41,557 nt of DNA from an uncultured Actinomycetes bacterium (GTDB lineage Bacteria; Actinomycetota; Actinomycetes; Nanopelagicales; Nanopelagicaceae). The DNA is taken from positions 1 through 41,557 of the forward strand of contig CAIXKQ010000054.1 of the NCBI GenBank assembly GCA_903920065.1. Reading direction: 5' to 3'. Position numbers and translations under genes: made by a program. Under the pieces are notes generated by a model. That model was not told where the DNA came from and did no database searches. It worked only from the letters and a program-made list of their open reading frames with translations. How positions within the stretch are numbered: the stretch's first letter is position 1; the number at the start of each line of letters is the position of its first letter. Below, piece by piece: positions 1 through 41,557 of the stretch.

Positions 1-234
1 GCTTCCCAGCCAACTCGTGGTTTAGATGTGGGTTCCATTGAATTTGTTCACCAAAGAATTATTGCTGAGCGAGATTCTGGGAGAGCTGTACTTCTTTTTA
101 GTACTGAACTTGATGAGGTTTCTGCTTTGGCAGATCGAATTGCAGTGATGTATCGGGGCGAATTTATAGCAATAGTTCCAGCGAATACCTCTCGCTCTGA
201 TTTAGGCCTTTTGATGGCGGGAGTAAAACCATGA
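1..234 (+). CDS. Nucleoside-type ABC transporter ATP-binding protein, C-terminal fragment
   Basis: This is the last 77 residues of an ATPase that energises uptake through the two permeases that follow; the frame is open from base 1, so the gene begins upstream. The fragment starts with ASQPTRGLDVGSIEFVH, the D-loop region after Walker B that is characteristic of the BmpA-linked and sugar-type (RbsA-like) tandem ATPases, followed by the H-loop region (FSTELDEVSALADRIAVMYRG). Its stop overlaps the permease start (ATGA at 231). The downstream nucleoside catabolic genes make nucleosides the likely substrate; simple sugars remain possible because the families share this C-terminal sequence. Confidence 0.9.
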   Translation, partial: ASQPTRGLDVGSIEFVHQRIIAERDSGRAVLLFSTELDEVSALADRIAVMYRGEFIAIVPANTSRSDLGLLMAGVKP

Positions 235-1382
235 AGCTAGCGAAATTAAAGCTCCCTGCACTGTCATTTTTTATGGCGCTCTTTGTGAGTGGATTACTTG
301 TTGCATTTTCAGATTCTAAAGTTTTAGCTCTTAAGGGCAATCCCATTGAGATGCTTGGAAAAGGATTCTCTACTGCAGGCTCTGCCTATTGGGCGCTCTT
401 TCGTGGTTCTATTTTTGATCCTCAACTTGCCGAAGGTAATTTTTGGGGAGGCTTTTATCCCTTTTCAGAAACACTAGTGACAGCCTCGCCACTGATTCTC
501 ACAGGACTCTCTGTTGCGCTAGCTTTTCGTGCAGGACTTTTTAATATTGGTGCACAGGGGCAATTTATCGCTGGCGCTATTGGTGCAAGTTGGATTGGAT
601 TTACATTCGACATGCCAATAGTGATTCATACTCTCGCTGCCATGGCGGCAGCAATTGTCTTTGCAGGCCTCTACGGGGGATTTGTTGGATTCCTCAAAGC
701 GCGCACGGGTGCACATGAAGTAATTGTGACAATCATGCTCAACTACGTTGCGGCTTACTTCTTACTCTGGCTTCTGGGAACTACGGCATTCTTGCGCCCG
801 GGACGACAAGATCCTCTAGCACCCGAGGTACAGCAAAGCGCCCGACTCCCACATCTCTTCGGCTCTGAATTCCGGGCAAATCTTGGATTTTTTGTTGCAC
901 TATTAGCTGCAGCCGCGGTGTGGTGGCTACTCAATCGCAGTACTTGGGGATTTAGGTTTAGAGCAGTTGGTGCGAATGCAAGTGCATCTAAAACTGCAGG
1001 AATTTCTGTATCTCGAGTGACTACTACGGTGATGTTTGTCGCTGGTGCACTCGCTGGACTTGGTGGCGCAGTTCAAGTTCTTGGATCTGAGTACGCGATG
1101 ACTGCGGGCATAGGTGGAAGTTTTGGATTCGATGCAATCACAGTGGCCTTGTTAGGCCGCGGAACTCCAATCGGAACGGTCTTTGCAGCGCTGCTGTTCG
1201 GAGCCCTAAGAGCCGGCGGTTTAACAATGCAGGCTTCTACCGAAACCCCTTTGGATTTAGTGCTCGTCATCCAAGCACTTGTTGTTCTATTTATTGCAGC
1301 CCCTGCCCTCATCAAAGCTATCTTTAGATTAAAGAATATAGATGGTGGGCAAACAATGACCTCGAAGGGATGGAATGGCTGA
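231..1382 (+). CDS. ABC transporter permease, nucleoside uptake (YufP/NupP-like)
   Basis: A 383-residue integral membrane protein of the BPD_transp_2 permease family. It has an N-terminal membrane segment (about residues 10-30), a run of hydrophobic segments from about 75 onward, and the family signature around VTIMLNYVAAYFLLWLLG and GANASASKTAGISV, the cytoplasmic loop that contacts the ATPase. It is the longer of two permeases in the operon, matching the NupP/NupQ arrangement. The start overlaps the ATPase stop by four bases, so translation is probably coupled. Substrate assignment rests on context. Confidence 0.9.
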   Translation: MKLAKLKLPALSFFMALFVSGLLVAFSDSKVLALKGNPIEMLGKGFSTAGSAYWALFRGSIFDPQLAEGNFWGGFYPFSETLVTASPLILTGLSVALAFRAGLFNIGAQGQFIAGAIGASWIGFTFDMPIVIHTLAAMAAAIVFAGLYGGFVGFLKARTGAHEVIVTIMLNYVAAYFLLWLLGTTAFLRPGRQDPLAPEVQQSARLPHLFGSEFRANLGFFVALLAAAAVWWLLNRSTWGFRFRAVGANASASKTAGISVSRVTTTVMFVAGALAGLGGAVQVLGSEYAMTAGIGGSFGFDAITVALLGRGTPIGTVFAALLFGALRAGGLTMQASTETPLDLVLVIQALVVLFIAAPALIKAIFRLKNIDGGQTMTSKGWNG

Positions 1383-2659
1383 TGAGTGCTATTGAAGCAC
1401 GTTCCCTCTCAGCGCCCGAGCGGCGACGTAAACGTGGTGTGATTGCCATGGGAGTACTTGGAGCATTTGCACTGCTGGTCTTTGGGATTTTTCCCAAGGG
1501 TGGAGAACCTGTTACATACAGTTTTCCGCTCGGCAATGAATGGATACTCATTAAAGAGTGGATCATCAATTCAAAAACCGGTGCTATCAGTTTCGCATCG
1601 GTCTCACTCATCGCAGTTCTCATCGCAGCTCTGCAATTTAGAGCGCGAAAGACGATTCGTGTCGCAAGTGCGATATTCGGCTCCGCATTCCTCATGTCTT
1701 TTCTCTGCTGGGCGGCCGCTGGAAAATTTGTTCCTATTACTGGGCTACTACAAGGTGGCCTGATACTTGCAGTTCCTTTGATATTCGGTGCCATGGCAGG
1801 AATTATCTCTGAACGATCTGGTGTTATTAATATTGCCATTGAAGGTCAATTGTTAGCTGGGGCATTCTTATCGGGAGTTGTTGCCTCGCTCATGCATAGC
1901 ACTTGGGCTGGATTATTAGTTGCTCCCTTTGCTGGAATGGCAATCGCTTGGCTCTTGGCCGTCTTTGCCATCAAATATGGAATCGATCAAGTTGTTCTGG
2001 GGTTTGTACTCAACGTTCTTGTTATAGGAGTAACTAACTTCCTATATGGCAAATTGTTGATTCCATATCAGTCGACATGGAATGCGGGAGGAACCTTCAA
2101 TATTGTTGAAATCCCGGTATTAGCAAAGATCCCAGTCCTTGGTCCTATCTTCTTCGCACAGAGCATCATCATTTATCTGATGTATGTTGTGGTGATAGTT
2201 ACTCATATAGCTCTCTTTAAATCCAAGTGGGGGCTTCGTACGCGCTCTGTCGGCGAACACCCAACGGCTGCAGAATCTGTTGGTATTGATGTTAATAAAA
2301 TTCGTTACCGTAACGTGCTCATTGCTGGCGCAGTTGCGGGACTTGGTGGAGCATTCTTTACCTTAGGAGCCCTTGGAGCTTTTAGTAAGGAGATGACTGC
2401 TGGTAAAGGGTTTATCGCTCTTGCTGCAGTTATTTTTGGGCGCTGGAGCCCGCTAGGCGCCGTTGCCGCCGCTCTCATCTTTGGATTTGCAGATAACTTA
2501 CAAGGTCTACTTACCATCATTGGAACTCCTATTCCTTCAGAGTTCATGCTGATGGTTCCTTATATTGCAACGATCATTGCAGTATCGGGCTTTGTAGGCA
2601 GAGTGAGGGCTCCGGCTGCCGATGGCGTGCCATATAAACGTGGCGGAGGTTCGCACTAA
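1382..2659 (+). CDS. ABC transporter permease, nucleoside uptake (YufQ/NupQ-like)
   Basis: A second BPD_transp_2 permease, 425 residues, that would pair with the preceding permease as a heterodimer. Family landmarks are ISERSGVINIAIEGQLLAGA, YGIDQVVLGFVLNVL and the coupling loop VGEHPTAAESVGIDV. I chose the ATG at 1382, which overlaps the previous stop as TGATG; an in-frame ATG at 1370 would add four residues. It has an unusually long N-terminal region with two or three extra hydrophobic segments (residues 25-110) before the conserved core. The stop overlaps cdd (TAATG at 2657-2661). Confidence 0.88.
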   Translation: MSAIEARSLSAPERRRKRGVIAMGVLGAFALLVFGIFPKGGEPVTYSFPLGNEWILIKEWIINSKTGAISFASVSLIAVLIAALQFRARKTIRVASAIFGSAFLMSFLCWAAAGKFVPITGLLQGGLILAVPLIFGAMAGIISERSGVINIAIEGQLLAGAFLSGVVASLMHSTWAGLLVAPFAGMAIAWLLAVFAIKYGIDQVVLGFVLNVLVIGVTNFLYGKLLIPYQSTWNAGGTFNIVEIPVLAKIPVLGPIFFAQSIIIYLMYVVVIVTHIALFKSKWGLRTRSVGEHPTAAESVGIDVNKIRYRNVLIAGAVAGLGGAFFTLGALGAFSKEMTAGKGFIALAAVIFGRWSPLGAVAAALIFGFADNLQGLLTIIGTPIPSEFMLMVPYIATIIAVSGFVGRVRAPAADGVPYKRGGGSH

Positions 2660-3057
2660 TGAATATTTCTTGGGATGTACTGCAGGCAGAAGCGCTCACT
2701 GCGATGAAGAAGGCATATGTGCCATATTCAAAGTTTCCGGTGGGTGTGGCAGCACTTGTTGATGATGGTCGCATTGTCTCTGGATGCAATGTTGAAAATG
2801 CGAGTTATGGACTGACCTTGTGTGCTGAATGTGGCTTGGTTTCCTCATTGATTGCAACGGGCGGGGGCCGGCTTGTGGCATTTGTCTGCGTGGATGTCGC
2901 AGGAAATCCATTGATGCCGTGTGGTCGCTGTCGCCAGTTATTGCAAGAACATGGTGGCTCCACACTGCAATTGATGACTGATCAGGGAGTAAAGACTTTG
3001 GAAGATTTACTTCCATGGGCTTTTGGACCCGAGGAAATTGAGAATCGCCTTTCATGA
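2659..3057 (+). CDS. cdd: Cytidine deaminase
   Basis: A 132-residue enzyme that deaminates cytidine and deoxycytidine to uridine and deoxyuridine in the cytosol. It is the short homotetrameric type. The zinc and catalytic motifs are present: CNVENASYGLTLCAE (zinc Cys plus catalytic Glu) and PCGRCRQ (the other two zinc Cys). The start overlaps the permease stop (TAATG) and the stop overlaps deoA (ATGA at 3054), so it is translationally coupled in the operon. It feeds pyrimidine nucleosides to the phosphorylase next door. Confidence 0.95.
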   Translation: MNISWDVLQAEALTAMKKAYVPYSKFPVGVAALVDDGRIVSGCNVENASYGLTLCAECGLVSSLIATGGGRLVAFVCVDVAGNPLMPCGRCRQLLQEHGGSTLQLMTDQGVKTLEDLLPWAFGPEEIENRLS

Positions 3058-4343
3058 TTGAGCCATTTGCAGTTGTAGAAATCATTGCAGCCAAGCGAGA
3101 CCGAAACGAACTAAGCGATACACAGATTGATTGGGTCATCGATGCATACACCCGTGGTGTGGTTGCAGATGAGCAGATGTCGGCGCTATTGATGGCAATT
3201 CTGCTTAACGGTATGAACGCTCGTGAGATATCACGCTGGACCAACGCGATGATTAATAGTGGTGAACGCATGGATTGGTCGATGCTAGATCGCAAAACTG
3301 TTGATAAACATTCAACCGGCGGTGTTGGCGACAAAATTACACTGCCTTTGGCACCGCTTGTGGCAGCATGTGGTGGCGCCGTCCCTCAACTTTCTGGTCG
3401 CGGACTGGGCCACACAGGTGGAACACTCGACAAACTTGAATCAATTCCTGGTTGGCGGGCATCACTTTCTAATGATGAGATGCTCAAAGTATTACAAGAG
3501 ACTGGCGCAGTCATTTGCGCAGCTGGTGCCGGGTTAGCACCAGCAGATAAGAAGCTTTATGCACTACGTGATGTCACTGCAACAGTGGAAGCGATTCCGC
3601 TGATTGCATCATCGATCATGAGTAAGAAGATTGCTGAAGGAACTTCGGCCCTTATCCTTGATGTGAAGACTGGCAGCGGGGCATTTATGTCAGATCCTAA
3701 GAAGGCATCAGAGCTAGCTCGCACGATGGTGCAATTGGGAACGGATGCCGGAGTTAAGACTCGCGCGTTAGTTACCGCGATGGATGTGCCACTGGGTTTA
3801 ACTGCAGGCAATGCCCTTGAAGTGCGTGAATCTGTTGAGGTATTAGCAGGTGGCGGACCCAGCGATGTCGTTGAATTAACAATTTTACTGGCGAGAGAAA
3901 TGATTGATGCTGCAGGAATTGTTGGAAAAGATCCAGCAGTTGCACTAAATGATGGCAGTGCGATGGATCATTGGCGCAGAATGATTAGCGCCCAAGGTGG
4001 GAACCCGGATGCAGCGTTGCCAGTAGCGCGAGAAAAACATGTAATTGTCGCTGCTCATAGCGGAACGGTGACCACTATGGATGCGATGAAAGTGGGCGTC
4101 AGCGCTTGGCGCTTAGGTGCTGGGCGCTCTAAGCAGGGCGAGAAGGTCCAGGCGGGTGCTGGAATCGAGTTACATGCAAAGCCAGGGGATTACATCACTG
4201 CAGGTGCTGCGCTTATGACCTTACATACTGATGAGCCAGCCAGATTCGAGCGCGCTTTAGAGATTCTAGAAGGTGCTGTCACAATAGTCGAAGGCGGAAC
4301 CGTCAACCGACTGCCATTAGTTTTGGAGAGAATCGAAGGATGA
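3054..4343 (+). CDS. deoA: Thymidine/pyrimidine-nucleoside phosphorylase
   Basis: This 429-residue enzyme cleaves thymidine or (deoxy)uridine with phosphate to base plus (deoxy)ribose-1-phosphate. The phosphate-binding signature KHSTGGVGDKITL is at about residues 85-97 and LSGRGLGHTGGTLDK follows, both typical of the glycosyltransferase family 3 phosphorylases. Length matches the family. It overlaps cdd upstream and add downstream by four bases each. Whether it prefers thymidine or accepts uridine cannot be told from sequence by eye. Its sugar phosphate product is on the route to DeoC. Confidence 0.94.
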   Translation: MIEPFAVVEIIAAKRDRNELSDTQIDWVIDAYTRGVVADEQMSALLMAILLNGMNAREISRWTNAMINSGERMDWSMLDRKTVDKHSTGGVGDKITLPLAPLVAACGGAVPQLSGRGLGHTGGTLDKLESIPGWRASLSNDEMLKVLQETGAVICAAGAGLAPADKKLYALRDVTATVEAIPLIASSIMSKKIAEGTSALILDVKTGSGAFMSDPKKASELARTMVQLGTDAGVKTRALVTAMDVPLGLTAGNALEVRESVEVLAGGGPSDVVELTILLAREMIDAAGIVGKDPAVALNDGSAMDHWRRMISAQGGNPDAALPVAREKHVIVAAHSGTVTTMDAMKVGVSAWRLGAGRSKQGEKVQAGAGIELHAKPGDYITAGAALMTLHTDEPARFERALEILEGAVTIVEGGTVNRLPLVLERIEG

Positions 4344-5434
4344 GTAACATCACCAAGAAGCCAACAGCAGATCAGGTAAAGCGTTTACCTAAGGCGTTGC
4401 TACATGATCACCTCGATGGCGGACTTCGCCCCCAAACAATTATTGATATTGCCAAAGAAATTGGCCATGAACTCCCAACTTATGACGCAGCAGAGCTTGC
4501 CGAATGGTTTAGATCATCATGTGATTCAGGCTCACTAGTTCTTTACTTAGAAACTTTTGCCCACACGGTTGCCGTGATGCAACGCAAGCAAGATATTGTC
4601 CGAGTTGCGCGTGAATGCGCCGTCGATCTCGCACGCGATGGTGTTGTTTATGCCGAAGTACGCATGGCACCCGAGCTGGTCACTGAAAAAGGACTGACGC
4701 TTGCACAAGCTATCGAAGCTATCCTCGAAGGATTCCGCGAAGGTGAAATTGAGGCCAAGAGTGAAGGAAACACGATTCGCGTCATGTCACTTCTCTGTGG
4801 GATGCGCCAAAACCAACTTTCACAAGTCGTTGCAGAACTTGCGGTGAAGTATCGTGATCAAGGAGTTGTTGGTTTTGATATTGCAGGGCCAGAAGATGGA
4901 TTCCCACCTAGTGATCAGCTAGATACCTTTGAATATCTGCGCCGTGAGAATGCCCACTTCACTATTCACGCAGGTGAGGCCTATGGCCTGCCATCTATCT
5001 GGGAAGCAATTCAATTGTGTGGAGCAGAACGTTTAGGTCATGGTGTTCGCATTACCGACGATATCGATTTCAATCACACACCTGCCCGCCTTGGTCGACT
5101 CTCTTCTTATGTAAGAGATCGCAGAGTGCCACTAGAGATGTGTCCATCTTCCAACATTCAAACAGGTGTTGCAGATTCATTTGCCCACCATCCACTAGCA
5201 AAGCTAGCCAAGCTACGTTTTAGAGTGACTATCAACACCGATAATCGTTTAATGTCGGCAACATCAATGTCACGTGAGATGACTGAGATGGTCAATCAAT
5301 GCGATTGGACCTTCCAAGATTTGCAGCGAGTCACGATCAATGCCCTGAAGAGCGCCTTCATTCCCTTTGAGGAACGCCTATCAATTATTGAAAACGTTGT
5401 GAAACCGCAGTATGCAAAGATTTCAGAGGAGTAA
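4340..5434 (+). CDS. add: Adenosine deaminase
   Basis: A 364-residue metal-dependent hydrolase that converts (deoxy)adenosine to (deoxy)inosine, making it usable by the purine nucleoside phosphorylase at 7760-8590. Active-site elements are visible: HDHLDGG (residues 22-28, metal-binding His pair), HAGEAYG (210-216), GHGVR (233-237) and NTDN (299-302). The NTDN form with following RLMS is, from memory, usual in the actinobacterial branch, where others have NTDDP. It overlaps deoA by ATGA and ends three bases before the GTG of deoC. Confidence 0.94.
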   Translation: MSNITKKPTADQVKRLPKALLHDHLDGGLRPQTIIDIAKEIGHELPTYDAAELAEWFRSSCDSGSLVLYLETFAHTVAVMQRKQDIVRVARECAVDLARDGVVYAEVRMAPELVTEKGLTLAQAIEAILEGFREGEIEAKSEGNTIRVMSLLCGMRQNQLSQVVAELAVKYRDQGVVGFDIAGPEDGFPPSDQLDTFEYLRRENAHFTIHAGEAYGLPSIWEAIQLCGAERLGHGVRITDDIDFNHTPARLGRLSSYVRDRRVPLEMCPSSNIQTGVADSFAHHPLAKLAKLRFRVTINTDNRLMSATSMSREMTEMVNQCDWTFQDLQRVTINALKSAFIPFEERLSIIENVVKPQYAKISEE

Positions 5435-5437
5435 TTT

Positions 5438-6124
5438 GTGGCCCACCCAAAATACACCCTTGCCCAAGTAGCAAAGACAATCGATCACGCGCTGCTGCGC
5501 CCTGACATGTCTCGCGATGAAGTCCGTGCCGGGTGCGAAGTTGCACTGAAGTATGACGTCGCATCTGTGTGCTGTAAGCCGGCTGATGTTGCATTCTGCG
5601 CCGATATCTTGCGTGGCAGCAATGTACATGTCGGAACCGTTGTGGGTTTCCCGCATGGCAATTCTGCGACATCTACGAAGGTATTTGAGACAAAACAGGT
5701 AGTGGCAGATGGCGCCACAGAAATTGATGTTGTTATCAATATTGGATGGATGAAATCGGCAATGTATGACCAGGTACGCGATGAGATTGCAGCTGTTGTT
5801 GCGGCGGCAGGTGGGAATCAAGTAAAGGTAATTCTTGAAAATGCGTATTTAACTAAGGAAGAAATTGTCAAAGCCTGTCAGCTCTGCGAAGCAGCTGGTG
5901 CGGATTATGTGAAGACTTCAACAGGCTTTGCACCCACTGGTGCCATCCTTGAAGATGTCCAACTGATGCGCGCATCAGTTTCCTCTAAAGTTGAAGTTAA
6001 AAGTGCCGGGGGAGTGAAGTCACTTGATATGTTGCTCTCATTTATGGATGCGGGCGTAAAGCGAAGCGGTGCTAGTGGAACTGCTGCGATGCTAGATGAA
6101 TTTGTGGAGCGTTTCGGGGCTTAA
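5438..6124 (+). CDS. deoC: Deoxyribose-phosphate aldolase
   Basis: A 228-residue class I aldolase that splits 2-deoxyribose-5-phosphate into glyceraldehyde-3-phosphate and acetaldehyde, ending the deoxynucleoside route. The Schiff-base lysine is in YVKTSTGF (Lys159) and the second active-site lysine in VEVKSAGG (Lys188). It uses a GTG start preceded by AGAGGAG at 5427-5433, which straddles the add stop codon, so it is probably coupled to add. Its stop TAA (6122-6124) sits inside a palindromic TTAA shared with the stop of the convergent mutase gene. Confidence 0.95.
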   Translation: MAHPKYTLAQVAKTIDHALLRPDMSRDEVRAGCEVALKYDVASVCCKPADVAFCADILRGSNVHVGTVVGFPHGNSATSTKVFETKQVVADGATEIDVVINIGWMKSAMYDQVRDEIAAVVAAAGGNQVKVILENAYLTKEEIVKACQLCEAAGADYVKTSTGFAPTGAILEDVQLMRASVSSKVEVKSAGGVKSLDMLLSFMDAGVKRSGASGTAAMLDEFVERFGA

Positions 6125-7740
6125 CTGGCCAATAACTTCTTCAGTGGTTCGCGAAGTGTGTTAATCAGCGCTTCAGACTCACCCGCATCCTTTGTGATCA
6201 CTTCGATGTAGCACTTGATCTTGGCTTCTGTGCCTGAGGGGCGCACAATGATTCGAATTCCTCCAGCAAGCCAGATTCGCAGCCCATCTGTTGGCGGCAA
6301 CCCGGTTGTAGGAGCAGCTAAATCATCGATGGAGTGAACTGCTAGGCCAGCAATTTCTCTAGGTGGATTCTGGCGCAAGCCGGCAAGTAGCGCCGTGGTT
6401 GCCGAGATATCACTGACACGAATTGAAATCTGTTCTGTGCCATGAAAACCATGTCGGGCCCAAACTTCATCGAGCAGGTCAATGAGAGTAAGCCCATCGC
6501 GCTTTAAATCCATTGCGATCTGAGCCAAGAAAATTGCAGCCGATATTCCGTCTTTGTCATTCACATTTTCGGAGTCAACTGCGTAACCAATCGCTTCTTC
6601 ATACCCAAAAGCTAGCTTCTCAATCTTTGCCAGCCACTTAAAACCGGTGAGCACCTCTTTATATTCGATTCCATAGTGCGCACAAATCTTGCCTAATGCA
6701 GAGGAGGAAACAATGGAAGTGCCAAATATCCCAGTTGGCTTAATGCGTGCTATCCATTCTCCGAAGATGATTCCAAGTTCATCACCGCGCAGCATTCGCC
6801 AGCCAACTTTAGGATCTTTAATTGCCACCGCACATCGGTCGGCATCTGGGTCATTAGCAATAACAAGTTCAGCACCAGAATCACGCGCTTTCTTCAGTGC
6901 TAAATCAATTGCGCCAGGTTCTTCTGGATTTGGAAAAGCAACCGTTGGAAAATCTGGATCAGGTGCGCATTGCTCATCAACTAGAATCAAAGTGGCAAAA
7001 CCTGCATGGTTAAAGACTCGTTGCACGGTCTCGGTTCCAACGCCATGCATCGCGGTATAAACAATCTTGAGATCACCAGGACTAGGGGCTAAGAGCGCGG
7101 TGCGCCTTACGTATTCGGTGATGACATTTTCACTTGCGATTTTCCATTCTTTGCCGCGGGGCTGTGATTTCAAGGATTTCACTAAAGTGATTTCTTTGGA
7201 AATCAATTGATCGGTGGGGTTGATAATCTGCGAGCAGACGTAATCAATTCCATCGGCGCTCGGCCCTACATAAACCTTGTAACCGTTATCTTGTCTTGGA
7301 TTATGGCTTGCAGTCACCATAATTCCGATATCGCACTTCAAATACTGCGTAGCAAATGCAAGTACTGGTGTGGGAAGCGGGCGAGGCAGAACATATACAT
7401 CCATGCCAGCACCGCTCAGGATTGATGCGCTCTCTTGAGTAAATTCAGCCGATCCATGACGTGCATCTTGACCAATGACAACTGATTTCATTCCATGAGA
7501 TTTCATATAGGCAGCAATTCCTGCTGCTGTGCGGCCGACTACTGCGCGGTTCATAGATGAAGGACCGGGTCCTACTGGCCCACGTAAACCTGCTGTACCA
7601 AATTGGAGAAATCCATTGAAGTACTTCTTAAGTAATTCTTCATCACCGGAATCTAAGGCTCTCTGAAGTTCGCCAGCTGTCTGTGGATCTGGATCATCGG
7701 CTATCCATGCCTCTACTTCAGCCTTCAGTGATGCATCCAT
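6121..7740 (-). CDS. PGM2-like phosphohexo/phosphopentomutase
   Basis: A 539-residue alpha-D-phosphohexomutase superfamily enzyme. Landmarks: GTAGLRG near residue 48, the phosphoserine loop TASHNP (Ser145), the metal site DPDADRC (297-303), the sugar loop GYEEAIGY (379-386) and the phosphate loop RPSGTEAK close to the C-terminus. The EEAIG loop and the following DKDGISAA resemble the PGM2 branch, which includes phosphopentomutases. It lies next to purine nucleoside phosphorylase, so interconversion of (deoxy)ribose-1- and -5-phosphate is a good hypothesis; automatic annotation would say phosphomannomutase. An upstream in-frame ATG at 7842 would overlap the phosphorylase by 83 bases and add 34 unrelated residues, so I chose 7740, 19 bases after the phosphorylase stop. 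Confidence 0.88.
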   Translation of the reverse strand: MDASLKAEVEAWIADDPDPQTAGELQRALDSGDEELLKKYFNGFLQFGTAGLRGPVGPGPSSMNRAVVGRTAAGIAAYMKSHGMKSVVIGQDARHGSAEFTQESASILSGAGMDVYVLPRPLPTPVLAFATQYLKCDIGIMVTASHNPRQDNGYKVYVGPSADGIDYVCSQIINPTDQLISKEITLVKSLKSQPRGKEWKIASENVITEYVRRTALLAPSPGDLKIVYTAMHGVGTETVQRVFNHAGFATLILVDEQCAPDPDFPTVAFPNPEEPGAIDLALKKARDSGAELVIANDPDADRCAVAIKDPKVGWRMLRGDELGIIFGEWIARIKPTGIFGTSIVSSSALGKICAHYGIEYKEVLTGFKWLAKIEKLAFGYEEAIGYAVDSENVNDKDGISAAIFLAQIAMDLKRDGLTLIDLLDEVWARHGFHGTEQISIRVSDISATTALLAGLRQNPPREIAGLAVHSIDDLAAPTTGLPPTDGLRIWLAGGIRIIVRPSGTEAKIKCYIEVITKDAGESEALINTLREPLKKLLAS

Positions 7741-7759
7741 AAGACGAGAGTTACTTTCC

Positions 7760-8590
7760 CTATACGAGCTTTGGAATTGTGGTCGCAAGGAGTGATCCCA
7801 TGCGACTGGCAGCAGCTTTACCTGCAGCGATGACTTCTTCATGGTTTAACTTCTCGCCAGTCACACCAGCTGCAGCATTTGTTACTAAGGAAATACCTAA
7901 TACTTCAGCACCGAGTGCGTGAGCTGCAATTGCTTCCGGAACGGTAGACATTCCTACTAAATCAGCGCCCATGGTGCGCATCATGAGAATTTCTGCTGGA
8001 GTTTCATAGGTTGGCCCGCGCCAGTGAACATAGACACCTTCGGCAAGAGAAGAATCTTCCTTCTTTACAATCTCACGAATTCGCTTGCTATAAAGATCTG
8101 TGAGATCAATAAATGTTGCACCTGAAAGTGGTGAGGCGGCGGTGAGTGAAATATGGTCGCGAATTATCACAGGCTGTCCCACTTTGTAGGAGGTGTTAAT
8201 TCCACCGCAGGCATTTGTCAGAATGACAACCTTGCAGCCTGCTTTCACCGCAGTGCGTACGCCGTGCACAACTGGCTCCATACCCTTGCCTTCATACAAG
8301 TGTGTGCGACCAAGAAAAACCAGCGCTCGAATCGTCTTGCCATTTTCACTGATTTCATATGAGCGAACTTTTCCGGAGTGACCTTCTACTGCTGGTGCTA
8401 AGAATCCAGTGAGTTCGTCGGCGTTACATTCAAAGGCAGGAGTGCCAAGTGCATCAGCTGCGCCCACCCAACCCGAACCCATGACCAGTGCAACATCGTG
8501 TGATGCCACACCCGTGCGCTGGGCAATTTCCTTCGCTGCCTGGGTAGCTGCAGCGAGAGGATCAGAGTAGAGAAGTTCGGTCGAGGTCAT
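7760..8590 (-). CDS. Purine nucleoside phosphorylase (trimeric type)
   Basis: This 276-residue enzyme phosphorolyses inosine and guanosine and their deoxy forms to base plus (deoxy)ribose-1-phosphate. Motifs of the trimeric PNP/MTAP family: MGSGWVG (phosphate loop), [41 protein letters not shown] and VTNAAAG (purine-binding Asn). The start overlaps the stop of the carboxylase gene upstream (ATGA, 8587-8590). Placement in a fatty-acid/propionyl carboxylase operon but beside the mutase, and back to back with the deo operon across a convergent junction, ties it to nucleoside salvage. Confidence 0.93.
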
Positions 8591-10305
8591 GCCTGAATAA
8601 TGTCACAGAGAACTGTTCCACTAGCCACAGTCTCACCTATAACAGCTTTTAAGTTCTTAATCACACCGCTGGTATGGGCATTTAATGGCTGCTCCATCTT
8701 CATGGCTTCGAGCACAATAACAAGATCACCAGCTTCAACGCTCTGTCCTTCTTCCACGGCAATCTTCACCACCGTTCCCTGCATCGGGGATGCAAGTCCG
8801 GTTCCCGCTACGCCAGTGACAGAAGATTGCTTTGCGCGGTGGCGTTTGACGACAGGTTCTGGTGCATGAACGAGAATTTCAAATCGCTTTCCATTAACTT
8901 CAGCAACTAATTTCTCAGCAGCTACCTTTGTCTGAATATCTAAAGGAACAGATTTAAATGCTGGAATCTCGTTGTTAAACTCATTTTCAATGTAACTGGT
9001 ATAGACCTTGAAATTTTTTGTGTATGCAGGGTCTTCAAGAATTGCGCGGTGAAATGGTAGCGCCGTTGCCAGTCCACCGACTTCAAACTCTGCAAGAGCG
9101 CGACGAGCACGTTCAATGGCCTGTTCGCGAGTTGCACCAGTAACAATGAGTTTGGCAAGAAGTGAATCAAAGTTTCCACCAATAACATCACCGTTACGAA
9201 AACCTGCATCAACGCGAACTCCAGGACCAGTCGGGATATTCCACGCAGTGATGCGACCAGGGGCTGGCAAGAACGAACGTCCCGGATCTTCACCATTAAT
9301 ACGGAATTCAATTGAGTGTCCACGCACAACAGGATCATCAAAACCTAAACTTTCACCCATTGCGATTCGGAACTGTTCGCGCACTAAGTCAATACCGGTG
9401 ACTTCTTCAGAGACTGGATGTTCCACCTGCAACCGAGTATTTACCTCTAAGAATGAAATTGTTCCATCTTGCCCAACAAGGAATTCGCAGGTGCCGGCGC
9501 CGATATAGCCTGCCTCTTTCATAATTGCCTTACTTGAGCGGTAGAGCTCTTCATTCTGAGCTTTCGTCAGAAATGGTGCAGGCGCTTCTTCCACAAGTTT
9601 TTGATGTCGGCGTTGTAATGAACAGTCTCGCGTTGAAACAACAACTGCGTGGCCATGCTTATCAACTAGTACTTGAGTCTCAACGTGGCGCGGCTTATCA
9701 AGGTAGCGCTCAACAAAGCATTCACCGCGCCCAAAACCTGCAATCGCTTCCCGCACTGCAGAGTCATAGAGCTCTGGGATTTCCTCCATTGTGCGAGCAA
9801 CTTTGAGACCACGACCGCCTCCACCAAATGCCGCCTTGATGGCAACAGGAAGCCCGTGTTCTTTGGCAAATGCCAATACTTGCTCATGACCAGTAACTGG
9901 ATCTTTTGTACCGGCAACAAGAGGAGCCCCAGCAGCAGCTGCAATGCGACGAGCAGAGACTTTATCGCCGAGCGCACTGATTGCCGCTGGGGGAGGTCCA
10001 ATCCAGATAAGACCTGCATCGAGGACTGCTTGTGCGAAGTCGGCATTTTCAGAAAGGAATCCATAGCCAGGATGTACTGCATCAGCCTTTGCTTCTTTGG
10101 CAAGTGCGATGATCTTCGGAATATTGAGGTAAGTATCTTTGGCAAGTGTTCCATTGAGTGAGTAAGCAAAGTCGGCGCTCTGGGCGTGCAGCGCATCACG
10201 ATCTTCTTCTGAGTACATGGCCACACTTTCAAGGCCGTGGTCTTTGCATGCACGAATAACGCGTAGGGCGATTTCGCCTCGGTTAGCAATCAGAACGCGC
10301 TTCAT
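8587..10305 (-). CDS. Acetyl/propionyl-CoA carboxylase alpha subunit (biotin carboxylase + BCCP)
   Basis: A 572-residue fusion: the biotin carboxylase ATP-grasp domain takes about residues 1-445, and a biotin carboxyl carrier domain the last 75. The N-terminus [13 protein letters not shown], the glycine-rich loop [11 protein letters not shown] and [14 protein letters not shown] are diagnostic. The biotinylated lysine is in EAMKMEQ (Lys536). It works with the beta and epsilon subunits encoded upstream and is biotinylated by BirA. I chose the ATG at 10305: it overlaps the maf stop as ATGA and is preceded by AAAGGAG; the ATG eight codons upstream lacks these. AccA3-like architecture. Confidence 0.95.
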
Positions 10306-10904
10306 GACATCTCCTTTACCTGTGGCCAAGAATATCCAAGTTGCTTCATTGCGCCACGAAGAAAGGGCATCGATATACCGACAACATTAGTGTAATCGCC
10401 TTCAATTACCGGAATAAATGGAGAACCGAAGCCATCGAGAGTAAAACCACCGGCAACGTGCAGAGGTTCACCGGATGCAACATAGTCGGTGATTTCTTCT
10501 TCAGTCATCTCGGTAAATGTCACCTTCGTGGTGACGCGGTCTGCAATTTCAATACCTTTCTCAGTATCAATAATGCAGTGACCTGTATGAAGTAGTCCGG
10601 TGCGCCCACTAATTTTCTTTGCTCGTTCAATGGCAATATCTGTGGTTCCAGGTTTTCCAAATGAAACTCCATCAACATCAAAAGTTGAATCACAACCAAT
10701 GATGATGGCTGGATAATCAATCATCTCGCGAACCGTATGAGCCTTTGAAACTGCTAGCGCAATAACCATATCCGTTGGGCTCATGGCATTGAAAAAATCA
10801 GTCTCTTCATCAACATTACTTACAATGATTGTTGGCTTGAGACCCGCATCTTCTAAAAGTCTGCGGCGGGAAGTTGATTGGGAAGCAAGAACAATGCGTG
10901 GCAT
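10302..10904 (-). CDS. maf: Maf-family nucleotide pyrophosphatase
   Basis: This 200-residue cytosolic protein of the Maf/HAM1-like fold hydrolyses non-canonical or modified nucleoside triphosphates. The N-terminal motif [13 protein letters not shown] and the substrate/metal region [12 protein letters not shown] followed by FGKPGT are visible. It sits between accE and the biotin carboxylase gene, an arrangement I recall in mycobacteria too. Start: ATG at 10904 overlaps the accE stop as TGATG; a TTG one codon upstream (10907) is possible. The stop overlaps the next ATG. Confidence 0.9.
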
Positions 10905-11086
10905 CAATTAATCTTTCTTGGGCCAAAAGCAATGTGATGAGGTAAAGGTTGTCGTAGTTGAGGCCGTCCAAAAACGCTTCGCTTGATAACCGGCGTGAGA
11001 TCAACAGATTTATGGTTGACCAAAACTGCTTGCAGCGCGAGGAGTTCCTCTGGAGTGGGGTTTCCAGATACGACGGTGAATTTCAT
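10904..11086 (-). CDS. accE: Acyl-CoA carboxylase epsilon subunit
   Basis: A 60-residue protein with the actinobacteria-specific AccE pattern: VVSGNPTPEELLALQAVL at residues 4-21, then a basic proline-containing tail. AccE bridges or stabilises the alpha and beta subunits in actinobacterial acyl-CoA carboxylases. It begins two bases after the accD stop and ends overlapping maf, so it is translated from the accD transcript. The small size and the position directly after accD make this call firm despite the low information content. Confidence 0.88.
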   Translation of the reverse strand: MKFTVVSGNPTPEELLALQAVLVNHKSVDLTPVIKRSVFGRPQLRQPLPHHIAFGPRKIN

Positions 11087-11088
11087 TG

Positions 11089-12660
11089 CTAGAGCGGAAT
11101 GTTTCCGTGCTTACGTGCCGGCAAGGTATCGCGCTTTGTTTTTAAGGTGCGGAAAGCCTTCGTGATGTACTGACGGGAATCTTCAGGCTCAATCACGCTA
11201 TCGATAGTTCCGCGTTCTGCCGCCAAGTAGGGGTTTGAAAACTTCTCGGTGTACTCAGTAATGAGTTCGGCTCGCTTAGCGTTCTGGTCCTTAGATTCAG
11301 ATAACTCTTTGCGATACAAGATATTAACCGCACCTTGTGCGCCCATCACTGCAATTTCAGCAGATGGCCATGCGAAGTTGATATCACTGCCAAGGTATTT
11401 GGAACCCATCACAATAAATGCCCCGCCGTATGCCTTACGGGTAATGAGTGTGACTAGTGGAACTGATGCTTCAGCGTATGCATAGAGCAGTTTTGCACCG
11501 CGGCGAATGATTCCGTCCCACTCTTGTTCGGTGCCAGGCATAAATCCTGGGACATCCACGAGGGTGAGAATTGGAATATTAAAAGCATCGCAGAAACGCA
11601 AGAATCGTGCTGCTTTTTCAGAAGAATTGATATCAAGAGTTCCCGCTAGCTGTGAAGGTTGGTTGGCAATAACTCCGATTGATTGGCCTTCAATACGCGC
11701 AAAACCCACGACGATATTTGGCGCATAGAGAGCGTGGACTTCAAGGAATTCACCTTCATCGACAAGAGCGGAAATCAGTGACTTCATGTCATAAGGTTGA
11801 TTAGGACTATCAGGGATTAATGTATTGAGTGCAACATCAGATGAATTCTTATCAAGGTTCTGTGTTGGGGGCAAAACAGGTGAACCATCCATATTATTTG
11901 ATGGAAGATAAGAGAGAAGTGCTTTCACATAATCAATCGCATCAGCTTCAGAATCTGCCATGTAGTGAGCATTTCCTGACTTTGTGCTGTGAGTAAATGC
12001 TCCACCAAGTTCTTCCATTCCAACATCTTCACCAGTGACAGTCTTGATGACATCGGGTCCGGTGATGAACATGTGTGAAGTTTCCTTAACCATCACGGTG
12101 AAATCTGTGAGCGCAGGTGAATAGGCAGAGCCGCCAGCGCAAGGTCCGAGAATGAGGGATATTTGTGGAATCACTCCTGATGAGCGAGTGTTGAGGCGAA
12201 AGATTTTCCCGTAACCATTAAGTGATGCAACACCTTCTTGAATTCGCGCGCCACCGGAATCATTAATACCAATCAGAGGAATGCCTGCTTTGAGTGCAAA
12301 CTCTGCAATCTTCACAATCTTTTCAGAGTGAACCTCACCGAGTGATCCGCCGAAGACAGTGAAATCTTGCGAGTACAGAGCGATCGGGCGACCATCGACA
12401 GTTGCTGTTCCAATAATGACACCATCGCCGTATGGACGGTTCTTATCCATCCCAAAATTCTGAGCACGATGACGTGCGAACTCATCTATCTCGGTAAAGG
12501 AATCGGCATCGACAAGCATCTCGATTCGCTCGCGAGCTGTTCCTTTGCCCTTGGCATGCTGTTTCTTTCGGGCTCTTGTCGAACCAGCATCAACGGCTTC
12601 ATCAATTCGCTCACGGAGGTCTTCAATTTTCCCCGCGGTAGTGTGCAGATCTGGGCTCAT
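11089..12660 (-). CDS. accD: Acyl-CoA (propionyl-CoA) carboxylase beta subunit
   Basis: A 523-residue carboxyltransferase with the two crotonase-like halves typical of AccD5/Pcc[14 protein letters not shown] in the N-terminal half and [14 protein letters not shown] in the C-terminal half, the two acyl-CoA and biotin oxyanion regions. It transfers CO2 from carboxybiotin to acyl-CoA, giving malonyl- or methylmalonyl-CoA. An ATG also exists at 12666, but a -10 box (TACCTT on the minus strand) lies exactly six bases before the 12660 ATG, so I prefer the shorter form. It heads the six-gene minus operon running to 6121. Confidence 0.94.
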
Positions 12661-12665
12661 GAACA

Positions 12666-12671
12666 TAAGGT
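12666..12671 (+). promoter_or_regulatory. -10 box TAAGGT of the birA promoter
   Basis: TAAGGT is followed by seven bases and then the GTG of birA, so the transcript probably starts at the start codon (leaderless). The box overlaps the accD -10 box by five bases on the opposite strand. Confidence 0.55.
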
Positions 12672-12672
12672 A
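12667..12672 (-). promoter_or_regulatory. -10 box TACCTT of the accD operon promoter
   Basis: Read on the minus strand, TACCTT is followed by six bases and the ATG at 12660. The only space between the two divergent genes is this region, so the accD operon is probably transcribed without a leader from here. Confidence 0.55.
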
Positions 12673-12678
12673 CTAGTC

Positions 12679-13446
12679 GTGAGTACAGATACGCCAAGAC
12701 CACCGCTGGATACGGTGCAGATCTCTGAAAAAATCTCGCGGTACTGGCGAGTAAGCGTGGTCGAAGTCACGGGTTCCACGCAAGAAGATTTACTCAATCT
12801 TGTTCAGCGAGCAGAGGCACGTAGTGGCGATGTTCTTGTTACTAATTATCAAAGTGCTGGACGCGGACGACTTGATAGAAAATTTGAGGCACCGCAAGCA
12901 TCAGCACTTCTATTCTCTTTTTACATTCAACCAAAGCGAGATCAGAGCGAGTGGTCACTCCTACCTCTCATTGTTGGGCTCAGCGCGAGTTTCGCACTCT
13001 CGAAACTTGACCCTCAAGTCACCTCATCACTGAAATGGCCTAATGATCTTTTCATCAGTGGTTTGAAAACTGGCGGAATGATTGCTCAGACAGCCGGCAA
13101 CGGAATCATTGTCGGAGTTGGAATTAATGTTGCGATGGAAGAATCTGAACTTCCTGTTGCCCACGCAACTTCACTGCTGCTGCAAAATTTTGGCGAGCTC
13201 AATCGAAATGTCATTTTGGCAGCATTCCTTAACGAGTTCGCTAATCTTTTAGAACGCTGGGAAGCCGGTGAGGATCTCCGTCATCTCTATCTCGAACGCT
13301 GTAGCAGTATCGGCGCGAAGATCCAGGCAGAACTTCCAGGCGGAGTTATCAAGAGCGGAGTCGCTGTTGGTATCAGCCCAAATGGGGAGTTGATTCTGGA
13401 AGATGGCTCACGAATTACTGTTGGAGACATCGTTCATCTACGATAA
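12679..13446 (+). CDS. birA: Biotin--[acetyl-CoA-carboxylase] ligase, no HTH domain
   Basis: A 255-residue enzyme that forms biotinyl-AMP and biotinylates the carrier lysine of the carboxylase encoded across the divergent promoter. Motifs: GRGRLDRKFEAP (biotinyl-5-AMP loop) and LKWPNDLFI (catalytic Lys region), then a small C-terminal SH3-like domain ending around ITVGDIVHLR. It lacks the N-terminal winged helix of repressor-type BirA. The frame is open upstream to 12367, but that stretch lies antisense to accD; the GTG at 12679 follows a well-spaced -10 box and starts immediately before the conserved region. Confidence 0.93.
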   Translation: MSTDTPRPPLDTVQISEKISRYWRVSVVEVTGSTQEDLLNLVQRAEARSGDVLVTNYQSAGRGRLDRKFEAPQASALLFSFYIQPKRDQSEWSLLPLIVGLSASFALSKLDPQVTSSLKWPNDLFISGLKTGGMIAQTAGNGIIVGVGINVAMEESELPVAHATSLLLQNFGELNRNVILAAFLNEFANLLERWEAGEDLRHLYLERCSSIGAKIQAELPGGVIKSGVAVGISPNGELILEDGSRITVGDIVHLR

Positions 13447-13450
13447 GGCA

Positions 13451-14563
13451 GTGAACGAGCGATTCCCAACAGTTGGCGTAATTGGCGCGGGTCAACTAGC
13501 GCGCATGATGGTTGCACCAGCATCGGCGCTCGGCGTCAATCTCCTTCTCTTTGCACAAAGTGCAGATGACTCAGCAGCTCAAATTAATAGCCATGTTATT
13601 GGTGATTACACAGATTTAGAGGCGCTTAAAAGTTTTGCTGCGCGTTGTGATGTCATTACCTTTGAACACGAACTTGTGCCGCTACCAGTCATTAAGGGAC
13701 TTGAAGCAGCTGGTGTTCGTGTGTATCCATCATCATCGGCATTTGTGTATTCACAAGATAAGGCAGAGATGCGTGAGAAGTTGGCGGATTACCAAGTGCC
13801 AGCGTGGAAAGTGGTTACCGCGACTTCTGAAGTAGATCAGTATCCACTGATTGTAAAGGCTATTTCAGGTGGCTATGACGGGCGTGGAGTATGGAAGATT
13901 AATTCTCAAGATGAATTAGCTGAAGTATTAAAGCACACCCCAAAATTGTTAATTGAAGAGCTGATTTCATTCGATTCTGAGATTGCCGTCATGGTTGCAC
14001 GCTCACCTCATGGTCAAGCAACAACATGGGCACCAACACAGACAGTGCAAGAAGATGGAATCTGCACCATGACAATCACACCCGCACCGTGTATCTCTGA
14101 TGCAATTGCAGAACAAGCGCAGAAGCTGGCGCTAGATATTGCAGCCGAAGTAGGCGTTATCGGAGTGATGGCAGTTGAGATGTTTGTAAAAGGTGACCAC
14201 CTATACATTAATGAGCTCGCAATGCGTCCACATAATTCAGCACACTGGACCATCGATGGCTCTCGAACAAGCCAATTCGAACAACACCTTCGAGCGATAC
14301 TTGATCTTCCACTTGGTGAGCCAGCCATGACTCACGAGTATGCAGTGATGGGAAATATCTTAGGAGGCGATAAAACTGATATGTATCGTCCGTATCTACA
14401 CCTCATGGCTCGAAACCCCGACCTTAAGTTTCATCAATATAAGAAGGAAGTTCGAAAAGGGCGCAAGATTGGCCATGTCACCGCAATTGGCTCCGACCTT
14501 CTACAATTAACCACAGATGTGCAGCATGCACGGGACTACATGAGCGGGGCGATCGATGAGTAA
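13451..14563 (+). CDS. purK: N5-carboxyaminoimidazole ribonucleotide synthase
   Basis: This 370-residue ATP-grasp enzyme converts AIR, ATP and bicarbonate to N5-CAIR in purine synthesis. The N-terminal Rossmann-like start [16 protein letters not shown]-grasp segments [14 protein letters not shown] and [13 protein letters not shown], and the C-terminal [14 protein letters not shown] are characteristic. I use GTG 13451, four bases after the birA stop and preceded by AAGG; an in-frame ATG at 13403 lies inside birA and would add 16 unconserved residues. It overlaps purE by eight bases. Confidence 0.94.
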
Positions 14564-15071
14564 TTCTAAAGATGTAGCGATAATCATGGGCTCTGACTCT
14601 GATTGGCCAGTCATGGAAGAAGCCGCCAAAGTCCTTGACTCATTTGGAATCTCATATGAAGCAGATGTTATTTCTGCTCATCGCATGCCGCTAGAAATGG
14701 TTGATTTTTCACAAAAGGCACAAGCAAAAGGATTTAAGGTAATTATCGCTGGTGCTGGTGGGGCAGCTCATCTACCTGGCATGGTCGCATCGCTGACAAC
14801 ACTTCCGGTAATCGGAGTCCCTGTTGCACTCAAGAATTTAGATGGAATGGATTCGCTACTTTCAATTGTGCAGATGCCTGCTGGAATTCCGGTTGCAACT
14901 GTTGGAGTAGGAAATGCAAAGAATGCCGGAATCCTTGCCGCACGCATTCTCGGAATTTCTGATGCAGCTATCTCAGCCAAAGTTTCCGAGTCCCTCAAAG
15001 CAATCAATGAAGAGGCAAAAGCAAAGGGCGCCCAGTTAAGCGCCCGTCGCAATCAAAAAACTGGCTTCTAG
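14556..15071 (+). CDS. purE: N5-CAIR mutase
   Basis: A class I PurE of 171 residues that rearranges N5-CAIR to CAIR, acting on the PurK product. Signatures: [11 protein letters not shown] (phosphate loop), ISAHRMP (catalytic His) and [12 protein letters not shown]. Its ATG lies eight bases before the purK stop, so the two are coupled. Its stop TAG shares the palindrome CTAG (15068-15071) with the stop codon of the convergent ugd gene, leaving no room for a separate terminator. Confidence 0.95.
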
Positions 15072-16378
15072 TCCGTTCGACCTAGTGCGTGTACGCGCCA
15101 ACCAGCTGCGCGCCAGAGATTACGATCGAGCATATTGCGACCATCAATTAAGAATTTAGATTTCACAAGTTGCCCAATAACCGATGGATCTAGTTCGCGA
15201 TATTCCTTCCATTCCGTCAGGTGCAAGATAGCGTCAGCGCCTTTGACTGCATCGACTACCTTTTCTTGGTAATCAAGGTTTGGAAAACGCTTACGCGCAG
15301 GTTCTATTCCTTTAGGGTCATGAACCACAACGGTTGCACCAGCTGCTTGTAGTTGGGCTGCTATATCAAGTGCTGGGGAGTCGCGCACGTCATCACTATC
15401 GGGTTTAAATGTTGCACCCAGTATTGCAATCTTGTATTGAGTGAGGTCTTCTGAAAGGTCGGCACGAACAACATCGATAACTCGTTGACGAGCTCTCATA
15501 TTAATTGCATCGATTTCGCGTAAGAATTCAAGTGCTTGATCTGCACCAAGTTCCTGCGCGCGCGCCATAAAGGCACGGATATCTTTTGGTAAACATCCTC
15601 CACCAAAACCAATACCCGCTTGTAAGAATCGATTACCGATTCGCGGGTCATATCCAATTGCCTTAGCAAGAACTGTGACGTCTCCACCTGCTGCCTCGCA
15701 GACTTCAGCCATTGCGTTAATAAATGAAATCTTTGTGGCTAGAAATGAGTTAGCGGCAACTTTGACAAGCTCTGCTGTTGGTAGGTCGGCTCGAATCCAT
15801 GGAGTGCCAAGATCAATAATCGGTTTGTAGACCTCTTTAAGGATTTCTTCTGCACGATCACTTACAACACCGACAACAAGGCGATTAGGGGTAAGAGTGT
15901 CCTCAACAGCAAAACCTTCCCGAAGAAATTCTGGGTTCCAGGCTAGGTCTGCCTGTGGGGCCGTCGTTGCCAATTGTTCGCGCAATAGCTGAGCAGTTCC
16001 CACTGGAACAGTTGACTTACCAACAACTAGTGAACCCTCTTTTAGATGTGGGGCTATTGCGGCGACTGATGACTTCACAAATGTCAGGTCAGCTGCAAGT
16101 CCATCTTTACTCTGCGGGGTTCCTACGCAGATGAAGTGAACATCTGCATCGCTTACTGCAGAGAAATCTGTTGTAAATGAGAGCCTGCCAGTCTTCATCT
16201 CTGCTGCAAGAAGGGTATCTAAGCCCGGTTCATAGAATGGAAGTTCTCCACGAGAGAGAAGATCAACTTTGCTCTGATCTGTGTCCACTCCAACGACTTC
16301 GAAACCGAGTGAAGACATACATGCCGCATGGGTGGCACCGAGATAACCACAGCCAATCACCGAGAGCTTAAGGGTCAT
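15068..16378 (-). CDS. UDP-glucose 6-dehydrogenase
   Basis: A 436-residue NAD-dependent enzyme oxidising UDP-glucose to UDP-glucuronate. It shows the dinucleotide fold [12 protein letters not shown] (residues 7-18), the central [17 protein letters not shown], and the catalytic cysteine in FGGGCLPKD (Cys262). The product is a precursor for acidic surface glycans, matching the glycosyltransferase, exporter and LCP genes just beyond. A -10 box TAGACT sits seven bases before the ATG. UDP-mannose-type dehydrogenases of the same superfamily cannot be fully excluded, but the sequence reads like UGD. Confidence 0.92.
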
Positions 16379-16385
16379 GCGCAGG

Positions 16386-16391
16386 AGTCTA
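16386..16391 (-). promoter_or_regulatory. -10 box TAGACT of the UDP-glucose dehydrogenase gene
   Basis: On the minus strand TAGACT is followed by seven bases and the ATG at 16378, the spacing expected for a leaderless transcript. It lies in the 45-base gap after the LCP gene, so ugd can be transcribed independently of it. Confidence 0.5.
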
Positions 16392-16423
16392 TTGCAGACA
16401 TAATTAAAATCTCCCCATTTTGA

Positions 16424-17524
16424 CTACTTCTTAGGAGCGCAGGGATTTTCCGCCGCTGTCTTAGTCTTAAATTTATCGATTTTGATTGGGGCAGCTGTAG
16501 CACTTGGTGAAGGCTTCACCTCATCTATCAGCGCTTTATCATCACGAATACGTGTCCATAAGTCTGCGGCTAGCTCTTCATCCCAAATCACAACTGAACC
16601 AACAACTGGATCCCTTCCATTGGGGTTAGAAAGCGGAACGGTTAGCGTGCGCACATTGCCGGAAGAGAGATTACGCATCTGCTTTGCCAAAGTAAGGAGG
16701 TCATTCTTGCTGACACCAGAATCCATCTTTACTGTTGAAATCGTTGCGTTATAGAAATTCGCTAACTTAATTGGGTTGAGTAATACCCCACTGCTCGTCG
16801 CCTTGCGCAAGACCGAACTGACAAACTTCTGTTGACGCTCCATGCGCCCGATATCTCCGCGACCATCGTAATCACGCGTGCGCACATATTTAAGAGCTTC
16901 AATTCCACCCAAGGTATGTGTTCCGGCACTCATTACTAAATGGCTTTTTGGGTCATCGATATCAACACTGGAACAGACTTCAATCCCACCCAGGGCATCA
17001 ACTACACGAGTAAATCCGGCAAAGTTTACTTCGACGTAATGGTCAATCTTTAAATTAGTTTTGGTCTCAATAGTTTGGATAAGCAGAGGGGCGCCACCGA
17101 AGGCAAATGCTGCATTGAGCTTTCCGGGGCGTTCAGAAATATCTGTCGTTCCATCTTGACTCTTATGTGCAGGAACTTGAACCAAGGTATCTCTGGGTAG
17201 TGAGACGATAAATGCTGCATCTCTACTCTTGCTTATATGAATTAAGAACATTGTGTCCGATCGTCCACCGGCTGCAACTGCGGTACTGCCCACCCGTAGC
17301 GCTTGAATTTCTTCCTTGCTCAAACCTTCGCGAGAATCAGATCCCACAACCAAGTAATTAAGGGCCCGAGAAGTTTTTTCAGGACGGTCTGTGAGCTTTC
17401 CGAAAACATCAATACGCGAGATCTGACCACTGACTTGGCCTAATCCAACCCATGAAAGCGAGGCTAGTATTACAACACCTAATGAGAGTGATGTAATTAT
17501 CCGAATCGCGCGAGTAGATTTCAC
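16424..17524 (-). CDS. LytR-CpsA-Psr (LCP) family glycopolymer transferase
   Basis: A 366-residue membrane-anchored extracytoplasmic protein. A short basic N-terminus and one membrane helix (about residues 8-30) are followed by the LCP domain, with VGSDSRE, SDTMFLIHI, VSLPRDTLVQVP, KLNAAFAFGG and the arginine/aspartate cluster YVRTRDYDGRGDIGRMERQQ. LCP enzymes attach glycopolymers from lipid carriers to peptidoglycan. The C-terminal 30 residues are lysine and proline rich. The start is GTG, six bases after a -10 box TAATCT. It faces the glycosyltransferase gene across 36 bases. Confidence 0.93.
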   Translation of the reverse strand: MKSTRAIRIITSLSLGVVILASLSWVGLGQVSGQISRIDVFGKLTDRPEKTSRALNYLVVGSDSREGLSKEEIQALRVGSTAVAAGGRSDTMFLIHISKSRDAAFIVSLPRDTLVQVPAHKSQDGTTDISERPGKLNAAFAFGGAPLLIQTIETKTNLKIDHYVEVNFAGFTRVVDALGGIEVCSSVDIDDPKSHLVMSAGTHTLGGIEALKYVRTRDYDGRGDIGRMERQQKFVSSVLRKATSSGVLLNPIKLANFYNATISTVKMDSGVSKNDLLTLAKQMRNLSSGNVRTLTVPLSNPNGRDPVVGSVVIWDEELAADLWTRIRDDKALIDEVKPSPSATAAPIKIDKFKTKTAAENPCAPKK

Positions 17525-17529
17525 ATACG

Positions 17530-17535
17530 TAGATT
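17530..17535 (+). promoter_or_regulatory. -10 box TAGATT upstream of the glycosyltransferase gene
   Basis: TAGATT is followed, after a predicted start near 17542, by a short leader carrying GGAGGGG before the ATG at 17561. It overlaps the divergent LCP -10 box by five bases. Confidence 0.42.
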
Positions 17536-17536
17536 A
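17531..17536 (-). promoter_or_regulatory. -10 box TAATCT of the LCP gene
   Basis: On the minus strand TAATCT lies six bases before the GTG at 17524, a leaderless arrangement. Together with the opposite-strand TAGATT it forms TAGATTA. Confidence 0.52.
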
Positions 17537-17560
17537 CTTGCACGATAGCGTGGAGGGGTT

Positions 17561-18562
17561 ATGGCGACACCAATGCAAGAGTTAATTGGCTCACCGCACC
17601 CATCAATTAGCGTGATCTTGCCTGTGCTCAATGAGCAATCACATCTCGAGAGCTCAGTTCGCTCCATACTTTCACAAGATTACCAAGGCCCCATAGAAGT
17701 CATTTTGGCAATCGGTCCATCAAAGGATAGAACACTAGAAATTGCAAAGCGCATAGCTTCGGCAGATTCACGAGTTGTGATTGTAGAAAACCCAACGGGC
17801 AAGACAGCGATGGGTCTGAATCTTGCACTTCGGCAATCATTGAATCCAGTTGTGGTGCGAGTCGATGCCCATGCTGAAATTCCAGAGAATTACCTCTCCT
17901 TAATAGTTGAGGTGCTCAACAAGACTGGCGCCGTCAATGTCGGCGGTGTTATGGCTGCAGTAGGAAAAACAGTTTTTGAAAAGTCTGTTGCAGGTGCAAT
18001 GCGCAGTGCATTCGGAGTTGGTGCATCACGTTTTCACACTGGAGGAGAAGCGGGGCCTGTAGATACTGTCTACCTCGGAGCTTTTCGCAGAGAGGCGCTG
18101 ATTGCAATCGGCGGATTCGATGAACGATTTACACGCGCTCAAGATTGGGAACTCAATTTCCGCTTACGTGAAAATGGAGGAGTCATTTACTTTGATCCAC
18201 GACTTCACGTGACATATCGCCCACGCTCAACAGTGCGCGCTCTTGCAAAACAGTACTTTGAATACGGCCGCTGGCGCAGAGTAGTTTCTAGAAGACACAA
18301 AGGAACAATTAATTATCGTTACCTGGCGCCACCGGTTGCACTCGTTGGATTCTTAGCTTCAGTAGTACTTGGGTTATTCCTTTCCCCAATACTTTTTTTC
18401 CCAGCTGCGATCTATTGCCTATTCGTCCTTGGAGCCTCGCTAAAGATTTCGTCTTCAATTCGCGAATTCTTTCTATTACTACTTGTGCTGCCCACAATGC
18501 ACTTCGCATGGGGTGCTGGATTCATATCTTCCCCAAAGACTCTCGTGCCTTCATCGGAGTAA
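17561..18562 (+). CDS. Glycosyltransferase family 2, ExoA-like
   Basis: A 333-residue GT-A fold enzyme that transfers a sugar from a nucleotide donor on the cytosolic face of the membrane. The N-terminal SVILPVLNEQ (residues 17-26), the nucleotide/metal site near VRVDAHAE (99-106) and the acceptor/catalytic RAQDWELNFRLRENG are visible. The C-terminal 80 residues contain two or three membrane segments, as in succinoglycan-type ExoA enzymes. A strong ribosome site (GTGGAGGGG) precedes the ATG. Donor and acceptor are unknown; the neighbouring exporter suggests a cell-wall or surface polymer. Confidence 0.88.
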   Translation: MATPMQELIGSPHPSISVILPVLNEQSHLESSVRSILSQDYQGPIEVILAIGPSKDRTLEIAKRIASADSRVVIVENPTGKTAMGLNLALRQSLNPVVVRVDAHAEIPENYLSLIVEVLNKTGAVNVGGVMAAVGKTVFEKSVAGAMRSAFGVGASRFHTGGEAGPVDTVYLGAFRREALIAIGGFDERFTRAQDWELNFRLRENGGVIYFDPRLHVTYRPRSTVRALAKQYFEYGRWRRVVSRRHKGTINYRYLAPPVALVGFLASVVLGLFLSPILFFPAAIYCLFVLGASLKISSSIREFFLLLLVLPTMHFAWGAGFISSPKTLVPSSE

Positions 18563-18579
18563 GTAGCAACAGGCTGCGG

Positions 18580-18585
18580 TAGCCT
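18580..18585 (+). promoter_or_regulatory. -10 box TAGCCT before the ABC exporter genes
   Basis: TAGCCT is followed by seven bases and the GTG at 18593. It lies in the 30-base gap after the glycosyltransferase gene, so the exporter pair may have its own leaderless transcript. Confidence 0.48.
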
Positions 18586-18592
18586 TTCGCAC

Positions 18593-19420
18593 GTGGATAA
18601 ACCAGTTGTAATTTACGAGCCTTTCCGCGCTGGCTTACCGCCGATGCGGGAATACTTCGCCTCCCTGTGGAGCCGGCGAGCGTTTATCTCCGAGTTTTCT
18701 CGATCAGGACTACGCCAACAAAATTATGGATCCATCTTTGGTCAGCTCTGGTTGATTCTCAATCCATTGCTCTTATCGGCTGTCTACTTCTTACTTATCT
18801 ACGTCATTGGTGGAAGTAGTGATGCGACTCGTTTCGGACATCTCACCGCCACGCTTTTTCTCTTCTACTTGATTGCAAATAGCCTCACAGGTGGTGTGAA
18901 GGCAATTACTTCGGGTGAGCGCCTAATTCTGAACACATCCTTCCCCCGTATCATGCTGCCGATTTCAGCCACTGTGATCGCGCTCTTTAAATTCTTACCC
19001 ACCGTCGTAGTCTTCATGGTTATTCACCTTCTCATTGGCTTACCATTTTCATGGCAGATGCTCTGGGCAGTTCCAATTCTGTTTATTGCAGTTGTGATGG
19101 CACTTGGGATGTCGATTCTTATTTCATGTATCAATGTCTATTTCCGAGATATTTCAAGTATCTTGCCTTATCTGACTCGGAGCCTTCTTTATTTATCTCC
19201 GGTTTTGTATGAGGCAGGCAATATCTCTGAAAGTATCAAGAAGTTCGAAATTGCAAACCCCCTCTTCTATCTCCTAGATTCTTGGTCTCGAGTAGTTGTG
19301 CATGCAGAGGCTCCAACAATGAATGGATTAATTCACGCATCATTGTGGGCACTCGGACTTTTATTGATTGGCTCCTACATCTTCCTATCGAGGGAGCGTG
19401 ATTTCGCTGTCCGACTTTAA
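18593..19420 (+). CDS. ABC-2 type polysaccharide exporter permease (Wzm/TagG-like)
   Basis: A 275-residue membrane protein with six predicted membrane segments and the ABC-2 family pattern: SRSGLRQQNYGSIFGQLWLI near the N-terminus, then VYFRDISSILPYLTRSLLYLSPVLY and FYLLDSWSRVV. Homologues export O-antigen or teichoic acid chains with a partner ATPase, here the next gene. The GTG start is supported by the -10 box TAGCCT placed seven bases upstream. Substrate is inferred from the neighbouring glycosyltransferase and UDP-glucuronate genes. Confidence 0.9.
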   Translation: MDKPVVIYEPFRAGLPPMREYFASLWSRRAFISEFSRSGLRQQNYGSIFGQLWLILNPLLLSAVYFLLIYVIGGSSDATRFGHLTATLFLFYLIANSLTGGVKAITSGERLILNTSFPRIMLPISATVIALFKFLPTVVVFMVIHLLIGLPFSWQMLWAVPILFIAVVMALGMSILISCINVYFRDISSILPYLTRSLLYLSPVLYEAGNISESIKKFEIANPLFYLLDSWSRVVVHAEAPTMNGLIHASLWALGLLLIGSYIFLSRERDFAVRL

Positions 19421-20204
19421 TCACGAACATGCTCAGCACGGCATTGCTGTTTCGGTGCGAGATCTGGGACTCACTTACACAACATCTATCGAAAAGAAAC
19501 CAACGCTGAAAGCGCGCTTTAAATCCTTAGGTCGTGGCAAGAGGCATACTCGAATTGTTCCGGCATTAACCGATGTGAACATTGATGTTCACTATGGTGC
19601 TGTGCTCGGAATCATTGGTTCAAACGGAGCGGGTAAATCAACGTTGATGCGTGTGATTTCGGGAATTATTCCTCCATCACAGGGGCGCGTTGAGGTCTAT
19701 GGAAGTGTCAGCACACTACTTGCCCTCGGTGTTGGTTTTAATCCATCAATGACAGGTCGCGACAATGTCTATCTCGGCGGTCTAGCTGCAGGTATGTCGC
19801 GCGAGGAAATTGATAACCATTTTGATGCGATTGCTGATTTTTCAGAACTCGGAGAAGCAATCGATGCTCCGATGCGCACATATTCATCTGGAATGTTTGC
19901 TCGCCTTGCCTTCTCAGTAGCTGCCGTAGTCGAACCCGATATTTTGATTATCGATGAAGCACTTAGTACTGGCGATGCAAAATTTAAAGAAAAGAGCTTG
20001 AACCGAATTAAGGAGTTACGCAGCGCAGATCGTGCATTGATTCTTGTCAGCCATGCACTTGCCACGATTGAAGATATTTGCAATGAGGTCATTTGGCTCA
20101 ATAAAGGCAAGCTAATGATGCGTGGAAACCCCACTGACGTGATTACCGCCTATCGTGAATTTGTTAACGCTAGAAAGAGCGCATCATCTGATGAGGACGT
20201 TTAA
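19398..20204 (+). CDS. ABC exporter ATP-binding protein (Wzt/TagH-like)
   Basis: A 268-residue ATPase partner of the preceding permease. Walker A GSNGAGKST (residues 74-82), the signature SSGMFARLAF (163-172) and Walker B DILIIDEA (181-188) are intact, and the signature has the SGM form common in polysaccharide exporters. It has no long C-terminal carbohydrate-binding extension, unlike many Wzt proteins. The start is uncertain: GTG 19398 follows AGGGAG inside the permease end, while an ATG at 19368 would add ten residues. Its end overlaps the SpoIID gene by 14 bases. Confidence 0.9.
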   Translation: MISLSDFNHEHAQHGIAVSVRDLGLTYTTSIEKKPTLKARFKSLGRGKRHTRIVPALTDVNIDVHYGAVLGIIGSNGAGKSTLMRVISGIIPPSQGRVEVYGSVSTLLALGVGFNPSMTGRDNVYLGGLAAGMSREEIDNHFDAIADFSELGEAIDAPMRTYSSGMFARLAFSVAAVVEPDILIIDEALSTGDAKFKEKSLNRIKELRSADRALILVSHALATIEDICNEVIWLNKGKLMMRGNPTDVITAYREFVNARKSASSDEDV

Positions 20205-21381
20205 AGCCCTACTCTTAATTTTCTGCCTCTCTCTTGTCGCAACATCAACAGCCACAGCAACTGCACCTGCCCAGTTCTCATTTACTGGTTCTGGATACGG
20301 CCACGGCGTTGGAATGAGTCAGATCGGAGCAAAGGCTCGTGCTCTCTCGGGTGAGAGCGCCACGGCAATTCTTAATTACTATTACAAGAACGTGCAGGTT
20401 GCACCGATTGTTGATACTCATACAATTCGCGTGAACATCGGCCGCACTCTAAAGACAATTTCATTTGTCAGTGCAACTCCGGATTCAACAGTGCAGATCT
20501 TTAGCGGTGACATAGCAAGTGCCCAAGATGTTCCACCCGCACTGACCTTAAGTGCCAAGCAGAAGATAACCTTCAATGTTGATGGTGCATTCGCAACGAG
20601 TGAAGGGCTACGTGCTAAAGCCTTCACCATTAGGTGGAGTGGGCCTTCGACAGTAATTACATTTTCACAGCCAGGAAGCGTCGTGAAATACAAGTATGGG
20701 CAGATTCAGGTGAAGGTAGTAAAAGGTGCCATGGAGGTCACTAACACACTTGCCCTTCGCGATGAATACTTATGGGGAATTAGCGAAGTTCCGTCATCTT
20801 GGCCTGCCGCAGCACTTGAAGCACAGGCAATTGCTTCTCGTTCTTACGCTCTTTCAAAGCTTGGAAAAATTCTTCCTGCATGTGATTGTCAGGTCTATTC
20901 ACATATTGCGGATCAGAACTTTGTGGGCTTCTCTAAAGAATCTGAACCAAGATTCGGTCAGCTTTGGAAGGCGGCAGTCACGCGCACAGTCATTGACACT
21001 GCCACAAGTCTTGCCATTCTCAGTAATGGGAAACCAATACAGGCGTACTTCTTCTCATCCTCCGGTGGTGCAACGCAGACGACACTCGATGCATGGGGAC
21101 AGGCAACGAGTTATACGCAATCAGTGCCTGACCCTGCAGGGCTAGATCCTAAGAACAATCCTCGCTTTGCTACTTGGAGTGCATCGGCAGATCAGGCTCT
21201 GGTTGCTAATGCCTTCTTGCTGGCAGATATCGTCACCCTGGAAATTATGTCTCGTAATTCCGCAGGGGCAGTTACCTATATCAAAGGCACAGCCAGTGAT
21301 GGTTCTACCAAGTTACTTAGGGGCGATACCTTTAGAAGTAGGGTAAAGATTCCTTCGCCCTATTTTAACTTAGCGGGTTAA
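20191..21381 (+). CDS. Secreted SpoIID/LytB domain protein
   Basis: A 396-residue exported protein. A signal peptide (basic MRTFK, hydrophobic core about residues 6-20, then TATATAPAQ) is followed by GYGHGVGMSQIGA (36-48), the signature that precedes the domain in actinobacterial members, and later by SEVPSSWPAAALEAQAIASRSYAL, the SpoIID core. SpoIID is a lytic transglycosylase on peptidoglycan; the activity of non-sporulating relatives is less clear. The ATG at 20191 was chosen because it begins the signal peptide; the frame is open for 12 codons further upstream. It overlaps the ATPase gene and so belongs to the glycopolymer cluster. Confidence 0.88.
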   Translation: MRTFKALLLIFCLSLVATSTATATAPAQFSFTGSGYGHGVGMSQIGAKARALSGESATAILNYYYKNVQVAPIVDTHTIRVNIGRTLKTISFVSATPDSTVQIFSGDIASAQDVPPALTLSAKQKITFNVDGAFATSEGLRAKAFTIRWSGPSTVITFSQPGSVVKYKYGQIQVKVVKGAMEVTNTLALRDEYLWGISEVPSSWPAAALEAQAIASRSYALSKLGKILPACDCQVYSHIADQNFVGFSKESEPRFGQLWKAAVTRTVIDTATSLAILSNGKPIQAYFFSSSGGATQTTLDAWGQATSYTQSVPDPAGLDPKNNPRFATWSASADQALVANAFLLADIVTLEIMSRNSAGAVTYIKGTASDGSTKLLRGDTFRSRVKIPSPYFNLAG

Positions 21382-21391
21382 CTCTCGATTA

Positions 21392-22309
21392 TTAATTGGC
21401 GTGCAAGACGGAGTTCAGGCCGCCCCACGTACCGGTGCGCATCACAACTTCAAGGCCGCCACTTAGTGAGTTACGTCGAAATAGAAGATCATTCGCACCT
21501 GAAAGCGTGCCCGCCTTAACAACTTCACCATCAGGTAACTTCACCTTGGCCGCTGCAGTGATGTAAGTACCGGCTTCAATCACGCAGTTATTACCGAGTG
21601 AAATTCCTAAACCAGAGTTAGCACCCAGTAAGCACTTTTCACCCACCGAGATAACTTCCTTGCCACCGCCGCTGAGGGTTCCCATAATCGAAGCACCACC
21701 GCCAACATCTGTGCCATCTCCCACAACTACACCTGAAGAGATGCGACCTTCAACCATCGACGTTCCAAGAGTTCCAGCATTGAAATTAACAAATCCTTCG
21801 TGCATCACAGTTGTACCAGGTGCTAGATGGGCACCTAAACGAACGCGATCAGCATCTGCAATACGCACACCACTTGGAACTACGTAATCAACCATGCGTG
21901 GAAACTTATCTACCGAGATAACGCTCACGTGAGCATGCTGAGCTTTCAATCGTGCACGGGTAAGTTCAAATCCTTCAACGGCGCACGGTCCAACTGAAGT
22001 CCAGACAACATTGGCAAGTAGCCCAAAAATTCCATCGAGTGATGCACCATGAGGCTTAATCAAACGGTGTGAAAGCAAGTGCAGTCGCAGGTATGCATCG
22101 CGTGCATCCTTTGGAGCAACCGTTAAATCGATTTCAATCGAAACTAACTCTCGAGATACTCCTCGTGCATCATCTGGCCCCACCATCGATTTCAATGATG
22201 GATCAGGGGCACCAGCGAGAGCGCCAAGTGCTGGCGCAGGAAACCAGACATCGAGCACAGTTGTGCCGGCAAGAGTTGCGATTCCGTGGCCATGAGCTAA
22301 TGAAGACAT
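21392..22309 (-). CDS. dapD: Tetrahydrodipicolinate N-succinyltransferase
   Basis: A 305-residue enzyme of the succinylase branch of diaminopimelate/lysine synthesis: it succinylates tetrahydrodipicolinate using succinyl-CoA. The N-terminus HGHGIATLAGTTVLDVWFP is typical of the actinobacterial DapD group, and the C-terminal half is a left-handed beta helix of hexapeptide repeats (for example VVVGDGTDVGGGASIMGTLS and ISVGEKCLLGANSGLGISLG). The next pathway step, DapC, is encoded at 39333-40424. A -10 box TAGGCT lies six bases before the ATG. It ends 10 bases from the SpoIID gene. Confidence 0.94.
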   Translation of the reverse strand: MSSLAHGHGIATLAGTTVLDVWFPAPALGALAGAPDPSLKSMVGPDDARGVSRELVSIEIDLTVAPKDARDAYLRLHLLSHRLIKPHGASLDGIFGLLANVVWTSVGPCAVEGFELTRARLKAQHAHVSVISVDKFPRMVDYVVPSGVRIADADRVRLGAHLAPGTTVMHEGFVNFNAGTLGTSMVEGRISSGVVVGDGTDVGGGASIMGTLSGGGKEVISVGEKCLLGANSGLGISLGNNCVIEAGTYITAAAKVKLPDGEVVKAGTLSGANDLLFRRNSLSGGLEVVMRTGTWGGLNSVLHAN

Positions 22310-22315
22310 GTTCTA

Positions 22316-22321
22316 AGCCTA
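22316..22321 (-). promoter_or_regulatory. -10 box TAGGCT of dapD
   Basis: On the minus strand TAGGCT is followed by six bases and the ATG at 22309, so dapD is probably read from a leaderless mRNA. Confidence 0.52.
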
Positions 22322-22326
22322 ACCCC

Positions 22327-22332
22327 TATCCT
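22327..22332 (+). promoter_or_regulatory. -10 box TATCCT of the LOG-family gene
   Basis: TATCCT is followed by seven bases and the ATG at 22340. Only five bases separate it from the opposing dapD -10 box. Confidence 0.52.
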
Positions 22333-22339
22333 GTGCGGC

Positions 22340-22879
22340 ATGCGCATTGCAGTATTTTGTTCTTCATCACCGTCGATTGATTCGAAATATATAGACCTAG
22401 CCTTTGAACTCGGCGCTGGCATCGCCGAGAGCGGAGCCGAATTGGTTTCAGGGGGTGGGCATATTTCTGCCATGGGTGCGATTTCGCGTGGTGCCCGTAG
22501 TAAATCGGGGCGCACTATCGGGGTGATACCGCAGAAGTTAGTTGATATTGAATTCGCAGATCACGAGAGCGATGAATTAATTGTGGTCGACTCTATGCGC
22601 ACCCGTAAGGCAAAGATTGAAGACTTATCCGATGCCTTCATTACCCTCCCAGGTGGGCTCGGCACGCTAGAAGAACTCTTTGAAATATGGGTTGGGCGTT
22701 ATCTTCAATTCCACGATAAACCAGTGATCATTCTTGACCCACATGGTGTTTATGAGCCGCTGCATACATTAGTCAAACATCTAGAAAATGAGAACTTTGT
22801 GAAACCTGGAATGCGCGATCTCTTACATTGGACAACTACTGTTGAGCAAGCTCTTGCTTTTGCATATGGAAAAAAGTAG
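22340..22879 (+). CDS. LOG-family (TIGR00730) nucleotide phosphoribohydrolase
   Basis: A 179-residue Rossmann-fold protein of the LOG family, whose characterised members release the base from nucleoside 5-monophosphates, including cytokinin nucleotides. The motifs SMRTRK (residues 85-90) and PGGLGTLEE (104-112) are complete, as is SGGGHISAMGAISRGA. In bacteria the physiological substrate is usually unknown. The gene stops one base before the ATG of the SRPBCC gene and is divergent from dapD, an order I recall from mycobacteria. Confidence 0.9.
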   Translation: MRIAVFCSSSPSIDSKYIDLAFELGAGIAESGAELVSGGGHISAMGAISRGARSKSGRTIGVIPQKLVDIEFADHESDELIVVDSMRTRKAKIEDLSDAFITLPGGLGTLEELFEIWVGRYLQFHDKPVIILDPHGVYEPLHTLVKHLENENFVKPGMRDLLHWTTTVEQALAFAYGKK

Positions 22880-23329
22880 ATGGCGATTAACACGCTAGCA
22901 ATTTCACTCACAATTCCAGCACCTCGCTTAGAAGTCTGGAAGGCAATTGCAGATTGGCCTTCGCAAGGGCAGTGGATGCTGCAAACAAAAGTCTGGGTCA
23001 CATCAGAGCGCACTTCAGGAGTTGGCACTTCCATTGCTGCATTCACCGGGCCACTTCACAAGTTCTATCCTCGAATTAAGTCTCCAGGCTTACTCGACCT
23101 CATGACCGTTACTCGTTGGGAGGAGCCAGCTCGATGCGATGTTGAACATCATGGAAAGATTCTTAAAGGAAGCGGTTCTTTCATTCTCACTGAAGCAGGT
23201 GCACATTCCACGCGCTTTGATTGGTCAGAAACAATCGTGGCACCGCGAGCGCTCTTTTTGCTGCTTGCCCCTTTCCTCTATGTGGGTGTACGCATATCCC
23301 TCGCACGATTCGCACGTTCATTTCACTAA
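22880..23329 (+). CDS. SRPBCC-family (polyketide cyclase/START-like) protein
   Basis: A 149-residue protein with the START-like pattern: an initial strand followed by IPAPRLEVWKAIADWPSQGQW, then alternating strands and a final amphipathic helix with FDWSETIVAP before it. Such proteins bind hydrophobic ligands in a cavity. No catalytic residues can be assigned. It begins directly after the preceding stop codon, with no spacer, so it is translated with the LOG gene. The function in the cell is unknown. Confidence 0.78.
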   Translation: MAINTLAISLTIPAPRLEVWKAIADWPSQGQWMLQTKVWVTSERTSGVGTSIAAFTGPLHKFYPRIKSPGLLDLMTVTRWEEPARCDVEHHGKILKGSGSFILTEAGAHSTRFDWSETIVAPRALFLLLAPFLYVGVRISLARFARSFH

Positions 23330-23356
23330 GCACTCAACATTTACTACCTCACCGAG

Positions 23357-23362
23357 TAATCT
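23357..23362 (+). promoter_or_regulatory. -10 box TAATCT of the small HTH gene
   Basis: TAATCT is followed by seven bases and the GTG at 23370. This spacing is what supports the short reading of the HTH gene. Confidence 0.52.
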
Positions 23363-23369
23363 GTATCCC

Positions 23370-23561
23370 GTGAGCAACCCTCAAACGCTGGCGCAGTTGC
23401 TCGCCTCTCTTCCTGAGGAAGAGCGATTCATCCTCACCTTGCATTACCTTCGATCCAAGAGCAGTGCAGAAATTGCAGCGCTCCTATCAGTTCCTGAGAA
23501 ATCGGTCATCGCCGTGATTGAAAGCGGAAAGAAGCGGCTCACCGCCTTTTTGGGCATGTAA
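23370..23561 (+). CDS. Small sigma-70 region 4-like HTH protein
   Basis: A 63-residue protein consisting almost only of a helix-turn-helix of the sigma region 4 type: LPEEERFILTLHYLRSKSS, then AEIAALLSVPEKSVIAVIES and a basic end GKKRLTAFLGM. No region 2 is present, so it cannot be a full sigma factor; it could be a DNA-binding regulator or an RNA polymerase-interacting protein. The frame is open upstream into the SRPBCC gene, but the GTG at 23370 has a -10 box seven bases before it and marks the start of the conserved part. The role is unknown. Confidence 0.7.
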   Translation: MSNPQTLAQLLASLPEEERFILTLHYLRSKSSAEIAALLSVPEKSVIAVIESGKKRLTAFLGM

Positions 23562-23606
23562 TAGCCTCGATTTCACCCCGGGCTCATTCTGCGAGATACT
23601 TCTCCC

Positions 23607-23612
23607 TACTGT
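23607..23612 (+). promoter_or_regulatory. Possible -10 box TACTGT upstream of the DUF3117 gene
   Basis: TACTGT lies 47 bases before the ATG; a transcript from here would have a leader of about 40 bases containing AAGGAG. No clear -35 was seen. It is the main candidate in the 98-base gap 23562-23659. Confidence 0.3.
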
Positions 23613-23659
23613 TCACGCCCGTGCGCATTCTCACCCCGTCGTCTCAAGGAGTCCCCACT

Positions 23660-23839
23660 ATGGCAGCTATGAAACCTCGTACTGGTGATGGACCCATGGA
23701 AGTCACCAAGGAAGCGCGCTCGCTCGTCATGCGTATTCCGCTCGAAGGTGGAGGCCGTCTAGTCGTTGAACTGAATCCTCAGGAAGCTAACAACCTGAGC
23801 GCAGCCCTTGAGGCCGCAGTTGCTCTTATTAAGAAGTAG
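23660..23839 (+). CDS. DUF3117 family small protein
   Basis: A 59-residue protein beginning MAAMKPRTGDGPMEVTKEAR and continuing with the GGGRLVVELNPQEA pattern, a strongly conserved actinobacterial family of unknown function. A ribosome site AAGGAG ends eight bases before the ATG, so unlike most neighbours it has a true leader. The upstream in-frame start at 23621 adds 13 unconserved residues and is not supported. It ends in two AAG codons and TAG; the aminopeptidase frame follows at once (see findings). Confidence 0.9.
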   Translation: MAAMKPRTGDGPMEVTKEARSLVMRIPLEGGGRLVVELNPQEANNLSAALEAAVALIKK

Positions 23840-23853
23840 AGCGGACCGAAGAA

Positions 23854-25335
23854 ATTCTTCACGCAGTTGCTCCTGAATTAGATTCTCTTATCGGAGCAGA
23901 TGTTCTTGTACTGGGATACATTCAATCCAAAGATGGCGAAATAACATTTATTGGAAGTAAGAAGCTGCTCAGTAAAATCGAAAAATTCTTTGAAATAAAT
24001 CTGGTTGATGAAGTTTCATTCTTTACACCGACCGGTAAAGCAGGAGAAATCAACGAGATACCAGTTCTTCACGACGATTCCACAGTCGATCGGCTTTATC
24101 TTCTTGGTCTTGGAGATCAATCGCTGACTTCTTATCGCACAGCCGGCGCTGCAATCGGGCGTAAGGTGCGAGGAAAAGCGATTGAGATCATTTCACTCTG
24201 TGCCGAAAGTGCACCTGAAATTAAAGCCCATGGAGTTTCAGCTCTGCTGGGCGCCTACTCGTGGAGCCTAAAGTCAGGCAAAGAAGTTGAAATTCCAAGG
24301 ATTGGTATTGCAACTCTTGATGAAAAAGTTGTTACCCGCGCATCTGTCATGGCAAAAGCACTCTATACAGCGCGAGACCTAGTTCATACGCCATCAAATA
24401 TTAAGAATCCTTTGTGGATGGCGCAAGAAGCGAAGAAGATTGCAGATGAATGTGGATTGGCAATCAAAGTATTGGCCGGTAAGCAACTTGCTCAATTTGG
24501 TGGGCTGCGCGCAGTAGGAAACTCTTCGCCGACGCCTGGTCCGCGCTTTATCGAACTCTCATATATTCCAAGGATGCGTGGCAACTCAGCCGCAGCGCTA
24601 CCTCATATTGTCATAGTCGGAAAAGGAATCACCTTCGATACTGGCGGAGTTTCACTCAAGCGCCCATATGAATTTATGACGGCAATGAAGAGTGATATGG
24701 CAGGGGCGGCTGCCGCCCTTGCAACTATCAGCGCACTTCCTCAATTACAACCCAAGGTGCGGGTAACTGTCTTGATGATGTGCGCCGAAAATGCACTCTC
24801 AGGTAGTGCGCAGCGACCATCAGATGTCATCACTCAATATGGCGGCACTACTGTCGAAATCATCAATACTGATGCCGAAGGAAGACTTGTTCTTGCTGAC
24901 GGTCTTGCTTATGCGGTGGCAAACCTTGATCCGGATTACCTCATCGATATTGCAACCCTGACGGGTTCTGCAACCCTTGGACTTGGCCGTCAATATGCAG
25001 CTCTGTACTCGCGCGATGAAAAACTTGCTAAGAAATTGATGGAGATCGGCGAAGAATGTGGCGAACGTGTCTGGCATATGCCGCTCATCGATGATTACGC
25101 CGATTCCCTCGAAAGTGATGTGGCAGACCTTAATCACGCAGCAGATAAGGGCGATTACTCTGCCGGATCTGTTACTGCCGCCTTATACCTTGAACATTTT
25201 GTCGGAGATAGTCGCTGGGTGCACCTAGATATCGCCGGGACAGGGCGCAGTGAAAATGATTCAGGAGAAAACGTCAAGGGCGGCACCGGTTTCGGCGTGC
25301 GTTTATTCATTGATTGGATAGTGTCTCTCTCATGA
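23854..25335 (+). CDS. pepA: Leucyl aminopeptidase (M17), start codon not canonical
   Basis: A cytosolic two-metal aminopeptidase that removes N-terminal residues from peptides. The C-terminal catalytic domain is complete: VGKGITFDTGGVSLK, then NTDAEGRL (about residues 338-345) and LADGLAYAVANLDPDYLIDIATLTG. The usual N-terminal domain is also encoded (GADVLVLGYIQSKDGE, RLYLLGLGDQ, YRTAGAAIGRKV) in an open frame from 23833. No ATG, GTG or TTG occurs in that frame before GTG 24166, which would delete about 104 residues. I mark ATT at 23854 as the tentative start, giving 493 residues, the usual family size. A lost start, frameshift or sequence error are alternatives. Confidence 0.85.
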   Translation: MLHAVAPELDSLIGADVLVLGYIQSKDGEITFIGSKKLLSKIEKFFEINLVDEVSFFTPTGKAGEINEIPVLHDDSTVDRLYLLGLGDQSLTSYRTAGAAIGRKVRGKAIEIISLCAESAPEIKAHGVSALLGAYSWSLKSGKEVEIPRIGIATLDEKVVTRASVMAKALYTARDLVHTPSNIKNPLWMAQEAKKIADECGLAIKVLAGKQLAQFGGLRAVGNSSPTPGPRFIELSYIPRMRGNSAAALPHIVIVGKGITFDTGGVSLKRPYEFMTAMKSDMAGAAAALATISALPQLQPKVRVTVLMMCAENALSGSAQRPSDVITQYGGTTVEIINTDAEGRLVLADGLAYAVANLDPDYLIDIATLTGSATLGLGRQYAALYSRDEKLAKKLMEIGEECGERVWHMPLIDDYADSLESDVADLNHAADKGDYSAGSVTAALYLEHFVGDSRWVHLDIAGTGRSENDSGENVKGGTGFGVRLFIDWIVSLS

Positions 25336-25958
25336 ACATTGACCCACATACCTATGCAGAGACATTTATTGCAGAAGGCACTGTGAAAAGTGCGGCGCGC
25401 GCCCGAGGTGAAGAAAACGGAGTCACCGATGTCTCCCAGGGCACTGGTGCATATCTACGTCAACTTGCTCATCAAATTAAGGCACAGTCAGTAGTTGAAA
25501 TTGGAACAGGATCTGGAGTCGGCTCACTCTGGCTACTCGAAGGAATGCTTGCAAGCGGAACTCTGACATCGATAGATGATGAGATGGAACATACGACGAT
25601 TGCAAAGATCGCTCTAGCCGAGGCAGAAATCGCACAGACTCGAATTAGATTTATTACCAACGCAGTCATGGATGTCATGACAAAGCTCACCGATCGTGCT
25701 TATGACCTGGTTGTCTTTAGACACAATCCGGAGGATTTAAGTTTTGCCATCTCTGAAGCACATAGAATCCTTCGAAGCGGCGGCGTCTTTGTCATCGATA
25801 ACTTTTATGGTGGCGGCAAGGTTCCAGACCCAGCCCAGCGCGATCCGAAGACGATTGCTCTGCGCGAGGCAGGCAAAGCTGTAAAGGCCGATACTGATTC
25901 GTGGGTGACATCACTGATCCCTATCGGTGACGGTTTGTTGCTTGCAACGAAGTTGTAG
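25332..25958 (+). CDS. Class I SAM-dependent O-methyltransferase
   Basis: A 208-residue methyltransferase of the catechol/caffeoyl-CoA O-methyltransferase-like family (Methyltransf_24/3 type). The SAM-binding motif is VVEIGTGSGVGSLWLLEG at about residues 52-69, followed by a DDEMEH acidic loop after the second strand and VFVIDNFYGGGKV late in the fold. The acceptor is unknown. ATG 25332 overlaps the pepA stop (ATGA); an ATG at 25314 lies within pepA. In mycobacteria, from memory, an equivalent gene sits beside sigE, rseA and htrA; here htrA follows directly. Confidence 0.88.
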   Translation: MNIDPHTYAETFIAEGTVKSAARARGEENGVTDVSQGTGAYLRQLAHQIKAQSVVEIGTGSGVGSLWLLEGMLASGTLTSIDDEMEHTTIAKIALAEAEIAQTRIRFITNAVMDVMTKLTDRAYDLVVFRHNPEDLSFAISEAHRILRSGGVFVIDNFYGGGKVPDPAQRDPKTIALREAGKAVKADTDSWVTSLIPIGDGLLLATKL

Positions 25959-25985
25959 CAGAATTTATAGAGTGGGGTTTATCAA

Positions 25986-27104
25986 GTGAGTGATTTCGAT
26001 AGCAAGCCGTGGTGGGAAGCGCCCGCACCAAAAGGCTTGAATAAATCAATCTCTCTTAAATCTGCAATTGTGCTCGCTCTCGGTGTGGGTCTGATTGCGG
26101 GAACATTTACAGCTTCCTCTACCGGATCTCTCTTTGGCCGTTCGGTAAATCTTGTTAAATCTTCATCGACAATCGAACGCCCCGCTGGATCTGTTGCTGA
26201 AATTGCCCAGCGCGTTCTTCCATCGGTTGTCTCCATTGAAGCAAAATCAAAAAATGGTGGCGCAACTGGTTCTGGATTTGTTATCGACAGTACTGGCTAC
26301 ATCCTGACAAATAACCACGTGATTGCTGGATCGGTTGAAAGTGGTGGGGATATCTCAGTCAGACTCAATGATGGTTCTGAGTATTCAGCGAAGGTCGTAG
26401 GTCGAGATGGTTCATATGACCTCGCGGTACTTAAAATTTCTGGTGCCACTCTTAAAGCTTTGCAATTCGGAGATAGCGATAAAGTAGCTGTGGGAGATTC
26501 AGTGATTGCAATTGGCTCACCTTTGGGACTGACTGGCACAGTAACTCTCGGCATTATTAGCGCCAAAGATCGCGCAGTTACTGCTGGAGAATCTCAAGCG
26601 GATAATTCATTCATCAACGCGCTGCAAACGGATGCGGCAATTAACCCTGGAAACTCGGGTGGACCGCTTGTTGATGCAACAGGCTCAGTCATTGGTGTTA
26701 ATTCCGCAATTGCCTCTCTTGGATATTCAGCTAGTTCTCAAACCGGGTCTATCGGTCTTGGATTTGCGATTCCAATTAATCAAGCACGCAAGACTGCAGA
26801 ACAATTAATTAAGAATGGCAAGGCAACGTATCCTGTTATTGGAGTCTCGGTTGAGATGAATTTCAGAGGAGAAGGTGCACTCATTGCAAAGACAGGTGTT
26901 GCAATAGTCAAAGGTGGACCTGCAGATAAAGCTGGGCTTAAGGCTGGAGATATCATCACTGAATTTGGCGGACGCGCGATTGGGTCAGCTGAAGAGTTAA
27001 TTGTTGCAATTCGTGCGCAAAACGTAGGCGATAAGGTAGAGATAATCTATAAGCGTGGGTCTGAGAGCAAGAGCGCCACACTGGTTCTGACTGCATCAGA
27101 GTAA
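25986..27104 (+). CDS. HtrA/DegP-like S1C serine protease
   Basis: A 372-residue membrane-anchored protease facing outside the membrane that degrades or refolds damaged envelope proteins. Order: cytosolic N-terminus, one membrane helix (about residues 25-45), trypsin-like domain with the triad His111 (LTNNHV), Asp145 (SYDLAVL) and Ser224 (NPGNSGGPL), then one PDZ domain (about 280-370) with GGPADKAGLKAGDII. The start is GTG. A possible -10 TAGAGT lies at 25968-25973, 12 bases upstream. The sigE/rseA genes often found here in relatives are absent from the 27-base gap. Confidence 0.94.
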   Translation: MSDFDSKPWWEAPAPKGLNKSISLKSAIVLALGVGLIAGTFTASSTGSLFGRSVNLVKSSSTIERPAGSVAEIAQRVLPSVVSIEAKSKNGGATGSGFVIDSTGYILTNNHVIAGSVESGGDISVRLNDGSEYSAKVVGRDGSYDLAVLKISGATLKALQFGDSDKVAVGDSVIAIGSPLGLTGTVTLGIISAKDRAVTAGESQADNSFINALQTDAAINPGNSGGPLVDATGSVIGVNSAIASLGYSASSQTGSIGLGFAIPINQARKTAEQLIKNGKATYPVIGVSVEMNFRGEGALIAKTGVAIVKGGPADKAGLKAGDIITEFGGRAIGSAEELIVAIRAQNVGDKVEIIYKRGSESKSATLVLTASE

Positions 27105-27124
27105 AGAGATAGGCTTCCCACATT

Positions 27125-27430
27125 ATGTTCTTTGATTTTGGCGCTGGTGAAGTAATCGGACTCGCTCTCCTTGCGATGATTCTGCTGGGTCCCGATAAGC
27201 TGCCACAGTTCGCCGTTGATGCGGCAAAGATGGTGAAGAAGATAAGAAATTTTGCATCTACCGCCACCAATGAGCTCAAGGAGAATCTAGGCCCAGGTTT
27301 TGAAGATTTACAGCCATCAGACTTACGTCCAAAGACATTTATTAAAAAACAGTTAGCTAATGCCCTCGAAGAAGATAGCAATCCAAAAAAATTAAAGACA
27401 AAAGCACAGATTGATCCTGATCTCCTATGA
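27125..27430 (+). CDS. tatB: Sec-independent translocase protein TatB
   Basis: A 101-residue component of the twin-arginine translocase that receives folded Tat substrates. It has the typical short extracytoplasmic start, one membrane helix GEVIGLALLAMILLGPDKLP with the conserved glycine-proline hinge, an amphipathic helix (FAVDAAKMVKKIRNFAS) and a charged tail. TatA is very similar; the length and the position between htrA and mrp favour TatB. A -10-like TAGGCT lies nine bases before the ATG (27110-27115). The end overlaps mrp by ATGA. Confidence 0.88.
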   Translation: MFFDFGAGEVIGLALLAMILLGPDKLPQFAVDAAKMVKKIRNFASTATNELKENLGPGFEDLQPSDLRPKTFIKKQLANALEEDSNPKKLKTKAQIDPDLL

Positions 27431-28545
27431 GTACTTTAGAACTTATTCACGCAGCACTCGCCACCGTGCAAGACCCAGAACTTCACCGAGCCCTGCCTGA
27501 ACTGGGCATGGTTAAGTCCGTTGCACACAATGGAGAAAAAGCCGAGCTAGAAATTCTGCTCACTATTACTGGGTGCCCCATGAAGGATCGTCTGACAACT
27601 GATATCGAGAAGGCTGTTCTGGCAGTTGATGGCGTCTCTGAAGTTTCCATCACTTTTGGTGTGATGGATGAAGAGCAACGGGCAAACATTAAAAAATTGC
27701 TTCGCAATGGACGCGAAAGTTTTATCTCATTTGCCCAAGCAGATTCACTAACTCGAGTAATTGGTGTTGCATCTGGAAAAGGTGGGGTTGGTAAGTCATC
27801 ACTGACAGCAAACTTGGCAGTTGCCTCCGCCCAGAAAGGGCTACGAGTTGGCATTCTTGATGCTGATGTCTACGGCCATTCAATTCCCCGCCTGATGGGG
27901 CTGATAGGCCAACGCCCCACAGCAATAGATCAAATGTTTATTCCACTTGAATCCTTCGGTGTGAAGACTGTTTCGATGGAGATGTTTAAACCTGAACGCT
28001 CTGATGCCATTGCTTATCGCGGACCACTTCTACATCGTGTTCTGGAGCAACTCTTATCAGATGCCTATTGGGGCGATCTTGATCTGCTATTCATTGACCT
28101 TCCGCCTGGAACTGGTGATCTCGCAATATCACTAGGGCAATTAGTTCCCACATCAGAAATTGTCGTTGTGACAACTCCGCAAATTGCAGCAGCCGAAGTT
28201 GCAGAGCGAGCAGGGCGAATTGCTCATCAGATTCATCAACGTGTTATTGGCGTGATTGAAAATATGTCAGCTTATCCATGTGCCAAGTGCGGTGAACTGA
28301 CATCACTCTTTGGCGAAGGCGGGGGAGAAGAAACATCTAAACGGCTATCGCAATTGGTTGGGTCAGATGTTCCACTGCTCGGCAAAGTTCCATTTAGCCC
28401 TGAACTTCGCGAAGGCGGAGATGGTGGAAGCCCGGTAGTTATTTCGGCTCCTGAAAGTCCAAGTGCTCAAGTGATTAACGAAATTGTGGGCAAGCTGATT
28501 GTGCGAGAGAAATCTTTACTTGGCGTCAGACTCGGGCTTGCGTAA
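27427..28545 (+). CDS. mrp: Mrp/NBP35-family Fe-S cluster carrier ATPase
   Basis: A 372-residue P-loop protein that binds and transfers Fe-S clusters to apoproteins. The N-terminal MIP18/DUF59 domain (about residues 1-85, with TITGCPMKD) precedes the deviant Walker A SGKGGVGKSS (116-125), and the cluster-bridging cysteines are in CAKC (Cys285 and Cys288). Length and both halves match the ApbC type. Its last 30 bases overlap the 3 prime end of the convergent DUF1003 gene. Confidence 0.94.
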   Translation: MSTLELIHAALATVQDPELHRALPELGMVKSVAHNGEKAELEILLTITGCPMKDRLTTDIEKAVLAVDGVSEVSITFGVMDEEQRANIKKLLRNGRESFISFAQADSLTRVIGVASGKGGVGKSSLTANLAVASAQKGLRVGILDADVYGHSIPRLMGLIGQRPTAIDQMFIPLESFGVKTVSMEMFKPERSDAIAYRGPLLHRVLEQLLSDAYWGDLDLLFIDLPPGTGDLAISLGQLVPTSEIVVVTTPQIAAAEVAERAGRIAHQIHQRVIGVIENMSAYPCAKCGELTSLFGEGGGEETSKRLSQLVGSDVPLLGKVPFSPELREGGDGGSPVVISAPESPSAQVINEIVGKLIVREKSLLGVRLGLA

Positions 28546-29013
28546 CTCTTCCACAATCTCTTTAGCAAGATCACCTAGCTCATTGCGCAAGTAATCGCGG
28601 GTAGCAACATCACCAAGTGCAATTCGCAGGCTTGCCAGTTCCCGGGTCAGATATTCAGTATCGGCAATGCTACGAGCATTCTGCGCACGATCTTCATTAA
28701 GTGAGATGCGATCTCTATCTGCCTGGCGATTTTGTGCAAGAAGAATGAGCGGAGCAGCGTAAGAAGCTTGCAAAGAGAGAATGAGAGTCAGAAAGATAAA
28801 TGGATAATCATCAAATCTCAGATTTTGTGGAGCGAGCGCGTTCCAGATAACCCAACTAAGAACAAAGACTGTCATGTATACCAAGAAGCGAGCAGTTCCT
28901 AAGAAGCGAGCAAATTTCTCCGAAAGGCGACCGAATGCCTCAGGATCGTAATTGGCGCGAAGGGATCGACGGGTCTCGCGTGGGGTATCTAAACCATTGT
29001 TACGTGCCATCAT
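28516..29013 (-). CDS. DUF1003 membrane protein
   Basis: A 165-residue protein with two membrane segments (about residues 40-62 and 70-92: TVFVLSWVIWNAL and YPFIFLTLILSLQASYAAPLIL) followed by QNRQADRDR and a charged helical tail, the DUF1003 pattern. Function unknown. It overlaps the preceding MgtE_N/CBS gene as TGATG (29011-29015) and is probably translated with it; the pair is, from memory, kept together in other actinobacteria. A second ATG one codon downstream is possible. A link to divalent cation handling is inference. Confidence 0.82.
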   Translation of the reverse strand: MMARNNGLDTPRETRRSLRANYDPEAFGRLSEKFARFLGTARFLVYMTVFVLSWVIWNALAPQNLRFDDYPFIFLTLILSLQASYAAPLILLAQNRQADRDRISLNEDRAQNARSIADTEYLTRELASLRIALGDVATRDYLRNELGDLAKEIVEELRKPESDAK

Positions 29014-30332
29014 CAGAGCTCCTTCGGTAGATCGTGTGAATCATCAAAACTTGTATCTATGCTTTCAAGAGCCGCAGTTGTTGTCGCTGAATCTCGGTGA
29101 TCATGTCGCCAGTTTTCAGGTAGCAAGTGGTCTAGGACGTCATCGACTGTTACAGCGCCAAGCAGACGATCATTTGCGTCAATAACCGGCAGTGAGAGCA
29201 AGTTATAACTAGCTAAGTATGAGGAAACAGCATGCAATGTCGCATCGGGATTAACACCCTGGGTATTGGTATCAACGATTGATCCCAAGAGCGTTGATGG
29301 GCGCTCACGAAGCAGTCGTTGATAGTGGACCATTCCAATAAATCGCCCAGTAGGAGTTTCCAGTGGTTGGCGGGCAATAAACACTTGTGATGCTAGCGCC
29401 GGTGAGATTTCGCTCTGACGCACGGCTGCCAGTGCATCGGCAACGGTGTAATCAGCGGACATCACGATTGGCTCAGTTGTCATCATTCCACCAGCTGAAT
29501 AATCTTCATATGTCATCAGACGCAATACATCTTCAGCATCTTCTGGGTCCATTAAGTTAATTAACTCTTGTGCTCGTTCTTCGCCGATTTCGCGCAACAA
29601 GTCGGCTGCGTCATCAGGATCCATTTCCTCCAGTACATCGGCAGCACGTTCACCTTCGAGTTCGGCAAGAAGAGCCACGCGCTCAGCTTCATCCATCTCT
29701 TCTAGTACGTCGGCGAGACGTTCGTCATTGAGGGCACGCGCAACTTCAACGCGACGTTTAGGTGCCAAGTCTTGAATTACAGCAGCTAAATCCGCTGCAC
29801 GCAGATTACTTAACGTTGAAAGTAAATTTGCAACACCTTGATTTGATTCGTGTTGCGCAAAACCGGTGACATCTTCCCAAGCAAGGGTTGATGTTGCCCC
29901 TTTACGACGGAATCCATGACCTTTGCGCATTATGTGAACGCGAGTGATGAGCCAGTCACCAGTGCGGTTCTGTTCCATCGCCATATCCTCAACCAGTACA
30001 GCTTCGTTCTCTTCAATTACCGTGATGGTGCGATCGAGTAGATCACCCAACACCAGTAATTCACCGGTACGAGTATCAAAGCGGCGCATATTAAGGAGCC
30101 CTGTTATCACAACGGCACCTGATTCAATTGATGTCACGCGAGTGATTGGAACAAATACTCGACGGCGAAGTGGTACCTCAACAACTAAACCCAGTATGCG
30201 CGGTGATTGGTTGTTAGAACGCAGGGTCGCCACAGCATCGCGCACCTTGCCGACTGGATCACCGTTAGGGTCAAAAACTGCTGTTCCGGCTAAGCGGGCG
30301 AGAAATATTCGATTGCTGTTATTTCCGCTCAT
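29013..30332 (-). CDS. PRC-barrel, MgtE N-terminal and CBS domain protein, no channel
   Basis: A 439-residue soluble protein. Residues about 10-90 look like a PRC-barrel (VFDPNGDPVGKVRDAVA, then GLLNMRRFDTRTGELLV); about 160-270 is a superhelical MgtE_N domain built of LADVLEEMDE / AADVLEEMDPDDAADLL repeats; about 280-410 is a pair of CBS domains (MTTEPIVMSADYTVADAL, LPVIDANDRLLGAVTVDDV). The membrane channel of MgtE is missing. It could be a cytosolic magnesium sensor acting on another protein, possibly the DUF1003 partner; this is not shown by sequence. A -10 box lies six bases before the ATG. Confidence 0.85.
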   Translation of the reverse strand: MSGNNSNRIFLARLAGTAVFDPNGDPVGKVRDAVATLRSNNQSPRILGLVVEVPLRRRVFVPITRVTSIESGAVVITGLLNMRRFDTRTGELLVLGDLLDRTITVIEENEAVLVEDMAMEQNRTGDWLITRVHIMRKGHGFRRKGATSTLAWEDVTGFAQHESNQGVANLLSTLSNLRAADLAAVIQDLAPKRRVEVARALNDERLADVLEEMDEAERVALLAELEGERAADVLEEMDPDDAADLLREIGEERAQELINLMDPEDAEDVLRLMTYEDYSAGGMMTTEPIVMSADYTVADALAAVRQSEISPALASQVFIARQPLETPTGRFIGMVHYQRLLRERPSTLLGSIVDTNTQGVNPDATLHAVSSYLASYNLLSLPVIDANDRLLGAVTVDDVLDHLLPENWRHDHRDSATTTAALESIDTSFDDSHDLPKEL

Positions 30333-30338
30333 GGGATA

Positions 30339-30344
30339 AGAGTA
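30339..30344 (-). promoter_or_regulatory. -10 box TACTCT of the MgtE_N/CBS gene
   Basis: On the minus strand TACTCT is followed by six bases and the ATG at 30332, a leaderless spacing. Confidence 0.5.
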
Positions 30345-30361
30345 ACGGGTGAGCTATCGGC

Positions 30362-30367
30362 TAGGTT
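30362..30367 (+). promoter_or_regulatory. -10 box TAGGTT of the EamA gene
   Basis: TAGGTT is followed by six bases and the ATG at 30374. No ribosome binding site is present, consistent with a leaderless mRNA. Confidence 0.52.
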
Positions 30368-30373
30368 TGCTCA

Positions 30374-31294
30374 ATGAACTCATCTGGGAAATCTTCGGTC
30401 GGCACAGGTATCGATAACCACACTCAGATGCCTGCTCGCCCCGACCTGATTCGCCTGATTATTGGAGTATTCGGAATTGGCCTATCGGGACCTCTGATTG
30501 CGCTGAGCACGATGCCAGTGCCCACATTGATTTTTTGGCGGAATTTTGGGGGCTCATTACTAACATTGCCATTCGCGCTACGACATAAAGTTACTCGTGC
30601 GGGCGTTCAATTGGCAGTAGTTGCTGGAGTTTTGCTAGCCCTGCACTTTGTCGGATTCTTTTTATCAATGCGCATGACCAGTGTTGCAGCAGGTACGGCG
30701 CTTGTTGCAACACAACCTATTTATGCCGCCTTCTTTGTAAAGCTCACTGGGGGGCATATCCCAGGCAAATCATGGGCCGGAATGTTTATCAGTTTTCTCG
30801 GTGTTCTGCTTGTAACGGGCGTTGATCTGCAACTGGATAAGAAATCATTCTTAGGAGATTTGGCAGCACTGATTTCAGGTGCGCTAGCTGCTGCATATAT
30901 GTTGGTTGGTTCGCGCGCACAGCAGCACATGGAAACCACGTCTTATACGACAATTTGTTATTTCATCTGTTCAATTACCGCCCTACCTATGGCTTTACTC
31001 TTGGGATATGAAGTAATTCATTTCTCGGTACGTGAATGGTGGATCTTGTTAGGGCTAATCTTGGGGGCACAACTGCTTGGTCACACAATGTTTAACTCCA
31101 CACTAAAGCGCGTGTCTCCTGCGATTGTTTCGATGATTGTCTTCTTTGAAGTGCCTGTGGCAGCAATTCTCGCTTTCGTCTTTGATATTGGAAAGCAGCC
31201 AACACTGAGCATCATTCCTGGAGTAGTTTTGATTCTGCTTGGTTGTGCTCTTGTTGTACTAAGAAATAATAAAGAAAGTGGCGTAGAACAATGA
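30374..31294 (+). CDS. EamA/DMT-family transporter
   Basis: A 306-residue membrane protein with about ten hydrophobic segments arranged as two EamA repeats; landmarks are FWRNFGGSLLTLPFAL in the first and ALISGALAAAYMLVGSRA and VFFEVPVAAILAFVF in the second. Members export or import small metabolites, and the substrate cannot be predicted here. It has a hydrophilic N-terminus of about 25 residues. The stop overlaps the PHP gene (ATGA at 31291), linking the two in expression. Confidence 0.88.
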   Translation: MNSSGKSSVGTGIDNHTQMPARPDLIRLIIGVFGIGLSGPLIALSTMPVPTLIFWRNFGGSLLTLPFALRHKVTRAGVQLAVVAGVLLALHFVGFFLSMRMTSVAAGTALVATQPIYAAFFVKLTGGHIPGKSWAGMFISFLGVLLVTGVDLQLDKKSFLGDLAALISGALAAAYMLVGSRAQQHMETTSYTTICYFICSITALPMALLLGYEVIHFSVREWWILLGLILGAQLLGHTMFNSTLKRVSPAIVSMIVFFEVPVAAILAFVFDIGKQPTLSIIPGVVLILLGCALVVLRNNKESGVEQ

Positions 31295-32136
31295 TTGATC
31301 TTCATACTCATACTACGTGTAGCGACGGCACTGATTCACCATTTGCCCTAGTTAAGAAAGCTCTTTCTACTGGTGTCACAACTTTAGCTATCACCGACCA
31401 CGATACGACTGCTGGATGGAGTGAAGCAATTACCGCGCTGCAACCTCAGATTGAACTTGTCCTAGGTGCAGAAATTTCCTGCCTGACTTCAGATGGAATT
31501 AGCGTGCATATGCTCGGACTTCTCTTTGATGGCGAGAACGCTGCGATGCAACAAATTCTTGCTGATTCACGTGATACGCGTATACCCAGAATGCGAAAAA
31601 TGGTTGAACTTCTGAAAGCCGATGGCATTGATATTTCACTTGAGGATGTGCAGGCGCAGACCCCAGTAGGTGCCACAGTGGGCAGACCGCATCTGGCCGA
31701 TGCGCTGGTGCACAAAGGTGTAGTTGCAAGCCGGGATGAAGCCTTTTTAAATTTGCTCCATAATGAATCCAAATACTACGTAACTCACGCTGCGCCCACT
31801 CCGGTCGAAGCAGTTCGTGCAATTCATGCTGCGGGTGGAGTTGCAGTCATTGCGCATCCGTTTGCATCTCGACGGGGACAAATTATTACATCAGAGACAT
31901 TTGCTGATTTGGTTGCGGTTGGGCTAAATGGCATTGAAGTAGACCATCGTGATCAAAACGTGGAGGAGCGCAAGACCCTACGTGAAATAGCACAGGAGCT
32001 CAACCTTGTTATCACAGGATCAAGTGATTATCACGGCACCGGAAAACTTAATGCAATGGCAGAGAACACAACACTTGCGGCACAATGGGAAGCCTTAGAA
32101 GCGCAAGCAGATGCACGAAGGGTGGTACGAGTATGA
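31291..32136 (+). CDS. PHP-domain phosphoesterase (RNase AM/TrpH-like)
   Basis: A 281-residue metal-dependent PHP-domain enzyme. Metal-binding motifs are intact: DLHTHTTCSDGT (residues 3-14), ITDHDT, an IAHPFASRRG His and the C-terminal SSDYHGTG. Relatives hydrolyse 3,5-nucleoside bisphosphates or act as 5 to 3 exoribonucleases on short RNA. Which activity applies is unclear. It overlaps EamA upstream and MarC downstream by four bases each. Confidence 0.88.
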   Translation: MIDLHTHTTCSDGTDSPFALVKKALSTGVTTLAITDHDTTAGWSEAITALQPQIELVLGAEISCLTSDGISVHMLGLLFDGENAAMQQILADSRDTRIPRMRKMVELLKADGIDISLEDVQAQTPVGATVGRPHLADALVHKGVVASRDEAFLNLLHNESKYYVTHAAPTPVEAVRAIHAAGGVAVIAHPFASRRGQIITSETFADLVAVGLNGIEVDHRDQNVEERKTLREIAQELNLVITGSSDYHGTGKLNAMAENTTLAAQWEALEAQADARRVVRV

Positions 32137-32744
32137 ATTCAATGGGAACAATTACCTTTGCAACGCAGGCTTTTGTCACGCTCTTTGTCATTATGGATCC
32201 ACCAGGAGCTACCCCAATATTTCTTGGTTTAGTGGGAGATAAATCACCACGCGAGCGAGTGCGATTAGCATGGCAAGCGGCAGGTGTTTCGCTATTTGTT
32301 ATTGCCAGTTTTGCATTCTTTGGTCAGTTCATTCTTGACTACATGAATGTCTCTATCGAAGCGCTGCAAGCAGCTGGAGGGTTGCTTCTCCTCTATGTTT
32401 CGCTACAACTTCTCACTGGTACATCAAAAGGTGGAGCTGATCAGAAAAGCTCTAATATCGGTATGGTGCCACTTGGTACTCCACTCCTTGCTGGACCTGG
32501 AGCAATCGTTGCAACGATGATTTATGTGCAGAAGGCCGACTCCACTGCGCAGTTCATAGGATTAGCGATCGCAATTGTTGCGGTGCATCTGATTATCGGA
32601 ACAGTGCTGATGGCATCTACAAAGATTATTGGCGTAATCAAAGACGCTGGGGTCACTTTGCTGGCAAGCATTGCTGGTTTATTACTTGCGGCAATCGCGG
32701 TACAAATGTTGGCAAATGCAATTAAAGCATTTACCGCAAATTAG
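32133..32744 (+). CDS. MarC-family integral membrane protein
   Basis: A 203-residue protein with six predicted membrane segments and the MarC signature FVIMDPPGATPIFLGL near the N-terminus and GMVPLGTPLLAGPGAI in the middle. The family, once linked to antibiotic resistance, has no established function. ATG 32133 overlaps the PHP stop (ATGA); the frame extends 16 codons upstream inside the PHP gene without conservation. Its stop TAG interlocks with the stop of the convergent helicase gene (TTAG, 32741-32744). Confidence 0.87.
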   Translation: MNSMGTITFATQAFVTLFVIMDPPGATPIFLGLVGDKSPRERVRLAWQAAGVSLFVIASFAFFGQFILDYMNVSIEALQAAGGLLLLYVSLQLLTGTSKGGADQKSSNIGMVPLGTPLLAGPGAIVATMIYVQKADSTAQFIGLAIAIVAVHLIIGTVLMASTKIIGVIKDAGVTLLASIAGLLLAAIAVQMLANAIKAFTAN

Positions 32745-34066
32745 CTAGATATTCGCTTAGTCCGAGTACGTTCGCGCTTTACCTGCGGAGCTGAACTCTT
32801 TGGAGCACTCTTTGCCGGCGCTGCTTTCTCAACCTTGGGTGCACGCACTTTCTTGAGACTTCCAGTTGAATCGCGCGGAATATCGAGCATTTCATATAAG
32901 TGATCTGAAGATGAATATGTTTCAAGTGGTTCGGCTAGACCTAATTTAAGTGCGGTATCAATCATCTTCCAACGCGCGAGGTCATCCCAGTCGACGAAGG
33001 TGACCGAGATACCGTGGGCGCCAGCTCGCGCAGTACGACCAATGCGGTGCACATAAGTCTTTTCATCTTCTGGGCATTGGTAATTAATGACGTGAGTAAT
33101 GCCATCGATATCAATTCCACGTGCTGCAACATCTGTTGCAATCAGCACATCTGATTTACCAGCCTTGAAATCATTAAGTGCCTTTTCGCGCGCAGATTGC
33201 CCGAGATCACCGTGGATAGTTGCAGCGTTAAATCCACGCTCTACTAATTCATCTGATGTCTTTTGTGCGGTGCGCTTGGTACGACAAAAGACAATCGTTG
33301 GCCCGCGACCATTGGCTTGAAGAATTCGTCCGAGTAGCTCGATTTTATCCATGGCGTGTGCTCGTATAACGTGCTGCACAATACGAGAAACAACCGCACC
33401 TTCATCCTCATTATCTTGCGTGCGGATGTGCACAGGTTGGTTCATGAAGCGACGCGCCAAGGCAATGATGTCTCCAGGCATGGTGGCCGAAAAGAGCATC
33501 GTCTGTTGACGTGCAGGAGTACTGGTAAAGATTTTCTCAACATCAGGTAAGAAACCGAGATCAAGCATCTCATCAGCCTCATCCAGAACCACTCGTGAAA
33601 CGTTCTTCAGTGTGAGTTGTCCTTGACGGTATAGATCTAATAAGCGACCTGGGGTTCCCACAACAATCTCGACGCCCTTTTGCAGTGCTTCAATCTGTGG
33701 CTCAAATGCACGGCCGCCATAGACAGCCAGGGTGCGAATTCCGCGATTGAAGGAGAGCTCTTCAATATCCTTAGTAACCTGAACGCAGAGTTCGCGAGTA
33801 GGGACAACGATGAGAACTTGCGGATGCCCCTGATTGGCTAGTTGTGGCCAATCTGCATCATTGGGTGCAATCACGCGCTCAATGACTGGAATACCAAATG
33901 CAAGAGTCTTACCGGTACCAGTCTTTGCTTGACCAATCACATCGCCATCGGCAAGTGCGATTGGCATGACCATTTCTTGAATTGGAAAGGGTGAAGTAAA
34001 GCCATGTTCAGTAAGCGCATCGATTGTCTCTTTGCGAAGCGGTAAGTCTGCGAAAGTTATCGACAC
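32741..34066 (-). CDS. DEAD-box RNA helicase, RhlE-like
   Basis: A 441-residue ATP-dependent RNA helicase. Visible motifs: Q motif (FTSPFPIQ), motif I AKTGTGKT (47-54), VLDEADEM, SAT in LFSATMP, TDVAARGIDIDG and HRIGRTARAG. The last 40 residues form a basic lysine/alanine/proline tail, as in helicases involved in ribosome assembly or RNA decay. The start is GTG immediately after the DUF3107 stop. The order TetR, DUF3107, helicase matches what I recall around rhlE in mycobacteria. Confidence 0.94.
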   Translation of the reverse strand: MSITFADLPLRKETIDALTEHGFTSPFPIQEMVMPIALADGDVIGQAKTGTGKTLAFGIPVIERVIAPNDADWPQLANQGHPQVLIVVPTRELCVQVTKDIEELSFNRGIRTLAVYGGRAFEPQIEALQKGVEIVVGTPGRLLDLYRQGQLTLKNVSRVVLDEADEMLDLGFLPDVEKIFTSTPARQQTMLFSATMPGDIIALARRFMNQPVHIRTQDNEDEGAVVSRIVQHVIRAHAMDKIELLGRILQANGRGPTIVFCRTKRTAQKTSDELVERGFNAATIHGDLGQSAREKALNDFKAGKSDVLIATDVAARGIDIDGITHVINYQCPEDEKTYVHRIGRTARAGAHGISVTFVDWDDLARWKMIDTALKLGLAEPLETYSSSDHLYEMLDIPRDSTGSLKKVRAPKVEKAAPAKSAPKSSAPQVKRERTRTKRISS

Positions 34067-34318
34067 TTAGTTGGCACCGAAACCGACGCGACGCTCGGTT
34101 GGTTGCCCGATTTCTACATAGCCAATTTTCTCTGCCGGCACGATCACTTCATGGCCGCGAACATCTGAAAGAACAAGGGGAGTAGCGGATGTAAGGGCGG
34201 CGGTGACTGCAGCCTTAATCTCTTCGGGAGCCATTGGGCATTCAAAGGAGAGCTCGCTGCTGACATGTGTAATGGAGATGCGAACTTGTGATGCCTTATC
34301 TGATTTCTTTGTGCTCAT
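34067..34318 (-). CDS. DUF3107 family protein
   Basis: An 83-residue protein with the DUF3107 pattern: VRISITHVSSELSFECPM, a short helix APEEIKAAVTAAL, then ARMs of strands ending GYVEIGQPTERRVGFG. Actinobacterial family of unknown function, usually ATP-binding-sized but without recognisable catalytic residues. Its own -10 box (TAAGAT) lies six bases before the ATG inside the 15-base gap after the TetR gene, so it and the helicase can be transcribed separately from the regulator. Confidence 0.85.
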   Translation of the reverse strand: MSTKKSDKASQVRISITHVSSELSFECPMAPEEIKAAVTAALTSATPLVLSDVRGHEVIVPAEKIGYVEIGQPTERRVGFGAN

Positions 34319-34324
34319 AGCCCT

Positions 34325-34330
34325 ATCTTA
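34325..34330 (-). promoter_or_regulatory. -10 box TAAGAT of the DUF3107-helicase unit
   Basis: On the minus strand TAAGAT is followed by six bases and the ATG at 34318. It lies between the TetR stop and the DUF3107 start. Confidence 0.52.
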
Positions 34331-34333
34331 GAG

Positions 34334-34969
34334 TCAGAGTTCAGTACGGGGAAATCCAGAAATTCCCCGCCACATGAGGTTCTCAACGAGTTCAATCGCT
34401 TGTTGGCGAGTGAGTTTTCCATCTCTTTCTAGCCAATGACGAGCTGTGACTTGAACATAGCCAATTAATCCAACGCCGAGCATCATCGCTTCCTCCCGAG
34501 GAAGTCCGGTGTCATTGGAGATCACACCACTGACGGCGGCAGCGCAGTCGTAGGTCATGCGATTAAGTCGTTCGCGTACTTGAGGTTCAACGTTCATATC
34601 ACTTTCAAATAGGAGGCGAAATGCCTCTCCTTCATTTTCAATAAAATTAAAGTAAGCATCAATAGTCACATGCACGCGTTGCTTATTATCCGGGGTCGAA
34701 GAGATAGCTTTCTGAAGTTCATAGACCAAGGAATCAATGTGAAGGTCAAGAACGGCGAGATAGAGATCTAACTTTGAGGGAAAGTGCTGATACAGAACTG
34801 GCTTACTGACATTGGCTCGGTCTGCAATCTCATCCATCGCAGCTGAGTGATATCCAGCGGCAGTAAAGACTTCAAGAGCTGCTGAGAGCAAAATCGCTCG
34901 TCGCTCGTCGCGCGGCAGGCGTGATTTATCTGAACGCGAATTATGTGCAGATGCAGTTTCGGTAGTCAT
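34334..34969 (-). CDS. TetR-family transcriptional regulator
   Basis: A 211-residue one-component regulator. The N-terminal HTH is clear: RRAILLSAALEVFTAAGYHS then MDEIADRANVSKPVLYQHF, followed by an all-helical ligand-binding domain ending with WRGISGFPR. I chose ATG 34969, which has a -10 box TACGAT seven bases upstream; the frame runs on to 35026 but that segment would overlap the divergent moeZ start. The ligand and targets are unknown; the 55-base gap to moeZ is a natural place for an operator, though no clear palindrome was found there. Confidence 0.9.
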   Translation of the reverse strand: MTTETASAHNSRSDKSRLPRDERRAILLSAALEVFTAAGYHSAAMDEIADRANVSKPVLYQHFPSKLDLYLAVLDLHIDSLVYELQKAISSTPDNKQRVHVTIDAYFNFIENEGEAFRLLFESDMNVEPQVRERLNRMTYDCAAAVSGVISNDTGLPREEAMMLGVGLIGYVQVTARHWLERDGKLTRQQAIELVENLMWRGISGFPRTEL

Positions 34970-34976
34970 TATGCGC

Positions 34977-34982
34977 ATCGTA
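34977..34982 (-). promoter_or_regulatory. -10 box TACGAT of the TetR gene
   Basis: On the minus strand TACGAT is followed by seven bases and the ATG at 34969, supporting the shorter start. Confidence 0.5.
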
Positions 34983-34987
34983 CAGAA

Positions 34988-35017
34988 TTGGCAGGCAAAG
35001 GCACAGTACGGCAGAAT
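34988..35017 (+). promoter_or_regulatory. Promoter of moeZ (TTGGCA, 18 bases, CAGAAT)
   Basis: A -35-like TTGGCA (34988-34993) and a -10-like CAGAAT (35012-35017) are separated by 18 bases. Seven bases then lead to the ATG at 35025, so the transcript may again be leaderless. The -10 departs from TANNNT at the first base. Confidence 0.4.
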
Positions 35018-35024
35018 CACTCCC

Positions 35025-36206
35025 ATGAAGACTCCGCCGCTGGTTACACCAGGCCCTGCGCTTACCGTTGCTGAGGTTCGTCGATATAGCCGTCACTTAA
35101 TCATCCCTGATGTTGCAATGGCGGGTCAGCAGCGCATGATGAATGCCAAAGTGCTCTGCGTTGGCGCAGGAGGCCTCGGATCCCCGGCGCTCATGTATTT
35201 AGCTGCCGCTGGTATAGGAACTCTTGGAATCGTTGAATACGACACAGTTGATGAGTCAAACCTGCAGCGACAGATTATTCATGGCCAATCGGATATCGGA
35301 AAAAGTAAAGCACAGAGTGCGAAAGAGAAAATTGCTGAGATTAATCCCTATGTCAAAGTAATTACCCATGAAACACGACTCGATACTTCGAATGTGATGG
35401 AGATTTTTTCTCAGTACGACATTATCGTCGATGGCACAGATAATTTTGCGACGCGTTACTTGGTAAACGATGCTTGTGTACTTTTAAAGAAGCCATATGT
35501 CTGGGGTTCCATCTATCGCTTTGACGGACAGGCAAGTGTGTTCTGGGCCGAGTATGGTCCTTGCTATCGCTGCCTCTATCCAGAACCACCACCACCGGGA
35601 ATGGTTCCAAGTTGTGCTGAAGGTGGAGTACTTGGAGTTCTCTGCGCAACAATTGGCTCAATTCAAACTACGGAAGCAATCAAGGTTCTCACAGGAGTCG
35701 GTGAACCACTTATTGGTTCTTTGATGGTCTATGACGCACTTGATATGAGCTTTAGAAAGATTAAAGTTCGCAAAGATCCTAACTGCCCACTGTGTAGCCA
35801 AAACCCTACCCAGACCGCGCTACTGCCTGACTACGAAGCATTCTGTGGGGTGCTCTCTGATGCGGCACAAGAAGCCAGTGCTGGCTCAACAATTACTGTG
35901 CAAGAGTTGAAATCAAAGATTGATGCACAAGAGAACTATTACCTCATCGATGTTCGCGAACCAAGTGAATACGAGATTGTAAAGATTCCGACCGCGCATC
36001 TGATTCCAAAACAAGGATTTATAGATGGATCAGTATTGGCAACCTTGCCGCAAGACCGACCAATCATCTTGCATTGCAAGAGCGGTGTGCGCTCTGCCGA
36101 GTGTCTAGCAATACTTAAAGATGCTGGATTCTCTGATGCATCACACGTCTCTGGTGGCGTGGTGGCATGGGTGAAGCAGATTGATACATCACTGCCGGTC
36201 TACTAA
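35025..36206 (+). CDS. moeZ: Adenylyltransferase/sulfurtransferase MoeZ
   Basis: A 393-residue E1-like protein. The ThiF/MoeB domain (about residues 20-260) has VGAGGLGSPALMYLAAAG for ATP binding and zinc cysteines in CYRC and CPLC; a C-terminal rhodanese domain (about 290-393) has the persulfide cysteine in LHCKSGVRS (Cys351). MoeZ activates the C-termini of sulfur carrier proteins (such as MoaD or CysO) and sulfurates them, for molybdopterin, thiamine or cysteine synthesis. The chosen ATG follows a spaced promoter. It overlaps mshB (TAATG). Confidence 0.93.
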   Translation: MKTPPLVTPGPALTVAEVRRYSRHLIIPDVAMAGQQRMMNAKVLCVGAGGLGSPALMYLAAAGIGTLGIVEYDTVDESNLQRQIIHGQSDIGKSKAQSAKEKIAEINPYVKVITHETRLDTSNVMEIFSQYDIIVDGTDNFATRYLVNDACVLLKKPYVWGSIYRFDGQASVFWAEYGPCYRCLYPEPPPPGMVPSCAEGGVLGVLCATIGSIQTTEAIKVLTGVGEPLIGSLMVYDALDMSFRKIKVRKDPNCPLCSQNPTQTALLPDYEAFCGVLSDAAQEASAGSTITVQELKSKIDAQENYYLIDVREPSEYEIVKIPTAHLIPKQGFIDGSVLATLPQDRPIILHCKSGVRSAECLAILKDAGFSDASHVSGGVVAWVKQIDTSLPVY

Positions 36207-37078
36207 TGCTTGCTAATTACAGCGGCTATCGAGCCATGCTTGTGCATGCACACCCTGATGATGAAACTATTAACAACGGCAGCACGATGGCACTTTATGC
36301 TGCGTTAGGTGCGCAGATAACTCTGGTTACTTGCACTCGCGGGGAAGAAGGTGAAGTTCTGATTCCAGATCTTGCTCATCTAGCAGCACATGAAACCGAT
36401 GCATTGGGTGATCACCGTGTGGAAGAGTTAGCGCAAGCAATGGCAGAACTCGGTGTCGCAGATCATCGTTTTCTTGGTGAGGGAATCAAGCGATATCGCG
36501 ATAGCGGCATGATGGGAACAGATGCCAACAATCGCCCCGATACTTTTTGGAGCGCAGACTTCGATGAAGCTAGCCGATTACTGGTTTCAGTCATTGATGA
36601 AATCAAGCCACACGTACTCATTACCTATGATGAATTTGGCGGCTATGGTCACCCCGATCACATCCAAGCCCATCGTGTTGCGATGGCGGCGGCTGAGCGC
36701 GCTACTTGGAATATCCCAAAAATTTATTGGAATGTGATGCCCAAATCTGTTATTCAAGCGGGCATTGAGAAGATGAAATCACTTGGCTCAGATTTCTTCG
36801 GAGCAGAGAGCGCCGATGACCTGCCTTTTGCAAAAGATGACTCCTTTGTTCATGCGTGTATCGATGGCGGTGAGTATGTTCATCAGAAGATGGCTGCAAT
36901 GCGTGCCCATGGCACACAAATAGCAGTCGATGGCCCCTTCTTTTCACTCTCAAATAATTTGGGGCTCGAGATCTGGGGTCATGAGTACTACACGCTAGTT
37001 AAGGGTGAAAAAAGTGGAGAGCTTGATGCGCAGGGCCACGAGAGCGATCTCTTTGCCGGCATATCAATCACATCATGA
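36206..37078 (+). CDS. mshB: Mycothiol deacetylase MshB
   Basis: A 290-residue zinc enzyme of the PIG-L family that removes the acetyl group from GlcNAc-inositol in mycothiol synthesis. The zinc ligands are in HAHPDDE (residues 14-20) and GYGHPDHIQAH (about 145-155). The segment TLVTCTRGEEGEVL and RYRDSGMMGT match MshB rather than the related Mca amidase. The start overlaps moeZ (TAATG) and the stop overlaps the small membrane gene (ATGA at 37075). The presence of MshB indicates mycothiol as the redox thiol. Confidence 0.94.
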   Translation: MLANYSGYRAMLVHAHPDDETINNGSTMALYAALGAQITLVTCTRGEEGEVLIPDLAHLAAHETDALGDHRVEELAQAMAELGVADHRFLGEGIKRYRDSGMMGTDANNRPDTFWSADFDEASRLLVSVIDEIKPHVLITYDEFGGYGHPDHIQAHRVAMAAAERATWNIPKIYWNVMPKSVIQAGIEKMKSLGSDFFGAESADDLPFAKDDSFVHACIDGGEYVHQKMAAMRAHGTQIAVDGPFFSLSNNLGLEIWGHEYYTLVKGEKSGELDAQGHESDLFAGISITS

Positions 37079-37386
37079 GAGCGCTGGTTTCACTTCTCTT
37101 CGGAGCAGTTGTAGCACTAGGTGCAACGCTGATTCACGCAACCCGGCCGCCAGTTGGAGTGATACTTGCACTCATTGGTACTTACCTATGTATTCGTTGG
37201 GTAGGTAGATATTTTGGAAAGAAGAGATACAAACTCATCGCGCTCTTCGGTTGGTTTATCGTCATCATTCGCGCCGGAACATTTGGTGTGGGAAAAGAAC
37301 TCCTGATTCAAGGAGATAATTCGGGAACAGCACTTTTATTTATTGGATTTATTATTGGAGTAATTGCAGTTCTCCAACGCGCCTAA
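37075..37386 (+). CDS. Small four-helix membrane protein after mshB (DUF6113-like)
   Basis: A 103-residue hydrophobic protein with three or four membrane segments (about residues 5-22, 26-45, 52-72 and 84-101). I recall a small membrane protein of similar size following mshB in mycobacteria and streptomycetes (DUF6113), which this resembles in placement. No function is known and no motif suggests one. It overlaps mshB by ATGA and ends one base from the convergent cysS stop. Confidence 0.75.
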   Translation: MRALVSLLFGAVVALGATLIHATRPPVGVILALIGTYLCIRWVGRYFGKKRYKLIALFGWFIVIIRAGTFGVGKELLIQGDNSGTALLFIGFIIGVIAVLQRA

Positions 37387-37387
37387 C

Positions 37388-38962
37388 TTACTTCCAGCGC
37401 CAACTCTGCCCAGTGGGACCATCGCTAATCTCCAGTCCGTGTGTTTCTAACTCTGCTCGCAACGAGTCACTTCGTGCCCACTCTTTAGATTCCCTTGCAC
37501 GAACTCGATCATCTAGTAGTTGTTGCAACTCTGGGGTAAGTGGTTTTGCTTCGGGAACTCGATTGAGCTCGAGTCCGAGTACCTGATCTGCGTATAAGAA
37601 AATGGCACGTTTATCTTGCGAGCCCATGGCAGAATCTTTTTCAATGGCTCGCAACCTTTGCATGGCCCGCGGTGTATCAAGATCATTAGTGAGGGCATCG
37701 GTAATTTCTTGATCCATTTTAATCTCTGTTGAGGTTCCCCATTCAGACATCAAAGAGCGCCATCTGCGAAGCGTTGAGTGCGCAGCATCAAGTGCTGCCC
37801 ACGAGAGATCCATCTGTGAGCGATAGCGATTTTCAAGAAGTGAGAACCGTAGCGAGAGCGGATCTAGTCCGCGTTCCTGCACATCACTAAGAAGTACAAC
37901 ATTGCCGGCACTTTTTGACATTTTGCGACCTTCAAAGAGCAGATGTTCTCCATGCACCCAAGTACCCACAACTTCAGAGTGGGTTAACGAGTTTGATTGA
38001 GCTCGTTCATTTTCGTGGTGCGGGAAACGAAGATCAATTCCACCCACGTGAATATCTACCTTCGAATCCAGGAAATCAATTGACATTGCGCTGCATTCGA
38101 TATGCCACCCAGGAAAACCCAGACCCCATGGGGATTCCCAGATCATTTGCGTGCGTGCACCTGCTAATTTCCAGAGCGCCCAATCGGCATGGAAGTGCTT
38201 ACCGCTTTCATCGTTGTGCTCGTGGCGATGGCCGGGTTTGAGCGCTGCTAACTTATTGCCGCTGATTGCTCCGTAACTTTCAATAGAGGTTGCATCAAAG
38301 TAAACCGAACCATCACTTCCGATATAGGCGTTCTTACTTTCGATAAGTTTTTCGATAGCAGAGATCATCGAGTCCATATTCTCTGATGCTCGCGGATATC
38401 TGTCGGCTTTTCTGACATTGAGTGAGGCCAAATCTTTGTGGAAGCGGGATTCAAATTCGCGAGCAATGGCAAATGGGTCAGTCTTAGTACGTTTAGATTC
38501 TGCCAATAATTTATCTTCACCTTCAAAGTCATCGGCCATATGTCCAACGTCTGTAATGTTTTGAATGAGTTCAACGTCGACGCCGGTCATGGTCAGCGTG
38601 CGGGTGATGAGGTCTGCAAGTAAGAAGGTTCGAAGGTTTCCCACATGGGCATCTCGGTAGACAGTCGGACCGCAGCAGTAGATGGAGATATAACCATCAC
38701 GACTGGCTATTTCTTGAACTTCTCGAGTGCGAGTGTCATAAATGTGAAGCTGACCGCTGGCAGCATCTCGGCGGTTAAAGACTGGGATGATGCGAAAGAA
38801 AGCAATATCTTCGAGTTCAAATTCAATGAACTCACCCCGGCGATTGATGAGGCGTGTCTCACTATGTAGAACGCCGACGATGTCACGGAATCCGCCAGCC
38901 GATTCTCGCAGGCGAATAGTGGCTCGCTTGCCAACGGCAGCCCGCAAAGTCTCGGCGTTCAC
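37388..38962 (-). CDS. cysS: Cysteinyl-tRNA synthetase with N-terminal SH3-like extension
   Basis: A 524-residue class I synthetase charging tRNA-Cys. Catalytic parts: CCGPTVY (residues 96-102), the HIGH equivalent HVGN (106-109), zinc ligands Cys97, Cys290 and the HHENE stretch (315-319), and KMSKS (347-351). Residues 1-62 precede the usual start region (LHIYDTRTREV) and form a separate small domain of strands: GKRATIRLRES, RDIVGVL, LINRRGEFIEFELEDIAFF. It resembles the SH3-like segment found in some actinobacterial GNAT proteins. The GTG start is supported by a -10 box TAAGGT six bases upstream. MshC is excluded by the CysRS-type GPTVY and NITDVGHMADD motifs. Confidence 0.92.
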   Translation of the reverse strand: MNAETLRAAVGKRATIRLRESAGGFRDIVGVLHSETRLINRRGEFIEFELEDIAFFRIIPVFNRRDAASGQLHIYDTRTREVQEIASRDGYISIYCCGPTVYRDAHVGNLRTFLLADLITRTLTMTGVDVELIQNITDVGHMADDFEGEDKLLAESKRTKTDPFAIAREFESRFHKDLASLNVRKADRYPRASENMDSMISAIEKLIESKNAYIGSDGSVYFDATSIESYGAISGNKLAALKPGHRHEHNDESGKHFHADWALWKLAGARTQMIWESPWGLGFPGWHIECSAMSIDFLDSKVDIHVGGIDLRFPHHENERAQSNSLTHSEVVGTWVHGEHLLFEGRKMSKSAGNVVLLSDVQERGLDPLSLRFSLLENRYRSQMDLSWAALDAAHSTLRRWRSLMSEWGTSTEIKMDQEITDALTNDLDTPRAMQRLRAIEKDSAMGSQDKRAIFLYADQVLGLELNRVPEAKPLTPELQQLLDDRVRARESKEWARSDSLRAELETHGLEISDGPTGQSWRWK

Positions 38963-38968
38963 GTGGCA

Positions 38969-38974
38969 ACCTTA
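38969..38974 (-). promoter_or_regulatory. -10 box TAAGGT of cysS
   Basis: On the minus strand TAAGGT is followed by six bases and the GTG at 38962. It is identical to the birA -10 box and supports translation of the N-terminal extension. Confidence 0.55.
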
Positions 38975-39000
38975 ATCATGTAATCAGTCTCTTGCAGGGT

Positions 39001-39006
39001 TAGACT
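39001..39006 (+). promoter_or_regulatory. -10 box TAGACT of the ferredoxin gene
   Basis: TAGACT would give a start near 39013 and a leader of about 30 bases containing GGAGGA (39031-39036). No convincing -35 was seen. Confidence 0.42.
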
Positions 39007-39043
39007 TATCGCCTACCGCTTCAAGCCTTCTGGAGGATCTTTC

Positions 39044-39364
39044 GTGACATATGTAATCGCCGAACCTTGCGTGGACGTTAAAGATAAGTCCTGCCGCGAA
39101 GAGTGCCCCGTTGATTGCATTTATGACGGTGCTCGGATGCTCTACATCCAACCTGACGAATGTGTCGATTGCGGTGCGTGCGAGCCGGTTTGCCCGGTCG
39201 AAGCTATTTATTATGAAGATGATGTCCCAGGTCAGTGGCAGAACTACAAGAAGATTAATACTGAATTTTTCATAGAACTTGGATCACCTGGGGGAGCATC
39301 AAAGGTCGGAGAGACAAACTCTGATCACACCGATGTCACTGCTCTTGCGCCAAAAACTACCTGA
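39044..39364 (+). CDS. Seven-iron ferredoxin (FdxA/FdxC type)
   Basis: A 106-residue electron carrier. The cysteine pattern matches 7Fe ferredoxins: Cys9, Cys17 and Cys50 would hold a 3Fe-4S cluster, and Cys21, Cys40, Cys43 and Cys46 a 4Fe-4S cluster; position 12, where an 8Fe protein has cysteine, is valine. The C-terminal tail of about 45 residues is typical of the actinobacterial form. The GTG start is preceded by a strong ribosome site GGAGGA, in contrast to most operon heads here. It overlaps dapC by 32 bases. Confidence 0.93.
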   Translation: MTYVIAEPCVDVKDKSCREECPVDCIYDGARMLYIQPDECVDCGACEPVCPVEAIYYEDDVPGQWQNYKKINTEFFIELGSPGGASKVGETNSDHTDVTALAPKTT

Positions 39365-40424
39365 TTTTCCGTGGGACGCGCTCGCTCCCTATGGCGAGAT
39401 AGCGCGCACGCATCCGCAAGGTGCTATCGATTTATCAGTAGGAACTCCAGTAGATCCCACTCCTGAATTTATCCAGCAAGCTTTACGGCAGTCAGCTGAT
39501 TCTCCCAGTTACCCCGTAACAATGGGAACCCAAGAACTGCGCACTGCAATTCATCATTGGGCTGTAACTACTCTTGGTGCCACTGGTGACTTTGCTGTAT
39601 TGCCACTTATTGGATCTAAAGAGTTCGTTGCTTGGTTACCCACCTTTCTTGAATCGGCAACTGTGCTTTATCCACGGATTGCATACCCAACATATTTAGT
39701 CGGTGCCCTCCTTGCTCAGGCGGCGCCCACTGCCGTTGACATTGATGCAACAACCTGGCCTATGGCCGATCTGGCATGGGTGAATTCACCCTCTAATCCA
39801 ACCGGAAGAGTTCACTCCGAATCTGAATTACGTGCAGCCATTGAATGGTCACGAAAGAATAAGAGCGTTGTAGTTTCAGATGAGTGCTACTTGGAATTTG
39901 GCGATACCAAAACCCCCGCCTCCATTTTGCGATACACAGATGGCGATAACACCAATGTTTTAGGTGTCTACTCACTTTCCAAGAGATCTTCAATGGCTGG
40001 CTATCGCGCAGCTTTCGTAGTGGGGGACCCACAATTAATCGCCAGAATTCTGGAGGTGCGCAAGCACGCCGGCATGATGGTCTCCTTGCCGGTGCAGCAC
40101 GCCATGGTCGCCGCACTTTCTGATAGCAACCATGTTGCTGAACAACGTGGGCGCTATAACGCACGTCGCACTCGCCTGGTACCTGCTCTGATTTCTGCGG
40201 GTTTTACTATCGATCATTCAGAAGCCGGCCTCTATATCTGGGCGACGCGAAATGAAAGCTCATGGGACTCAGTTGCCTGGCTGGCAGCACTGGGAATTCT
40301 TGCCACCCCAGGTATTTTTTATGGCCAAGCGGGAGAAAACCATATTCGGATTGCTCTGACTGCAACGGATCAACAGATAGCAACGGCTGCGGAGCGAATA
40401 CTTGCGAAAGCCAGCGGGCGCTAA
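39333..40424 (+). CDS. dapC: Succinyldiaminopimelate transaminase
   Basis: A 363-residue fold-type I PLP aminotransferase. The N-terminal LPDFPWDALAPYG and DLSVGTPVDPTP match actinobacterial DapC, NSPSNPTGR is the class I/II motif, and the PLP lysine is in YSLSKRSSMAGYR (Lys217). It aminates N-succinyl-2-amino-6-ketopimelate, following DapD (21392-22309). Placement after the ferredoxin gene is, from memory, conserved in mycobacteria and streptomycetes. The ATG at 39333 lies inside the ferredoxin gene; an earlier ATG at 39279 adds 18 unconserved residues. Confidence 0.92.
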   Translation: MSLLLRQKLPDFPWDALAPYGEIARTHPQGAIDLSVGTPVDPTPEFIQQALRQSADSPSYPVTMGTQELRTAIHHWAVTTLGATGDFAVLPLIGSKEFVAWLPTFLESATVLYPRIAYPTYLVGALLAQAAPTAVDIDATTWPMADLAWVNSPSNPTGRVHSESELRAAIEWSRKNKSVVVSDECYLEFGDTKTPASILRYTDGDNTNVLGVYSLSKRSSMAGYRAAFVVGDPQLIARILEVRKHAGMMVSLPVQHAMVAALSDSNHVAEQRGRYNARRTRLVPALISAGFTIDHSEAGLYIWATRNESSWDSVAWLAALGILATPGIFYGQAGENHIRIALTATDQQIATAAERILAKASGR

Positions 40425-41380
40425 TGGCTGTTGGAATTTTATTGGTAGGCGGTCTTGGAACCCGCCTTAAGCCACTAACTAATGATTCTCCGAAACCAAT
40501 GTTGCCAGTTGCTGGTCTGCCTGTGACCGAACATCAAATACTTGCTGCCAAGCGCGCTGGTATTCACACCCTTGTGCTTGCCACTTCCTACCTGGCAGAA
40601 GTCTTTACGCCATATTTTGGTGATGGAAGTAAGTGGGGAATCAATATCCGCTACGCAGTTGAGAAGGAGCCCCTTGGCACTGGCGGTGCAATAAGAAATG
40701 CGGCGCAGCTATTAGAAGGTGATGAGCCGATTGTCATTTTCAATGGCGATGTTTTAAGCCGGCATTCGATTGCAGACCAAATTGCATTTCACCAAGAAAA
40801 GAAAGCTGATGTCACACTGCACCTCATTGAAGTCGATGATGCGCGTGCATTTGGCTGTGTGCCAACAGATTCGCAAGGACGAGTGACCGCCTTCTTGGAG
40901 AAGATGGAAAATCCGGTAACCAAATTTATTAATGCCGGCTGCTATGTTTTTAGCCCCGATGTCATCAATGAGATTCCACTGGGATCTGTGGTCAGCGTTG
41001 AACGCGAAACTTTCCCATCACTGATTACCCAGAACCGCCCGGTCTTTGGATATAAGCAGGCTGCTTATTGGCTCGATGTCGGAACCCCAGCAGCTCTCTT
41101 TCAAGGCTCACGCGATCTAGTAGCTGGGCCGTATCTGGCGATGGCTGGTTCCACGATTGGCGATGGCACCCAAATCACTGGCGGCAGCGCAATTGGCGCC
41201 AACACAACGATTGCATCTGGCTGCCGCATCGATGACTGCATCATCGGCGATAACGTGGTGATCGAATCTGATGTGAAATTATCACAATGCTTCATTGCAG
41301 AGGGAACACATGTGAATAAGGGCACCGAGCGAGCCCGTACCTACCTCTCAAATGGCTCAGATTTACCAATTTCTCTCTAA
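40424..41380 (+). CDS. Sugar-nucleotide pyrophosphorylase (mannose-1-phosphate guanylyltransferase-like)
   Basis: A 318-residue nucleotidyltransferase. The N-terminal signature LLVGGLGTRLKPLTNDSPKPMLPVAG and the sugar site FNGDVL and LGTGGAIRNA are intact; the C-terminal 90 residues form a left-handed beta helix of hexapeptides (STIGDGTQITGGSAIGANTT). It makes a nucleotide-activated sugar, probably GDP-mannose by resemblance to actinobacterial ManC/ManB-type enzymes; glucose or other hexose-1-phosphates are alternatives. ATG 40424 overlaps the dapC stop (TAATG). It is likely a source of activated sugar for surface glycans. Confidence 0.88.
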   Translation: MAVGILLVGGLGTRLKPLTNDSPKPMLPVAGLPVTEHQILAAKRAGIHTLVLATSYLAEVFTPYFGDGSKWGINIRYAVEKEPLGTGGAIRNAAQLLEGDEPIVIFNGDVLSRHSIADQIAFHQEKKADVTLHLIEVDDARAFGCVPTDSQGRVTAFLEKMENPVTKFINAGCYVFSPDVINEIPLGSVVSVERETFPSLITQNRPVFGYKQAAYWLDVGTPAALFQGSRDLVAGPYLAMAGSTIGDGTQITGGSAIGANTTIASGCRIDDCIIGDNVVIESDVKLSQCFIAEGTHVNKGTERARTYLSNGSDLPISL

Positions 41381-41428
41381 AATTCGACTTTTGACCGTAA
41401 AAAAAGTGAGAAAGTCTCAAGATTGGAG

Positions 41429-41457
41429 TTGACTCCGAGGGATTACACCGGTGTAAT
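41429..41457 (+). promoter_or_regulatory. Promoter TTGACT - 17 bases - TGTAAT
   Basis: The -35 TTGACT (41429-41434) and -10 TGTAAT (41452-41457) are separated by 17 bases, the best vegetative-type promoter in the window. Transcription would start near 41464 and give a leader of about 59 bases to the ATG at 41523. Confidence 0.6.
41442..41457. promoter_or_regulatory. Perfect 16-base palindrome, probable operator
   Basis: ATTACACCGGTGTAAT reads the same on both strands and its right end contains the -10 TGTAAT. The position predicts that a bound dimeric regulator would block the polymerase. The central CG resembles LacI-family operators; the identity of the protein is unknown. Confidence 0.55.
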
Positions 41458-41522
41458 TCATACCTAGAGCGCAGGTGATTCATAGTGGATCGCCTCACCT
41501 AATGACTTGAGGAGATTTGCAG

Positions 41523-41557
41523 ATGCCAATCCGCCCAGAAGGAACATCGACTGGCAA
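41523..41557 (+). CDS. Start of an unidentified gene (partial)
   Basis: The first 11 codons (MPIRPEGTSTG) of a gene cut by the window end. The ATG is preceded by GAGGAG (41509-41514) at a spacing of eight bases and by a promoter with a palindromic operator-like site. The product cannot be identified from so few residues. Confidence 0.55.
   Translation, partial: MPIRPEGTSTG

Follow-up and report, generated by a model that had tools for sequence, protein, structure and literature searches.

In the commonest class of mapped bacterial bidirectional promoters, the transcription start sites (TSSs) lie 18 bp apart and the -7 and -11 bases coincide between the two strands (PMC10268837, PMC12825309). 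Two polymerases facing opposite ways cannot occupy such a promoter at once, but in the five E. coli examples studied the basal rate of firing was too low for them to compete, and one direction was repressed only when the other was strongly activated (PMC12825309). Leaderless promoters are a second point of reference. In M. tuberculosis, their TANNNT geometry has been established by mapped TSSs, and they serve about one-fifth of genes (PMC3898074). A third is FasR, a TetR-family regulator that activates fas-acpS in M. tuberculosis, where it was crystallized on the oligonucleotide RvPfas25nt, TACTGGCGAGTTCTACGTACGGGTA (PMC7382501). In C. glutamicum, FasR is an acyl-CoA-dependent repressor of accD1 (PMC7851686).

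The locus described here appears to combine features of the three systems. As in the promoters of Warman and Grainger (PMC12825309, PMC10268837), a symmetric predicted -10 element can be read on both strands between divergent protein genes, with a reciprocal -7/-11 arrangement and predicted TSSs 18-19 bp apart. Unlike in those promoters, the start codons coincide with the predicted TSSs on both sides, and the whole intergenic region would be promoter core. Further differences are conservation across genera and an actinobacterial TANNNT instead of TATAAT; here the TSSs are predictions only. We consider it quite probable, on sequence grounds, that the 18-bp gap is one bidirectional promoter that makes two leaderless mRNAs, alternates between directions and is tuned by FasR bound within birA.

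The junction between accD and birA

The window analyzed, a stretch of 41,557 nucleotides, comes from a genome of 1.19 Mb. In it, accD heads the accD-accE-maf-accA block and birA is the first gene of birA-purK-purE (Table 1). The accA-type alpha subunit is the expected substrate of BirA. The BirA protein is made of catalytic and C-terminal ligase domains only, and the N-terminal HTH of BirA-type biotin repressors is absent from it. The initial annotation was thus right that this BirA has no DNA-binding domain, as the catalytic match begins at residue 28 and no HTH precedes it.

Read on the plus strand, the junction is made of CAT (12658-12660, the accD ATG), GAACA, TAAGGTA (12666-12672), CTAGTC and GTG (12679-12681, birA), with 18 bp between the accD ATG at 12660 and the birA GTG at 12679. 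TAAGGT on the plus strand and TACCTT on the minus strand overlap by 5 bp, and A12667 and T12671 serve both strands, in the reciprocal -7/-11 fashion of shared -10 promoters. The same layout had been proposed in the initial annotation: 18 bases between starts, TAAGGT seven bases before the GTG and TACCTT six bases before the ATG. The coordinates agree with it, and the idea of two opposite -10 boxes overlapping by five bases is borne out by sequence, offset enrichment and conservation. What had been overlooked is that this spacing probably implies that both transcripts are leaderless.

An accD start at the in-frame ATG 12666 was considered and rejected. This codon is seen only in the closest clade and lacks conservation beyond it; hence, 12660 was retained as the start.

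Table 1. Coordinates of features in the window (strand "." = not assigned)
Feature	Position	Strand	Observations
accA-type alpha subunit (biotin carboxylase + biotin-carrier domain)	8587..10305	-	PF00289, PF02786, PF02785, PF00364
accE-like epsilon subunit	10904..11086	-	PF13822, E=1.3e-5, just over cut-off; direction of accD transcript
accD, acyl-CoA carboxylase carboxyltransferase (beta) subunit	11089..12660	-	PF01039, E=7e-197; ATG 12660 conserved in relatives
Shared box TAAGGTA (TANNNTA)	12666..12672	.	two overlapping predicted -10 elements, from sequence and conservation
Predicted birA -10, TAAGGT	12666..12671	+	7 nt before GTG, leaderless geometry; offset -13, second TANNNT peak; T12666 kept in 81/86
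Predicted accD -10, TACCTT	12667..12672	-	6 nt before ATG, leaderless geometry; offset -12, main TANNNT peak; specific bases in 86/86
CTAG adjoining the box	12673..12676	.	C invariant, TAG 84-91%; kept beyond -10 consensus
birA, biotin protein ligase without HTH	12679..13446	+	TIGR00121 above cut-off; PF03099 from residue 28
Candidate FasR operator, GTACTGGCGAGTAA	12741..12754	.	birA codons 22-25; centre 87.5 bp upstream of accD start, +69 in birA
fasR orthologue (TetR family), start codon approximate	34334..34969	-	best PDB matches (phmmer): M. tuberculosis FasR 6o6p, E=1e-58; 6o6n, E=3e-57

Neither a sigma-70 scan nor the leaderless profile yielded a convincing -35 element in either direction. 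None was found for birA, and TTGGCG (12697-12692, minus strand), a candidate -35 for accD, lies 19 bp from the accD box and is not conserved. Signals at -35 are weak throughout the lineage, and the leaderless profile contains only a weak T..G. The junction has no Rfam match to an RNA element. No Shine-Dalgarno sequence was seen for accD. A possible one for birA, AAGG, occurs in the clade of the window but is gone in most relatives that keep the box. The CTAG at 12673-12676 is more conserved than a leaderless -10 needs.

A predicted shared -10 box and two probable leaderless starts

To place these boxes in context, genes were called in two genomes of the same genus, G040 (1.34 Mb) and G014 (1.24 of 1.33 Mb), with no upstream motif as a guide. 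TANNNT was found at start-12 in 188/1259 genes of G040 and 147/1201 of G014, and at start-13 in 76 and 72 genes, respectively, compared with around 11 genes per other offset. These two peaks are precisely the positions of the accD box (-12) and of the birA box (-13); therefore, both are read as leaderless -10 boxes of the lineage. When the leaderless genes of the two genomes are aligned, they show C at -1, a weak -35 signal and cores resembling TAGRCT. TAAGGT is one of the most frequent boxes in this set, which contains TACCTT as well. Shine-Dalgarno sequences peak at -10 to -12 in the lineage. Since both TANNNT boxes end 6-7 nt before the start, the position enriched in leaderless genes, the accD and birA transcripts are probably both leaderless. 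The resemblance to leaderless promoters of M. tuberculosis (TANNNT about 7 nt before the start, no Shine-Dalgarno, no clear -35, C at -1; PMC3898074) is close, with the difference that TSSs were mapped there, while leaderless status is deduced here from positional enrichment.

The window contains one instance of CAT-N5-TANNNTA-N6-RTG, versus 0.07 occurrences expected from shuffles, which taken alone is modest support for non-randomness. Among divergent gene pairs, a shared TANNNTA at these spacings was detected in 2/161 and 2/147 pairs of two related genomes, and all 15 other palindromic 2+2 frames gave 0. Together, the enrichment of TANNNT at these offsets, the divergent-pair control and the invariant conservation described below indicate that the shared box is not random.

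In pairs with two leaderless starts, overlapping -10 boxes are found at gaps of 17-18 bp (5 bp overlap) or 22-24 bp (2 bp overlap), similar to the classes of 18 and 23 bp among mapped bidirectional promoters. The 22-24 bp pairs of G040 and G014 are predicted to form another class of bidirectional promoter in which both transcripts are leaderless. From its sequence, the accD-birA gap is probably a bacterial bidirectional promoter of the 18-bp class, with predicted TSSs at 12660 and 12678/12679.

Whether sharing a box has functional consequences is a separate matter. Genome compaction may have brought two independent promoters into overlap without coupling them, the shared bases being kept because each direction needs them. 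We give this explanation slightly less than an even chance. The genomes are very compact, other divergent pairs also have overlapping -10 boxes at gaps of 17-18 and 22-24 bp, and the E. coli examples lack basal competition. However, the conservation of the geometry across genera and a candidate FasR site that might bias direction leave room for coupling, neither of them being proof. The initial annotation had gone further in the opposite sense, making transcription of the two genes mutually exclusive at any moment. That opposed polymerases cannot bind together agrees with the claim; as a statement about expression, it is too strong in view of basal firing without competition in E. coli.

Examination of relatives, a check that the initial annotation had suggested, revealed TANNNTA in all same-genus loci and in most of the family. 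In the genus, the box and the 18-bp gap are found in 46/46 loci (17 TAAGGTA, 29 TACGGTA). In 86 loci of the family, A2, T6 and A7 show no change at all, so that none of the accD-specific bases varies, T1, specific for birA, is kept in 81, and NNN varies; because the loci compared are phylogenetically related, these counts are not independent. Variants that keep the consensus bases are TAAGGTA, TACGGTA, TACCGTA, TACGCTA, TAGGTTA, TAGATTA and TAGGGTA.

Variation at NNN bears on an alternative view, namely that TAAGGT is merely the Shine-Dalgarno sequence of birA (AAGG, 8 nt before the GTG), that only the accD box is a promoter and that birA is transcribed from inside accD. AAGG does fall within the usual Shine-Dalgarno window (peak at -10 to -12), and its GG is invariant in the genus. 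In 29 of the 46 same-genus loci, however, the sequence is TACGGT, and TACCGT, TAGATT and TACGCT are found in other genera: the AAGG core is lost while T, A and T are kept. The change from AAGG to ACGG thus removes the Shine-Dalgarno alternative and retains the promoter bases, and many NNN variants are unable to serve as Shine-Dalgarno sequences. In addition, T12666 lies outside the Shine-Dalgarno sequence, yet is kept in 81/86 loci. We therefore find this view improbable, and two overlapping -10 boxes the better reading.

Departures from the arrangement were also seen. The gap is 17 in some sister loci, and the birA start codon is shifted downstream in some sister-genus loci (g175, parts of g173 and g180). 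Five g173 loci carry CACTTTA, in which the accD box is intact and the birA box has lost its T. In at least one of these (G366), the old birA position is no longer a start codon and is followed by an in-frame stop, which puts the birA start further downstream. Hence, the symmetric box is not essential everywhere. In two loci of genus g177 (L223 and L224), the same TACGGTA box is found around 50 bp upstream of accD; a 14-codon open reading frame begins beside it and overlaps the accD start through an ATGA at its end, and accD has a Shine-Dalgarno sequence there.

An exact-pattern scan of public genomes found the same junction in 108 stretches, including one in the complete genome of P. versatilis MMS-IA-79. 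Most come from Ca. Planktophila and other Nanopelagicaceae; some records titled Bifidobacterium breve or Streptomyces griseus appear to be metagenome bins with wrong labels. The shared box was not found in relatives of the Mycobacterium and Streptomyces classes, where birA has its own TANNNT-N6/7-ATG, separate from accD.

A candidate FasR operator inside birA

Synonymous sites are unusually conserved in the first accD codons and in birA codons 3-15 and 21-30. The peak of synonymous conservation in birA is a core, TACTGGCGAGTA (that is, TACTGGCGRGTA), at 12742-12753. When compared with TACTGGCGAGTT in RvPfas25nt (PMC7382501), the birA element matches in 11/12 bases, and therefore resembles a FasR operator. 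The operator half TACTGGCGAGT of M. tuberculosis FasR (Rv3208; PMC7382501) is identical to the birA element, and the TetR protein encoded in the window is orthologous. The fadA-fadB genes of G040 are preceded by the same element, and an acyl-CoA dehydrogenase gene by a close variant of it.

In a separate genome collection, the element lies 60 or 63 nt inside birA in 78 of 80 junction matches; the two exceptions are one truncated stretch and one probable chance match. The distance from the edge of the site to accD ranges from 66 to 126 nt and varies between genera; strict helical phasing of the operator is not supported, as the spacing varies. TACT-N7-AGTA, which spans the start codons, was weighed as a further FasR site and set aside, since its AGTA half lacks conservation.

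A constraint on protein or codons (the element encodes a conserved peptide, Tyr-Trp-Arg/Ser-Val, near the start of the catalytic domain) is a very unlikely substitute for a regulator site, given that synonymous positions are frozen (the TAC and GTA bases are fixed in 68 distinct family sequences, and CGG is often used although it accounts for 1-3% of Arg codons), that the same sequence is found upstream of fadA and that the element matches the FasR crystal operator.

Several genomes of other Actinomycetes, in which the gap is wider, have comparable sites 60-120 bp upstream of accD (in three, with a shuffle p of 0.01 or less). This distribution suggests that the operator belongs to accD and became enclosed by birA as the gap shrank. 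A terminator-like stem followed by a T-run (CTCGCCAGTACCGCGAG ATTTTTT; 12728-12751, minus strand) overlaps the candidate site and faces accD; this is a pattern match only.

The candidate FasR regulon and a proposed mechanism

The FasR orthologue is encoded in the window itself, around 22 kb from the junction. In the initial annotation, a BirA devoid of a DNA-binding domain meant that regulation had to come from another source; from the sequence evidence, that source is probably FasR. A loose half-site scan of a single genome gave a total count not above shuffle, and we relied instead on an ortholog footprint: a symmetrised matrix was derived from the birA sites and applied to 986 ortholog pairs. 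The top ten pairs, whose protein families were checked, include accD (the training site), fadA, etfB and its divergent neighbour, acp, a fabG-like reductase, an acyl-ACP desaturase and fabD. The candidate regulon in the two genomes (L061-L190) comprises acp, fabD, fabG-like, acyl-ACP desaturase, fadA-fadB, etfB, fadD, fadE and accD-birA.

As in C. glutamicum (PMC7851686), an acetyl-CoA carboxylase accD gene is found under FasR, here as a candidate target. Where the M. tuberculosis work describes fas-acpS (PMC7382501), FasR would here act on accD-birA and on genes of type II fatty-acid synthesis and of beta-oxidation, with one of its candidate sites inside a gene. At etfB the site overlaps the predicted -10, while at accD and acp it lies far upstream; hence, FasR may exert dual control. 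Site positions fit neither a strictly activating nor a strictly repressing role decisively.

The mechanism that we propose builds on sequence, geometry, conservation and the regulon pattern, from which we infer the transcription starts and the binding of FasR; its effect may be of either sign:

(i). The gap would be a single sigma-A-type promoter, with TANNNTA bound by RNA polymerase in either orientation. Leftward polymerase would start at or next to the accD ATG and rightward polymerase at or next to the birA GTG, making both mRNAs leaderless. The start-codon gap would be set by promoter geometry, with -7 and -11 bases common to both strands.

(ii). The two directions would alternate and not fire simultaneously, both genes being expressed.

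(iii). FasR, an acyl-CoA-sensing TetR protein, would tune direction and strength from its site in birA, at around -88 from accD and +69 in birA. If it activates as in M. tuberculosis, the carboxylase operon would go up at low acyl-CoA and birA would go down through polymerase competition or a roadblock. If it represses as in Corynebacterium, the effect on accD would be reversed.

A more ambitious version, in which the 7-bp symmetric box is a complete divergent promoter, FasR in the ligase gene flips the balance by polymerase competition and the regulon of synthesis and beta-oxidation is lineage-wide, so that one switch sets both carboxylase supply and its biotinylation, strikes us as possible but rather unlikely.

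At the sequence level, the locus is a case where selection on a predicted bidirectional promoter can be followed from genus to genus, as the spacing of leaderless start codons is tied to promoter geometry. The FasR regulon proposed for these bacteria, which are among the most abundant in fresh water, would include a carboxylase and its biotin ligase and have an operator maintained within a gene. Both the bidirectional promoter and the FasR regulon give simple, separable single-base predictions.

Some genomes lack BirA, any carboxyltransferase and biotin carboxylase: G310, G313, G320 (g172), G331, G335, G338 (g176), G377 (g181) and, in the same genus, G050, G380, G395 and G400. No ketoacyl synthase above cut-off was detected in these genomes, closed 99-100% genomes included, whereas positive controls were detected. 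De novo fatty-acid synthesis and the biotin ligase appear to have disappeared jointly from these lineages, which retain FasR.
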